NCBI GenBank assembly: GCA_002205965.3
Contig: NADL03000066.1
Coordinates: 1-64,000, forward strand
Length of the DNA: 64,000 nt
DNA from: Kappaphycus alvarezii
Taxonomy: Eukaryota; Rhodophyta; Florideophyceae; Gigartinales; Solieriaceae
Reading direction: 5' to 3'
A program made the translations under genes and the position numbers. This document shows positions 1 through 64,000 of this stretch, piece after piece. The notes under the pieces are model-generated. The model did not search any database. It was not told the DNA's origin and saw only the letters and a program-made list of their open reading frames with translations. The first letter of the stretch is position 1. Each line of letters opens with the position of its first letter.

Positions 1-478
1 CCCAAATGCTTGGTGGAGGTCCAATATATCCTTGATACCTAATGACACGGCTCTCGTCACAAATGTTGTCAACATCTCGTACCGACACGCGGCGACAGGC
101 CCGGACGCAGATTTTGGAAGTCTGCCATCGAGTCCGAGCGAGACTCGATCATTCGGAACAAAACATGGAAGTTAGTCCCACGTTTGGAGGCCTCAAATAT
201 TCTGACTCCAAAATGGGTGTTTGCAATAACAGATGCCCAGGACTCCAACGGTGGCTTTTCTCGAAAATCGAAGGCACGTCTTGTCGGAACAAATCATTGA
301 TTGTTTCTGAGACTGATGAGATATAAATTGCAGAAGCCCACGAGAACTTATATTTGATTTTCTTTTTGCTTTTTGTTAAAAGTTTTCTTACTGCCGTAAC
401 CAGAACCATAACAAATCTTTCTCCTTTCGACGTATATTCAATAATATAAAAAATTTAGAGAGAAAAAAGACCTTTAAT
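1..478. other. No gene recognised; moderate-GC edge sequence
   Basis: Short open frames exist on both strands, but none gives a recognisable domain, a plausible start context or splice sites. The base composition resembles the retrotransposon fragment that follows rather than the AT-rich DNA further right. It may therefore be more remains of the same element, but no motif proves this. Confidence 0.3.
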
Positions 479-523
479 TTCAGATTTCTAGTGGGAGATC
501 AGGCAAGAGCCCCGCTTTGGGCG

Positions 524-1008
524 TCAGATGGTGGGGTATTTTTTCTGTTTTCGGTGATTAATCATGACTGCGGTGTACTGTAGAACAAATGCCGAGACAC
601 GTGTATTAAGCTTCCAGAATTCAGACATAGGATGCTTCCCTCGGCGGTCAGCAGTGAAGTTACTCATGTCATGGAGCGCCTGGAGTCCGGTTGCTACAAT
701 TTGTCCGTAAATGTGGATGGCCAAAGGTAGAAGCTCCATTCCCTCGGCACGACAGGGTAGCGCATAGTGTTCCTTTTTGCGCTTTTCGGCTGTTGTCAGT
801 GCTGAGAGACCTCCATCTGCCTGGTTGCGATATGATGCGGAGTGAGGACTGACAATGGTGACGTCAATACCATGTAGTGAGGGCGCGAATAAGGGTTCGT
901 CGATGACGAGGTTCAGTGCGCGTTGCTCGACTGGGCTCTTGTGAAGTTCTGCGGCTAAGACTCGCTCCCGACTTACGGTGAGGGCGATGGTTGGGCTAGT
1001 AAGTTCCT
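524..1008 (-). mobile_element. Non-LTR retrotransposon fragment: restriction-like endonuclease (C-terminal end)
   Basis: On the minus strand about 160 residues read openly from near 1005 down to the stop at 524. In order they contain a hydrophobic strand with the motif DVTIVSP, a basic helix (AEKRKKEHYA) and a strand LLPLAIHIYG. This is the pattern of the PD-(D/E)xK restriction-like endonuclease at the C-terminus of some LINE-type reverse transcriptase proteins: the Asp of the DVT strand is catalytic and is followed by a K/R-rich helix and a PLA...YG strand. No reverse transcriptase domain lies upstream (1008 onward is AT-rich non-coding DNA), so this is a 5'-truncated copy, typical of LINE insertion. 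The same region recurs on the plus strand near 34200-34760, and a more divergent homologue lies at 50216-50960. The family assignment rests on motif memory; the exact clade is unknown. Confidence 0.6.
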
Positions 1009-2480
1009 AGTATACAATATTCTGAAGAACGTTGTGACGGTGCACCGCACCGACAAAATTTAGAATATTAATCCATACTAAACTATAAATAAAAAAATAA
1101 AATTGAGGAATTGCATCCTACGATTTTTTCCTTGCACAAGGACAATACAATTCCTCAAAAAAGTTTTTAAACATTTCTTCCAATAAATATTCTAACATAT
1201 TTAAATAGAAATGTATATCTTCTTTTTGACTACTCGTGTTTTTTCGTAACTTATTTCACTTACTTCATCTTCTTCAGTAGTGTCAGAAAGGTCGGAATAA
1301 CAATATTTTTTTACGGTTCTTTATGATGTCGTTTTCGAATAATTATTTCGTATATGAAATATTTTGAAGAAAATGTATTTTTTTGTAAGGGATAAACCAT
1401 AAATGTACCGGTAAGAAACTAAAAACCACAACAATTTTACGATGCATACTTTCCTGTTTCAAAAAAGTATTTATTATTAAAAATTTGAAACCTTTTTCAG
1501 ATTATTTAGTATGGAAATATTTTGGAAACATTTTACTTTCTCATGCTGACATTGAAGCTGTTTAAATTCTAAACTTACCTTTTGTTATATTTTTTCTCTT
1601 TCTTATGTACTTCTTCATAATAAACTAGTTTCCGCAAATTAAGAGGTAATTATACTTATTTAAATTTCTGAAGTTATTTCGTGTAGCAATAAAAAGACAT
1701 TTTATCAAAATTTTTATTTCATTTCACTATAAAATATTCTAATTGATCTACAATATTTAAATAATTTATAATAGTGTTTGTCCTGGTAATATACTAAAAA
1801 GATAAATTCATAAATAAAGCCCGGGGATTTTTTTATCAGTAAAATGCTTTCGAAGAGAACTAAAATTTATTCTTAAAGGCATTTGGACTTATTTTTAAAA
1901 ATATTCAATATTTAACAACATTATTGCAGGGTTAATAGAAATATTTCGTGCCATAGTTTATCCATTAGGGTAAAAGGAGTTATTATTTAAGAAACTAAAG
2001 TTAAATTTTGCTAGCTCTTTACGAACTTTTTTTGCTTCCGAGCATTTGGGTCAGCAATTATTGCTGTAAATTAGTTTTTACAAAGCAGTTAACGGATATT
2101 ACTCAGAAATTATTTTCGTGTAATTTATAAACATCTCTTCAATAATGTTATATATTTCCTTGATTAATTTTCAAGGATTAAGTTTACTTTTCTTCATATT
2201 CGCTGGACAATATTTGATTATAATTGGAAGGCATTTTTTGAAAAATTCAAGCTTGTGAATTCCGTTTATAACCGATTCATGGGCATAAACTTTAAATATT
2301 GACGCATGTGCCCGCTAATGTATTTTTTCTATTGAGGTTTATAGGATCACATTAGTAAATAACTTAAAAGAAGACCACTAAATTTTTTTCGGGCCGATGA
2401 GCTCTGGTTTAAATTTAAAAATATTTTCATCTGAACAAGGGTTTCCATTACTCAAATTTCCTCAATACCTGCGGTTGGAT
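1009..2480. other. AT-rich intergenic DNA
   Basis: Strongly AT-rich, with only very short open frames and many homopolymer A/T runs. I see no gene, RNA or clear repeat. It separates the retrotransposon fragment from the promoter of the Hint-domain gene. Confidence 0.6.
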
Positions 2481-2490
2481 TCTATATAAA
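2481..2490 (+). promoter_or_regulatory. TATA box of the Hint-domain gene
   Basis: A canonical TATATAAA core sits about 60 nt upstream of the ATG at 2545. Transcription would start about 30 nt downstream of it, near 2515, giving a 5' leader of roughly 30 nt. The spacing fits well, and no other ATG lies between the TATA box and the predicted start. Confidence 0.6.
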
Positions 2491-2544
2491 GTAAATAGAC
2501 TGTTGAACATAGATACGCATTAATCGAAATCAACATTTTCAAAA

Positions 2545-3871
2545 ATGACTGGCAATAAGATTACCATTTTCTTGACACTTGCTTTGCTTTGCACCCATTC
2601 TTATGCAGACACCAGAGTTTTCAATAACTCTCTCGTTTATGGATTTTGTAAGTTTCGATTTTTTTCATTGCGAGAATTTTTTCTCATATTTTCTGACTTT
2701 GAAGTATCTCTCTTCAGATGGACACTTTTTTGAGATTGTAGAGGGAGCACCCACTGATAAGCCGTGCTCAAGAATCATTAGGCACATCAATGAGGGAACT
2801 GCTCAACTTGATGGTTCTGTTTCTATTTCACATGACGATATTCTTCACAGTGGCCAAAGTTGCAGTACTGGCGAAATGGTTATGACCGATACGCCTTCAG
2901 TAAACCCGTTTCGGGAATTGGACAGTCAGACTCCATTTATGAAAACCTTCTTAGATCTACAGGGTTCTGGTAGGAAAGTCGACCAGGTCATGTGGAAACT
3001 GGGAACTTCCAAATCCTACAGCTGTTTTCATGATTTTTGTTGAAAGGAACGGAATTATAGGACCATATGACTTTCCTCTTCCGAAAGGAAGCAAGTACAT
3101 CATTATGACTAATGATGATTACACATGTGTCTATAGCAGATCCCAAAGCCAACCCCTGCCCCTGCTGTGGCTACGCGGGAACCAGTTGCAATTTCAAACG
3201 GTGGTGATAACGAAACATACAGTGCTGAGGTATCATACACGGACGGCGATACACTGGCTGTTCCAGTTACTGTTATTCCAGGAGAACCATTCATAGTTGC
3301 ATCTTTGGAACCATCTCCAGAAGATGATGGTGAATCTGTATGCTTTCCAGGGGAATCTTTAGTGGAGTTGGAAGATGGAACAATCAAGAATATGTTTTCT
3401 TTGAGCATTGGAGATCGTGTAAGAGTTGGTCCCAGTGAGTTCTCCGAGGTCTTCATGTTCACGCACAAACTTTCTCAGACCTTCTACTCATTCATTAGAG
3501 TCCAAACGGACTCTTCTGCCATAACGCTTACAAAAGGACACTATCTTTACGTCAATGGTTTGTTAGCCACTGCCGGTACTGTAGTTGTTGGCGATACAGT
3601 CGAGCTAGCCACTGGTGACAAAGCAAGCGTAATTGGAATCGAATATGTCACTCGCAAGGGACTGTTCAATCCGCAGACCATTAATGGAAACATTGTTGTG
3701 AACAACATCAGGGCCTCTACATACACAATGGCGGTTGAGCCAGCCATTGCACATCGGCTTCTTGTTCCACTGAGGGCTATTTATTCACGTTTAGGATATT
3801 CTTTGAATATTTTCGAGTCTAGTCTACCAGGGTCAACATTGATCACGCCGAAAGGATCCACTGTTTATTAG
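2545..3871 (+). CDS. Secreted Hint (Hog-type) domain protein, spliced
   Basis: The product starts with a clear signal peptide (hydrophobic core in residues 6-16, likely cleavage after THSYA). A non-recognised N-terminal domain with two widely spaced cysteines follows, then a P/T/E-rich linker and a C-terminal Hint domain. Visible Hint features are the N-terminal Cys-Phe (Cys codon at 3341), a TxxH block (LTKGHYLYV, His codon at 3539) and the late block GNIVVNNIRASTYT before a short hydrophobic tail, as in Hedgehog Hog domains. In that family the Cys and His drive an N-to-S acyl shift and self-cleavage. No splicing-type C-terminal Asn is visible. Predicted exons are 2545-2647, 2718-2969 and 3022-about 3094, with a last exon ending at 3871. 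The first two introns (70 and 52 nt) have GT..AG ends and keep frame. The third junction, between 3095 and 3222, is unresolved: the obvious short acceptor (after 3139) is out of phase, while an acceptor after 3222 keeps frame. Expected length is about 350-385 residues. Hint is near certain; cargo function is unknown. Confidence 0.85.
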
Positions 3872-4055
3872 ATAGCGTTTATCAGATATTTTTCATGCTT
3901 CTTTGGGATACACGAATTGGCTGAAATTTATACAATCTCGATTTGTATCTATAACTGTGTTGATTTTCTGAAAGTTAAAACGTAATATAAGGGAAAAAAG
4001 GTCTTCATTGTGAGTTATTTGTTATAAAGTAAAACTTGTTCTTGAAAATAGAAGA

Positions 4056-4061
4056 AATAAA
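4056..4061 (+). promoter_or_regulatory. Polyadenylation signal of the Hint-domain gene
   Basis: An AATAAA hexamer lies about 185 nt beyond the stop codon at 3869-3871, in AT-rich sequence. It is the first canonical hexamer downstream, so it is the likely 3' processing signal. In such AT-rich DNA a chance match is possible. Confidence 0.4.
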
Positions 4062-7000
4062 TTGTATTTTCTTGAATTTCGATTAAAAACAAAAACTTAT
4101 TTCAATTAGAATAGATGATTTTGGTTGAGGTCAGTTCTGCACGCCATGATTGTTTCAAATGAAAAGAATTACATGCACAGCACGTGCTATAACTTAATAG
4201 AAAAAACCTAATACTCTTTTGAATGTCCTAAATTATCTTGTTTAAGTTTCCAAGATTTCAATAGATAATGATTTAAAATATGTCATTATCCTCTCAAGGT
4301 ATGTTTTATTCATTCCCATATACCTACATTTTACTTTATCTGATGATAGAAAACTACGCAATACTTTTCCCAGAAGATTTCTCTAATGCATAACGTTCAG
4401 GCAATATTAACTAATAATTACAAATATATATTAACGTAACACGGCTCAGTAACCTATATTCAAATCTTACGTACTGTAAAGAGAGTCAGTTTTGATGTTA
4501 ACTAGAACACTTGATAGGCACCCAGATTTTTGGCAATTTGAAAAGTTTCAAGCATACTATTCTAGTCAAAAGAAATTAATGTAGAAGTTGAAACACTTTC
4601 AAATAATATTGCTGTCAAGAATATTGCGTGTTGTCAAAATGTACAGAGAACTTCTACAAATCGGATATACCTATGAATTGTGATGAAATAGTTAATGAAA
4701 TGAAGTTTCGTTACTTCTTTATTCTTTGTTGTTAGCTAAAGTAAGGAATTTCTCTATGCGAAAATACAACATTAAATTTAGCAATATATCGCTGTAATAT
4801 TTTTTGTTCCGAAAAATACTCCCTTCAAAAGCATAAATTTGAAACATTTCTTTCTTCAGTTCGTTCTATTTTGTTGCATATTAGGAAATAAGGTTTTTTC
4901 TTTATGGAATACCAATTCAACATAATTGGTAGCTGCTTTAGATTGACTTTTCTGAATATTCTGCGTAACAATATTTAATTCTATGTTGCGCAAAAATAAG
5001 GGATGAGATATCATCATTCAGTAACTTAGGATCTCTAGAAGAAACCTAAGATCTGTGAAAAAAATAACAATACTAATAAGTTTTATAATACAAGCACAGA
5101 AAGAACAATATTAAAATGAATATATTTCTCACTGGTGCTACAATTTTTAACGATTCATTTTACTTCAACAAATAAATAAATAAGCGACTGTATTCTTCAT
5201 TTTTTGTCTGATTTTTTACAGACTGAAAATACTGTGTTATATAAGCAACTTCCAATATATACCCACAACCTATTTTTGAAATTTAATATGCAATAACTCG
5301 CGGTGAAAGAGGACAATGTTCTCTGAAAGTAGATAGAAATGAAATAATGGAGTCCCATTCCACTATTAAAGTCAGAATTTTTGCGCTTTAGTCCAATTAA
5401 TAGTGTAAAATATAAATACTTAAATATTTTTACGTAGTTAGTAGTCGATGAGTCAAAAATTTAAGATTTCCTTATTAATGCTATTTCTTCTCCTATTCAA
5501 AAAATACTACATATCCTATTTGTTCATTCAGGCTTTCTTTTTGGGTTCAAAATTAAATCAGTACAATATTTCCTTTAAATAAAACTTGATATGTGCAAAT
5601 AAATATACAAAAAATTCAGTGCAGCAAATCAATACTGTTTCCATGTTTGGAAATATTTCATAATTTTCTCAATTTTATAATATATGTGCTTATGTGATCA
5701 GTTCTTCTAACCTTTAATTTTTGTTGAGGAACAATCCAAAATGGCAGAAATACTTGAATGATAATTCTTCATAATGCCAAATTTAGTCAGTCTAAATTTC
5801 CACGAACAAGTATACATATCGGTTTGTAAGAATGCCAATTTTTTTTCGTTAAGTATCGACCATGTAGGTTTAGTTTTAAAAAAAGTTTTAGAAGATATTT
5901 CATTTCAATATTGGAAAAAATCGCACATAAAACTCTCTCATTACTGACTGAGTTTAATGAACATATTCGTAATAAATATTTCCGAATTGTAAATTTGTAC
6001 TTACATAATCATATTACATCCGGAAAAATATCTTTTAATCCCCTAAAACGGATTTACAATATTTTACATGGCTTTATTTTGAATTTTGACGTTTTTCCTT
6101 CAGGACACTGATGAAAAATAAAAAATGCGTTAAATCATGATCTTGACTAGAATGAAACAAATATCTACAAAATGAACTGTAGATTAGTCATGAAACTGTA
6201 CAAAACATTAAATAGCCTACAGTGCCATATCTATGCAGTTTTCGTTGCAACATTCAATATGTTGACCCATTGCGTTGCAAAAATAACATTATGATTGATC
6301 TGAAATTGATTTTGTCTGAGTGGGCGAGCTGAACTTTTTTTTGAATTTCATTTTTATGCCGATAAAAGCTTCTGTTAGTTAGATTTGATTTGAGCAAATG
6401 CGCTACATTTCTTCATGAGGTCGAAATAAATTTAAGAAATTATGATGTATACTACTGCTCCGTGATTTTTCTAATTTGTTTATAAGAAACATTTTACCAT
6501 TCCGAGATGCCAAATAAGTGTGGCTTCACAAAATATTAGAATATTTTCATTCAAATAGTCAAATAAGTGGCTCTGAATGATATTAGGTCAATCTCTGGAA
6601 TTTCCCTTTTTTGGTATGTTTTCTGATTTCGTCTATTTTGCTTCTTTATGAGCCTAAAGCTCTATTCTCTTCATGTCTGGGAAAATTTTGGGGTTAAGTC
6701 CTTGCTATTTAGTTCTCAGTCCGAAGAAAGTGAAAAACAAAATCCAAACCCAATTCTTGAACACCGTGGATCAAGTCTTGACCGATTTTGTTTTCGGAAA
6801 AAGTCAACTTCCTCTCCAGTCACAGTTATCAGTCTGGAGTGTGTACCAAATTAAAATGAAAATAGTGGAATATAGGAGAGCTGTTGGTACGACAGGCCCG
6901 CAAGGCTTCAAATTAAGCATTCAACTCCTATTCTAGTTATAAGACTTTCAAAAGATAGCTTGTAAACCTCTTTCCAATCTCTGAAACTCAAAAACGCATT

Positions 7001-10000
7001 TTCATTCGAAACAACTTCGCGACATTATCCCCTACTTACAAAACAAATTTTTCTGTCAGTACGGCCAATTTTGGGTGCTTCAAGGTATAAAATGTTCTGA
7101 ATATTCAATAAATTATTTGATGCTCGTGAAAACGAAGCCTATTATAAAATGTCGATGACCGAAGCCATTCGGTCCAAGCTTAAAGTTTGAGAATGTACTG
7201 AAATGATAATGGACTTTACTATCATTTCGATGCAACTGGAATTGAAAAACATACGATAATCTTTCACACAACACAGACAAAAATTTCAAAATAAAATTTC
7301 AGCAAAATATGAAAAATTGGTTTTCAATAATAAGTAGTTGATAAATTACTGGTCAAGTTCGGCACACTAATGCTGACTTTCTATTTATTTCTTATCGGTA
7401 ACTTCATGTTTTCATGCACTTTAATGCAATAGGTTCCATTTCTTGACGATATTAATTTTTAAACTCGCCATATTCAACAGGGTCGAAGATTAGTAGCTTA
7501 AAGTGCGTGAAGAGCCAATAATTCAAAAATTAATATATCAAAAGGGAGTCTATTTAAGACCTGTTGGGTTCACACTAGAACATCTATTTTTATATTTAGC
7601 ATCTCGAAATATTCTGATGATATGTCCACATGATGTTTAAGGGTTTTAACACACATTTGGCTTAATGCACCTGACTAACGAACAGAAATTTGAAGCTTTC
7701 AGGCATTAAAATTTGAATGAGAATTTTATTCGTGTCTGCAATGAGAAAAATATTATATTTTCATATAATTAAGGGGGACAAAAGTTGAAAAGTGGAAGTA
7801 AAATTAGAATAATGAAAATGAAAGCACTTCATGAATTACGTGAGTCCAGATTGAAACTATTAAACTTAAGATTGGAAATCCAATTTTGAGAGATTTCGTT
7901 CCTATGTCGTCACTCAGAAAGATTTTATCCTTCTTTTGATCAGTATTAGTGTTGATTGCTTTTAATCGATAAGCCTCGAGGCCTCAGATAAAAAGATTTT
8001 TTATCATCCATCGCTCCCATATTGGTTATTCTGAAATGATTAGCGTTATAAAATCATCTGCAATCGAAACCATAAAGCATAGCTAAACAGAAGATAACAT
8101 CAAATCTAAGAACATAAAACTTACCTAAACTGATGGAGAGATCAGAATGTAAAATTAACCTAAAAATTAAAAAAATAATATATGTACTTGAGCGGGTATA
8201 GATTATTTTACAGCTGACCGGCACATGGAGAACAACTGGTAGATTGCAGTCTATAGTATGCTGGTAATTCAGAATTTAGGAAATATATTTAGAAGAATGA
8301 CGCTTTATAATATATTTATATATTTAAATGCTAAATGTAACGATATCATTATCACCTGAAGCTTTAAGACCATGACTATTAGAAGAAGAACAATGCCACG
8401 GATATACTTCCATTTTAAGTTCAAAAAGGATAATCTTCTAAAGTGTTTCTTGTAATTAATGCAGTCATGCAAAGGATTTTTTTCACTGCTGAAAATACTG
8501 TTGAACCATGTTATATTTCTGAAGAATGCTAAGAATCACAATTTAGTTACAATCGGAACTATTAGCCCATAAAGTCGTAAACATATTGTTATTTTTCAAT
8601 ATAAATCTTTTAATTGTACATCGGTTTAGCACGACTTGATTTAAGAGGTTTAAACCTGCGTCTCTAAGAGATTACAATTTAGGCATGCCGCTATTCGTAA
8701 GTACACTTATCTTGATATAATTTCCCTGTTGTATTATTCGGTGGTTATAGCCTTTATTTTATCCGAACTTCTACTTCAAGTGGACAACGTGGTACATCCA
8801 GTTAGTTTATGCTGAAAATAAGTTCAATCGACGCAGACTCATATTATTTTAACAATAATAAAATATTACAGCCTCCCTCTTTAGGAGAGAAACGTGAAGT
8901 TAAACTGGGGCATTTAATGAAAAAAAACCAAACAGTCAATTTACGCATCCGTGTTGTCATTTATGAAGTTCTGAACACACTGTGATTAGCAGAGAATATA
9001 ACTACATCTTTGTTGACATTTTCGATACTGCTCTGAATATGATACCCGTAGTTGAATAAACTAGACTTTATTAAGCCAAACTCACTCGTCCCAAGTACAC
9101 GGGATCTGATGTTATTTGGGGCCAAGTTCTTCTGTTGGTCCATTTGTTTATCTAGCCCGTCCATAATTTTGAAATAAATTGGTTTGCTAACACCAAACTT
9201 ATTTAAATTCTTTAACGGCAGTACCGTATTGATTTCAAACTGGAAAACTATAACTATTAAATCTAAAACCCTAAAACAGACAAATTTTTATCGGTTTTAG
9301 TATTGACTACTACCTTTCTCCCCTGCAGCTAATTTACCCACGAAAGTTTTGAAAATGTATAATTTACCACAAACTTGATCCTTCTTGTTCTCCTTTCTTA
9401 TTCCATCTTTTTAAATGCAGCGAAATTTGTTCCTGTAAAAATTTCTAAACGTTGACTGCTCAATCCAGATGTGAATATACAAGCTGGAACTTCAAAGTGA
9501 TTATGGATGACTAGAACCTATTTTTCAAAGAAGGTGGGTAGTGCTGCCGACCAGTTCTGTTTCAAAATCTCCTTGTTTCCGCACTATTGGTGTAATCATT
9601 TCTCTTGATCTTATTGTTTGTAATAATTTAACATTCGGCAGGTCATGTACGGTTATTAAACACGTAAAAAAAATTATAAATACCGTCTAGATCCCCATTT
9701 AATCGCCCCAGCTCTACTTTTCAGCTATTAAAGTGCAGTTATCACCACAAATTCCCTGTTTTATTATTTCCAGCAACCTTAAATACTATTTTCGTGAGAG
9801 CAAAAGCCAAAAAAAATACTTAGTTTTGTTTACAGCAAAAAACATCATACTCCAAAAAGAGCAATGTAAAATACATAAGCAAGCATTTAAAATTGTATTG
9901 AAATGGCGCTGTTTCCTAGCCACAAACTAATTAAGTTTTTCATTCAAGTACATATCTACAATATTGCCGTCTTTTCTCCATAAATTTAAGAAATTGAAGT

Positions 10001-13000
10001 CAAATATTACTCATTTACTGGAAATTTGATGCTGCTACAGATTCAAAGCTTTCTAATTTCTAGTACGTTTCATTATATAATTTCAAAAGGAAAACTGAAA
10101 TTCTACAAAATATCCTTGATTTATTCTTCAATGGACATTATATTTATCGCAAAAAGGTAAACGATATGTGAGATACTTATTTACTGCTAAAACTTATCCA
10201 TATTTGTGTTCAGGGTACTTACCAGATTTTTCTTTTCTTTTTATCTTTGCATTAAAAAATTATTATGGAGGAATAATTTCAATTTTTAGTATTGATATTT
10301 GTCCTAATTGCTGATTTATATGCAATACTATATATTCCACTTGCAAAATGAATTATATTTTGACATAATTCTAAGCTGCGTAAGAATTATATGATATTCT
10401 AAGTTTCTGACTGGTCTTAAGAAAAAGCACCATTAATAGTACCCTTCCGAACCTAATTTCGGTATTGACTCTACGGCAAATATTAATTCAATTTGTAGTA
10501 ATTTGGCTTTTGTATTTTTTAGTGGCAAAAATGTTGAAAAATCGTTCTTTTCGGCCGCAATAAATTTATAGCTTTTCAAATAGCATTTTGTAGTCATTTT
10601 TTCTCAAATATGATTCATTATTCACAATATTTTTTCGCATCGTGATACCCTGTCTGCAAAATAGCTTGGATAAAAGCTTAATTGATTTACGTTAATAAAA
10701 TAACCCTTCCAAATCCAAAAAAACTAAAATAAAATTTACTCCCATAAATTACTCCAACATCAGTGGAAAAACTACGAAGTAAAGAGATTAAATACATTTT
10801 ATAATTTAATGTACAGTTGAAACATTCTTTTCTTATTCAAATGCACGGGATATGTTTTCGTAAGCGATTTCGAAACCAAATATTTATACCTGTGAACTTG
10901 AAGGTCATAATCTGTACTAAGAATTAGCAATTTTCATATTTAAACAGCTAATTCCAACGCATATAGCAGAAAGTAGACGGAAACATTTATACGTTATTCT
11001 GGAAATATACAATTGACGGTGCTTAACTTTTAGCGACAAATTACAAGTATCCCTGTCTCTAAATTTTTGATAATGAGGCTATAATTTATGGTCATATGGA
11101 TCATATAGAAAAATTCTTCGTTGAAACTGTAAATTTCGGTCTCTTTTCCTTCAAATTTTTCAATCTCAGACATTTGTACAGGATGTGAAGCTTTTGATAA
11201 TTTTCTCCTAAAAATTATCAATAAAATACGTAGCTCCGGACAAAACTTTTGTTGCATCTGTTTCGTATCAACAGTGAAGCGTAAATTCCTACGAACTTAT
11301 CTTGTTTTTGATTTTCTTCTTCGATTATGTAGAAAAATGAAGAAAGACAGTCATAGAAACTTTATCACCATTTTCCTCGGATCCGTTTAAGGATTTCAAT
11401 TTGTTCACAGGACCTTAATCTATGCTATTAAGATGGTACGAAAGATATGTAAATGTAACTTCCCGAAATAAAAAGTACTAATAGATCAGAGAGCCTTTGA
11501 AAGTTCAATATTTTGTAGCTCAATTCATCTTTTATTTTATATAAGAATAAATAATATTAGGAACTAATTACTGTTCTGATAAACGGGACAGATTTAGGAC
11601 TGATATTCTGCGCGATTTTGATAGACGGCAATAAATTTTCGAGTTCATCGTTCTTCTCTTAAACTTCCTCCACAAGTAGTCGACAGAATGTAACTTGAAA
11701 TTTCAGTTCTCATTGATAGTGAAAATGGAAGACGACACTCCGCATGGTGTGGTTACAATTTAGAAATTTTTTGCATTTTCCGGTGTCTCGAGTAATTTAA
11801 TATGCTAACATTCAGTAAAAGAAATTTCTTTCCTCTGATTACAGCACAGTACCATCAGAATCCATGCTTTTATTTGGAGAAAATGGAAGTGCAATTGTTT
11901 TCATACGCCTGCAAAATTACTCTAGGAAGAGCAACCGTGGTTATTTTTCCATAGTACATAAGTCCCATATCAGGCGTCACTTGCTACGTTCTAGGAAATC
12001 CCATACTTTAATATGGACTCAGAAATCCTCTGAACTAAATTTAATCGGCAATTTGTATAGTTTTCTTGCAATAGATTTCTATGCCTAAATTTTCAGTTTG
12101 GGAAAATTGATCAAATGCATATTACTGTTCATGATACTAAATGCTCAATGACGGCGATTTATATTGTTTTCCCATGTCAGATCATTTTTCGGTCTTCTTT
12201 TAAACCCATGGGATGCAAAGCGAGTTGCAAAAATATTACTGAAGTCTTTTAATTCAGGAATACGATACGTTGTTTTGACTTGTACTTTAACCAATTTACC
12301 ACTCTACTTTCATTGATGTTCAGTCTATCGAAGATGTTTTCACTATACTTCTAATCATGTAGAACGTAGTACTTATTTGCGTTAATTGGCCTGTTTATCT
12401 TCTTGGTATTTATTTTTTTACGTTTTTTGTAACTTTTTTGATGGATAAATAAATAAACCGTTTTCCTTTATAAAGCGATTTCTCGCAAAGTATGAATTAT
12501 TGCTTTCCACTTAGAGGTTTCAGATTCCAATATTATCATTATTTCAAATAAGCAATTTCAGCTAAGGTTTCCGCTCCAAAATGGCTAAATTTAATGCGAA
12601 TTTTTAAGTAAAGCGTACTCTTCATTCTGATTCATCAAATTTCGCGCTTGTAAACTTCATACATCCAAAACAGACAGGCGTAATTTCAATTGTTGAGCCT
12701 TTAATTCCCATCTTGACCCCTTTTGGAGCCCCTTTACCCACTTATTTGTTTTGTGCCTAATACTATATTCCATGCTGTACACTACACAGCACATTAAGTC
12801 TACGCGGAGCCACGACTTGTTTAAATCCATAACTTCCTCTCATTCTTTGTGCCAGAAAATGATAAACGATAATGGAGGGAATGTGGGAAAAACAGGGAGA
12901 CCACCGAAGGAAGGCGTGCTGTTGTGCGGCTTTGTTCACAATTAAATGGGAACCTCGAGAGAATGAGAAACCCTCGTATTGAAAATACTAAAGCAAAATC
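4062..13000. other. AT-rich gene desert
   Basis: Nearly nine kilobases of AT-rich sequence with no open frame above about 90 codons and no recognisable protein motif, RNA gene or retroelement domain. The short frames at 5911-6111, 6648-6936, 8961-9164, 11030-11257 and 11864-12088 have unbiased, AT-driven composition and no supporting splice or domain evidence. Very old, unrecognisable repeats could be hidden here. Confidence 0.6.
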
Positions 13001-16000
13001 TCTGCCACTGTTGTAAACCAAATTGCCCGCCTCGTCGCTGCAAACCACAAGGACGTCGTTAATTTATTATTCTCTGAAAACAGATGCCCAGGGTGTATAA
13101 ATCAGCGGAAATAGGCTCTTGTGGCACTTCAGCTTCTTTATGCTGACAACAACGGAATATCAGTGTGATAGGATGGATCGAATAATAAAGTGGGGCGCAT
13201 ATCTGCAGACGGAAGTAGAAGATATGCACGGAGAGTAAGAGGAAGACCATTATCATGTGAGTTCCTTGAACGTCACCAAGAAATATTGTTTGTCCCGCGA
13301 GAGAGTTCAGAAGGAGCAAATATTATCAATAGGAATCGCGATGAAATCTGACTCATCTTCGGAATTCATTGCTGCGATAAGTTTCAAAAATCATATTGTA
13401 CTCGGGAACCCACACAGTATATGTAATTTCGACGAAATGGCAAGTAAAGTGTGTTTTAATGCTTCATGCTTTAAAATAGTGGGGTAAAAATAATTGATTA
13501 ATTAGTGCACCAAGAAGGACATTGTTATTGCCTCACTTAATTCGATTGGCTTTTAAGACGTCATAATTTCTATATATTATAGGGCAGGAGGATCAATATC
13601 GAATGATTAGGACCTACTGGAAGTGCAAAACCAAAAATCTGGCACGGTTCGCGCAAAAAAATTGGTCTCCGAACGAGACTGTTTCCGTTACTATGAAAGA
13701 AAACGGATAAATGTAAATTGATCTTTTGGAGAGTGCAGAGAAGCACATATCGAGTTACGTACGAAAAAAAGTACCTGAGATTCCAGTTTTGATGGCACTA
13801 GACGTTCTTTCGTTCGTCTCAAAGGAGTGTTCGCTGCGTGAAAATTTTTCTATAAAAAAGTTGACTGCCGTGAATTCTTTTTACTTCACCTAGAAGATAC
13901 TCAAAATCTGTAATCGGGAATTGGACAAATTGATCGAGCAAGGTGGAAGAATATAGGATTTCTTTTCAAACGGCAGTTTTGACTATCTAAAGGCCTTTTT
14001 ATTCCATTGCGCGATAATTTCGGCTTCGAAACTATCATTAGCACGTCAATCAAAGAAATATTGAAGATAACAGGACTCTCTTCGTTCCATACAGTCCTGG
14101 AAGCTGCAAATATGTAATTTCTTCAGTTTCAGTAGGATATTTGGGTCTCGAAAACAACTTTTTTTCGGTGACCTCTGCAAAAATGCACTCTTCAACTGTT
14201 CCATTTTCCCGTTTGTGAGGAGGCAGACACTTAGATTAATCCCTTACACTCAAGAAGATGAGCGATTTAGTTGGTTCCGATCCGATCGAGAGGAAAAAAC
14301 CGTATCTAGGATGAGTTGAAGCTAAAAAAAGTACCGTAAAGGTATTTACGGAGCAAATAAGCTATGTAAACCACCCTTATACATCAATCAAATTATTTTT
14401 GAGCTCTGACCGCATTAAGAATGAAAAAAGAACTGATGAAGTACAGCTAGCACAGCCAACTACTTCAATAACCCATCCTAAAGAGCTAAAAATCAGAGAC
14501 ACTTCCTGCGAACCGAGACCCACATTCATTCATTAAATATATCCCATTTTTTGAGACATTGATGCTCATTTTAACTTCACTTCACAGAGTGAGTAGCCCA
14601 TACGCTTTTTACCTTCAGAAAGCGTTTAATTTCAGTCTGGAGGTAATTTGGAAGCTTTCATACTAATAAGTAACGGGATTTGTTGCAGATAGTACAAAAC
14701 GTTACGCAAAGATTCGTTCCAAAGCAAATGAAAGACTATGTGATATTGTTACTGCTAAAAAGATAGGTTATTTTGGGGGTAAATTATGTATGTATGGAGT
14801 GTTCATCACACCTATTCTAGAGAATACTAGGTCGAAGCTGAAAATGACCACTACAAAAAATTAAAACTCCCATTTTCTTACCAATTATCAAAACATTTGA
14901 CGCTGCCAACATTTATGAAACCACAAATAAGACAACAATGGGTTATACTTTTTAATTTTTCCAATCCTTATTTTATTATAGGTTAGATATCTGAAAAAGT
15001 CTTTTGATTCCTTTTTCTTACCTCAGCACGGGTAAAATAACGAAAAAAAACTATTTATGACTGCTGAAAAGGTTCAAATCACGAACGAAACCATGAATAA
15101 TGGATTTTAAATGTGAAAGTTTTGAGATTAATGCTTTTTTTGTTGGGCCATCACACACCCGAACAGTACTGCTGGAAGTATTGCATAGATCGAAAAAAAA
15201 TACGCGCTCACCAGCAGCCTGGCATGGCTTACAGATGAACTACCTCAAATATTGTTCTCCATTAGAATTAAGATACGATGTCTAATTATTTAGGAGCTTC
15301 AGCTTTTGTATCTTCACTTGCTCATAATATTACGAGAACAATTAGTACAGTCGGAACAGTTAGTTGAAACTGATTCGGCTTCCGAAGAAACTATCTATTC
15401 ATAAACATAGTAATTTCAGACTACTACATATGAACTCACTAGTAGCTTATAGGTGTCAGAGTATTGCTTATTTGGTTTTGAAAAGGATAGGTAGAGGGTC
15501 TTTTAGATGCTGTCCCGGTTCCAATACGGCGGTCGTGGCTATACTGTCTGGGTGTTGGTAAATATTCCTACATTACTGGCTGCCAGATGCACAAAATCTG
15601 TATCTGTTTTCGGCCTCCAAAGTACAGAAATTTTACCTATTCCAAAGCAGATGGACGATTAAAATTACAATACGATTTTTTTCGATATTGTAGATCAGTT
15701 GTGATACGAGTAGACCGGGCATAGTCTGTCTCGAAGTTCCCGAATGTTTATACCACCTTCTTGTTGGATATAATTTCTCCTTATTGTTAAATTATTCAAT
15801 CAAATTTGGATATAATAGGGCAAAGCAGTCACAAATATTTAGGATTGATCTATCCTGTAGGTTAGTGTGGCGCAGTGTGCACCCGCTTTTATATGTCTGC
15901 TTAATGTACAAAGTCAAGACACGTTAAGTTTTGCTAAAACAGTGTGGGTATGCCCCTCCCACGTGGAGCTTCATGGTACAAAGTGCAAACATGTGGGCAA

Positions 16001-16900
16001 TTTTTTTTCATCCCTGACAGTCAGTACCATGTGTGCACATTAGCAGTACTTCTACAATTAGATCTATTATAATTCTAGAATAGATCACACAAAATTGGCG
16101 CTGTGGGGTCTTGTGTATGCAGTATAGCCACTGCCTGTACCAGACCTGTAAATTAACCACGTTCTATATTTATTGCATTGTTTACTTGAGGCCTCGTTCC
16201 TTCGAGCACCCTGTCTCCGCGCTACATGCCATCTTTTGGCTTGGTTCCCTAATACTTTCCAAATAATTCCAAGTGTCGGCTTCATTTAAGACAAATCCGT
16301 GTTCTATCGTTGTATTAATCTTTCTGCATTGCGGATGGTGCTGGACAGCATTATTTGCTGAATATTGTGTTTTCTGTTTGTTGTTTCAATGTAATCTACC
16401 AGTTTTTTTATTTACGACAGATGCCCAATGAGCTTCTTTTTTGTAATCAATAAACTACCCAAGCTTTTTTCCCTGTGTTATTATAAAAGCGGTACTTTCA
16501 ATAGGAAAGCTGACCTCTCCAAAAACTTCTGTCTTCTTCATCCCTGACCTCTGATTACCAAACAATTCTTCCCATCTAGTTTCTTCTAAGATCAAAATCC
16601 TAAAACGACTTTCCTCTACGAATCCAAAAAAATTAATGTATACTCCATCTTTATCTCAGAGTATTTTGTCCTCTTTTTTCAAAAAAGGAATCTTTCGACT
16701 CGTGATCCGCTTCGTCCTCCAAATTAAGTTCCGATATTTTATCAAGCACATTTCTTATCATAACCCTGATTGCGGGAAATTAAAAGTTGCCGCATTGCCT
16801 CGCATCTTTTGTTTCGTCCAAGGCCGTGAGAATTTTCGAAGACATCGCCCTACTTGAAGTTCTTAATCAACATTGTTGAATAAGATCCCCAGCCATCAAG
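13001..16900. other. Intergenic DNA, no supported gene
   Basis: Composition is mixed, with a slightly higher GC patch at 12800-13330. There the minus-strand frames (12821-13048 and 13059-13319) are open but carry no known domain. The rest has only short frames. I see no tRNA, rRNA or retroelement motifs. Confidence 0.45.
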
Positions 16901-18960
16901 TACCCCATCATCGCTCACCCCCTTTGCCCTCAACATGAACAACCTCCGCCCGTCTTTCAGCATCACCTAGTCGTCCAGAGCCCGCCACTCCCTCAACTCG
17001 ATGACCTTGATGGCCAATGGACCAACTGATTGTGATGATTATTGTACAAAAATAGATAGGGAATGTGTTCGGTAGTGGGTCCCCTGGCACTGCTTTGAGG
17101 AGACTGAGGAGGCAGGGGAGGAGGTAGAGGAAGAGGAGGCAGAAGATGAGGTAGAAAAGAAGAAGGCTGAGGCTGATATGGAAGGATATGAAGATAAGGA
17201 AGACTCGGTAGATTCGTGTGCCACTAGTGTACAACGGTGGGTGAGCTGCTGTAGAAGACGGAGAAGGGAGTGAGGGAGTAACCGTTATTTTTGACTCTTT
17301 TGAAGGGGATGAAGAGAAGTTTGAAGGTTTAAGGAGGACTTGGAGGAGTTCAATACGTCCGAGGGGGCTACTTTCATTCCGGGCTTTTCAAAGGGATTTG
17401 TAGGGACTGCATTGGGGGTATGGACATTTTGGAGGAATTTTTTGGCTCTGACCTCGAAAACTAATATTTTAAGGCGTAAGTCTAGATATTTATCCTGACA
17501 GTATCATCTGTTAGTCTTTCACGTTCAAAAAATTATATTTGATGTATTTTATTATACTTAATAAGTTTTTTTGAGACTTTAGGGTTGGAAAAAAGTCTGA
17601 ATAAGCTGCTTAAACTGATTCCTCTTGTGGAGTTCAAGTAAGTTGACAGACAACTTCAAGTAAAGCCCTCTAAGTAGTAAGGAAATTGATATTCAGCTTC
17701 AGACACAAGAGCCGATTTCTTACGCTGGGCACAGAGCATAATTAGTAGGCCCTGCCCCTGCTATACTAGCTTGTAGCCCTCTAAACTTTCATCCTGATCC
17801 AACTCTATTGTTCCTTCAACTATACTACAGTAGCACTTTTATCGCTTGGAACACCTCCTTGTTGGTATAACTAGTGCTGGGTATCTCTTCTCTCAACGAT
17901 TTATCCCTATCATCCTGTTAGAGAAAACGTCAATTTTGGCCATTTTTCCGAATTCCACTAATCAAATGCAATCTCGTGTAATTCTTCGTTTGTCATGTCT
18001 CCAGTTGGGTGCGCTTCTTTCAACAATTCCCGTCTCCCCGCAAGGGAAAGATGGAAACCCATTTCCTCCACATAAAATGTTTCAGAATGCTTTGGTGTGT
18101 GGCCCTTCTCCTCACGCAGGCTCCAAGTCTTCTTCCTCCGCCTATATCTTTAAGGAGCCCTCTTCAGTGTCGCTGCGCAGCGCCTAAACGCGCCATGTCT
18201 CCTACCTCCATGCTGCGCGCCCAGATGAAATCATTTTTCGCGTCTCTTGGGAAGCTACGCCTTCTCCATACTAACCTCACTCCCAGCACTTGTCGCCTTG
18301 AACCGCTCCCACCCCCTACTTCTTCGATTTCCGTCGCCTCATCGCAAGATCATTTCGTCTCCTTAATCTTCTTTCAGGGCGCTCGCAGCCTTTTTCGTCT
18401 CGGAGTAGTCATAGGTCTCATGCATTCACCTCCTCACATCAATATCCTTGCGGTGGTTGTCAGCTTAACTTTCAAATATATCAAGAAATCCTACTTTTCT
18501 ACTGTTATCCATCCCCCGCCGCTATAAATATTTTATCTACCAGCCCTTAACCTGCGTAAAACTCTACTAACTGCGCTCATTGTGCTATTACAGTTTTGAT
18601 TCCCAATGTTGTGCCACATTTCCTGTCATATCGCACTATGAGGGCGTAATAACTACAAATTTCTACAATCGTTCCGAAAGGAACTGAAATGCCAAGTTCG
18701 CCCGCCTTTTTATAAGGAAAGTAGTAGTTTTACCTTGGATGAGGTGACTTGACAGGCGAGCTTTACTATACAAGAAGTAGGAAAAGTCAAAATAGGGACA
18801 ATATTTTGGCCTTTTGCGACCGTTTAAGCACCTCTCCCATACGCCTCGCTCAATAGGATACACAAATGAGGCAAGGTCGCTTGATTTAGTCGCATTAAAA
18901 GTTAGAATCGTACCAGATCCCTTGCACTGGCTGCTAAGCATTATAGCTTGGTCTTTTCGT
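16901..18960. other. Low-complexity purine/pyrimidine-biased DNA
   Basis: The stretch 17080-17280 is a strongly purine-biased tract on the plus strand (GAGGAGG-type). It produces long but compositionally trivial open frames on the opposite strand, rich in Ser and Leu. A further pyrimidine-rich part at 18000-18530 gives a 172-codon frame with no recognisable domain. Neither is accepted as a gene. Confidence 0.5.
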
Positions 18961-18970
18961 TTTTTTTTAC

Positions 18971-19142
18971 TGAAAACTACGTCCTTCAACTTAAAACCAT
19001 GAACTAGAATCAGATAGCCTTCCTAGCAAAATACCAACTTGACTCTCCGCCTTAGCCAAAAACGTAGCATTCACTATCAGAAATCACATCAAACACAAAT
19101 CAATTTACACATGTAGAATTGTTTGTCGATTGACCAAAAGCA
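18971..19142 (-). repeat. LTR of element A (3' LTR in element orientation)
   Basis: This repeat of about 172 bp matches 24039-24211 in the same orientation, with scattered substitutions and a few indels. It begins TGAAAAC and ends CA on the plus strand. It lies just beyond the RNase H end of element A, where a 3' LTR is expected. Confidence 0.7.
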
Positions 19143-19320
19143 GAAAATCTTACAACAACTCAAAAGATAACCGCGTAGTGTCTCTTAACTCCTAGGAGGT
19201 CGAAAGATATTACATCAATTAGGCAGAACGATCGACGATTGTCGCACCCACATCAACGCCCTCTCTTGCGGCATGAGTCAGTTCATCTCTCTCAGCAATA
19301 TCGAGGATCTTCTACCTTCT

Positions 19321-20824
19321 TCAAAGTCTTTCAAAAGAGGTTCTTCCCAAGGGCTTAGTCAAAACGTCAGCAACCATATCCTTCGTTTCGCAATAGACGG
19401 GGTTGATAACACCTTTGTCGAAATTCTCTATGACAAAGTTCTTCCGAATCAAAACATGCTTAGCATGTCTCACCCCTTCCTTGCTCCAAACCAGAGCTCC
19501 TTGATTATCCTCAAAGACTGTAGTACACACCTGGTCTACAGTCCAATTCGAAAAACAGTTCTCTTTACCAAAGGATCAATTTCGTCGCCTCGCTCAATGG
19601 ACAACATTCAGCCTCAGTAGTCGATAAAGCAACCGTTCCCTGCTTTACAGTGTTCCATGTGACACAAGTCAATCCAACCTGCAATAGAACACCTGTAGTT
19701 GATTTACGATCCATTCGATCGCCTGCCCAGTCTGCATCACAGTACACCGTCAGATTTGTATCCTCTTGACCAAATATTTGCAGTACATAGTTCGATGTTC
19801 CCTGAAGATAACGTAGCACAAGCTTCAGAGACGTCCAATGAACTTTCAATGGGTTCGAAACAAACCGGCAAAGTATTGAGACAGCGGCACAAATATCCGG
19901 CCTTGTTCGCGTGGAAAAGAGCAGCAGACATCCCAAGAGCTCCTGATACCTTCCGCGATCGGCGGGCTCACCAAGGAGATTTACAATTTCTTCTGGACAG
20001 CCTTCAGTCATGGGAGTAGATACCGCTTTACAATCAGTCATACCTAACCTTTTCAACACTTGTTGAACATAGTGACTCTGTGATAACCATGCTCCACCAC
20101 CATCTCGCACAAACAACATTCCTAGAAATGACTGCAGTTCTCCCAAATCTTTCACATCAAAATTTGAACCAATCTCCTTCTTCACAGCTGCCTCAGATTC
20201 CTTTGAAGGCGAAATGACAATGACTTCATCCACATACAGCAATATCCATACGTTTGCCCTGCGATAGAGACAAGGGTCTGATCGAAGCGTGCGAAATCTT
20301 AACGTGCACATTACTTCCTCCCACTTACCATACCAAAACTTTGCAGCTTTCTTCAACCCGTAAAGTGACTTACAAAGCTTCAAAATCTTTTCCTCAGAAC
20401 AGAGAGAAAAATCAACAGGTCCCTGAATGTAGATGTCATTAGATTCCCGAATCTCTCCGTACAAGAATGCCGTATTCACATCTAGTTGATGGATTGAATA
20501 CCCCCTCTGGACAGCCACAGCAAGGCATGTCCTCACCGTACCAAAGTCGATAACCGGCGCAAAAGTCTGATCAATATTCCCTAGCATGAATCCCTTTACA
20601 ACCAACCTTGCTTTGTAATGCACGACCTTGCCCTCCTCGTTGCGCTTGCGAACAAACACAAAACGTGTCGGCAGGTTCTTTGCTCTCTTCACATGGTTCA
20701 CTACCTCCCAGGTCCCATGCTTTCTCAAAGACTCCAACTCCGACTCGATGGCTTTTCTCCACTCAGCTGCATTACGTTGCTCGAATGCGTCAGTGACAGT
20801 TGCAGGATCATTTTTCTTCTTCAT
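19321..20824 (-). mobile_element. Element A: Copia reverse transcriptase and RNase H region
   Basis: This part shows the Copia RT hallmarks: WRKAIESELESL near the start, HQLDVNTAFLYG around the first catalytic Asp, LCKSLYGLKKA, an LLYVDEVIV segment where the family has YVDD, and later YCDADWAGDRMDRKSTTG and the ALSTTEAE block of RNase H. The final KDMVADVLTKPL block closes a normal Copia Pol. It is a fossil and is not expected to make enzyme. Confidence 0.9.
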
Positions 20825-20934
20825 TGATCAAAGCTAATGCCCTCATTACATTTGCACTTTCCGGAGTGTACCGCACTGTAGCCTCCTTATTGTGTAGTGG
20901 GTAACAACACTCAGACGCATCAACAGTCTCCAAA

Positions 20935-22235
20935 TTACACAGAACCATGTTCCTGTCCGAAATCTTCCACACTCTCTACTGCTCCAGGATCTGGATAGTG
21001 CGTTAACATATCAACTTGTTCCATCACAGGAGCAGATTCATGACTCTGATGCTCCGTTATTGATTCCCCAACATTCACCACTGGTTGTTGCGTAACTTCA
21101 CCTGAAAATGGCACATTAAAGTATTGCTCCAAGCCACTCTCCTCCTCGCTATGCAACGAAGTAGTATCAGCAATCAGCCGGTCATCTTCAATAATGTCTT
21201 GCTCTGAATTCAAATCTCTCCCCGGAAACTCATCCTTCACTATGGTCACATCACGGCTTATGACAACCGCATTTCTTGACAGTATCCACAGCTTGTATTG
21301 GCTTTTTTCAAAACAGCCAATCACTATTCCACGCTCAGATGTTGCATCTAATTTCTTGCGCAAGTCCTTGGCGATGTGATGCCATCCAAGGCACCCAAAC
21401 TCTCTAAAGTGTCGCAAGTCGGGTTTCTCACCAGACATTGCTTCGTGAGTCGTTATAGAATCAACTCGAGGGCAAAAGAATCGGTTCCGAATCTTCGTGG
21501 CATGCACCACAGCCTCAGCCCAAAATCTTCTCGAGAGCCCTGCGTGCTCCAACATGGCGCGTGCAGATTCCACAATAGTCCTGTTCGCACGCTCATCCAT
21601 ACCATTCAGGTTTGGCGAATATTTTGAGGTTATTTCGTGCTCAATTCCTTGCTGTGCAAGGTACCCTCGTAGGGCTACATACACCACCCCCATCACTCTT
21701 CAATCTCTTAATCTGACAGTCGTTCCTCCTCTCCAACCAGGCCTGATACAACTTGAACTCCTCAGCCACCTGGCTCTTCCTGGAAATCGGCCCTGCGGTC
21801 CCATATCCACTGTACTCATCAATAAATGTCACAAAATACTTAGACCTAGAGAAGGATGAGACAGACGTAGGACCGCAAACGTCCGAATGGATTAAAGCAC
21901 ACTTTTGCTTAGATCTTGAATTGTTTTTCCTCAGTCGTTGCCGCATCTGCTTTCCTTTCATTCAACCTTCACAGTTCGTCTGTGATGCCTTCTTGGGGCA
22001 TAATAAATCCCAGTGACTGCCCCTACCCTACGCAGTCCTTAATGCTCTCTAGATGAGCATGGCCAAGTCGCTCATGCCATAACTTCAGAGCTGCTTGGTT
22101 AGGGTCTCTTTCATCGCCATCGTTGCCATCCTTCGATATTGCAGCAGCTGCGATATAGCTATCTTCATCCATTGAAGTAGCACTTCCAATGATTTGATAT
22201 ACTCCCTGTTTCTTCCTGGCCTCAAACTGAATCAA
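20935..22235 (-). mobile_element. Element A: GAG-pre-integrase and integrase region
   Basis: The GAG-pre-integrase segment has the typical LWHERLGHAHLESI block. The integrase core has HSDVCGP, YFVTFIDEYSGYG and SPNLNGMDERANRTIVESARAML, with the conserved acidic residues of the DDE fold around them, followed by the FGCLGWHHI region of the C-terminal part. Order and spacing match Copia integrases. The part is broken in a few places. Confidence 0.88.
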
Positions 22236-22289
22236 TCAGTCCTTTAGCCCGACGGCTTTCGTACGAGACATTTTAATCCTGTATTCATC

Positions 22290-23530
22290 TCAGAAAGCCT
22301 CGAGCATGACAAAAAAATTACAGTTCAACTGTGGCACAACCAACACGTTTCTCAGGACCATGATGCGCTCATACCAGTTACCGGAGGACCCAACGAAAGT
22401 GCGAATTCTCAGAGTCCCTCTATGAGATGCCCAAACCCTGTTGCCATCTCCCAGCAGAATTGCCTTTGGCTCAATCGCGTGAACATTATTCAGCATGTTC
22501 GCATCCCAGACCATGTGGTCAGATGTGCCACTATCCAGCAAGAACAATTTAGGACTTCTCCCATTATCAGTCTTCGTCGACTTAACACTGGATGCGATTG
22601 TACACCGGAGATACGTATGGCCATATGTGCGAGCAATCCAATCTGCCTGTTCAATTTCCCTTCTCCCACCATTGGGAGATTCTCTAGCAAGGAGCAATCT
22701 TGCTGGCCTTGCACTGCCACTCTCGCGATCCCTCGACACTCGGTCCTCATCATCAAATGTGACACGCTTACGGTCTCGTTTTTGATACTTCATCGGGCAG
22801 TTAGACATGATATGGCCAACGTGCTTACATTTGAAGCATCTACGCGTCTCCAAGTTCCTGAGAGAACTTTTCCCATAGTGCCTGCCCTTATCACTGCTTG
22901 CAGAGAATGCCCTTGCATTTCCTTGCCTTCTAGGCCCCTCCGAGGACCTAGAAAGTATATCAACATACTCCTGTATCAACGATGCAGTAGCGGTCTCCCA
23001 GTCAAGCTCCGTTTGAGACATCTGCAGTGAAGCAATGACAGCTCCAAACGGTGATTGCTTCTTATCTCGAAAAGAAGCTAGCAGAGTAGCAACTTGTAAC
23101 TCACCATCGACTTCGTCGCTGCCCATCGCAGAAAGGCGATTGAATATCTCTTCAAAAATATCCACATAGTCCTGCATTGATTGTCCTGAATACCTCTTGT
23201 GCGAAAACTTTGCCTGCAACTGTACCTTCGTTGCAGTATTTGATACTGCATACCTGTCCTTTAGTCGTGACCACATCTCTAAGGGACTTTTCTTTGCAGT
23301 CAGACAAAGACGGAGCTGGCGGTCACCAAGTCCTTGAATGAGGATAGCCTTGGCCGTAGCTACCTTCTTTTTCACCTCCTCACTTAACTCCGTGTTATCA
23401 CCTACAACATTCGCCCTTATCATCCCAATCACACCCTTATCCTCAAGTGCAGCTTCCGTTCTTGCTGCCTAGATCTAGTAGGCCTCCCCAGACTTCCCAT
23501 AGAAGCGAAGCACCTTCTTATTGTCCTCCA
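22290..23530 (-). mobile_element. Element A: Gag, zinc knuckle and protease region
   Basis: A Copia-type Gag (UBN2 family) reads LEMWSRLKDRYA and YVDIFEEIFNRLSAMG, then a CCHC knuckle (CFKCKHVGHIMSNC) and an aspartic protease with LLDSGTSDHMV. The knuckle binds RNA in capsids and the protease matures Gag-Pol in living members of the family. The frame is long (380 codons open), so this is the best preserved part of element A. Confidence 0.88.
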
Positions 23531-23660
23531 TAACAGCTCAGATCTCAGCACCACGTTCACGACGTTCAACAGTTCAACAGACAACTTAGGCAGAAATCAC
23601 TCTAGCAAAACCTTGCCACACTCACAACTTCAGAACACAGGTACTCAAAATCACACAGAC

Positions 23661-24315
23661 AAGCGATGGCTGGGGAAAACCCCGACTTGCGACACTTTAG
23701 AGTGTTTGGACCCCTTGGATGGCATCACATCGCAAATAGTTGCGCAAAAAATTATATGCAAAATCTGAGCGTGAAATAGTGATTGGCTGTTTTGGAGGAA
23801 AATAAGAAGGTGTTTCGCTTCTATGGGAAGTCTGTGGAGGACTACCAGATCTAGGCAGCAAGAACGGAAGCTCTACTTGAGGGTAAGGGGGTGATTGGGA
23901 TGATAAGGGCTAATGTTGTCGGTGATAAACAAACAGCTAAAACAGCCAACAATCGAAAATTCTAACCCTAACGAACTAAGACAGCCACAAACCAGTAAAC
24001 AATTTATCTGGGCCACAACACTAACAACAAGGGCATACTGAAAACCACGTTGTTCACCTTAAAACCATGAACTAGAATCAGATAGCCTTCCTAGCAAAAT
24101 ACCAACTTGACTCTCCGCCTTAACCACAAACGTAGCATGCACTATCAGAAATCACATCAAAACACAAATCAATTAACACATGTAGAATTGTCTGTCGATT
24201 GACAAAAAACAGAAAAAACGGGTTATGGGGCCAGATAATTTGTCTACTGGTTTGTGGCTGTCTTAGTTCGTTGGGGTTAGACGTTTCTATTTTTGGCTGG
24301 TTTATCGAATTGTGG
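23661..24315 (+). mobile_element. Rearranged inverted block of element A sequence
   Basis: In plus orientation 23661-23793 matches the integrase stretch 21309-21443 of element A, and 23793-23928 matches the Gag start 23394-23530. These two pieces, distant in the element, are directly joined. Beyond them, arms 23936-24019 and 24222-24305 are inverted copies of each other (about 80% alike) and enclose the outer LTR at 24039-24211. The block looks like an internally deleted relative inserted or recombined head-to-head with element A. Confidence 0.75.
24039..24211 (-). repeat. LTR of element A (5' LTR in element orientation)
   Basis: This is the partner of 18971-19142 in the same orientation. 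It lies in the centre of an inverted repeat rather than directly next to the Gag region, so it may belong to a second, related copy rather than being the original 5' LTR. Confidence 0.6.
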
Positions 24316-26037
24316 AGTGCTACAAAAGGGGACACAGTTGGAGTAAACTGAGTACATCTTTATCTGACACCAAAAAAATTTGAAGTTCTTACGCCAACTG
24401 AAATACATCATCGCGGTGTTTCATTTCTACCAACAAAGACGGACAGTTTGTTCTCAATTAAGAGGTTTTCCTTTTGTGTTAATTTTGAGCATACCATCTA
24501 ACAGCTATGGTAGGGTCAAAACTTTAAGGCTAGAAAATTCTAAGCGCCAAGAGTTTCTACAGTTGTAAACCCAGCGGAAAAGGCTTCACATGGGACCTTT
24601 GTCTATAGAGTGCAAGTTAAGACGTGATTCCAAAGTCGCGGGTGGATAAACATTACGAACGAGAAAATCCTGGGATACTAAGGAAAAATTGACGCTTCAA
24701 AGCAATTTATGAAGGCTACAAAGCCTTGAAAACATCTTGGAGTAAAAAGAAAGAGTTGAAGCCTGGTGAAAATTTATAGCGGCTGCAAAGCCTTATTCCA
24801 TAAGAAACATGATCGAACTTCCATTGGTGTCACAAGAAAATAGAAAAAATCGTGCTGAATACTTCCTTAGGACGCTGATAACGATATTAATTAAACAAGA
24901 AGTTAGAAAACACTAGGCGTCCGTAGCCCTCAGCACCACGTCCGACTGTGGGATCAAACGGGTCGAGTCATAGTTCGTTGGCCCCAAATATGTTAAGCTC
25001 GCGAGGATATCAACCCAACAGATGAAGTTTTTCAACGTACCACCTAGATAATGGATTCAGGAGCCGGTTCTAAATTTTTTTGTGTGCCTGAACGCTCTGG
25101 AAAGATAAAGAAGCTCTTTTAGTTTGTGCCGGTACCATATTAGAGACGCCAATAAACGACCGTTTCGCAAGGTAAGAGAAATCAACTTGCCTATTTACCT
25201 CTTCTTTTTCAAAGCGTAATTCTACTTCTACTTCAGATGCATACTTATTGTTACCCTTCTACAAAAAGCGCAAAACTGTGATAAGTTTTTTGAAAGCCAT
25301 ATCTACAACAGAAATGGATTGTCCTCGCGGACTACTCCAAAGTTCCAATCGAAAGGAATTTCGTATCAAGAAGTGACATCCTAGAGAAGCAAAAATCCTG
25401 GCCTTTAAGAGGGTTAAGTGTCGCCGAAAGAGCAAGTCGCCCGTCCACTGACCACCATAGCACACGAACTCAGCAATTTTTCCCTTCATAGTCGCAAATT
25501 CAGGACTATTTTCGATAAATCCATGCGGACCATTTTCAAGCTGTGCACCATTGGAGAAAGGATGTCGACCTAGCTGACAAAAGCAAGTAACAGGGTTAAT
25601 GTAATTACAAGTAAGCTATCCTGTAGAGTTGTATGAATCATATTCTATGGAATGATTGTTATTTTCCTCATCTCAACGTTTAATTTGGGTACCTTCTTGT
25701 TGCACCATGGTGATAGGTATGCAGATGAAATTCTCATGATTACAGTCCAATTTGCTGCTTTTACTGGACTCTGGGTGATCTCTATAAGGGGTGATAAAGT
25801 TTGAAAATGGGAACAAACCTAGGAATGTTATTTCGACCAGTGCAAAACAAATTTTTATTTTTATCACCCATTAGTCTCCCCTTCCCTCAGATTTTATTGG
25901 TTAATGAGCCCAAAACGTCAGTCTTTGGGATCTCGTGGGAATTGACAGCCAGTCTTGGGCCTTTTAAGTTCTACGTTATCTAATTAAGGCTTCTTGTCAG
26001 GGGTCCCTTCCTCTCTGCAAGACGTACTCTTTCTGCC
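24316..26037. other. No supported gene between two Copia fossils
   Basis: Only short frames are present. A 76-codon minus-strand frame (25259-25489) and its open upstream extension look protein-like but match no family I recognise. It may be worn retroelement sequence given the neighbours. Confidence 0.4.
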
Positions 26038-27740
26038 ATGGAGGATAGTAAGGAGATTTACAAATTTCACGGTACGCCTGGGGATGACTTTGAACTATGG
26101 GAGGCGAAAAAAGGCAGCAAGTCAAATTGCTTTTGAGTACAATCAAACTGACATTCACGGTCAAGGTGGGGAGATTTCAAGCATGAAGAAAGTAGCCACC
26201 GCCTGGGGTATTATAATACAGTGTTTAGGAGATAAATGTACCTTTGAGACTAAATCTCAGTGTTAAAGATGAACCGTACTGCATGAAGAGCCGACTAAAA
26301 AACAGGTACGCTGCATCGAGCGCTGCCAAAAAGATTCAATTGTAAGCCCTTCGATATCGTATACAGTATCATTTTTAGGCAATGCGGGACTAAATTGACG
26401 AATACGATTCCCATTCAGGAGTAACTTCAGGAAGCAATGCTTATTGTGCCATTTTATGATAAAAAAGTCACTATTTGGTCGTTATCTTCAGAAGGGAATG
26501 AAATGAGAGGGAGCTAATTCTCAATTGATCCAGGAATATGATTGGCATTTAATGAGAACAGGATTCTGTGGGAGATCAAAGTCTATTGAGTACAGTCAAG
26601 CAATACCAGCCAGCCCCGTCAGGGCAAATATTTCTCGGAATCAGCACCGCCAGTATGATCGTCAGGAAAAATGGATCTGCTAGGTGTACAGACAAAGAGT
26701 CATATCGCGAGAGATTGCACTCGGAAAGCTTGCTTCACCGGCTCCGCGATATTTAAGTTCAAAAATGATGACACGCCGACAGAAAAGAAAGCTCAAAATG
26801 TGCAAAAGTTACTGGCTAAGGCTGGTCAGAAAAATGATTTCATGTACTGTAGGGTATGCATTTTTGTTATGGATGTGTACCTATGTCTTAACGCACAAGT
26901 ATCGAGAAGTTTTGCCATCGAGGATATTTGTGTGCTATACTCTGGAGCGTCCACCACATGGTTAGATAAAAAGAATCACTCAGACAGCTACAGCCCATAT
27001 AACGCAAACCTATCTTTGTAGGAGATGGAAATCTTCTTTATGCAACACACATTGGACATCTCGTGATGAAGTGCAAACTGAGAACTCTTTGTTGTTCTCA
27101 ATACAGAACAATCACCCTGAAAGGTGTTTTTTATTTACAAGACCTTTCTGTCAGTTTCTTAATGCCCGTCGGGTTACCGGATCAGCATGTCATATGAGGG
27201 ATTGAGTTCCATTCCTTAAGGGCCACTTATGTCTCAAGGACAGTTGTCAAATGGAGTGTACAAAATACCAACATTACTGTTACATGAAATCGGCCATGCT
27301 TTTAGCAAAGAAGCAGGGATTAACTCGGGTACTCCGTCAGATAAACTAAGTGACAAAGCAGTCACTTAGTTTATGACAGAAGCAGTCAGTTATGCAGTAC
27401 GAATTCAAAACTGTATCGCTGGTTCACGCAATGGGGATGTATCTCTATATGCGCTGATGAATGGAGTCTTAGTGATTAAGAGGGACGATCATACACCCAT
27501 CTCGTTTTTGACACGTGATTTAAAGGCCATAGATGTGTCAAATTGGGCAAGTGCAGCTATCAAGGGACTTTTCAAACATTTGGGTGTGTTTTCAGTATAT
27601 TTTGAAGGTAGCCATGATGATTGCAGGAGACTTTTATGTTGGGAAGGGTACCCCAAGTTCTCAAGGAACACTGTCAAAGTATATAATATGCCAGTTTATT
27701 GTTGCACTTGTACGACTATTCAGGTTCAAAAATGAATAAC
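26038..27740 (+). mobile_element. Ty1/Copia fossil (element D), Gag to integrase
   Basis: The fossil starts with MEDSKEIYKFHGTPGDDFELWE, a typical Copia Gag opening, followed by a UBN2-like stretch with LKNRYAASSAAKKIQL. A knuckle remnant (HIARDC) and a protease-like CVLYSGAST follow at about 26690-26960. Integrase C-terminal remains (AEAVSYAVRIQNCI) occur at about 27375-27700. It is heavily broken (ten or more interruptions), no LTR was identified, and it is clearly older than element A. Confidence 0.65.
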
Positions 27741-29319
27741 AGCAGAGTCAGGAATATGGTTACAGATGTGCACAGAAACAAAGGTGTAAGGATAGGTAAT
27801 GAGCTCTTTTAGATGGCAGTGTTGTTCACGGGGTGATTTATAGTAGGGAAAGGTAATGTATGTTGGTGAATAGTACAGTATACTGCACAGGAGCCATAAA
27901 GAGTAAGGTACGTACACATGTGCGTGGTGGCATTTGCGCATGTGATGTACACGTGGTGCATTAAAGCGTAGAAACCTTTGGTGCAGTAGTGTCCACGTCC
28001 TGCATTAGTGTCAGATGTGGAACTATACTTCGTTTTGTACTTGATTTTATACAGTAAAAGTCGGTTATGAGAATCAATGTCATGAATACACAACTCCTTT
28101 CACTCTCAGTACAGTACATGTTAGGCTGCATCCGCCGACTGCATTCCACTGCTGCCCTTCATAACTGCATCCGTCCGTTCCATTCTTAGCTGCATTCCGA
28201 AGCAGATATTTGAATCTGTAATGCGTATGAGGATTTTAGTTATATTTACGGTTTGTCCGGCTGCATCCTCCGGCTGCATCCCGAACCTTTATCATATTCT
28301 ATAATTTGTATGAAGGGTAGGACTCATTCGTTATTTGGTACGAGATATTTCGATTCCGATATGTTTGCAAAATAAGTTGCTGCATTGATGTGTCTGGTCA
28401 ACTTTTTTCGCAAATTTGGCAGCTTTGGTGGCATGTTCGAAAATGGGCTTGATGAACGTTTTTACTGAGACAATATCTTTCAGGATATCCAAATGGTTCA
28501 GTTTCTGTGATTTTATAAGTTGTCCAAGTGAAGTAGCGAGTAGATGTAGGTTGTACTTAACGTCAAGATTTTAGAGTACCGAGGAAATTATGGGTAGCCA
28601 AACCCTCAACTTCATCCGCGCAGCAAAGTTCCGCACCCGACCCATTTTTCTCCACCCCGAACATAACATCGAGGTATGGGCCCTGTTGTCGTTGCTGCTG
28701 TGGTCGCGGGTTCGAATCCCGCTGGTTGAAATGACTTGGACATTTGTTCCAGGCATTACTTTAATGTTCATTGTAAGCCTTGAACCTATCGACAAGCATC
28801 TTGTGGTAGTGCCTCTAATCGTATAGGGTTATTGAAATATATATGTTGCGGTCCGCTCAGTTTCACAAGAAAGCCAGCGCATGTGGCTCTGTTGCTAATG
28901 CTTTCAACACGAAAGACCTCAGCGGGCGAAGACGACCAAAATGATAGTTTATTCATTGTTCCTGTGGATCCATACTCTGATCTTAGAGGTCTAGACGATA
29001 AACTGGCATATCACATGTCTGTCACATAACACATCAAGTGTCACGGCATTACTGAGACGTCCTCTCCCGCACGTAGGAATTTAATTAGTCTCCCTTTACC
29101 TCTCCTGCGTTACATAAGAGAGTAGTTCTTAGTATTACAAATAGCAGTATAGCTGCTGAATAGTTGATAGATAGGATGAATAAAAAAAGGAAAAGGTATC
29201 ACACACAACACAAACACACCTACCCTCAAAGTTTACAGAAATTTCTGTCGTCCTGCAGGAAACTTTCGGGATATATTTGGTGCGTTAGTTTTTGTGGTCA
29301 GAACTAGGTCTGGCAACTA
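27741..29319. other. No supported gene; short GCTGCATCC-rich patch and a tRNA-like T-arm
   Basis: A patch at 28127-28290 repeats variants of GCTGCATCC five or six times. At 28695-28720 a perfect T-arm-like hairpin (GCGGGTTCGAATCCCGC) occurs without a convincing A box or acceptor stem. No coding sequence is supported. Confidence 0.4.
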
Positions 29320-31640
29320 CAGTGAGGAAACATACATGAGTGTTGTGGGAAAATTGGGCGCTGGTAGCAAGAATGCTTCGGAAACAGTGTCTTCAAGAAA
29401 GATGTGCATTATTCGAGCCAATTGCAAATCCTATATTGAAAAGTTTTGATCCTAAGAAGGTTTCTGCGTTTCTCAAGTGGTATGAAAGGTAAAATATCAA
29501 GGTGGAAGAGATTCACAAGTAATTTCCAACTATGAAAGTTGCGCCATTTAAGTTTTGTATTGAACTGTCAAGGCTGGAGAGCATGCACTTAATTGGCAAA
29601 TTTGAAGCAATTGCTCCAGGCAAGTCTGTCTAGGAGATAACGTCTAAGGAGGACATGGAGTAGTTTATTAGAAAAATTTTTTTCATAGCAGCTACACTCA
29701 AGTGGATCCCTCGGTGTATGGAGAAGCACTAAAATGAATTAAGTTGCCTATGTCAATTGCTGATCCGCAGGATCAAATGATGGAGTTCGTGAACGAATTA
29801 TTTTAACGCTTAGATAGCGTTTGTTATGGCGACGTTAAGGATGAAAATCAGGAAAATACTGTAAAGCTAGTACAATCTCATCTGTACCCTCCCATTTTGA
29901 AGGCATCCATGGCCCAGTACATTGAATATCAGCAGGTTCTACAGAATAATCTAAATTCGTACATGAAATTTCTGTTAAAGCAAGCAGTTGTGCAGCACAA
30001 AGTTGCTGGTCAACGGAAGCACATAATCAAGCGCAAACCGGGAGAGAGTCAGGCTGAAAATGCTGGGAGACCGGTTAAAATTTCTAAAAAAGCAGGGGTA
30101 ATGGCAACAAGGAGGACTCAATAACAAACGGAAGGGGTAACGAGCCTCCATGCCTAAGACCTGACTACGATGGTAATCATCTGATCAAGTATTGACCAAT
30201 CACGCTGAAGAAACTTGTAAAGAAGGTACGTAAGCAGATTTTTGATTCGCATAAGTAGAAAATGCACGAAAGGTTGGCAGAAATGAGACGGTGCAAGAAA
30301 AGTGCACTCATTTTTTGGCATATATCCGGGTACAGTATCAACTGATATGGGCCCTGACTCTGGTTCTGACCTTAACTTAGTTTCATAATTTTTATGTCTA
30401 AGTTGATTAAGAGCAGTTAATACATTACTGTCTATAACTTTGACACTACAAAGAAGTTTTGGATGGCGGCACACAAATCTAAGGATGTTTCAGAGGTGTT
30501 TATTTAATGTGAAAGAGAATTCATTATGGCAGTGGAGCTGCAAATTCTACATGCGAAGTCGCTCACCATACGAAACATGCGTTGTACGGTGAACGGACAG
30601 GGCGTGTCTGAGCCTCTCATGGGACGTCCAACTCTCGAACCACTGGTACTAGATGTAAAGAACATATTGGAGGTAACTATTGACAAGTAAGATGGCATTG
30701 TAAACGCAAATGCGCTACTCTCAGGAAACGAGCACAAGGATGGCTCTGTGGCCCTTCTGCTGTCGCCTGGATTTTTTCACTCGGATCTTGGTCTACATGA
30801 AGATGCTAAGGCTGAAAACGAGGACGATTGGCTGTATCTGGGTATTGATACTGAGGTCGAAATGATTGACGCCATTACAAAGGGTCTTTCAGTGGAAATT
30901 AGTTGTGGGCTAAGCCCAGGTAGCACTGTGAAGTTGAAGGATTTCCTTACAGAGTACAGACACTTGCTGCTTATTCTTTTGGTCCCAGAATCTCCTGCCA
31001 AGGTGGAACTTACGAAGCTGACACTGAAAAATGATGGGACAGCTGTCCCATTTATGGTAAAGCCACGCAGATTGACTGCACAGCAGCGAAGCTTTATTAT
31101 GAATTATGTTGGTAAGCTGGAAGAATTTGGTTTTATGAAGGTCAACAAAAACGATACATGGGCGGCAGCACCCGTTTTGGTGCCGAAGCCACCCTGGAAA
31201 AATTCCACATTTTCCATTTGACCTCAGAAAGGTTAATGAAAATACTGTGCTAGTAACATGGCCTGCGCTTCATGCTGAGTCAGAATTAGCTGATGTGGCA
31301 GACAGCACATTCTTCGCAATCATTGACTTTGGGAGCGGGTACTGGAAATATCCAGCCCATGGAGATGCCCAGCCAATCCAGAGATTTATTACGCCCAAGG
31401 GATTATTTCAATCCAAAAGGTCACTGCAGGGGATAAAAAATTCGAGGGCTAGTTTTCAGTCCAGGGAAGGGCCCTGTTATGCAGAAATTCGAGACCTACT
31501 CAAGTCCTGGCTCAACGACTTTTGGCTGCATGGAGAGGACGAGGCAAAGCTACCATATCTGTTAGAAATTTTCATTTCCGTATGCTGGACGCATAATATC
31601 AAGTTACGCGATCAATCACTAAGAGCGTGCTTTTTATAAC
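29320..31640 (+). mobile_element. Ty3/Gypsy LTR-retrotransposon fossil (element E)
   Basis: Gag-like sequence (LYPPILKASMAQYIEYQQ) ends near 30120. A protease end with GRPTLEPLVLD lies near 30620-30660. An RT region runs from 30748: PRRLTAQQRSFI, WAAAPVLVPKP, the FDLRKVNENTV block, ADSTFFAIIDFGSGYWKYP with the first catalytic Asp, and a later LKSWLNDFWLH segment where the family usually has LDDILLH. These are diagnostic of Ty3/Gypsy RT. Integrase is not seen. The element is strongly broken (ten or more interruptions) and stops where an opposite-strand Copia fossil begins. No LTR was found. Confidence 0.8.
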
Positions 31641-31649
31641 AGTACCAAT

Positions 31650-32900
31650 GTGATGTGGCCCTATTATTGACCAAAGCAGCGCAAAATGTGACCTTACATG
31701 GGTGAGTGGGCTGATGGAAGCGAATGTCCCCAAATGTGCTTCATAGTCATCCCAATTTATTAATTGTCTCCTGTGGATGTCTACTTTCATCCCGGACTTC
31801 ACTATGTTACGTGAATGGCGCATGGTTGTGAATACATCAAAACCTTGTACCATAGCTAATAATTCATCAGCTAAAACGCTGCGTGAGACTCCTATTAATT
31901 TTAAAGTCGTCCTTATCCATGAGGGTATCTAAACCCCCTAGCTGCGATGAAGTGCGCGTGTTTGACGCGAAATATGCATCAACGGAAACTGCAACCCTGA
32001 TTGACTGTATGTCTGGATCTACAAACTTGAGTCCTAAACTTGGATATTTCAGGAACTTCAAAATAGTGCGGTTGAGACCCTTTGCATCATGTTTTAGGGC
32101 TTCAGATGTTTTTTATGCATATAAAAACATACTATAAGTCTATTTTACAAACTGCAACAATATAAGCACAGCAGGCACGTTGAGCAACATATTCCTTAAC
32201 ATAGGCAGGATCTCCAGAAATAACCTTAAGCTTTCGAACATGTTCTGGCTGGTTAAGGGTGTTTTTACCATTTTTGAATGATACCAACGAATCATTAAAC
32301 CTTAGATTTCACCATCTTCGAGGTGCTTGACATCTTTTCAATGAAAAGGCTTTGAAGAGTTGTCCTCTAGTTTGTTAAACTTGTCGTTTCGTGCATTGGG
32401 CTTTTCATTTTCGTCGGAGATTGAACACTTTTTTTTGGAAAAATGAGTAATTTCGATGACATTTATCTGATGTTGCGCCACTGCACCGTTCGCCATCAAT
32501 ATTGTACGCACAAAATGAAGAAGACCTATTATTTCTCGTAGTACTACCATTAGCTCCAGGTACTCACCTCACAACTGATTCTGCATACCTTTATCCATAT
32601 TTTTTCGATCCCTGCGGGCTAGCCTCATCCTGGAAAGTTGATGGGGTGGTACTTGTAGCTGATGGCACAATTGGGTCCATAGATTTATTTGGTGGCCAAG
32701 GCAGATCCCTCTTCACAATCATGTGGGGAGCGTAACAGATATTTATGTTACAATACTTCGGTACTTGTACATCATTGGCTCGCAATAAGTCACGTGGCTC
32801 ACGACAGGCAACAATTCCAAGTTTCTTCAAGTCACCAACCATGACGTATTCGAAATTTTCCGAGAAATACTCGGAAAAAGTTTATTCCTTCCAGTTCATG
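31650..32900 (-). mobile_element. Copia fossil, RT end and RNase H (element F)
   Basis: Read on the minus strand, blocks typical of a Copia clade appear in order: QPEHVRKLK and YVAQRACCAYIVAVCK (RT thumb/connection region), then LGLKFVDPDIQSIRVAVSVDA and FASNTRTSSQLGG (RNase H), then MVQGFDVFTTMRHS. The RNase H block resembles that of element B at 39470-39560, so the two may be the same clade. It is a truncated, strongly broken fossil lying tail-to-tail against the Gypsy element. Confidence 0.65.
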
Positions 32901-34189
32901 TTTACATAGAGCTTCAAGGAGTAGTTGGAAAAATCATTTCTCACATCAGAGGATGCACCGTCTGGGAGACCTTGCAGGTCGCTGACCAGTGCAAATATCG
33001 GCGAGACTGGTCAGTGTCGAGCTAAGAGTGCGCTTTCAACACCGGCGCTAAGCCTCTGATGCTAAAAAAATAATAAAACGGATTTTGAACGCCCAGGAAT
33101 CTGTAGTCTACTCAGAAGAGCTTCGCTGTTAGCTTTTTTACAGCAAAATTTCTTTTCCGTTGTTCTCAGATGCAGTTTGCTGTTCAAATTTTTGCCTTGC
33201 GTACTAATTCGATGTCCATTCATCGATTGCTGAATTCACGCGGGTGCTGCCCTCTCCTTGTCATCGGAGACGTAATTCAATATTCTGTATTCTATGTAGT
33301 ACCGACACGTATAGCGATTCACGAGATGGACAACTACTGCCACAGTAATCGAATTGAATGCATTTATTGTCGTAGGAATAAGAATTTGTTTGCAGGAAAG
33401 TGGAATTCTTCCTTCTAAATCTGGTCATACATTTTTTCCTTGTTCAGATTGTTGTTGGACCCTCAGAAGTCATACAAAAATTTTCACCAAATATTTTTCT
33501 TTTTGTGTGACTTTTATCTGCAGTTTCTACTTAGTCAATAACTGTAATCTAGATTTTTTTATGGTAATTTTCTACTATTATTGGTAAATTTAAATGTTTC
33601 TCGGGCCTCGCGATATGTGGCTCTAGATGTGCTTTCCGCACACGCGATGCATTACATAATTTAAATATTAGCGTGGAAAAGACTGCGGATGGACAAGTAA
33701 CCTCCCATTCCAGATAGTCTATGATTTTCCATGGTCGTAAATTTTTCCTGTAATTCCATGAACGGGTAGTCAAAGAACTTTGGAATCGATAAAAACAAAT
33801 TTAGATTACGTGAAACCGTTTCATTCTTTCCACATACACGTAAACTGGGATCCATACTGCAATTATTGCGTCTACTTCGTCTCACGACTCCTGTCTTGGC
33901 CAGAATATTGAAATTTTTGGTCTTTTGTGTGTTTTTCGATAATAATATGTGACATCAACTTGAGAATAGCAAATTCGATTCAAAATCTTATATCATGCTC
34001 CGAAATACAGAGCCCAGATCCTTCTAGAGTTCAGAGTATATCATTTTTGTGGAGTACTGTATATCCAGTTTTATAACAATGAGCCATGCACCCCAATCTC
34101 TGTACCTTAAATTTCGCGAGTTGATAGCCATTTTTAAGGAGCTCTCCTTCCTTCGTTTAAGGTGACAGAAGATACTCTCAACACTTTTC
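32901..34189. other. No supported gene
   Basis: Short frames only, with mixed composition. It may hold further worn parts of the minus-strand Copia fossil at its left side, but no diagnostic block is visible. Confidence 0.4.
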
Positions 34190-34760
34190 TCCTTCTACTT
34201 CACACCATTGGACATAACCCCACTAGCTGCAACGGGAGTTTGGATGCAGTGCGACGCCACAACCTTCTTCGGGATGCTTCATGCCGCTAACTTACGATCC
34301 CGACCACGTATCTCACTGTATTCAGGGGTCGATCTATTTTCACTGATCTCTTTAAGACCCCTGCCTATCAGGTCGTACTAAATCTCTTCATCGACGACAC
34401 TTTATTCGCGCCCTACTATTTGCGGGACTAGATGTGACCATTTTCAACCGTTACTCCGCGCCATAGCGGATGGAGGTCTCTCATGACTGGCTCGGGTCTA
34501 ATGGCTGAAAAAAACACTATGCGGTACCATGTCGTAGCGTAAGTATAGGCCTTCTTACAAATCTCCATTGATACCTACAGATCGAAACAGCGGGGCATCA
34601 GGCTCTTCACAAGCTTAGTAACGATACAGTTGACCGTTGAGTTAATCAAACCTCTCTGAATTCCGGAATTTCAAGACTCGAATCACATAATTTGTTCTAC
34701 AATACACTGCAGTCATGCAAAATCACCGAAAACTGCCCACGTATCCTGCCACCGGACCTC
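34190..34760 (+). mobile_element. Non-LTR retrotransposon fragment: endonuclease region, second copy
   Basis: The plus strand encodes RRHNLLRDA, the His-rich start of the restriction-like endonuclease in this LINE-type family. It then matches the minus-strand fragment at 524-1008 over several blocks: the TTATTCGCGCCCT block, the GATGGAGGTCTCTCA block, AACACTATGCG, and a block around CACTGCAGTCATG near 34705. The order of blocks is the same in both copies. The frame here is interrupted repeatedly and the copy is 5'-truncated. It is diverged from the first copy, so the two are probably independent old insertions. Confidence 0.6.
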
Positions 34761-37022
34761 TACACGGGGCTTATATTAGAAACTTACTGCATTAGTACCA
34801 CAGGTGTCCCATGCAGGATTCAGCTGTATAGCTATCCACCAAGGAAGTAACCGGGTAATCTATGTCAGCCACGTGGAGCGACATGTAAGAAAAAATTGAT
34901 TGTGCAATAGGCGAACAGTGTGATCCCCTCCCAAGCTATATGAAATAATAATTCTCCTTTTCTCTCAATAGAAGTGCTACAGTCCGCAGCGTTAAATACT
35001 TTCGACTTGCGAAGAAATAATCTACTGAAAAATGCGAGAAATGACTGCTTTCGTATGGAACAGTACAATTTATTTCGCCAACTGTAAACAGTACAAATTA
35101 AATATCTGCAAACGCCCTAATTCATATATACATCTTGAAGAAAATCCATTAAAATCCTACATTTTATTATACATACATCAGTTCTCAACTTACCGTTCAT
35201 TACGAGTCACAGAACAGGTTTACTTGGCTAGACGAACAAATTGGTTCTTGAAAGCATACGAATTGTACTCAATAGCAAGTAAACCAACGTATACCATGCA
35301 TACCGAGCCATAAGCCACCCTAATTAACAATTTTCCTCTACAAAATCATAACATCTAAACGGTAACTTAATTATACCTGCAGACATGATTTTTGTGGAGT
35401 CTTCCCGGTGCTCTCAAATTACTATATCGAACCCTAATCATTTTGCTTGGGTGGATCAACGTACCGCTGGTTCTTCTACCCTGTCTCAGGCCTTTTGATG
35501 AATGCTTGGGCTCAAAACCATGGGGGGCACGCAATCTTGATTTCCATCACATCCCTCCTGTCAAAACCCCGCGGTTGGTAGTCTCTAGGACAGACACATA
35601 TAGGCAAAAAAACGGCATTCGACAACCGCTTCATGCCTGTATCCTCATCTTACCATATAGAAAATATAACGAATGAGGGAAAAGACTAGCCCCATACCAA
35701 TAACACCATCCTTCACTGAACTACCATTTCCCACCCTTCAGCAGAATCATCCGAAAAATCCATTTCCCTTGCTATTCCTCTACTCTGAGTGGTGGTGAAA
35801 TAATTTGAGTTGAGCGCAAAAAAAGTAATCGATGGTTGAACTGTTGGTTGATGCTTCCGGTAAACAGAAAAAAGCATTAGACCGGGGTTTATAACCAAAA
35901 ACTACTTAACATCAGCAGAGATAAATTGTAAGCAAACTGTGCTGCATTCAAAAGTATTCTAGAAAAAGAGACCCTAGATGTATCAAACTTCAAGGATCTG
36001 AGGCTCATGTAGCTCCTATCAGTGATACCGACAACACTACACATCGTGGAAAATTTTCATTGGTCCAGTTGGCAAGGAGGCATAAAGTAATTGCTGATTG
36101 GTAGGGTTCGAAATGTTTCGAGAACCACGCGAGATAGCCACGATGGCTTAATGTCATTGGTCTGGCACAAAGTGGTATGATCTTGTGCTTTACACTAGTG
36201 CGTGGATACAGTCCACAAGTTGCACTGATGTATTCTTACAATGTAAATTCTTAGTAACGTTTATCATCGGGAGACTGTCAGGGTGTATCAGGTAATTTAT
36301 GGGCATATTCGTGAAAAAATATAGGTAGCAACAGAGATAGGAAACGAAGAAATTGAAAGAAACTTACTTTTTTCAAAAGCCCGTCTCGACTTTCAGCTTT
36401 GTATAGCTCTGAAATTTTCGCTACCAATATTAAATAGAGGATCCACTTTTTTGAAATGGCAACTGTTTTCTACCTGATGATTTCTTCATTTTCAAAATCG
36501 CTTTCAGTCGCTTAACGGGGCGGTTGTGACTCGGACCATGTTGCTACTGACCTTGGAAGGTAGGTTGGACAGGAGCAATTTTACCTTCTCCTATATATAT
36601 ATAGTATGCTGTTGAGTGGCCTCTTTGTTATTAGCCGAAGAGTGTTCTTGTTTCTCGCTAATTTTCGTTTACTATTTCGCGCCAACATTTTCGCCCTTTA
36701 ATTTTGATAAGCAATTTTCGGAATATGTAGACGTTGGGATGAAAATGGGCTTATTTTTTCAGGTTGGCAATGCTATCCTAGGCTAACAAAAGTGAAATAT
36801 GAAATGGGCTGCATGCTGCATATTGTGCAGTTTCCAGTATACCAAAAATTTCTGAGCATTGGCTCCGTGGCTGATCATTCATTGCCTTTTCCAGTCTAGT
36901 ATACCGTAGTACAGTATACTTTTTGTAATTTACTCTATGACTAGGACATTTTACGCTCCATGCTAAATACTGTACTCAGTATTATACTGACTTCATCAAT
37001 ACAGTACAATAATATTCAGGGC
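34761..37022. other. No supported gene
   Basis: Open frames at 34865-35068, 35032-35313, 35392-35676 and 35713-35898 have no recognisable domain. A TATATATATA run at 36590-36600 resembles a TATA box but is not followed by a credible coding sequence. The right edge, 36900-37010, holds GTAC-type short repeats. Confidence 0.4.
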
Positions 37023-37142
37023 TGTTGAGATACATACATTGTAAGACTTCTGAGCCTACTGTAAGCAATGTCGCAGTGATGTGCCGTCGCCTGACTCACG
37101 GCGTCGTATATTATCCTGTGCCTCTTCGCAACGGATTTCCCG
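37023..37142 (+). repeat. 5' LTR of element B (shared part)
   Basis: It matches 40587-40710 from ACATACATTGTAAGACTTC onward with a handful of differences. Both copies begin TGTTG. Similarity fades at about 37142, so the 3' boundary of the LTR is uncertain. Confidence 0.65.
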
Positions 37143-40100
37143 ATTCTCTGATAACCGCTTCGTCACTGCGTTGCAGGAGCAGCTTCAGATTCATTATGAG
37201 CGTCAATGCCTGATCTCTTTCGACGCGGATACGACAAGCCGTTCCCAACCCGAGAAACTTTACTTTCAGCGCTATGGGAAGCCACCCAAACCGAAGCATC
37301 TCAATTATCATCACTCCAAAGTCACACGGCAGCTACCTAATCGCTCCCACTGCGCAAGAAACCTACCAGTCTCGGTGGAAAACGGCTCCTCTCTCACATA
37401 TTCGGGTCAGATGAACATTTCTCTAGCCTCTACAGGACGAGTGACATCCATCAGTACGTCCGTGACAATCTCCCCCGTGCCAACCACCCCCCCGTTCATG
37501 TTGTCCATGATCTCGCCACTACGATTGACCAACTTTCGAAACGAGTCGAAGATCTCTCATTCTCACCGGAGAAAGTGGGCCATGATGGCTACAGTGACCC
37601 TGAGGAGACCAACTATTTCCAATCCTCTTATCCTGACCTCTTCGACTACGAAGATTCCTGAGTGAGGTCATGCCAGCCGACCCAGAAGACATACGGGCGC
37701 TTGAAGAAATGAGGCAGCGGTTGCTTGAAACCACATTCCCTCAAAATATCCTCCACCAAAGACTCCACTGGAAACACCCCGTCGTTGCATTGCGAAGAGG
37801 ACGTGCCACAGGATTCTCTCAAAGGAGTCACTTTGATGCGTCTCGAAGACGACGCTGTAATGCCCACAGCCGAGTGAATCGCATTTATATCCCACGACAC
37901 TACTACTCCTCCCATCCTACGCCTCTACCTACCATCATCGACATACATACCATCTCCACAGCTGACTTCAAATCCATCCCTGGACCTCCCCGTTTCCGCG
38001 TTGATACTGGAGCTCTCACATCCGTCATCGGCCTCAAGAAGGCTCGCTGCATCTTCACCCGTCTTGGACGCAAGTTCTCCCCTCTCAAGACAAGCAGGAA
38101 GCAATTCCGGTTTGCTGACGCCATCTTCGACTCCCTCTGTACTTTGGCCATCCCTATCGCTACCCCGTCCGGGATCCCAACGCTTTTGGTTACCCTCGAC
38201 GTGGTAGCCGCCGACGTACCCACACTTCTTGGACTTTATGTCGTGTATTTATACTCCTTAAAGCCCAATGTTCTCACCAATCGCTTGGTCAAGAAGCATA
38301 TCATATTCAAAGCTGTCAATGGCACGACAAAAGCCCTCACCGCTTGGAGCGTTCCATTTCTCCGATATGCCGGGCACATCTACTCATCCATGTGTTTCCC
38401 TACCCTTACATACTTTACACAGCTGCAAGTCGTCGATCTCCACCGTCAGTTTGCTCATCCTTCTGCTATGAAACTCTTCGCGTTGCTCAAGAAGGCCCAT
38501 CCCGAGGAACTCACTCCATACACTTGCAAGGACTTGCAAGAGATTTCCGCAGCATTGGACACATGTCAGCGAATCCAGGACGGCCCGGGTCGCTTCCGTG
38601 CGTCTTTGGGTGGTGAGCAATGTCCTCTTAACGAGCGCATAATGATGGACATTATGCATCTGGAAAAAATTCTGCTCTGCACATTGTGAACAGCTACAGG
38701 TGCCTCAATGCTGCCCGTTTTCTTCCCTACGTCTCCACGCAGACAATCTGAGAGACAATCATCGATTGCTGGTCGATCTTCTACACCGGGTTACCCCTAC
38801 TACATTCCCCTGACCAAGGCTCTCAGTTTAAGGACACGTTCGTTTCTATTAGCCGTGCTGCAGGGGTCGACGTTGACAAATATGGTATCGAAGCTCATAA
38901 CGCCCTTGGATTTGGAGAACGATACCACCATCCTTTGCGGAACACATTTCTCAAACTTGGTTTATGTGACGCAAGGGACCTTCGGTTTCAGACTCTTGAC
39001 AATCACCATTGCAAGGATCTGTCAATGAAACCTCTCCGATCTGATACCTCAATGTATTCATCTTTGGTCAACGGTCATCTGACGGGTCCCTCCGGTACAT
39101 ATTTCGACGACATGCTCCCGTTGGCGACTATGATTTCAAAGCCGGCCGAGGATGAATCACCCCCACTGACTTTCACCGTCTTTCATCTTACCCCTACCGC
39201 AGACAACCCGAGGCTCCTACAAATAGACCAGAATGGATATGTGGATCGCATGTTTTTACTTTCTTCGGACGTTACGTTCTCCGATTTTGCATCACTTCGA
39301 ATGCAGCTCGCGTAGCTCTCACACACTCGTCCTGACGTGATGTTCTAGATATCTCAACTCATGCAAGTCACCTCCGAACGGTTTGCATCAGATCGCAAAG
39401 CCGTTATCAAGAAGAGAAACCGCTCGTGACTTATGCCAAAGAACACCACATTGCCGTCAAGTTTTTGGATTTGGATATGTCTACCGTGCAGCTCATCGGA
39501 TACTCTGATGCATCGTTCGCGTCCAACTACGATCTTACATCGCAACTTGGCTACATCCTTTTCCTTTCCGACAAATCAGGGCGCGCTGCGCCTGTCCAGT
39601 TCAAGTCTTACAATGCCCGCCGTGTTGTCCGTTCTGCCCTCGCTGCAGAACCAATTGCCTTCGCGGTATGTTCGATGTTGCCCATACAATGGCTGAAGAG
39701 CTTCACTTCCTACATCCATCCACAGCCGCACCAGTCAAACTGTGTACAGACAACAAGAGTCTATTCGACGTTATCTCCAAGGGTTCCCGAAATTCAGAGA
39801 AAAGGCTCATGCTGGATATCGTAGCTGCCCGAGAACTGTTCCAAAGATACGAAATATCGGTTATTGGTTTCTTCCGGACAACGCACAAAAATGCTGACGG
39901 TCTAACAAAAGCGATGCAAAAACCTGCAATCCGCAACTTTTTCCAGTCTGGTCGTCTCAATCCTATTGTTGAACAATGGATCGTTCGCTCTGCACCTGAT
40001 AACTCTGACAAAAACATATTTTCATGCGATCGTCACGCTCCATCTTACAAACTTGCACCTGACAGCAAGAGAAAAGAATCCACTTCTGCCTACATGCTGT

Positions 40101-40489
40101 ACGATCTTTGTCCCTTGGCTGATAATTCGACCCTTTGGATCTTGATGGATCATGCTTTGTTTCAACACATGTACTATGACTGTATCTGAGCGTACATCCT
40201 CGCCTTACCGAGTGTAGATCGTTCAGCGGTACTGGTGTGACGCAGCAAGTCACCATACTTTGATCAAGACCGAGCGAACGGAAGTTCAGTTTTTTCGTCA
40301 ACATTGTCGTCAACAACGCGATACAGCAATGGGAAGTGGAGGTTCTCAACTGGGATTCTCACCTACCAAACAAAAAAATGGCTCTATTTATACCTTACCC
40401 TTGCCATTTCTACTTTTCCAATTACTTTTAGGGCTTTTTGGGTGTTCTCAGCGGTTCGATTTTGCATGCCATCGCTGATTTTGGAATTT

Positions 40490-40568
40490 TTGCGGTGTTC
40501 ATTTGGTAGAGTGGCAGTTTGGCCACTTTTCTTTTAGCGGTCTCGAGTTCGATTCCTGGTTTTACGCA
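40490..40568 (+). other. tRNA-like module with A and B boxes (pol III type-2 promoter-like)
   Basis: TGGTAGAGTGG at 40504-40514 fits an A box, and GAGTTCGATTCC at 40545-40556 fits a B box, at the spacing seen in tRNA genes and tRNA-derived SINEs. A strong hairpin (GTGGC...GCCAC) follows the A box. The acceptor and T stems pair poorly, so this is a tRNA relic or SINE head rather than a working tRNA. It ends about 20 nt before the 3' LTR of element B. Confidence 0.35.
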
Positions 40569-40586
40569 TTCGTGCGAAGGGAAGAG

Positions 40587-40710
40587 TGTTGCGCCACATA
40601 CATTGTAAGACTTCTGAGCCTACTGTAAGCAATTTCGCTGTGATGTGCCGTCGCCCTACTCACGACGTCGTATATTATCTTGTGCCTCCTCGCAACGGAA
40701 TTCACGAGCA
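40587..40710 (+). repeat. 3' LTR of element B (shared part)
   Basis: Starts TGTTGCGCC directly after a purine-rich tract, as expected of a 3' LTR, and matches 37023-37142. Differences between the copies are scattered substitutions. Confidence 0.65.
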
Positions 40711-40919
40711 GGCAAGGAAGAATTGTTTATTCAGTGAACCGCTAACACGCTTGCTGATATCCTTCGCCTTTCGTGTCAACTCCCTTAACCCTCTAACATC
40801 TCTTTACCCTCTCCTTTATCCTATCACACCCTCCTTCTAGAGAGCTTGTAGTCTTTGCGTGCTACGCTGATCACGCAGTTAAGCCAAAAGTGCAAAAGTA
40901 TGCTTGAGTTTCGCAAATA

Positions 40920-42190
40920 TTTTGCTGTACAGTAACAAATATAATGTATTGTACACCACTGTGCACTACTGTACTTTACAGTACAGTTCTAAGTGCGGTA
41001 TTTGTCGAAAGTACCAGAATACATAAACTCTACTATTTACAGTCCTGCAGTGTAACTATTTTGCTCTTTCTATTATTTCTATTCTATGTAGTCTATATTT
41101 TCTCTGTCTTATCGACCTTTTATCGATGCCTGTTAGCACCTTTGTAGTGCCAGGGTCACTAGGACCTTCCGCAGGACTATTCTCCAGAGATTTCAGCTAT
41201 TATTTAATAGATTTGATAGAGACAGTCGACGGCATCTACTGCCTACAGAAGGCCTCACCACCTTGAGTAGCAAAGTAAAAATTAATAGTATCATTTTTAC
41301 ATTCAACCTATTCAGCTGTTATAGACTAGCAAAAACTTCTACCTTTTCTCAAGCTCCCCATTAACGCCGCTAGTCTTCTTTTTATTCCTTCAATATTCTT
41401 TAATTTACTTCAACTGTACGGTATGTGGTATAGTACAGCACTGTAGCACTGTACTGTACTGTAGCAGGGTAGAGTATAGTACAGAACTGTTAAGGTTCAA
41501 TTAGTACGTGGCATGTCGTACGTGTATTTTCAGCCTAGAACAGTGGCGGTTGCATTATCGGAACATTGCATTAGTACATGCATTCGTATCAAATGCAACT
41601 ATTGTATTTGATACAATTGCTGTATGTATTTGATGCATTTAAGTGCACAGTTAGACAGTAATAACTTAACGGCACCTCGTGATTCTACATGAAAACAACA
41701 ATCCGGGGCCAATAGGGCCGGTGAGGCATCGGTGCTTGGGGGTACAGCAGTCCTGGTCCGTACTTTACAACTTCGGAGTGAAGTTTTAACTGTGAGAATC
41801 GGATTTCTTGTCTCTTTCGTTCCTTCGCGCACTCGTCCCGTCAGCCCTCGACGGCCTTCCTTTTCTTGACCCTCTGCGGTCTCGACTTCGCGCGTCCAGT
41901 GCACGTACAGTAACACGGAGGCGGTCACACTACATTACAGTAAACAACAACTGTATTGTTGTCACTTTATTTGATGGCCCATTCAGCCGGACCCGGCTTG
42001 CCCCTCCTGGGCCAAATCACAACAGTACACAGCTCCGCTCACAAGAAGTCTGTAACAATAACAGTACAGTACTATACTATGAATACTGTGCAGTACAGTA
42101 CTGTGCAGTATTGTACAGTATTTCACAGTCCAGTGCGGTAAATATGCACTGTATGTACAGTACTGAACAGTACTCTACTGTACTTAGGGC
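40920..42190. repeat. GTAC-palindrome low-complexity repeat field
   Basis: Imperfect repeats built on TACTGTACAGTA cluster at 40925-41010, 41415-41490 and 42055-42185. The unit is self-complementary, so any strand can fold into hairpins. Similar patches occur at 36900-37010, 49390-49580, 62700-62775 and 62985-63010. Minor frames inside are not credible genes. Confidence 0.75.
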
Positions 42191-44170
42191 GAAGTGACTA
42201 GATGAAAGTTTCGCTGATAAAATCTTACAATTTTGGCCCTACTAAAAAGTTGGAATTTCTGAGTCAAAATTGAATTCATAATATGTCCTATAAAATTGCT
42301 TATAGTACCTGCAATTTATGGCTATTAAAAAGAATCATAAACAAATAATGCTTATTTAAATTGAAAAAAGAATATGCCAAAACCCGAAACATGGTACTGA
42401 AAATTTTTGAAAGCCCTGTTTCAGTCCAATTTTTGCTTTCATTCTTATTACAAAATACGTAACATCTTTGATTTTTTCCCCTCAAATTTAGAATTTCCGG
42501 TACTTTGAACTGTATTAAGAAGAATGAAAAGGAATTATTGTTGAAAAAGATTTAGATGTGAAAAGGAATATAGAAAAAAGTAGCTGCAAATATTTGCAGT
42601 TTCTTTTTCCTCATTAAAGTTTTACAAAAAACGATATGTGAACAAGATTTTGTAGTTATGAAATATATAATTTAACATTTCATAAAATATCTACTTCCAC
42701 TTCAGAGAAATAATGAGTAAAAATGAATGATAAACTTAGTTGAACAAAAAATGGAAACTCTTGGATACAAATTACCACAAAAAAAATTTAAGTATCTCAA
42801 TTGAGAATCGTAACCCAGTTAACTTCAATGTATGTTATTTCTGATTTCATATTTAAGTTTTCTTGTAGGTGAACTAATTTGGTTAAACATTATTGCGTTC
42901 ATGGATCCTGGTAATTTAACTCCTTAATTCTGCATATACGTATTTTAATCTGAAGCTTCTTTATATAAAGCAAAACTTCACCGTAAACTTAATTTCGACG
43001 CAAATTCAAAATTTTAGGCAACTTTTCAATGGCTTCACCATCGTATGTTGCCGTATTGACATTTGCTTCTGCTGTTAAGTGCCTTGTGAGGGATTGCTCA
43101 AGTAAACCTATTACTTACCACATGTTTCATTTCCCTTTGCGGATTGACTCTTTTAGTTTGTAAAAATTCTCCGCTTCAAATCCCTGAAAGAAGACAAATG
43201 GGAATTTTTCCTGTCCATCTTCTCTGGACACTCTATTTCTTAACAGGATAAAAATCAGAATATATAGATTGGTCATTTTCTGGTTGTGAGGAGGATACGT
43301 TTCGAATGTGGTTATGGAAAGTGATTAATTGTCTGGCAGAAACTGAGTTGATATGTTTGAATTTTTTGAGATTTTTTATAAATCAACGGATATTTTTCAT
43401 ATTCATTGGTCAAATAGAATCCGTAATCCTCCCTTTTCTCGCTGCTAGGCTTCCTCTGATGCAATTGATTGCCATGTTAATGAGACCGGGAGTTCAGTAT
43501 TTGCTGGTATTCGGAGAAGCTACATTCCTCATGGCTAAAGTATGAAATTATGGTGAGCATGGGAGTGGTGATATTGTATGTATTACTAGATCATTTCCAT
43601 GTGGAAATCATCTTGATGTCAATATTTGTTGGTTAAATCTCAAGAAGAAGTTCCTGCATTGTGGAATTGTTGTTGCAGATAAGGTTTCGCCAGGCCATAT
43701 GCGCGTCCGCGGAACAACACTCCAAATGGATGCCGCGATTTTTGGATGAATCCGAGCAAGACATGAAGTTGCGAATATCGTATTAAGCAGTTCAATGTAT
43801 TGTCGGTTCCATTAAGGCACGGGTTGTCCCTGTATCGAATCTGTTTTATCGAAGTATCATGTTTGGTCCAGTCTATATTCGAAATTGGGCACATATCTTG
43901 ATTTGTAAATTGAAAACAATTTCTGATCGCAATCTAATGTTTTGGTTCAAAGTTTGTAACTGGTGATTTTTGTTTGCAATTTTTCTGTAGAATAGGCATT
44001 GAGTATTATAGGGCATTTATTATTACCCGCCTTACATCGAATGTCATACCCTTTTCTGAAATTCTATGGAGTCGCTGATTGGAAACTTAGTCACTGGTGT
44101 TTTTTATTTTTGTATTCGAAATCATCTACTTTTGCAGGATTGAGATTCGTGTGTGCTAGAAAAGGATTGA
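42191..44170. other. AT-rich DNA, no supported gene
   Basis: AT-rich, with short frames only. The frames at 43306-43545 (plus) and 43640-43894 (minus) have no recognisable motif or splice support. Confidence 0.5.
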
Positions 44171-46400
44171 ATGAAACTTTACTTCATTGAGTATCTATGG
44201 GATGGCCCCCCGATAAGAAAGCCCAGCTCCGAACACAAGTTAGAATTTTACCTCTGTGTTCCTGCATCCCCTGTCTTTGGAGATTTCTTTTGATTCCTGG
44301 AGTACCATACTCTTTCAAACAAGTGCCAATCTGCAGCAGCATTCATTGACTGCTCACATAATTGCTTCACTTCACTCCTACGTTGCCGCTTCGCCGTCCT
44401 CTGAGCTGGCGATAATGGCAGCAAAAAATTGGCGACGCACAAATCAACAGTTCGAAATAATTTGCTAATGGGCAAACACGACATTATATTTGGCCTTGTG
44501 AAAAAAAATTAACCACGTATCGATCTCCAGACAATTTCCTGAGCAGCTCAGCCGTTATTGCAAATGTGGGGAAATTCTGAACGTGGCGCGTCTTGGAGCA
44601 GTCATAGAATACACCATTGCCCACACTGCGCTACTTTCTTGAGTATCGGGATATACGCAGCGTTGCGGAAAAGTCGTTGGGATCAGTACACTGTTAGTGT
44701 GCTTTGTTGCGTGCTTTTCAGCAGCCAAAAAAGCCCAGATGGTAAGTCGGAAATCATCAAGGTCAGCCAGAGAACAGAATGATGAGGCTGGTACCCGCGC
44801 CATCCATAGATGAAACGCCTCCAATGCTGCACCCTAGCTAGGAATCAGGAATAACGTGGAATTTCAATGCTCCAAAGGGAAATGGCAATTGATTGAGTCT
44901 CGTTTGTTATGCTTGTGTATGGAGGTGTTCGCACGTGCCGCAAGGAAAGAAGAGCACTCTAGAGCAAAACTTAGCTTCTATGTAACTCACCTCCACAAAA
45001 GGCAGTATCTCGAAAGCTTCGAGGACGCTGTAAGGACGGCTCAAATGCCGCGAACCGCTGCCCTCTACAACCGTTTTGAGCACTTCAATGATCTTATAAT
45101 TGTGGCATTAGCACTAACAATGCCAACAAGGAATTCTGACCTTTGGCGAAACCGGCAGTTGATCTGACTGCCGGAGGCATCGAGTAGACTGTATTTTCAG
45201 TTTGGTTTTGTGACGAACCATCTATGGTTGTTCATCAGTTGCGACAGATGCATGATGCCCTTAGAACTCACTGTGACTCGTCCATATCCGTTTCAAACAC
45301 CAGGTTAAAGGTTTTGCCCAACTCGAACATCTCCAGTTACACCATCCCACCTCGTCTCAGGACTTCCACAACCATGCATTTACTGGTATACGCCTCGCCC
45401 ATCACTGACGACTTATCCTACACAACGCACTAATAACGGCGTGGATACAACCACCACATCTTCCATAACTAAAATAACCCAAATATTTTTCCTTCTCAGA
45501 GGCAATCTTGGGGTTTTTGAAATGATTAGAACAGGGGTCCGCTTGTTCCCAAATACATTAATAGGAATTGAGCAATATGAAGCAGTATGAAAATGGCCTC
45601 AGATTCCCTGAAAGCTAATTCGAGGCCAGCTAGAAGGCAGACTGTATTGAACATAGCAGCGGTCGCAGAGTGCCTTTGTAAGGGTTCCCGCGCACCTTCC
45701 CGTATAATTTCATAGCCCTCACAGCAACACGTCCTGTAACTTCTGTTATGCATACAGTACGTGTCAGGAGGCCAGCCTCCGAAAGTTAACATAAGGCGCA
45801 TGTACCAGTCTGCCTCGAACGGAAGTTGTGATGAAGGGCTGGTACCTTTGGTACTTGGCGGTTCAGGCTGCATTTTGAGAGGTCAGCGGGTTGAACGACC
45901 TCACCCTCGTGTTCGAAGGCACTAAAGGATTGACGAAGGTAAAGTCAAAGAAGTCAGTCCTCCTCGGCTCTCATTGCCCGAATATTCGGTCTTGTGCGGT
46001 GAAGACCCTCCTGCGGCTCAACGACAGGATTTCGGGTGGCTTCGGCCAAGTCCCGGCCAGAGGAGTCACTTGACGGTCAAGTCGATTTCCTCTCTGGGAA
46101 CCATTGAGGCAATAAAGGAGGTGGTCACAATACCGTGCACATCCAAAGTTTCCGATCTGTTAAGTACTGGGCGTGGTGTGTTGGGAGAATGATGAAAAGA
46201 TCCTTGAGCTGCTCAGCCACAGCGAGTGGCTACAGCTGGTCGTCAGCATCTTTTATCTTTTTTTCGTGAATTCTAATTTTTGCCTTTATTATACTATATA
46301 TATTATATGTATTGTGTGTTTCATAGGAAAAAAAATTTGTGTGATTTTAATTAGTTAAGTACTGTACTTCCCCGTCGACTCTGAAAGATTTTATAGATTT
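44171..46400. other. Moderate-GC DNA with open but unidentified frames
   Basis: Several frames are open for 60-115 codons on both strands (for example 44856-45167, 45526-45873 and 45891-46192). None carries a known domain or good start and splice signals. The stretch has gene-like composition compared with its AT-rich left neighbour and could be worn mobile DNA or a decayed gene. A TATA-like run lies at about 46290-46305, upstream of the elongase. Confidence 0.35.
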
Positions 46401-46590
46401 CGATGAATATTCATTTTGATCGGCTTTTGCTCCGGGCGTGTCGAGTGGTGGGTGCTCTTTGCGTGCGGGGAGAACATCCTGGCATAACTGCTATGCGCAT
46501 CAAATTCAACGCCTGTCATCGACATCTGGCGATCACCTCTTTCCTCAAACGCACCGTTCTTCTTCATCTACTGCAAGTAATAAGGTCGTC

Positions 46591-47568
46591 ATGGCAGCAT
46601 CACAGCTATCCGATGTCGCGTACAATGCTACAACCATTCTTGACCCTGCCGCGCAGATTTTTTCCGATCAACTGCACGCCATCGTCAATTCCCTCTCAAA
46701 ACCGGTCTCCCCGTTGGCGAAACCGCTTCTCTCTAGCCTCGCTCCATATGGCCGCCAATTTGATGATCTCTTCATGGGGTACTTTGGCCCCGTTCATCCT
46801 CAGTCCTCTTCGTTCCCCCTCATGACGCCGCATCATGCCCTTTTGTTCGCCCTATCGTATCTCGCATTCGTCTTTACTTGTGCTCCTCTCTTCTCCCTTG
46901 TCGGCTTTTCCCTAAAACTCAAACCCCTCATGCGCTGCTACAACCTTTTCATGGTGATGCTCTCCTCGTATATGTGCATCAAGGCGATCCTCCTTGCACG
47001 CACACACCACAACTCGTTGTTTTGCGTCCCAATGCTCGAGGGCGCCGCCGGTGCGGAGTTTGCCCAGCTGGTATGGGTTTTTACTTACTCCAAAGTCATC
47101 GAATTCCTGGACACCGTCTTCATGATTTTTGAGGGTCGTCTCCGTCAAGTCAGCTTCCTTCACGTCTATCATCATGTCACCATCCTTACTTATTGGTTTA
47201 CCATTACGTGGGTAGCACCGGGTTCAGATGCCTATTTTTCTCTTGCGGGTAATTCGTTTATCCACATCTTAATGTATGGATATTACTTACTTGCATCGTT
47301 TGGTTATTCGCCGTGGTGGAAATACTACATTACAAAGGCCCAGATCACCCAATTTTGTCTCTTCTGCGTGCAAAGCATTTACGTCGGCTACGTGATGCCC
47401 GAGAGGGAGTGCGACTTTCCCGGGGTGCTCGCCAAGGGCCTTCTTTGGTACATGCTCACACTTATTGCCTTGTTCCTTCACTTTCTGATTACAAATAAGG
47501 GCAAAAAGAAGAGAAAGTCAGCAGCGATTGCCCAGAATCCTATTTCGGTAAAGGCCAAGAGCCAGTAA
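46591..47568 (+). CDS. ELO-family very-long-chain fatty acid elongase (3-ketoacyl-CoA synthase)
   Basis: This 325-residue, single-exon ER membrane enzyme catalyses the condensing step of fatty-acid elongation (acyl-CoA plus malonyl-CoA to 3-ketoacyl-CoA). ELO signatures are all present: KVIEFLDTVFMIF (168-180), the histidine box HVYHH (191-195), NSFIHILMYGYY (221-232) and ITKAQITQF (247-255). About six to seven hydrophobic segments span residues 85-300, and a lysine-rich tail (KGKKKRKS, 303-310) is of ER-retention type. Length is normal for the family. The ATG at 46591 is the first in this frame; the frame is open back to 46438 but without another ATG. Upstream ATGs at 46403 and 46493 lie in a different frame, so the transcript probably starts after them. 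Substrate preference (saturated or C18/C20 polyunsaturated) cannot be read from the sequence. It converges with the gene at 48467-49231. Confidence 0.95.
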   Translation: MAASQLSDVAYNATTILDPAAQIFSDQLHAIVNSLSKPVSPLAKPLLSSLAPYGRQFDDLFMGYFGPVHPQSSSFPLMTPHHALLFALSYLAFVFTCAPLFSLVGFSLKLKPLMRCYNLFMVMLSSYMCIKAILLARTHHNSLFCVPMLEGAAGAEFAQLVWVFTYSKVIEFLDTVFMIFEGRLRQVSFLHVYHHVTILTYWFTITWVAPGSDAYFSLAGNSFIHILMYGYYLLASFGYSPWWKYYITKAQITQFCLFCVQSIYVGYVMPERECDFPGVLAKGLLWYMLTLIALFLHFLITNKGKKKRKSAAIAQNPISVKAKSQ

Positions 47569-48466
47569 AGTTTATCTTGGTTGTAAACCTGTTAAGTTTG
47601 TGCGATTCTTAAGCGCCCCACCCCCCACCGCGTGGTCATACACTTGTGACCAGTATGCGCGAGGCATTCGCGGAGAACGTCCTTGAGTCGAGCACTGAAT
47701 CGAAATCAGATAACGTGCGGTTTTCTGTGTAATGGAAAAGGACCTTGACGGCGAGATCTATCGACTGGCGGCATTCTGCCGGTGAAAGTCTGCCGGCAAT
47801 ATTTCGTACGGTTTTCGCGATCTACTTAATGACTTTTCGACGTCTAACTATATGTTGTAAATGTTACAGTCATTCATTTATTCACTTGGCCATTCGGCAA
47901 GTAGTTCTGCTCTTTGGTAGCACCATCCCTAGACACTTTTCTGATCAGGCTTCACGGCCTACCACAAGGCAGGGAAAGGCAGGTTGTAGCCTAGGTTGCA
48001 AGTGCCATTCAGTTCTTGCTACGCGGCTGAAAACCCAAGGATATGCGGTTGGTCTCGCATAGATTTTCAAAGCTTTTCAATAGTTTAATGATGACGTCGG
48101 CGATTTCACACGTTCAGAGGTCCTAGTTTCGACTAGGAAAACGCAAAATGCCATAATGGCGTTCACTATGGTCGCTATGTTGCTGATGTCACAGCAGTTA
48201 GTTTCTCGGGTTGACCAGAATCTGTGCTAAAGCCAGGCTTCCAAGGTGGCGTATGAGCGGCGGAATTGACGCGGTCTTTTCCCACGAGAGAGAGGACAAA
48301 GGGCAATCCTCAAGCTTACTTGAACAGTCCTCCACAAATATCGTACGTTGCGTTCGTAGCCATATCTTTGGAATCTGAATTTGACCATTCCATGCCGAAA
48401 GCCAATCTTCACGACGTGCGAACCCAATGCTCGGACGAGGCATGGCGAGCGGTAACATAAGAGTAT
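47569..48466. other. Intergenic DNA between convergent genes
   Basis: This stretch of about 900 bp holds the 3' ends of the elongase (plus) and the proline-rich protein (minus). Short frames on both strands lack domains. No canonical AATAAA follows the elongase closely; a TGTAAA near 47583 is the nearest related element. Confidence 0.5.
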
Positions 48467-49231
48467 CTAGTCCCTAAAAGTCCTCTTTTTCTCTCTTTTT
48501 AGAGGATCGGCGCCGAAACGACCTTCCATACCTTCGACCAAGCCGTACGGATAGGCTGCGGAAGGGGGTGCAAATCCAAAGGTGAGATCCGTGGGAGCCA
48601 ATTCACGTGCCAAACGACAAAACTGAACCTCTGAGATGTTTGAACAGCGGCGTGCCTCGCGATGTTCCTCGTCTGCGACAGCAAGTAAATGACGGAAAGT
48701 GGGGGTATGGTATGGAGGGGTTGGAGGGGTGCGACGAGCGGTCGGGATGAAGGGGTTTGCATCAGGACGGACAGGTGGGCGTCGTGAGGGACGGCTTGGT
48801 ACACGACCCGAGGGTAGATATAGCTGAGTTGTAGGGCCTTTGGGAAAGTATCGGATGGAACAGAGGACGTCTTTACTGGGGGGCGGGATGATGCGGCGCG
48901 GAGTTTTTGCGACTTGAGCTTGTTGTTGCTCAGGAGTGAGGTTGAAGGTAACTCGGCGGGGATTGTGAGGGGGAGGACTGGGGTGATTTGGAGTGACGGC
49001 GGGAGTGACGGCGGGAGTGACGGCGGCAGAGAAAGAGAGACGACGGGGTTGTATGTTTGATGGGGAGGGGGAATTGAGAGGTTGATGAGGGTGAAATGGG
49101 GACGGGTTGTGGGGGGAATTTCGTGCTTCTCGACGAGTCTTGTCGGCGCCTAGTATCCAAAGGAAGACGAGGATTGTCATGGTGAAGATGAAAAGGAGGT
49201 AAATGGCGCTGAACAGGAAGAAGATATCCAT
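48467..49231 (-). CDS. Proline-rich single-pass membrane protein, unknown function
   Basis: This is an uninterrupted 254-codon frame with ATG at 49231 and stop at 48467. Residues 3-27 form one strong hydrophobic segment (signal anchor), followed by basic residues (KTRREAR), which predicts an N-out/C-in or type II-like anchor. The middle (35-175) is very rich in Pro, Ser and Arg and includes three perfect AVTP repeats (70-81). Two similar basic motifs, PRRLSFS (62-68) and PRRVTFN (91-97), occur there; the second matches the RVxF docking motif of protein phosphatase 1. The C-terminal 75 residues (HLLAVADEEHREARRC to GLVEGMEGRFG) look folded, with mixed helix propensity. GC-rich third positions resemble the elongase, supporting a host gene. 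I recognise no family. It could also be an accessory ORF of a mobile element, since a retrotransposon end lies 1 kb away. Confidence 0.6.
   Translation of the reverse strand: MDIFFLFSAIYLLFIFTMTILVFLWILGADKTRREARNSPHNPSPFHPHQPLNSPSPSNIQPRRLSFSAAVTPAVTPAVTPNHPSPPPHNPRRVTFNLTPEQQQAQVAKTPRRIIPPPSKDVLCSIRYFPKGPTTQLYLPSGRVPSRPSRRPPVRPDANPFIPTARRTPPTPPYHTPTFRHLLAVADEEHREARRCSNISEVQFCRLARELAPTDLTFGFAPPSAAYPYGLVEGMEGRFGADPLKREKKRTFRD
48991..49026. repeat. 12-bp tandem repeat, three perfect units
   Basis: Three identical 12-bp units (GAGTGACGGCGG on the plus strand) lie inside the proline-rich protein gene and encode the AVTP repeats. The unit length keeps the frame, so copy number could vary without loss of function. 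Confidence 0.85.
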
Positions 49232-49781
49232 GACGACGTGGTGGGGAAGATTGAAGAGACGAGTGGTGTGGTGATGTGGGTGGAAAAGGATTTGTGGGGT
49301 AAGCGGCGCAAGCGGGTGGGATGATGCAGGAGAGGAAGAGAAAAATAATCCTACTGCGGTTGCAGCTTGCGGTTGACCTAATTTCGCTTTCGGTACAGTA
49401 CTGTAGCTGTCGGGTTGATCGGAAATGTCAGTAACCTGCAGTGGACTTTCCTCTCAAGCTTCAGAGCCAATGGTAAGACAGCTGGGCCGTCCCGAATGCA
49501 GTGGACACTGGACACCGTAGAAGCTACTGTAATTGCTGTAAATGGGGCAAACTAATGCCTGTACAGTACAGTAAACCACGGAATTGTTCAGTCGGTATTT
49601 TCGAGAAAAAACAAGCCCTTATCAATTGAAGGGAGAAAATTACAACAAATGTTGCTTCTGCCTCTTCTCCACGTTTGACGCACAAAGCAGCCACGTTTTC
49701 AACGCGTCAATCCCGCCAGAGACGCTTACGGCCCCCGGGTTTTGAGTTACGCGCCCTAGCTAGACCTTGGCCCCTACCAGC
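49232..49781. other. Upstream region of the proline-rich protein gene
   Basis: Holds the presumed promoter of the minus-strand gene and two small GTAC-palindrome patches (49393-49410 and 49560-49575). No clear TATA box is seen for the minus strand. Confidence 0.4.
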
Positions 49782-50207
49782 ATGAGACACTCACCCAACG
49801 AACCACTCCCAAGGCCCGCACATTCTGGTATGGAGAACTTTACCATAGATCGAATATATCTTCCAATAGTAAAAACACCCAAAGTTTCCCCCTTCTGGTA
49901 TGATGACCTTTTGGACGCCTATCCCATTTCTCGGAACCACTCCGCCTCATCCGTCCGCCGTCGCGCTCGCCGCAACTCTCTTCTCTCCATTTGCGCCCCT
50001 GCTTTCCTCGGTGCCCATCCTTTTGCCACCTCCAAGGTCCACAATGATGTCTGCTCAGTAATGCTGTGCCAACCTCTTGACCTCCTCATCTACGAGCACT
50101 CGGTAACCGCGATCCGTTTCCACCATTGCCGTGCCCCGATGGGCCTCGATGCAGTCAGGAAGAAACTTTACTTCATTGAGTATTTATCGTGTACACTGCA
50201 GGACTGA
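49782..50207 (+). CDS. Unidentified 141-codon ORF
   Basis: An open frame from ATG at 49782 to the stop ending at 50207. Codon use is GC3-rich in its middle part, like the elongase, and the product has a basic helix-like stretch (SVRRRARRNS) and an aromatic-rich end (KLYFIEYL). No family is recognised. It lies tail-to-tail with the retrotransposon end at 50216, so it may be chance coding in that element's 3' region. A 22-nt piece encoding KLYFIEY also occurs at 44173-44194. Confidence 0.3.
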   Translation: MRHSPNEPLPRPAHSGMENFTIDRIYLPIVKTPKVSPFWYDDLLDAYPISRNHSASSVRRRARRNSLLSICAPAFLGAHPFATSKVHNDVCSVMLCQPLDLLIYEHSVTAIRFHHCRAPMGLDAVRKKLYFIEYLSCTLQD

Positions 50208-50215
50208 CTATACGG

Positions 50216-50960
50216 CTAAGAACTAACCGGATGTTCCACGTCAGGCACGTGCGGTGGGGCTCGCGATAGAATCGCCATTGCAACAGAAGACCACAGTGTG
50301 CAACTTATGCGCTGATAAATACGTCTGCGGATCACTCCTGTGGTTGTGTTGAACTTCTCTGCGATCCGCGGGATGACGTCTTCGATGAACAGAATAGAGG
50401 CGGGGGATGGGGCACCCAAGGAGTCGAAAGCCAGGGGCTGAAACTTGAAGTTCGGTTCCTGGAGGGTTTGTGCGAGGGGGGCGGGATGCGGCGTACCAGT
50501 TTGCGCTCCAGGTCTTTGACTTTGTCTCGATTGGCAATGTCGGCGGCTCCGCCGGCCATTTGTGTGGCCCATGTGCGCACACCTTGTTTGAACGGCGAGA
50601 CAATGGTTAGGTCGCAGGCTATGGGGCGGACCTGTTGGCCGTGGGCAGGGGGGGGTTGTATGAGAATGTCCGCTGGGCGGATATTCGTTCCCGGGACAAG
50701 GAGCGGGACTTCGTATTGGCAATCCAGGCCCGCAGCGCGAGCAACGTGGTAGGCGAAAACGTTGCGTAGCGAGTTGTGACGGTGCGGGCGGCCGAAGCCG
50801 GCAGGGCAGAGGTCCGCCGCGTGGTCCCGAGTGCGTCCATAGTTTGGTTACAGTGGGCGCAGGTGAGCGGGCGAGAGTCGTCATATACGTGGAGGCCGAG
50901 GTGCCGGCGGATCATGGTCTGCCAGTGGGCCGAGGACACCACCGTAGCGGTTGTGAGATG
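50216..50960 (-). mobile_element. Non-LTR retrotransposon 3' end: zinc knuckle plus restriction-like endonuclease
   Basis: Read on the minus strand, a C-x2-C...H-x4-C knuckle (CAHCNQTM, then DHAADLC) is followed by RHNSLRNVFAYHVARAAGL. Next come QYEVPLLVPGTNIRPADILIQ, CDLTIVSPFKQG and a final block QPLAFDSLGAP...RRRIYQRIS...AILSRAPP. This is the full restriction-like endonuclease module of LINE-type elements: knuckle, HxxLR helix, RPADIL strand, catalytic D of DLTIVSP, PLA.DS.G strand, and C-terminal arginine-rich helices. The module is split between at least two reading frames, one change lying at a run of seven G (plus strand) near 50648. The copy is therefore probably inactive. No reverse transcriptase domain lies upstream, so it is 5'-truncated. 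GC-rich composition and better conservation suggest it is younger than the copies at 524-1008 and 34190-34760. Confidence 0.7.
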
Positions 50961-52228
50961 AGCGATGAGAAAAGCGGCGGCGGGCTGTTCCGGAACGCCA
51001 GGCCTAGCCTTCCTACCTATGGGACGCCACTAGCTAGAAAAGCCCACATGATACGATATTACAGTACGCTCTACGTGTGCCTCCGCCACGATCTAACACG
51101 CCGCGGAGAAGACAGCTGGCATTGCATAGATTGCCGATACACCCAAACGCGACACGTTCAAGCGGAGGATGCGTGACGCATCCTTCTTTCCCGAGTATGG
51201 CGACCCGTCTCTCCACGTCCAGTGTCACTTCGTCCGGCTTGCATTTGGCACCCTTGGCGCGCTCTCTACATGTCTCAGACGACCACACCAAACAGATCTC
51301 GATTTGTTCTGCCTGTCGTTACTATTGCCTTTTGTGACTCTTTCGTCAAAGCCCAACTGCTGCAACGGATGATTTTTGCTATCTGACACAGTGTACTGAC
51401 GCTGCTGCTCTCCTTGCTCGCATGGCGTCTCACAGCGAGGGTTTCTGTTCAACATGAGCAACATGTAATGCCTTGTATGTTCCTATAATGGGACTATCCA
51501 CTACTGAAGGAAAAAAATGTTACTTTCAAACATGTTTTCCATGCCAAACCTCTCTGCAATCTCTGTTTGCAATTGCACCCTCTACCATGAGTAAAAAGTA
51601 ACTATCGCAGTGAATTCTCCAGATCGCGAGTTAATATCATCTACAAGACGTCACACAGTCAACGAAAGCCCAGTATGCTTCCATTGCAATTTTTGCTTTT
51701 GATGCTGCTAAATCAGTGTGCAAGGGACAGGGGGAATCGGGCACCTCGACGTAGACGAGCAGCTAGTTGTGCTTTTTCTTGTCGCGGTATTTTTATTGTC
51801 CTGAAAGAGCTAGGCGAGCGACGCTATGGATGGTGAAGATCAGCTAGTAATGACCATTAGCGGTATTTTCGATTCGAAATGAGTTCAATACTGGAAGACA
51901 AGGGTGAAACCAGGCGTGGGAGAGGGCAAAGGAAAAGCAAGGGTTGGTTTTTGCTCGAATGATGTCGATACTCGATGTTATTTGTCAAATTCAGGGTGAG
52001 GAAGACTGATTTTCAATGGTACAAGATCTTATTCGGTAGAATCTCAATGCACCTCTTTACTTTGTAGTGTTTAAAGTGGACTGTTCAATCCGCACCAGAA
52101 ACTTTCAGTTGTGTCGCAGATAATGCAATCAATGGGATAGAGGACCCCGTTATACCAAGTCATGCCTAGAAGTCAAAGTTTACAACTGCCAAAATATTTT
52201 CCGCAATGAGATGACATGAAAAAATCGC
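50961..52228. other. No supported gene
   Basis: Overlapping frames at 51034-51376 on both strands show no motif. The remainder has only short frames. Confidence 0.4.
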
Positions 52229-52880
52229 ATGCAATCTAAGTGCTTTGCGAATGCGAACGGTATGTGCGACACTGGTCCCCATACTGCAGCTAGTATTAGT
52301 TTAAAACAATTGCATTGGCTATTAAATTCGACATGGAGAGGGCAGCGACTGAAACGTAATGCGTTAGACATGATCTATATTAACAACCTGCGGACTGCCG
52401 TCGGAGGAATCAAGGACATCGAGTGCTAAATTCAAGAAATGATGTTGCGCATAGAGGGATTGATGGGAATTTTCGAGCAGTTAGACTCGAAGAGGGTATG
52501 TGACGTACTCCAACTCAGAGCACGCTACGTACTGTATCTTCCGTTGCCTCGCAGGAAGTTCCTATCGAAAATTTGAGGAATTCCAGAAGCTGTTCTGGCA
52601 ATACACCAGGCTAAAACCAAACGGGGATGAATTTGGAGACCGACTCTAATATCGCCATCTTTTGACTGTAGGGGTATTGCAGGGGGTTATGTACCAATAT
52701 TGGTGTACCAAGGAGAGGGGAAGGGATCTCCGGGTAAAACGACACTATACACCGTTTGAAACAATTACTGAAAGAGATTCTGATTGGTTCTGAACTACTA
52801 AGAACACAGACAGAAACTGAGAATCATATCTCCCTGTACAGGACTCTGGCGGAAGCCATGCCGTCCAATAGTTACGCCCC
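52229..52880 (+). pseudogene. Coding-like remnant with a candidate intron
   Basis: A frame from 52229 reads an amphipathic, probably coiled-coil stretch (IQEMMLRIEGLMGIFEQLDSKR), interrupted once by a stop at 52427. A good intron candidate (GTATGT at 52496, CAG ending at 52554, 59 nt) follows. Beyond it, a different phase reads YRKFEEFQKLFWQYTRLKPNGDEF. The pieces look like eroded coding sequence. The family is not recognised, and it may be host or mobile. Confidence 0.3.
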
Positions 52881-52938
52881 CGAACCTAAGTGATTGCCAT
52901 TGAATGCCTGAAGATGGACCGGCAGAGTAGCCGAGGTG
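52810..52938 (+). repeat. Left copy of a 130-bp direct repeat flanking element C
   Basis: About 129 bp match 58328-58457 at roughly 90%. The shared part encodes LYRTLAEAM in both copies. It ends sharply at AGTAGCCGAGGTG. It starts 0.8 kb before the Gag of the Copia fossil and does not begin TG or end CA, so it is not a standard LTR. Confidence 0.75.
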
Positions 52939-53639
52939 CGCAACGCAGAAAACAACAGTAATTTACTATTTCTCTGCTGGTAGACGAACATCACATATTT
53001 TCTGTTGTGAACATACTGTAGAGTGTGGCCGGGGTCTTCGAACCATGGCAAACAAAGGGGAACCTGGGACTTCCTCTCTCCCACTTCCTTCACGGTAACA
53101 TCGCTAAAGTCATCCTATCCAACGTTTGTTGTTGTTGCCCCATCCTTGCACATATCTCCTCCCTCTCGTTCCCTTGCGGTGTGTCCCCTTCCTTAAATCA
53201 CAAGTCCTCTTGCCCTGCAACCTACAGAGTGCTAATGCCAGGGTACAGGGCAAGAGGAACAGAGGGCAAACGAAACACTCCCAAACTCAAGTCATCAGTT
53301 GTTGGTACTACTCATCTGTGGTTTACTCGGATTAGAAGAACACACCCAGAGTGTCTAACCGGAGACCAAGGGTCCGATCTTTGCACCAGGAGCATCTTAC
53401 TGAGGTCTAAGGTCCGACCTTCTCATCCGAAGAGTACTCGGGGGTCAAGGGTTTGAACCTAGGAATGCTGTGAAGGTTCAAGTCGAAGATCAGGATGTCA
53501 AGACTTTCTTTATTCATCAAGTGTATAAGTTCGCTTATCAAATGGTCATAGAGAAAATGTCTCCTCCTTGTATCTCCTCTTTTACTTTTTGCTTTCTTTA
53601 TATATATTTTGCCTTTTTGTTTCGTGTACAGCTACAGCT

Positions 53640-56600
53640 GGTGGGGATGACACTGACTATCTGTCTAAAGTTCCTAAACTTAAAGTTGCTGCAGACTTTA
53701 TCCCATGGAGACGGAGAATGAAGGCCTACTTCCACTGATCTGAACCAAATTTGATAGGCCTTTCCTACTAACCCTCAGGGGATAAAGTTACGCAATAGGA
53801 AACGGAAAGATGGTTAGCCAAGTCTGCTCGTGCTAAAGGCAGCATAATATTATGCCCCGGCGACGCTGTTGCATTAGAAACACGAAAGTTTGTGGATGAC
53901 GAGGAAAAGACTGCGGGACAGCTGTGGGGTGAAATAAAGCACATTTTTACTATGTCAAATGCCCAAGTCATTCAGAACTTCAAGCAGAAACTCGATTCCG
54001 TTATCTTAAAGGACGGAGAAATTTTTGACTAACACATCGCGTCATTTTTGAACGTTATTGGTGACCTCGCACATACGATGCCCGAACTCGATGAAAAGGA
54101 GAAGATGTCCAAACTTCTTCTCTTAACCGGTTTTGTTTTCCCCCTTGGCAATGGTAGCACAAACATTGAAAAAGGGTTGTCAATGTAGTTCAAGCCCAAA
54201 TCCATCGAAGGTCGAACTTCCCCAGTCCACAAAACAACAGACGTCTAAATCGACACAGGAGCCCAAGGCCATTTTGAACGAACAGAAGCGTAGCAGATGT
54301 GCATGTTGTGGGCGTTGGAAGGCTCAAAGCAATCGAGGTAGGCAAGGTAACAGCTAGAGCTCTGTCCTATACATGATCGGTTTTTCGATAGACAAAAGAA
54401 ATTGAGATTACTGCGGTGCGAGATTTTTGGGACAGGATTTCCGATGAGAGAAATCAAGGAGGACATAGTTCTCATCAACAAGTGCTTCTTCAAAACAAAC
54501 GAATCGTTCTTTGAACCGTGACGAACTACTGATACTACCCCCAACTGAAGGACGAACAAAAAACAATCGCTCTCGTTTTTGACCGAAACAAGGTCAAAAT
54601 CGAAGAGAAGGACAATGTTCACATTTTGGCCAGCAATCGTGTGATCCATCTTCCCGTCGTGCAGAAATGAATTACAAGAAAAATTATCACTTTGGTTTTG
54701 TCGCATATATCGAAGAAGAGTTCACTTACGAAAGCAAATTGGCTCTTATTTCATGTAACAAACGGAAATCTGCAGTCGTTGACGCTGAAGCTACTCACCA
54801 CTTCTTATACTCTCGTAGTGCATTTATTTACTACGTGATAATTGAAATTAAGAATGTGAAAGCGAAATCTGGTGTTCAAAACTCGTAGGAAAGGGATAAA
54901 TTCGGATTCCTCTGGCAAATGGCATTATTATTGAGGTTTTCATGCTCTATATTTCTCATTGAATAAATTCTCTGCTGGATGCATAAGTTTGATGTTTATT
55001 GTTGCATCCAAACATTCAAAGATTCGTGCGAATTTTAACGGTTGCTTTATCATGGAGAAGTCGAGTTGGGAAGTTCTTAACGAGATAAAAGTAGAGAATG
55101 GGTTATACTCATTGAAGCTTGGATCTGATTCCCCCAACCAAGCTTTGGCCACTATCACCATCAACTCGCAAAAGAACTCTGCGCTTGAATAGCACGGAAG
55201 AACTGGTCATCTCGGCATTGATCGTTACAATAGGCGTTCACATGCAGTACCCTCAGTACCTCTTTTTGACGGCAAATACCTCAAAAGCATTGAATACTTG
55301 CCTTGTTTTTGGTATAAGGCAGGGTGTGCACATTTGTCATCAATTGACTACCAAGCATTGCAGCCATTGCAGCTCACACAAATCGATACCTACGTTCCCG
55401 TTACTCCAAGTTTTGCCGGTAATTGCTATACCTGAAGCATATTTGATGACTACACATCAAAATCTGATGTCTTCTTGTTAAAAAGAAGGACGAAACAGCT
55501 CATAAACTGGAATGGTATCGCAATTTTTCACATAGGGAACTCAATCAAAGATTTATTCTCTCGAAAATTCAGCTGGACCGAGCCGGGGAGAACCGGGGTG
55601 AGGATGTCAAGTCCTTTGCACACCAGAATGTAATTAGGCTGTATTATTCTCCTGCATATGAATTCGAGAGTAACGGGTCTGCGAAACGTCTCGTAGAAGA
55701 ACATCGGATTCGAGAAAGTGTTCTATTGATGGCCAGCAAGCTTTATTTCAAATTGCAGGGCGAAGCTGCTCATCACTCAAATTGGCTTCGTAATCGCGCT
55801 CCTTTGAGTAGAATTAATGGTAAAATTCCGATACTGCTCTGCAATGCGAACACCCGTATCGATTTCACAAGAATTTTTGAGTTCTATCGAAAGGATTGTT
55901 CGTTTTTATACCAACCCAAGAATGTAGCTCGCAAAAAAATACTCCCTCGTACTGTTTTTGGCTTTTTTGGGGGAATGAAAAGTGAGGTCACGTTATTTCG
56001 AGTTTAAACCCCACCAACAGAACGCGTAATCATCACCAGGGCACTGGATTTTCACACTTTTGGTGCTAACGCACTAGCTAGTATGTCAACACTCATAGAT
56101 GAAATATCATGACAGATGGAACTCGATGCACTTGACAACAGTAAGAATTCGCCTCTGTACAATGACGATCAGGGCGAAGATACACATTTGCCAACACTCA
56201 ATGCTGCAATAGCATTTGAGCATTTCCCTTTCTTATCTAAAAAGACTCTAATGGCCTTGTCTCTGCCACAGAATTTCGAGCAAGCTTGCAAAGACCTGCA
56301 ATGGGCCAAAGCGATTGACAGAGAGTTTAATGCTCATGTAAAACGCAAGACTTGGATTATAATTCCTCACGAATCTTGTATGAAGCCAGTTCCGTTTATT
56401 TGGGTATTTTGAATCAAAAAAACATTTGATGGTCTGTTATACAAGGCCATTTGCTACGTTCGAGGTCATCGCCAAAAAAACTTGGATCGATTTCAATCCC
56501 GATAATAATTAGGTCCAAGTGGAAACGAATGAGAAAATACGTCTCCTGCTTTCCTTTGTTTCCAGTAGAGGTTTAATAATCGAAGGCGCCGAAATTGCTA

Positions 56601-57830
56601 ATGATTACCTGTGAGTTGGATTTACCTACTATAATGGAACAACCGACAAACTCAACAAGGATTCAACGCGTACCCTGTTTCGTTGCAGAAGTTATGCGTT
56701 CCATGTATGGGACAAGGCAAGAAGGTGAGATTTAGGGTTCTTTTTTGGACACAAGTTTGAAATCATGGCAATTCAAAACATCCAAATATGACGTACGACT
56801 CTATTTCTTTCGAAAGGGTTCTGAGTTCATCATTATGGTTATTGTTGTTGAAGATATTGCTTTCGCGTCTAACAGTCCGCCCATCATGATATTTTTAAAG
56901 TCTAAAATTGCTGCAGAATTTGAAGTCAAGCTTTTTGGAGAGCTTAAATCTTTCTTGGTTGGCGCATTTCTTCAACACCAGATTTTCTCCTCGTCAGTCA
57001 AAATACATACGCTTTATAGCTTCTCAACACCTTTGACCTTACTCGTGCAAACCCTGTTCAAACCCCGCTCCCTCTCAATGTGGACCTCTTACCAGCTCAT
57101 CCAGGAGAACTTGTTTTGTCTCCAGTTGATCATTATCGATGTCGTTCCGTCATTATTGTTCTTCTCTACTTGGCCGTTTCCACTCGCCCAGATATTTCTT
57201 TTTCAAAAGCTTCTCTGGTCCGTCATCTTCAGCACCTACCCCTCACTATTACGCATTTCTTAAATGGTTTCTTCGATATCTTGCAGGCACGACTTCCTAC
57301 GGACTTAGGTATCCCCATCATGCGTTCTTTTCTGCTACCAACCTCATTGTGTGCGTTGACGCTGATTGGGGGGGGATGCAAGGAGACTAGGAGGTCCACA
57401 ACGGGTTTCATCATAACCGTCAACGACGCTCCAATCTACTAGAGAAGTAAGAGGAAATAATTGTTTCTCTTTCATCAGCCGAGTCTGAGTATATTGCTCT
57501 CTCTTCATGTGCTAAGGAGCTCTCATGGTTTCGCAATTTTTTTTGGGAAGTTTCGCATTGCAAGCCATGGGGCGAAAATAACGTTTTTCCCGCAACAAAA
57601 GTGTTGATGAATTGCACTGCTGCGCAGACTTTAGCAACAAACATGACTGTTTCCGCCCTTACTAAGCACATAGATTTGAAAATGCATCATATGCGAGAAC
57701 TTATCTCACAAAAAAACGTTACGCCTTTCTCATATGGATTCTGAGAACCAACTTACGGATCTCTTAACGAAAGTGATGGCACAAGATATGTTGAGGTGTA
57801 TGGTTGAAATGATTTGACTTCAATTTCATT
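53640..57830 (+). mobile_element. Ty1/Copia LTR-retrotransposon fossil (element C), all domains present
   Basis: In plus orientation: Gag (YLSKVPKLKVAADFIPWRRRM and QLWGEIKHIFTMSNAQ, 53640-54120), a protease-like VVDAEATHHFL (about 54780), GAG-pre-integrase (GRTGHLGIDRYN, about 55197), integrase (55400-56010), RT start (FEQACKDLQWAKAIDREF, about 56275), RT palm (about 56800-56960) and RNase H (VDADWGGMQGD near 57355, SSAESEYIALSS near 57475, QLTDLLTKVM at the end). Order and content are complete for Copia, but the element is heavily broken (well over ten interruptions). No convincing LTR pair was found at its ends. It is clearly older than elements A and B. Confidence 0.8.
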
Positions 57831-58233
57831 GATATTTTATTGCTTAGCCCAGCACGGTCTGTTCTACTTTTGCTTTGAATTAACAATTTTTGTACTTCAT
57901 ATCTTTGATGTTTATTTGAAAGTACAGTGCCGTTAGGTTGGATAATTCTTCTCCCATTTTTCCACAGGGTTTTATGGGATTTTACTGGTGTCCGATTAGG
58001 CTGTGATGTTTTGTATCATTGTAATTTGATGATTTATTGTGATATCGTTGTTGTTGTATTTTGTGTTGTGTTACCTGCGTTCCTGCGAGAAGTGGCTTGA
58101 TTCAGAACAATTCATCCCAAACCATAGAAACTAAGCTATCGATTGTGGAGCTACTTAGAGTTTTCTTTTAATAAGTACATATTTTGATGTTCTGTTGAGT
58201 GAAAGAACTCATTAAGCTGAAGGCCGCAGGACG

Positions 58234-58422
58234 ATGGTACAAGATTCCGGAGATGAGGATTTGAATAAGTTGTGTTTCGTATTTAATGTGTCAAAAGGAA
58301 GAGACAGATATGTCTTCCGAAGGACGGTGACAGAAACCGAGAATCATATGTCCCTGTACAGGACTCTGGCCGAAGCCATGCTGTACAAAAGTTACGCCCC
58401 CAGACCTAGTGATTGCCATTGA
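58234..58422 (+). pseudogene. Short frame containing the right copy of the direct repeat
   Basis: A 62-codon frame with ATG at 58234 runs into the repeat (LYRTLAEAMLYKSYAPRP). Upstream of the repeat it shares nothing obvious with the left copy. It could be the end of a decayed gene or mobile-element frame. Confidence 0.25.
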
Positions 58423-58457
58423 ATGGCTAAAGATGGACCGGCAGAGTAGCCGAGGTG
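58328..58457 (+). repeat. Right copy of a 130-bp direct repeat flanking element C
   Basis: Matches 52810-52938 in the same orientation, ending at the same GTAGCCGAGGTG boundary. It begins about 500 bp after the RNase H end of element C. Confidence 0.75.
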
Positions 58458-61400
58458 AACTGCATTTAGTATCGAAAAAATGAAAGGCCTAAGTGATTGA
58501 TACTGAAATATCTTTGATATTTCAAAGTATCTTTCGTCTTATCTGTCACTTGATTGTCGTTCGAGGGCTTGCAGATGGCATATAGTAGACTAATATCTGG
58601 ATCTTTTCCGTGGAAACTCCTTAATTTATATGGGAAGGTCATTCGAGAAACAGATATTAATTTTGCAAACTACCAACCTTTATTAAATTCATTGAAAATA
58701 ACTACACAAAAATCGCTCGAAATGTATGTCGATGGGTAGGATATCCGTCAAGGCTTATAATGATCTGAAATTGTCGACAATTTCGTGTTCCCGAACATAC
58801 AGATGGGGTTTAAATTTGATTTTTTTTTTAATTTATTATTCAAAAACATTAGTTAACGACTCACAAGGCAGTGGAACAACTAAAAATTATTCTCATTTAC
58901 TGACAATTGATTTAATCGAAAGAATTCTTTAAAGAGCAGAATCGCAATAAACAAATATTGACACTGTAAATACGCTAATTTTGCATGAGGTAATAGATAA
59001 AAATTCACCTTCAAGGCTGTTAATGAAGAACTAGTCGGCAAAGAAAAGGATTATTGCGCCGTTATAGTTCTGTTTGATTCGAATAATCTAAGAATAGTAA
59101 ATGAGACGGAAAAGAATTAGCCAATTGGACAATAATAGAGTTTCAGCAGTTATGCCCAATATATTTTGATAACTTCAGAAAAGGATGATAAGCATAAAAT
59201 GGGCGACAGAACTCATACTGGAAAAGTTCATGGCCCATTTCAGTTTCTGTGCCAATTCAGTCTCGTGTACGTAGGCTTCAAGCTTGTGTAAATGGACACC
59301 AAGGTTTGAAATATATGATTATCCACTGACTGTTTACTTTCGGCGATGAAATAGTAATGCGGCTGGAGCTCCGTCCAGCACTGAAATTCTTAAAATACTT
59401 CAATGAGCACTGTGGCATGGAAAAGTTCGAATACGGCGCAATTTCTGTCTTCACGAACGTCCATCCATCATATACTTCAGTTTTGTCATGGGTATGCATG
59501 TAAAGTATAGTATGTCATACAAAACAAAATCGATAGGCCCACAGGCATTGAAATATGAAATAAAGTGCTGCGAAAAGTGAGGTTCAGTTTGTAAACTGCT
59601 ACGAGAAGTGAAGTTGGGAATCCCCATATCTGACAAGACATACGCTGTACTATTCGTGAAAAAAAGTGTCCGAATGTGCGACAGAATGCATCAATTCTGG
59701 TTTAAAATTTGAACTTTTAGGTAAAATAAATTCAGTAGTAGAGCATGGTACGGTTCAGCATGTATCGTGATGTGTATGACCTTCGCAGTTTCATGGTCAA
59801 AGGGGAATTTTTGGGTTATTTTAATGCATGGAAGATGTGGTCGGTTATATCCACGAGGCTAATACGTTAAGCGCGATAAGTCCTCGCTGATGGGTAACAC
59901 TACAGTAAATGACCTTGCTTACTGGGCGGGCTCAATGCCGGCTTCAAAAAGTGAGTCTATAACTTTTTCTGCTTCAAAAAGTGAAGTTTGATATACTGCT
60001 ACGAAGAATTGATAATGAGAAACAAAAATTTTAGTAGCCTTCCTTAATATTTAATGTACTCTCTGTCGAGGTGTGTAAAAGTACATGCATTCCGTTTCCA
60101 CTATATTTCCTTGGTAATTGATATCTTTCAAGCACTGACTGAATAATAATTTCACGATAGAGCTCTTCCGCTGCGGATCTCCAACGAAAACAAGGGGTTT
60201 CCAAAAGGAGGAGCTCCAGTAGACTATAGCATCCTTTAAATTGCAGTTGAGATGTATAGCTCGCTGGACATAGGTGCATCATCCAAAATGATTGTATTGA
60301 AAGGATCAACACCGTCCCATCCGGTTTCCAGCACGAGGCCAAAAGTTGTGGAGTTTTCGCGTAAATAGTTCAATATTTCAAGTCTCGTAGAAGCGTCTGG
60401 ATCAGGTTTCCATTACTTAAATAAAGCGCTGATTTCTAGGGATTTACACAGTTTCTCTCTTCTACATCTATAACTTGGCGGATCTTTGGCTGCCTTCCGA
60501 TACGACTCGGTCGTAATTTTTTGTTCACACTGGTTCCCATAGTGTTACAGTACATCATGAAATAGTCTTACATCTCGGCGTTTATGACACGTAAAAATCA
60601 AAACAAGACCCGTTTGAATTTTTTTGGATTGAATTACTGATTACAGTTATCTACGAAAGACCTTACGGCCATGATATGGATGAGCATATTCGATATAGAA
60701 TAATTACCGGTTTAAGGGGCCCTTGGCAGACAGTTACCTCAATGCAAAACTGTGAAAATGAATGACAATTTATTTTACGCTTATTACGAAAAAAATCAGC
60801 ATGTCTTCAAGAAAAAAGCAACGTTTTGCATAAAGCACAGAAAAGTACATGTAAACTGGGAATCACTGAGTACTCAGAAGTTAAATTCTTGATCGATTCC
60901 TTGATCTCTTCAGCTTTTCATTAATAAAACATTTGATATAAACGGATTTTATTGTCCTACCCACTGGTCCTTTACGTAAAGCTTCCAGCTTGGCAAGAGT
61001 GTGCACTGATAGAAAAATTTCGGTGATAATTTCACAATTCGTTGCCAAATTTAGCATCCGAGATACCTGTACGAAGTTAGGGATGTGCGCAGTGTATGCT
61101 GAAAAAAAGAGGAATAAATTGAGTCGAGTTAATCCAATTCAAAGCTTGAAAGTGTTGATCATGTAGCCGGAGCTGGAAAAACTCCAATTTTGAACGGGTA
61201 TGCTTTTTCTTCTTTGAATTATCCCAGAAAAGAGGTTCCAATCCATATTTAGTCATGTTAACTCCTTTATTATCTGCCTGACTCAGAAGATCCGGCTTCG
61301 AAGACAGCAAAGAATTCGTATACGGAAACTCTCGGCAGTCTACTCCGAAAAGGGCAATTTAGCCGTACAAAATGATCCAAAATGCAAGAAGAACAATCTT

Positions 61401-61640
61401 GAAAGTAGTAGAGGTATATATTTAAGACATTTTTCTAAACAGAAAAGGAGAAACTGACTGGTGCGAGGGACATTTCTGCATTAAGTGTCCTCTTATCTGT
61501 ATTATTTACGGGAAGAATAAAATTGGAATAAAGCCCACATTTAGGTCTTCTGCTACCTGTATATCCCACAACCCTGAATTCATGTATCCAAAATTTCAAA
61601 ATTATCAACAATTTCACAATAGAAGACAGCTTATTCCCTA
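58458..61640. other. AT-rich DNA, no supported gene
   Basis: Short frames only. Two related stretches of about 55 bp (59566-59620 and 59969-60023, sharing TGCTnCnAAAAGTGA...ACTGCTACGA) form a small diverged direct repeat. The minus-strand frame at 60031-60342 has no recognisable domain. Confidence 0.45.
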
Positions 61641-61868
61641 CTTTTGATTCCTACTGGCCAAATCTGTGAGCCTCTTGTTTGGTGCGAAGTAAGAAATGGG
61701 TATTAATCCGGAATAATTGTGATTTAAAAGGTACATACATGCTCTCTTCCATGCTGGCTAACGCTTCACAGAATCGTTCTTTCATAATCCAGTTCTTTCG
61801 CGTACATTTTCTCTGCAAACTTCTTCGCATCAGCGTCATCTCTCTCTTTACAAGACATCATCAGCAGC

Positions 61869-62300
61869 TCAAAATCTCCCTAGCTCTCTACCCACGCCAG
61901 ATTGAAGCTTATTTCTCTTATCAGACTTGTTGAAGGCCGCTTGTAATCCATAAGACCTGCCCTTACGCATTTTCCAGTCACTTTTTTTCCGCAGTAAGGT
62001 GCGCGCCTGCAGCGTCGTCGAAATTCTTGCTGACGTTCCATACATCGCAATATGGCTTTGGCAGCTGCCAATTGTCGGATTATGATAATGATTCGGTCGG
62101 AGAAATATTGAATACCTGCCCTTCCTCTCCTTCTTCGTAGTCATTTCAACTATCTGAACTTGCTCCGGTAATGACGGAGACGGAGCAGCAGAGATCGTCA
62201 CAGCGGCGATAGGGTAGGTAAAAGCAACCTGAGGAGAACAGAAGAGTACGCTTTGGTTAGTTGCTCACTGTTTTCAAGAACTGTGGCGCCAGGTGGAATA
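61869..62300 (-). CDS. Possible small intron-bearing gene, product unknown
   Basis: Two adjacent minus-strand introns have good signals. One (62229-62268, 40 nt) has GTGAGC, an ACTAAC branch-like site and TTCTCCTCAG. The other (62065-62115, 51 nt) has GTATTC and GGCAG. Their sizes are like those of the Hint gene introns. An ATG in the middle exon (MTTKKERKG) reads through the second junction into a basic tail ending at 61869, about 74 residues (VGRELGRF at the end). Another frame in the last exon, with clustered cysteines (CRRAPYCGKKVTGKC), is also open, so the coding phase is unsure. No family is recognised. Confidence 0.3.
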
Positions 62301-63589
62301 TGTTTGTGTTGAGCTCTCATGGCGGGCTTCGAATGCTGGATCTATGGAGGGTGAGAGGCATAATTTTTTGACGTAGCAGGAGTATCTATTGCTGGCTGTG
62401 AGAAGAAAGGGAGGCTGGTTTGCGATATGGTGAGGGCTTGACGGGTGAAGAGGTACGGGGTTGAAGGGCATTGGAGTGTTCAGTTCCCGCGAAATATATT
62501 CTCACAGGTCTTGACTAAAGGGCAAGATTTAAGCTCCGTTCATCACATGAAAAGTAAGGATTTCACTGTTTGCATGCAGTCTGTAATGATAATGGCCACT
62601 TTAGTCATAATTAATTCTGGAATATAGATGCGGAAGGTCTCTATTTTGTAAATTTGGTTATGAATTTCTTTACTTTAACTTATTAAAAGCTTACAGTCAC
62701 CTACTGTACTGGTACTGTACTGGTTAATTATTATAGTGTAGACTTTGACTGTACCGGTCAGTACAGTTCCATTTTACAATAAAATAATCTACTAAAGGCT
62801 CTTAAAAAGCAAACGGATAAATCATGGCATTGATAATTGTATTATTTAATTAGTTTTTCACGATAGAAATTCGTCTACTTTGTAATTGGATGACCGTAAT
62901 TATTGTTGTAAATTATGACTACAAAAAACTTACAGTATCCCCACTTATTAACCTAACTCCTACATTGGGTGGGTGGGTGAAAATACTGTACTGTACTGTA
63001 CAATACTGCATTTTACCGTTCGGAATCACACAACAATACACCTATGCGAGTTTTATTAACAATAAATTATAATAGCTAAATTCCCTTAATGTCATGCAGC
63101 ACTGATGCAGCTACATCTGTACTTGCTTACTGCTGCACTGCAATTTTCTGGATGCCAAATGCACTGTCGCAATTATTCACGCATGCGCCCTCTGTAAGGT
63201 GTAATGCTGTAATGTAGTTGTTACACAGCTACCGCCGCCGCGCCCAATCGCTTAACTCCACAACACCCTCGCCAGTACTGTACTCTGCCTCCTTCCGGAT
63301 CATCCGTTTTTGCATTTCATAAAGTTGTTGTCTACAACTTTGAGTCTGTTCAACAGCCTCAATTGCGAATAGTCGTAAGCGAACGCAAGCGCACGGAAGT
63401 CTGCTGGCAGACGTGCGACCGTCGAGATTGCCTAGAGTTTAGTACATTGCGTGCGTGGCAATTTCATCTGACTGAAGTCTAGAGGCAGCACTGCGTGCGC
63501 GACTCCATCAACCGCTGACCTTTACTTACATTCTGCATCTACGGGCTGTTTCTTCTGTACAACTGTGTGTAACGCAATATACAACTATC
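62301..63589. other. Mixed DNA with GTAC-palindrome patches
   Basis: TACTGTACTGG-type repeats lie at 62700-62775 and 62985-63010. The part after 63200 becomes GC-richer and could be the promoter and leader of the short ORF at 63590. No TATA box stands out. Confidence 0.4.
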
Positions 63590-63754
63590 ATGGCTACACC
63601 AGAGTTCCACGATGAGGAACTGGAAAACTTCATTGCAGAAAGTACTGGGGAAATTTTTACAGGAAACGATCTACTACTACGCTTTTGTAGTGCAATCAAT
63701 ACCCGGGCTTCTTTGCTGGCTAACTTGTCCATTTTGGACGTTGAATTTAGATGA
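63590..63754 (+). CDS. Short acidic ORF, possible first exon
   Basis: ATG at 63590 opens a 54-residue frame, acidic at its start (MATPEFHDEELENFIAESTGE) and then mixed, ending at TGA 63752-63754. The leader is GC-richer than the surrounding DNA, and the AT-rich tract ends before it. It may be a small protein or the first exon of a gene running off the window; no donor site inside it is decisive. No family is recognised. Confidence 0.25.
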   Translation: MATPEFHDEELENFIAESTGEIFTGNDLLLRFCSAINTRASLLANLSILDVEFR

Positions 63755-64000
63755 CATTTACTGACACCTAAGGTGAATTACACTTAGTGTCTTGACACTG
63801 TCAATGCATGACATTGTAATGACACTTGGGGTTGCCCCACCCGGGCCTAATTACACCCCTCCGGGGTCCGATATTTTTACAGGGCCCTGCCCTCCTATTG
63901 GGCCACGTGTCCGGTCATTTATTAACTAACCTGGAGCTAACCTCTACCCCTCAGGGGCCTGACACTAACTTTAACTGTTTTTACTTGTAGTTTACTGTAG
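63755..64000. other. Window edge, GC-rich, no gene seen
   Basis: Contains imperfect repeats of TGACACT/GACAnT (63755-63825) followed by GC-rich sequence. No coding sequence is supported before the window ends. Confidence 0.4.

Follow-up and report, generated by a model that had tools for sequence, protein, structure and literature searches.

Hog proteins, in which a Hint fold is followed by a recognition tail, have been known from red algae since 2008, when they were described from Chondrus, Gracilaria, Griffithsia and Porphyra (Burglin, PMC2362128). The same paper proposed an ancestral secreted Hog protein, which may have carried a sterol or a similar group (PMC2362128). For animal Hedgehog, the roles of individual residues have been described. 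The Drosophila variant D303A keeps DTT cleavage and loses full cholesteroylation, while structure, pKa and activity are retained in the variant D303H, which accepts a wider range of sterols (PMC9163320). In SHH, an HPR motif is conserved in the first helix of the sterol-recognition region (SRR), and cholesterolysis in cells is impaired when conserved residues of this helix are mutated, while the loop between the two recognition helices is partly dispensable (PMC7906309).

We analysed a gene of this kind at positions 2545–3871 (+) of the window, that is, the whole 64,000-nucleotide stretch of DNA under analysis, which forms the first 64 kb of contig C66 in a 336,021,096-base assembly of 884 contigs from the red alga Kappaphycus alvarezii. 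In keeping with a red-algal source, phycobilisome proteins (PF00502) were matched on three contigs of the assembly, in each case above the cut-off. A preliminary description had suggested an independent origin of the protein in a non-animal lineage. This was not borne out, as non-animal Hog proteins, including those of red algae, were described in 2008 (PMC2362128), and the present family is a variant of these already known red-algal proteins. The features of the gene are as follows; the second copy on contig C8 (stretch L009) and the intact paralog L021 served for comparison.

2483..2490 (+): possible TATA box, TATATAAA, 54 bases before the start codon, proposed from the sequence only
2545..2647 (+): exon 1, with start codon, signal peptide (about 2545–2607) and the first 13 mature residues; from the sequence and the C8 comparison
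2648..2717 (+): predicted 70-base GT-AG intron, with GTAAGT donor and TTCAG acceptor
2718..3136 (+): remaining four-Cys ectodomain, 34% identical to L021, with three one-base gaps relative to the C8 copy
3137..3340 (+): acidic, P/T/E-rich linker in the translation, ending in SPEDDGESV before the catalytic Cys
3341..3736 (+), 3' limit approximate: Hint fold (PF01079; PDB 6td6, 6tyy, 1at0)
3341..3343 (+): Cys1, putative nucleophile of the N-S acyl shift, preceded by Val as against Gly in Hedgehog; Cys in 46/46 covering family segments
3464..3466 (+): His at the general-base position D46/D303 of Hedgehog, by alignment to 1at0 and 6tyy; 51/52 segments
3530..3541 (+): TKGH, the TxxH motif; His in 51/51 and Thr or Ser in 50/51 segments
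3737..3868 (+): adduct-recognition tail, by ungapped alignment to 7e2i residues 342–387
3752–3754, 3767–3769 and 3773–3775 (+): tail residues H, P and R, aligned with human SHH H374, P379 and R381
3869..3871 (+): stop codon TAG

Exon 1 translates as MTGNKITIFLTLALLCTHSYA, a plausible signal peptide as judged by eye. The exon junction reads YGFYGHFFEIVEG, resembling GLYGRFFEFVDQG of L021, and exon 2 is predicted to extend from 2718 to the stop codon at 3869–3871. The signal-peptide-like start at 2545 and the acidic, P/T/E-rich linker, both read by eye, agree with the preliminary description, and the Cys-Phe site (3341–3346), the TxxH motif (3530–3541) and the late GNIVVNNIRASTYT block were found where it had placed them. 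The possibility, named there as one that would refute it, that signal peptide and Hint region belong to different genes is argued against by L021, an intact 596-residue frame that joins signal peptide, N-terminal domain, linker and Hog. Elsewhere in the window, the open frames at 19565–23468 (−) resemble by eye a Copia-type retrotransposon (zinc-knuckle gag, integrase and reverse transcriptase), and a 382-residue frame at 46420–47568 (+) contains an HVYHH motif and resembles a fatty-acid elongase (ELO family).

The Hog-coding part of the gene, comprising Hint and recognition tail, covers 3341–3868 (+). The Pfam family PF01079 (Hint) matched residues 67–217 of the open frame 3137–3868 with 90.2 bits (E 1.8e-25) against a cut-off of 29.7; a profile match above threshold had been set beforehand as the test of the Hint/Hog assignment. 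In a PDB sequence search with the Hog alone, Drosophila Hedgehog 6td6 was matched at E 1.1e-11, its D46H variant 6tyy at 3.4e-11, the wild-type Hint 1at0 at 9.5e-10 and human SHH 7e2i at 1.5e-6, with a higher score for 6tyy than for 1at0 (46.4 versus 41.7 bits). A profile of 26 Hog sequences (the window and 25 paralogs) matched Hedgehog in the PDB at 5e-27. We regard the Hog domain and its family as certain. The 45-residue tail had been described as hydrophobic and as a possible adduct-recognition region; the latter idea stood, as the tail aligns with the sterol-recognition region of Hedgehog, whereas the former fell short, as, by the PDB alignment, the tail also carries H-x4-P-x-R, a motif known from the first sterol-recognition helix of Hedgehog. 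In our reading, this motif would correspond to motif K of Burglin.

Other assignments were also considered. No NCBIfam match, including to inteins, was found at E 1, and, unlike in inteins, the recognition tail is the last element of the window frame and no extein lies downstream. The VWA domain, by which a VWA-Vint protein would be recognized, was absent by Pfam from the window frames and from the paralog N-termini scanned. The Asp of the QTD segment was ruled out as the general base, as the alignment to 1at0 and 6tyy places position 46 at FTH. The predicted structure of the window ORF had a mean pLDDT of 39.8, too low for use.

As assembled, the window gene is unreadable in one frame, with one predicted intron and three one-base gaps. 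The C8 copy is 91.7% identical over about 3 kb including the flanks, and relative to it the window copy lacks single bases at 2905, 2969 and 3135, each adjoining an identical base. With the C8 bases restored, an open frame was obtained, giving STGFWVGKSTRSCGNW in agreement with STGFWMGVDARRCGRW of the intact L021. Further introns in place of the gaps were ruled out, as the stretch from exon 2 to the stop is then open and L021 is matched across the gaps. The three gaps, together with five other one-base differences within the coding part of the C8 copy, could be read as those of a pseudogene in decay, a reading that we consider very unlikely for several reasons. Each of the missing bases adjoins one of its own kind, as is seen with sequencing errors, and the one-base differences of the C8 copy are others; the N-terminal domain agrees with L021 across the gaps; and, over 412 codons (3 skipped; those at the gaps and the exon junction excluded), the two copies show 15 synonymous and 6 nonsynonymous differences (dS 0.053, dN 0.0065, dN/dS 0.12), indicating strong purifying selection. 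Because of this ratio, the gaps are probably assembly errors. A functional window gene is probable. The second copy of STT3 in the same assembly is also frame-broken, as expected of general assembly errors, though this STT3 copy could itself be decayed.

By a protein search of the genome, we identified 103 matches; merged at 800 bases on the same strand, these form 85 places on 63 contigs (86 if seven rows of a further search are added), and 75 of the places span at least 380 bases. Given these 103 matches and the dN/dS of 0.12 between the copies, the window match is not a matter of chance. Many of the places are near-identical pairs, and 39 sequences including the window fall into 28 clusters at 85% identity. 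The distinct genes are therefore fewer than the places, perhaps 45 to 60 by our estimate. The reading at sequence level covers the window and the fetched stretches, a subset of the 85 places. Same-strand neighbours lie 0.9–2.4 kb apart on C117, C26, C513, C77, C811 (two pairs) and C99, suggesting tandem duplication. For Hog relatives in viral and prokaryote collections, narrow short patterns gave 53 and 34 matches, respectively, none of which was confirmed.

We then compared the active-site residues within the family. For the profile count, 58 segments from 47 stretches and the window were aligned, with copies and partial frames included and no filter for stops or Cys1, and only segments with a letter at the given position were counted. 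Cys1 was found in 46/46 and Phe2 in 45/46 segments, the His of TxxH in all 51, and its Thr or Ser in 50 of 51. As no more than Cys1 and TxxH is needed to form the thioester, the Hog could be a disposable prodomain, with water as the acceptor and the ectodomain freely secreted. In keeping with such hydrolytic maturation, the second Cys of Hedgehog (C400, SCYA) is Cys in only 12/53 segments and Thr in the window, the residue preceding Cys1 is A, V, T, E, L or S, with Gly in 0/39, and the tail is short. We nevertheless regard hydrolysis as unlikely, as a hydrolytic domain would not require the residues known from sterol transfer in Hedgehog. His occupies the Hedgehog D46 position in 51/52 segments and is missing only from a frame-shifted fragment of L028, and the P and the R of the tail are each present in 48/48 segments, with the H in 36/49.

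The same residues were examined in a stricter alignment of 39 sequences, from which six matches had been removed for stops or for the lack of a Cys1 motif in the frame and shorter fragments had been left out. His-46 was present in 39/39, while P was absent in three (one Ala, two gaps) and R in five, where it was replaced by Ser in one and by Trp in another and fell in a gap in three. The sequences concerned (L017_2, L032, L037, L039 and L044) have frames that break or end at that point, among them L037, L017_2 and L044, of which one lacks P and the other two lack R. A less redundant subset of 26 of the 39 sequences has nine columns without any variation; Cys1, the TxxH His, the His at the general-base position and the P and R of the tail are among them.

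With His at position 46, the window Hog scored 90.1 bits against the Pfam Hint profile; substitution of Asp gave 90.0 bits, of Asn 87.6 and of Ala 86.3. As the profile makes practically no difference between His and Asp, both are normal at this position in the family, and the idea of the His as a red-algal speciality or invention was rejected. Given the behaviour of D303A and D303H in Hedgehog, the near-invariant His points to an adduct step, beyond mere cleavage. The short algal tail would fit the partly dispensable loop of SHH, and we regard sterol transfer by the Hog as plausible.

With regard to the N-terminal domain, the claim that it is cysteine-poor was wrong. Four Cys are kept in 14 aligned ectodomains including that of the window, three of them invariant and one at 90% or more, in the pattern CPxxIxH, C, RxCG, CxY. 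A profile of this domain matched 28 of the 47 stretches searched (L009–L055) at E 1e-3 or better, 12 of these 28 being training sequences and several others near-identical copies of these. When four-Cys proteins without Hog were sought, a single-sequence search detected only L021 and the window gene, each together with its second copy (on C610 and C8, respectively). No Pfam family was found for the two N-terminal frames of the window, and scanning of six full four-Cys paralog domains gave none in five and a sub-cut-off match to Neurokinin_B (E 0.23) in the sixth. Neither the Hedge signalling domain nor Wart, Ground or Ground-like gave a Pfam match in the window N-terminal frames or in the scanned paralog domains. 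A known fold was sought by a PDB profile search, with nothing under E 0.11. The picture of a secreted-looking protein of a non-animal, in which Hog is joined to an unrelated N-terminal domain, was thus upheld.

Hog is also joined to other ectodomains in this genome. Spondin_N and Hog share one open frame in L048 (3.2e-16), and also on C474 and C724, as judged there from coordinates and frame length; pentapeptide repeats and Hog do so in L046 (1.8e-8), Cu2_monoox_C and Hog in L031 (1.9e-10), and Fasciclin and the first part of Hog in L054 (5.7e-12). On the same strand upstream of Hog, with the frame not shared, we found Fasciclin in L034 (3.8e-14) and, below the cut-off, in L036 (8.8e-4), and Temptin_C in L015 (8.1e-28). 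No Pfam match was obtained for the Cys-rich N-termini of L049 and L052. In L024 and L026, Hog is preceded only by a signal peptide and a short stretch; in these two, which are near-identical to L023, the would-be released part is a short basic, Ser/Gly/Pro-rich stretch, and the product is possibly a secreted peptide. The signalling role suggested earlier was not substantiated; the joined domains fit proteins of the cell surface or wall no less well than signals.

Genome-wide, both Temptin_C matches (2/2) and both Cu2_monoox_C matches (2/2) lie beside Hog. Spondin_N is contiguous with Hog in 3 of 85 matches and Fasciclin lies beside Hog in 2 of 21, leaving 82/85 and 19/21 matches, respectively, away from any Hog match. 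Since most matches are not beside one, Spondin_N and Fasciclin proteins need no Hog; they occur with and without it, as the nematode Hedgehog-related ectodomains do (PMC2362128). Spondin_N itself forms a large expansion, with many identical scores among its 85 matches and several matches per contig (e.g. C598, C881, C883, C466 and C575).

Some of the joined domains are of the adhesion or matrix type (Fasciclin and Spondin_N), and Hedgehog D303H relaxes the acceptor geometry (PMC9163320). Both points would suit a thioester resolved by the hydroxyl of a wall polysaccharide or by another small alcohol, with the ectodomain becoming covalently fixed in the matrix. Such cross-linking appears quite improbable to us, as the tail resembles a sterol-recognition helix and as Hedgehog is processed in the ER, before a protein would meet the wall (PMC9163320).

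As to the supply of sterol, cholesterol has been reported as the main sterol of red seaweeds (PMC5104453) and as the main unsaponifiable of Solieria chordalis (PMC4584343); its content is lower in red than in green and brown algae, yet it is still among the major sterols (PMC4584343). Red algae have also been reported, in a statement attributed to a 2015 source, to be without GPI-anchor synthesis. In the genome, PIG-A (PF08288) and PIG-T (PF04113) gave no match at E 0.1, while the positive control STT3 was matched at 9.2e-91; these are two families of the GPI pathway, and divergent or much-interrupted genes could escape this search. Four Patched-family matches, which are not specific for Hedgehog reception, were found on C470, C479, C610 and C482.

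The reading that we favour, and hold as a whole to be rather probable, is that of a secreted precursor from which Hog removes itself, leaving a sterol ester as an anchor. The precursor would consist of signal peptide, four-Cys ectodomain, P/T/E-rich stalk and Hog. In the secretory pathway, Cys1 would attack the preceding peptide bond by an N-S acyl shift, aided by the TxxH His; the HPR helix of the tail would present the thioester with a sterol, most probably cholesterol, whose 3-hydroxyl would be activated by the His at the Asp position of Hedgehog. Ectodomain and stalk would be released with a C-terminal sterol ester and retained on the membrane or in the wall. In this way, Hog would serve various unrelated surface proteins of the alga as a portable lipidation module that removes itself. 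Underlying this reading are homology to Hedgehog, the conserved catalytic and tail residues, purifying selection, the variety of joined domains and the lack of a match for two GPI enzymes; cleavage, the sterol as acceptor and the anchoring role we infer. Counted against the sterol anchor are the absence of Gly before Cys1, the mostly lost second Cys, a tail shorter than the SRR of Hedgehog, a His that is no special adaptation, the many Spondin_N and Fasciclin proteins that do without Hog, the lower cholesterol content of red algae and the three frame gaps.

We hypothesize that an alga lacking GPI could anchor its surface proteins through the sterol ester that Hog would leave on them. In a broader and tentative form, which we consider possible and do not press, Hog may have replaced GPI anchoring in red algae through a cholesterol ester on the four-Cys, Fasciclin, Spondin_N, copper monooxygenase and, probably, Temptin ectodomains. 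Sterol-anchored proteins would then be the counterpart of GPI-anchored ones, and Hedgehog would have arisen in animals as one branch of an ancient, general means of anchoring. We met no proposal of a link between Hog and GPI, which does not establish its absence from print, as the two were never combined in our literature searching; the passages on Cyanidiales Kelch-Hint proteins in PMC9812998 and PMC13353863 do not connect them with GPI loss. The idea is well suited to testing in a lineage in which cholesterol is the main sterol, Hog genes number in the dozens and searches for two GPI enzymes gave no match. Such a lineage could show that the attachment of sterols to proteins is not peculiar to animals, and would supply a list of candidate cell-surface or wall proteins of red seaweeds, together with a reason for their retention on the cell.

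Compared with the red-algal Hog proteins in the account of Burglin, as given in the relevant passages of PMC2362128, the present family is alike in its C-terminal Hog, in the motifs J and K of the untruncated members, in the replacement of the second Cys (there by Ser, Thr or Asp) and in an upstream part without a known domain. In those passages, each species is represented by between one and six sequences, which are often fragmentary, whereas here 85 places were found in one genome. New here relative to them are the fusions of Hog to surface domains already known and an ectodomain defined by four Cys, for neither of which was an earlier report met in our literature searching. The Kelch-Hint proteins of Cyanidiales, as described in passages of PMC9812998, likewise form multi-copy red-algal families, with Hint joined through a T/P/A-rich linker; their partners are Kelch and trefoil domains and their genes mostly subtelomeric, whereas the partners here are others. 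The copy number is also higher here than the 2 to 17 Hog genes per genome given for Cyanidiales in PMC13353863. The nematode warthog, groundhog, ground-like and quahog families also carry Hog on lineage-specific ectodomains, some of which occur free of Hog as well (PMC2362128), but these ectodomains are unrelated to ours, as no such Pfam match was found in the scanned N-terminal domains. Animal Hedgehog (1at0, 6td6 and SHH 7e2i) shares Cys1-Phe, TxxH, the general-base position and the H-P-R helix; unlike it, the window protein has no detected Hedge domain, His in place of Asp, a shorter tail and no Gly before Cys1, and the second Cys is mostly lost in the algal family. The Drosophila variant D303H (D46H; PDB 6TYY) has the same active-site His, which in that protein was engineered, whereas in the algal family it is natural and near-invariant.
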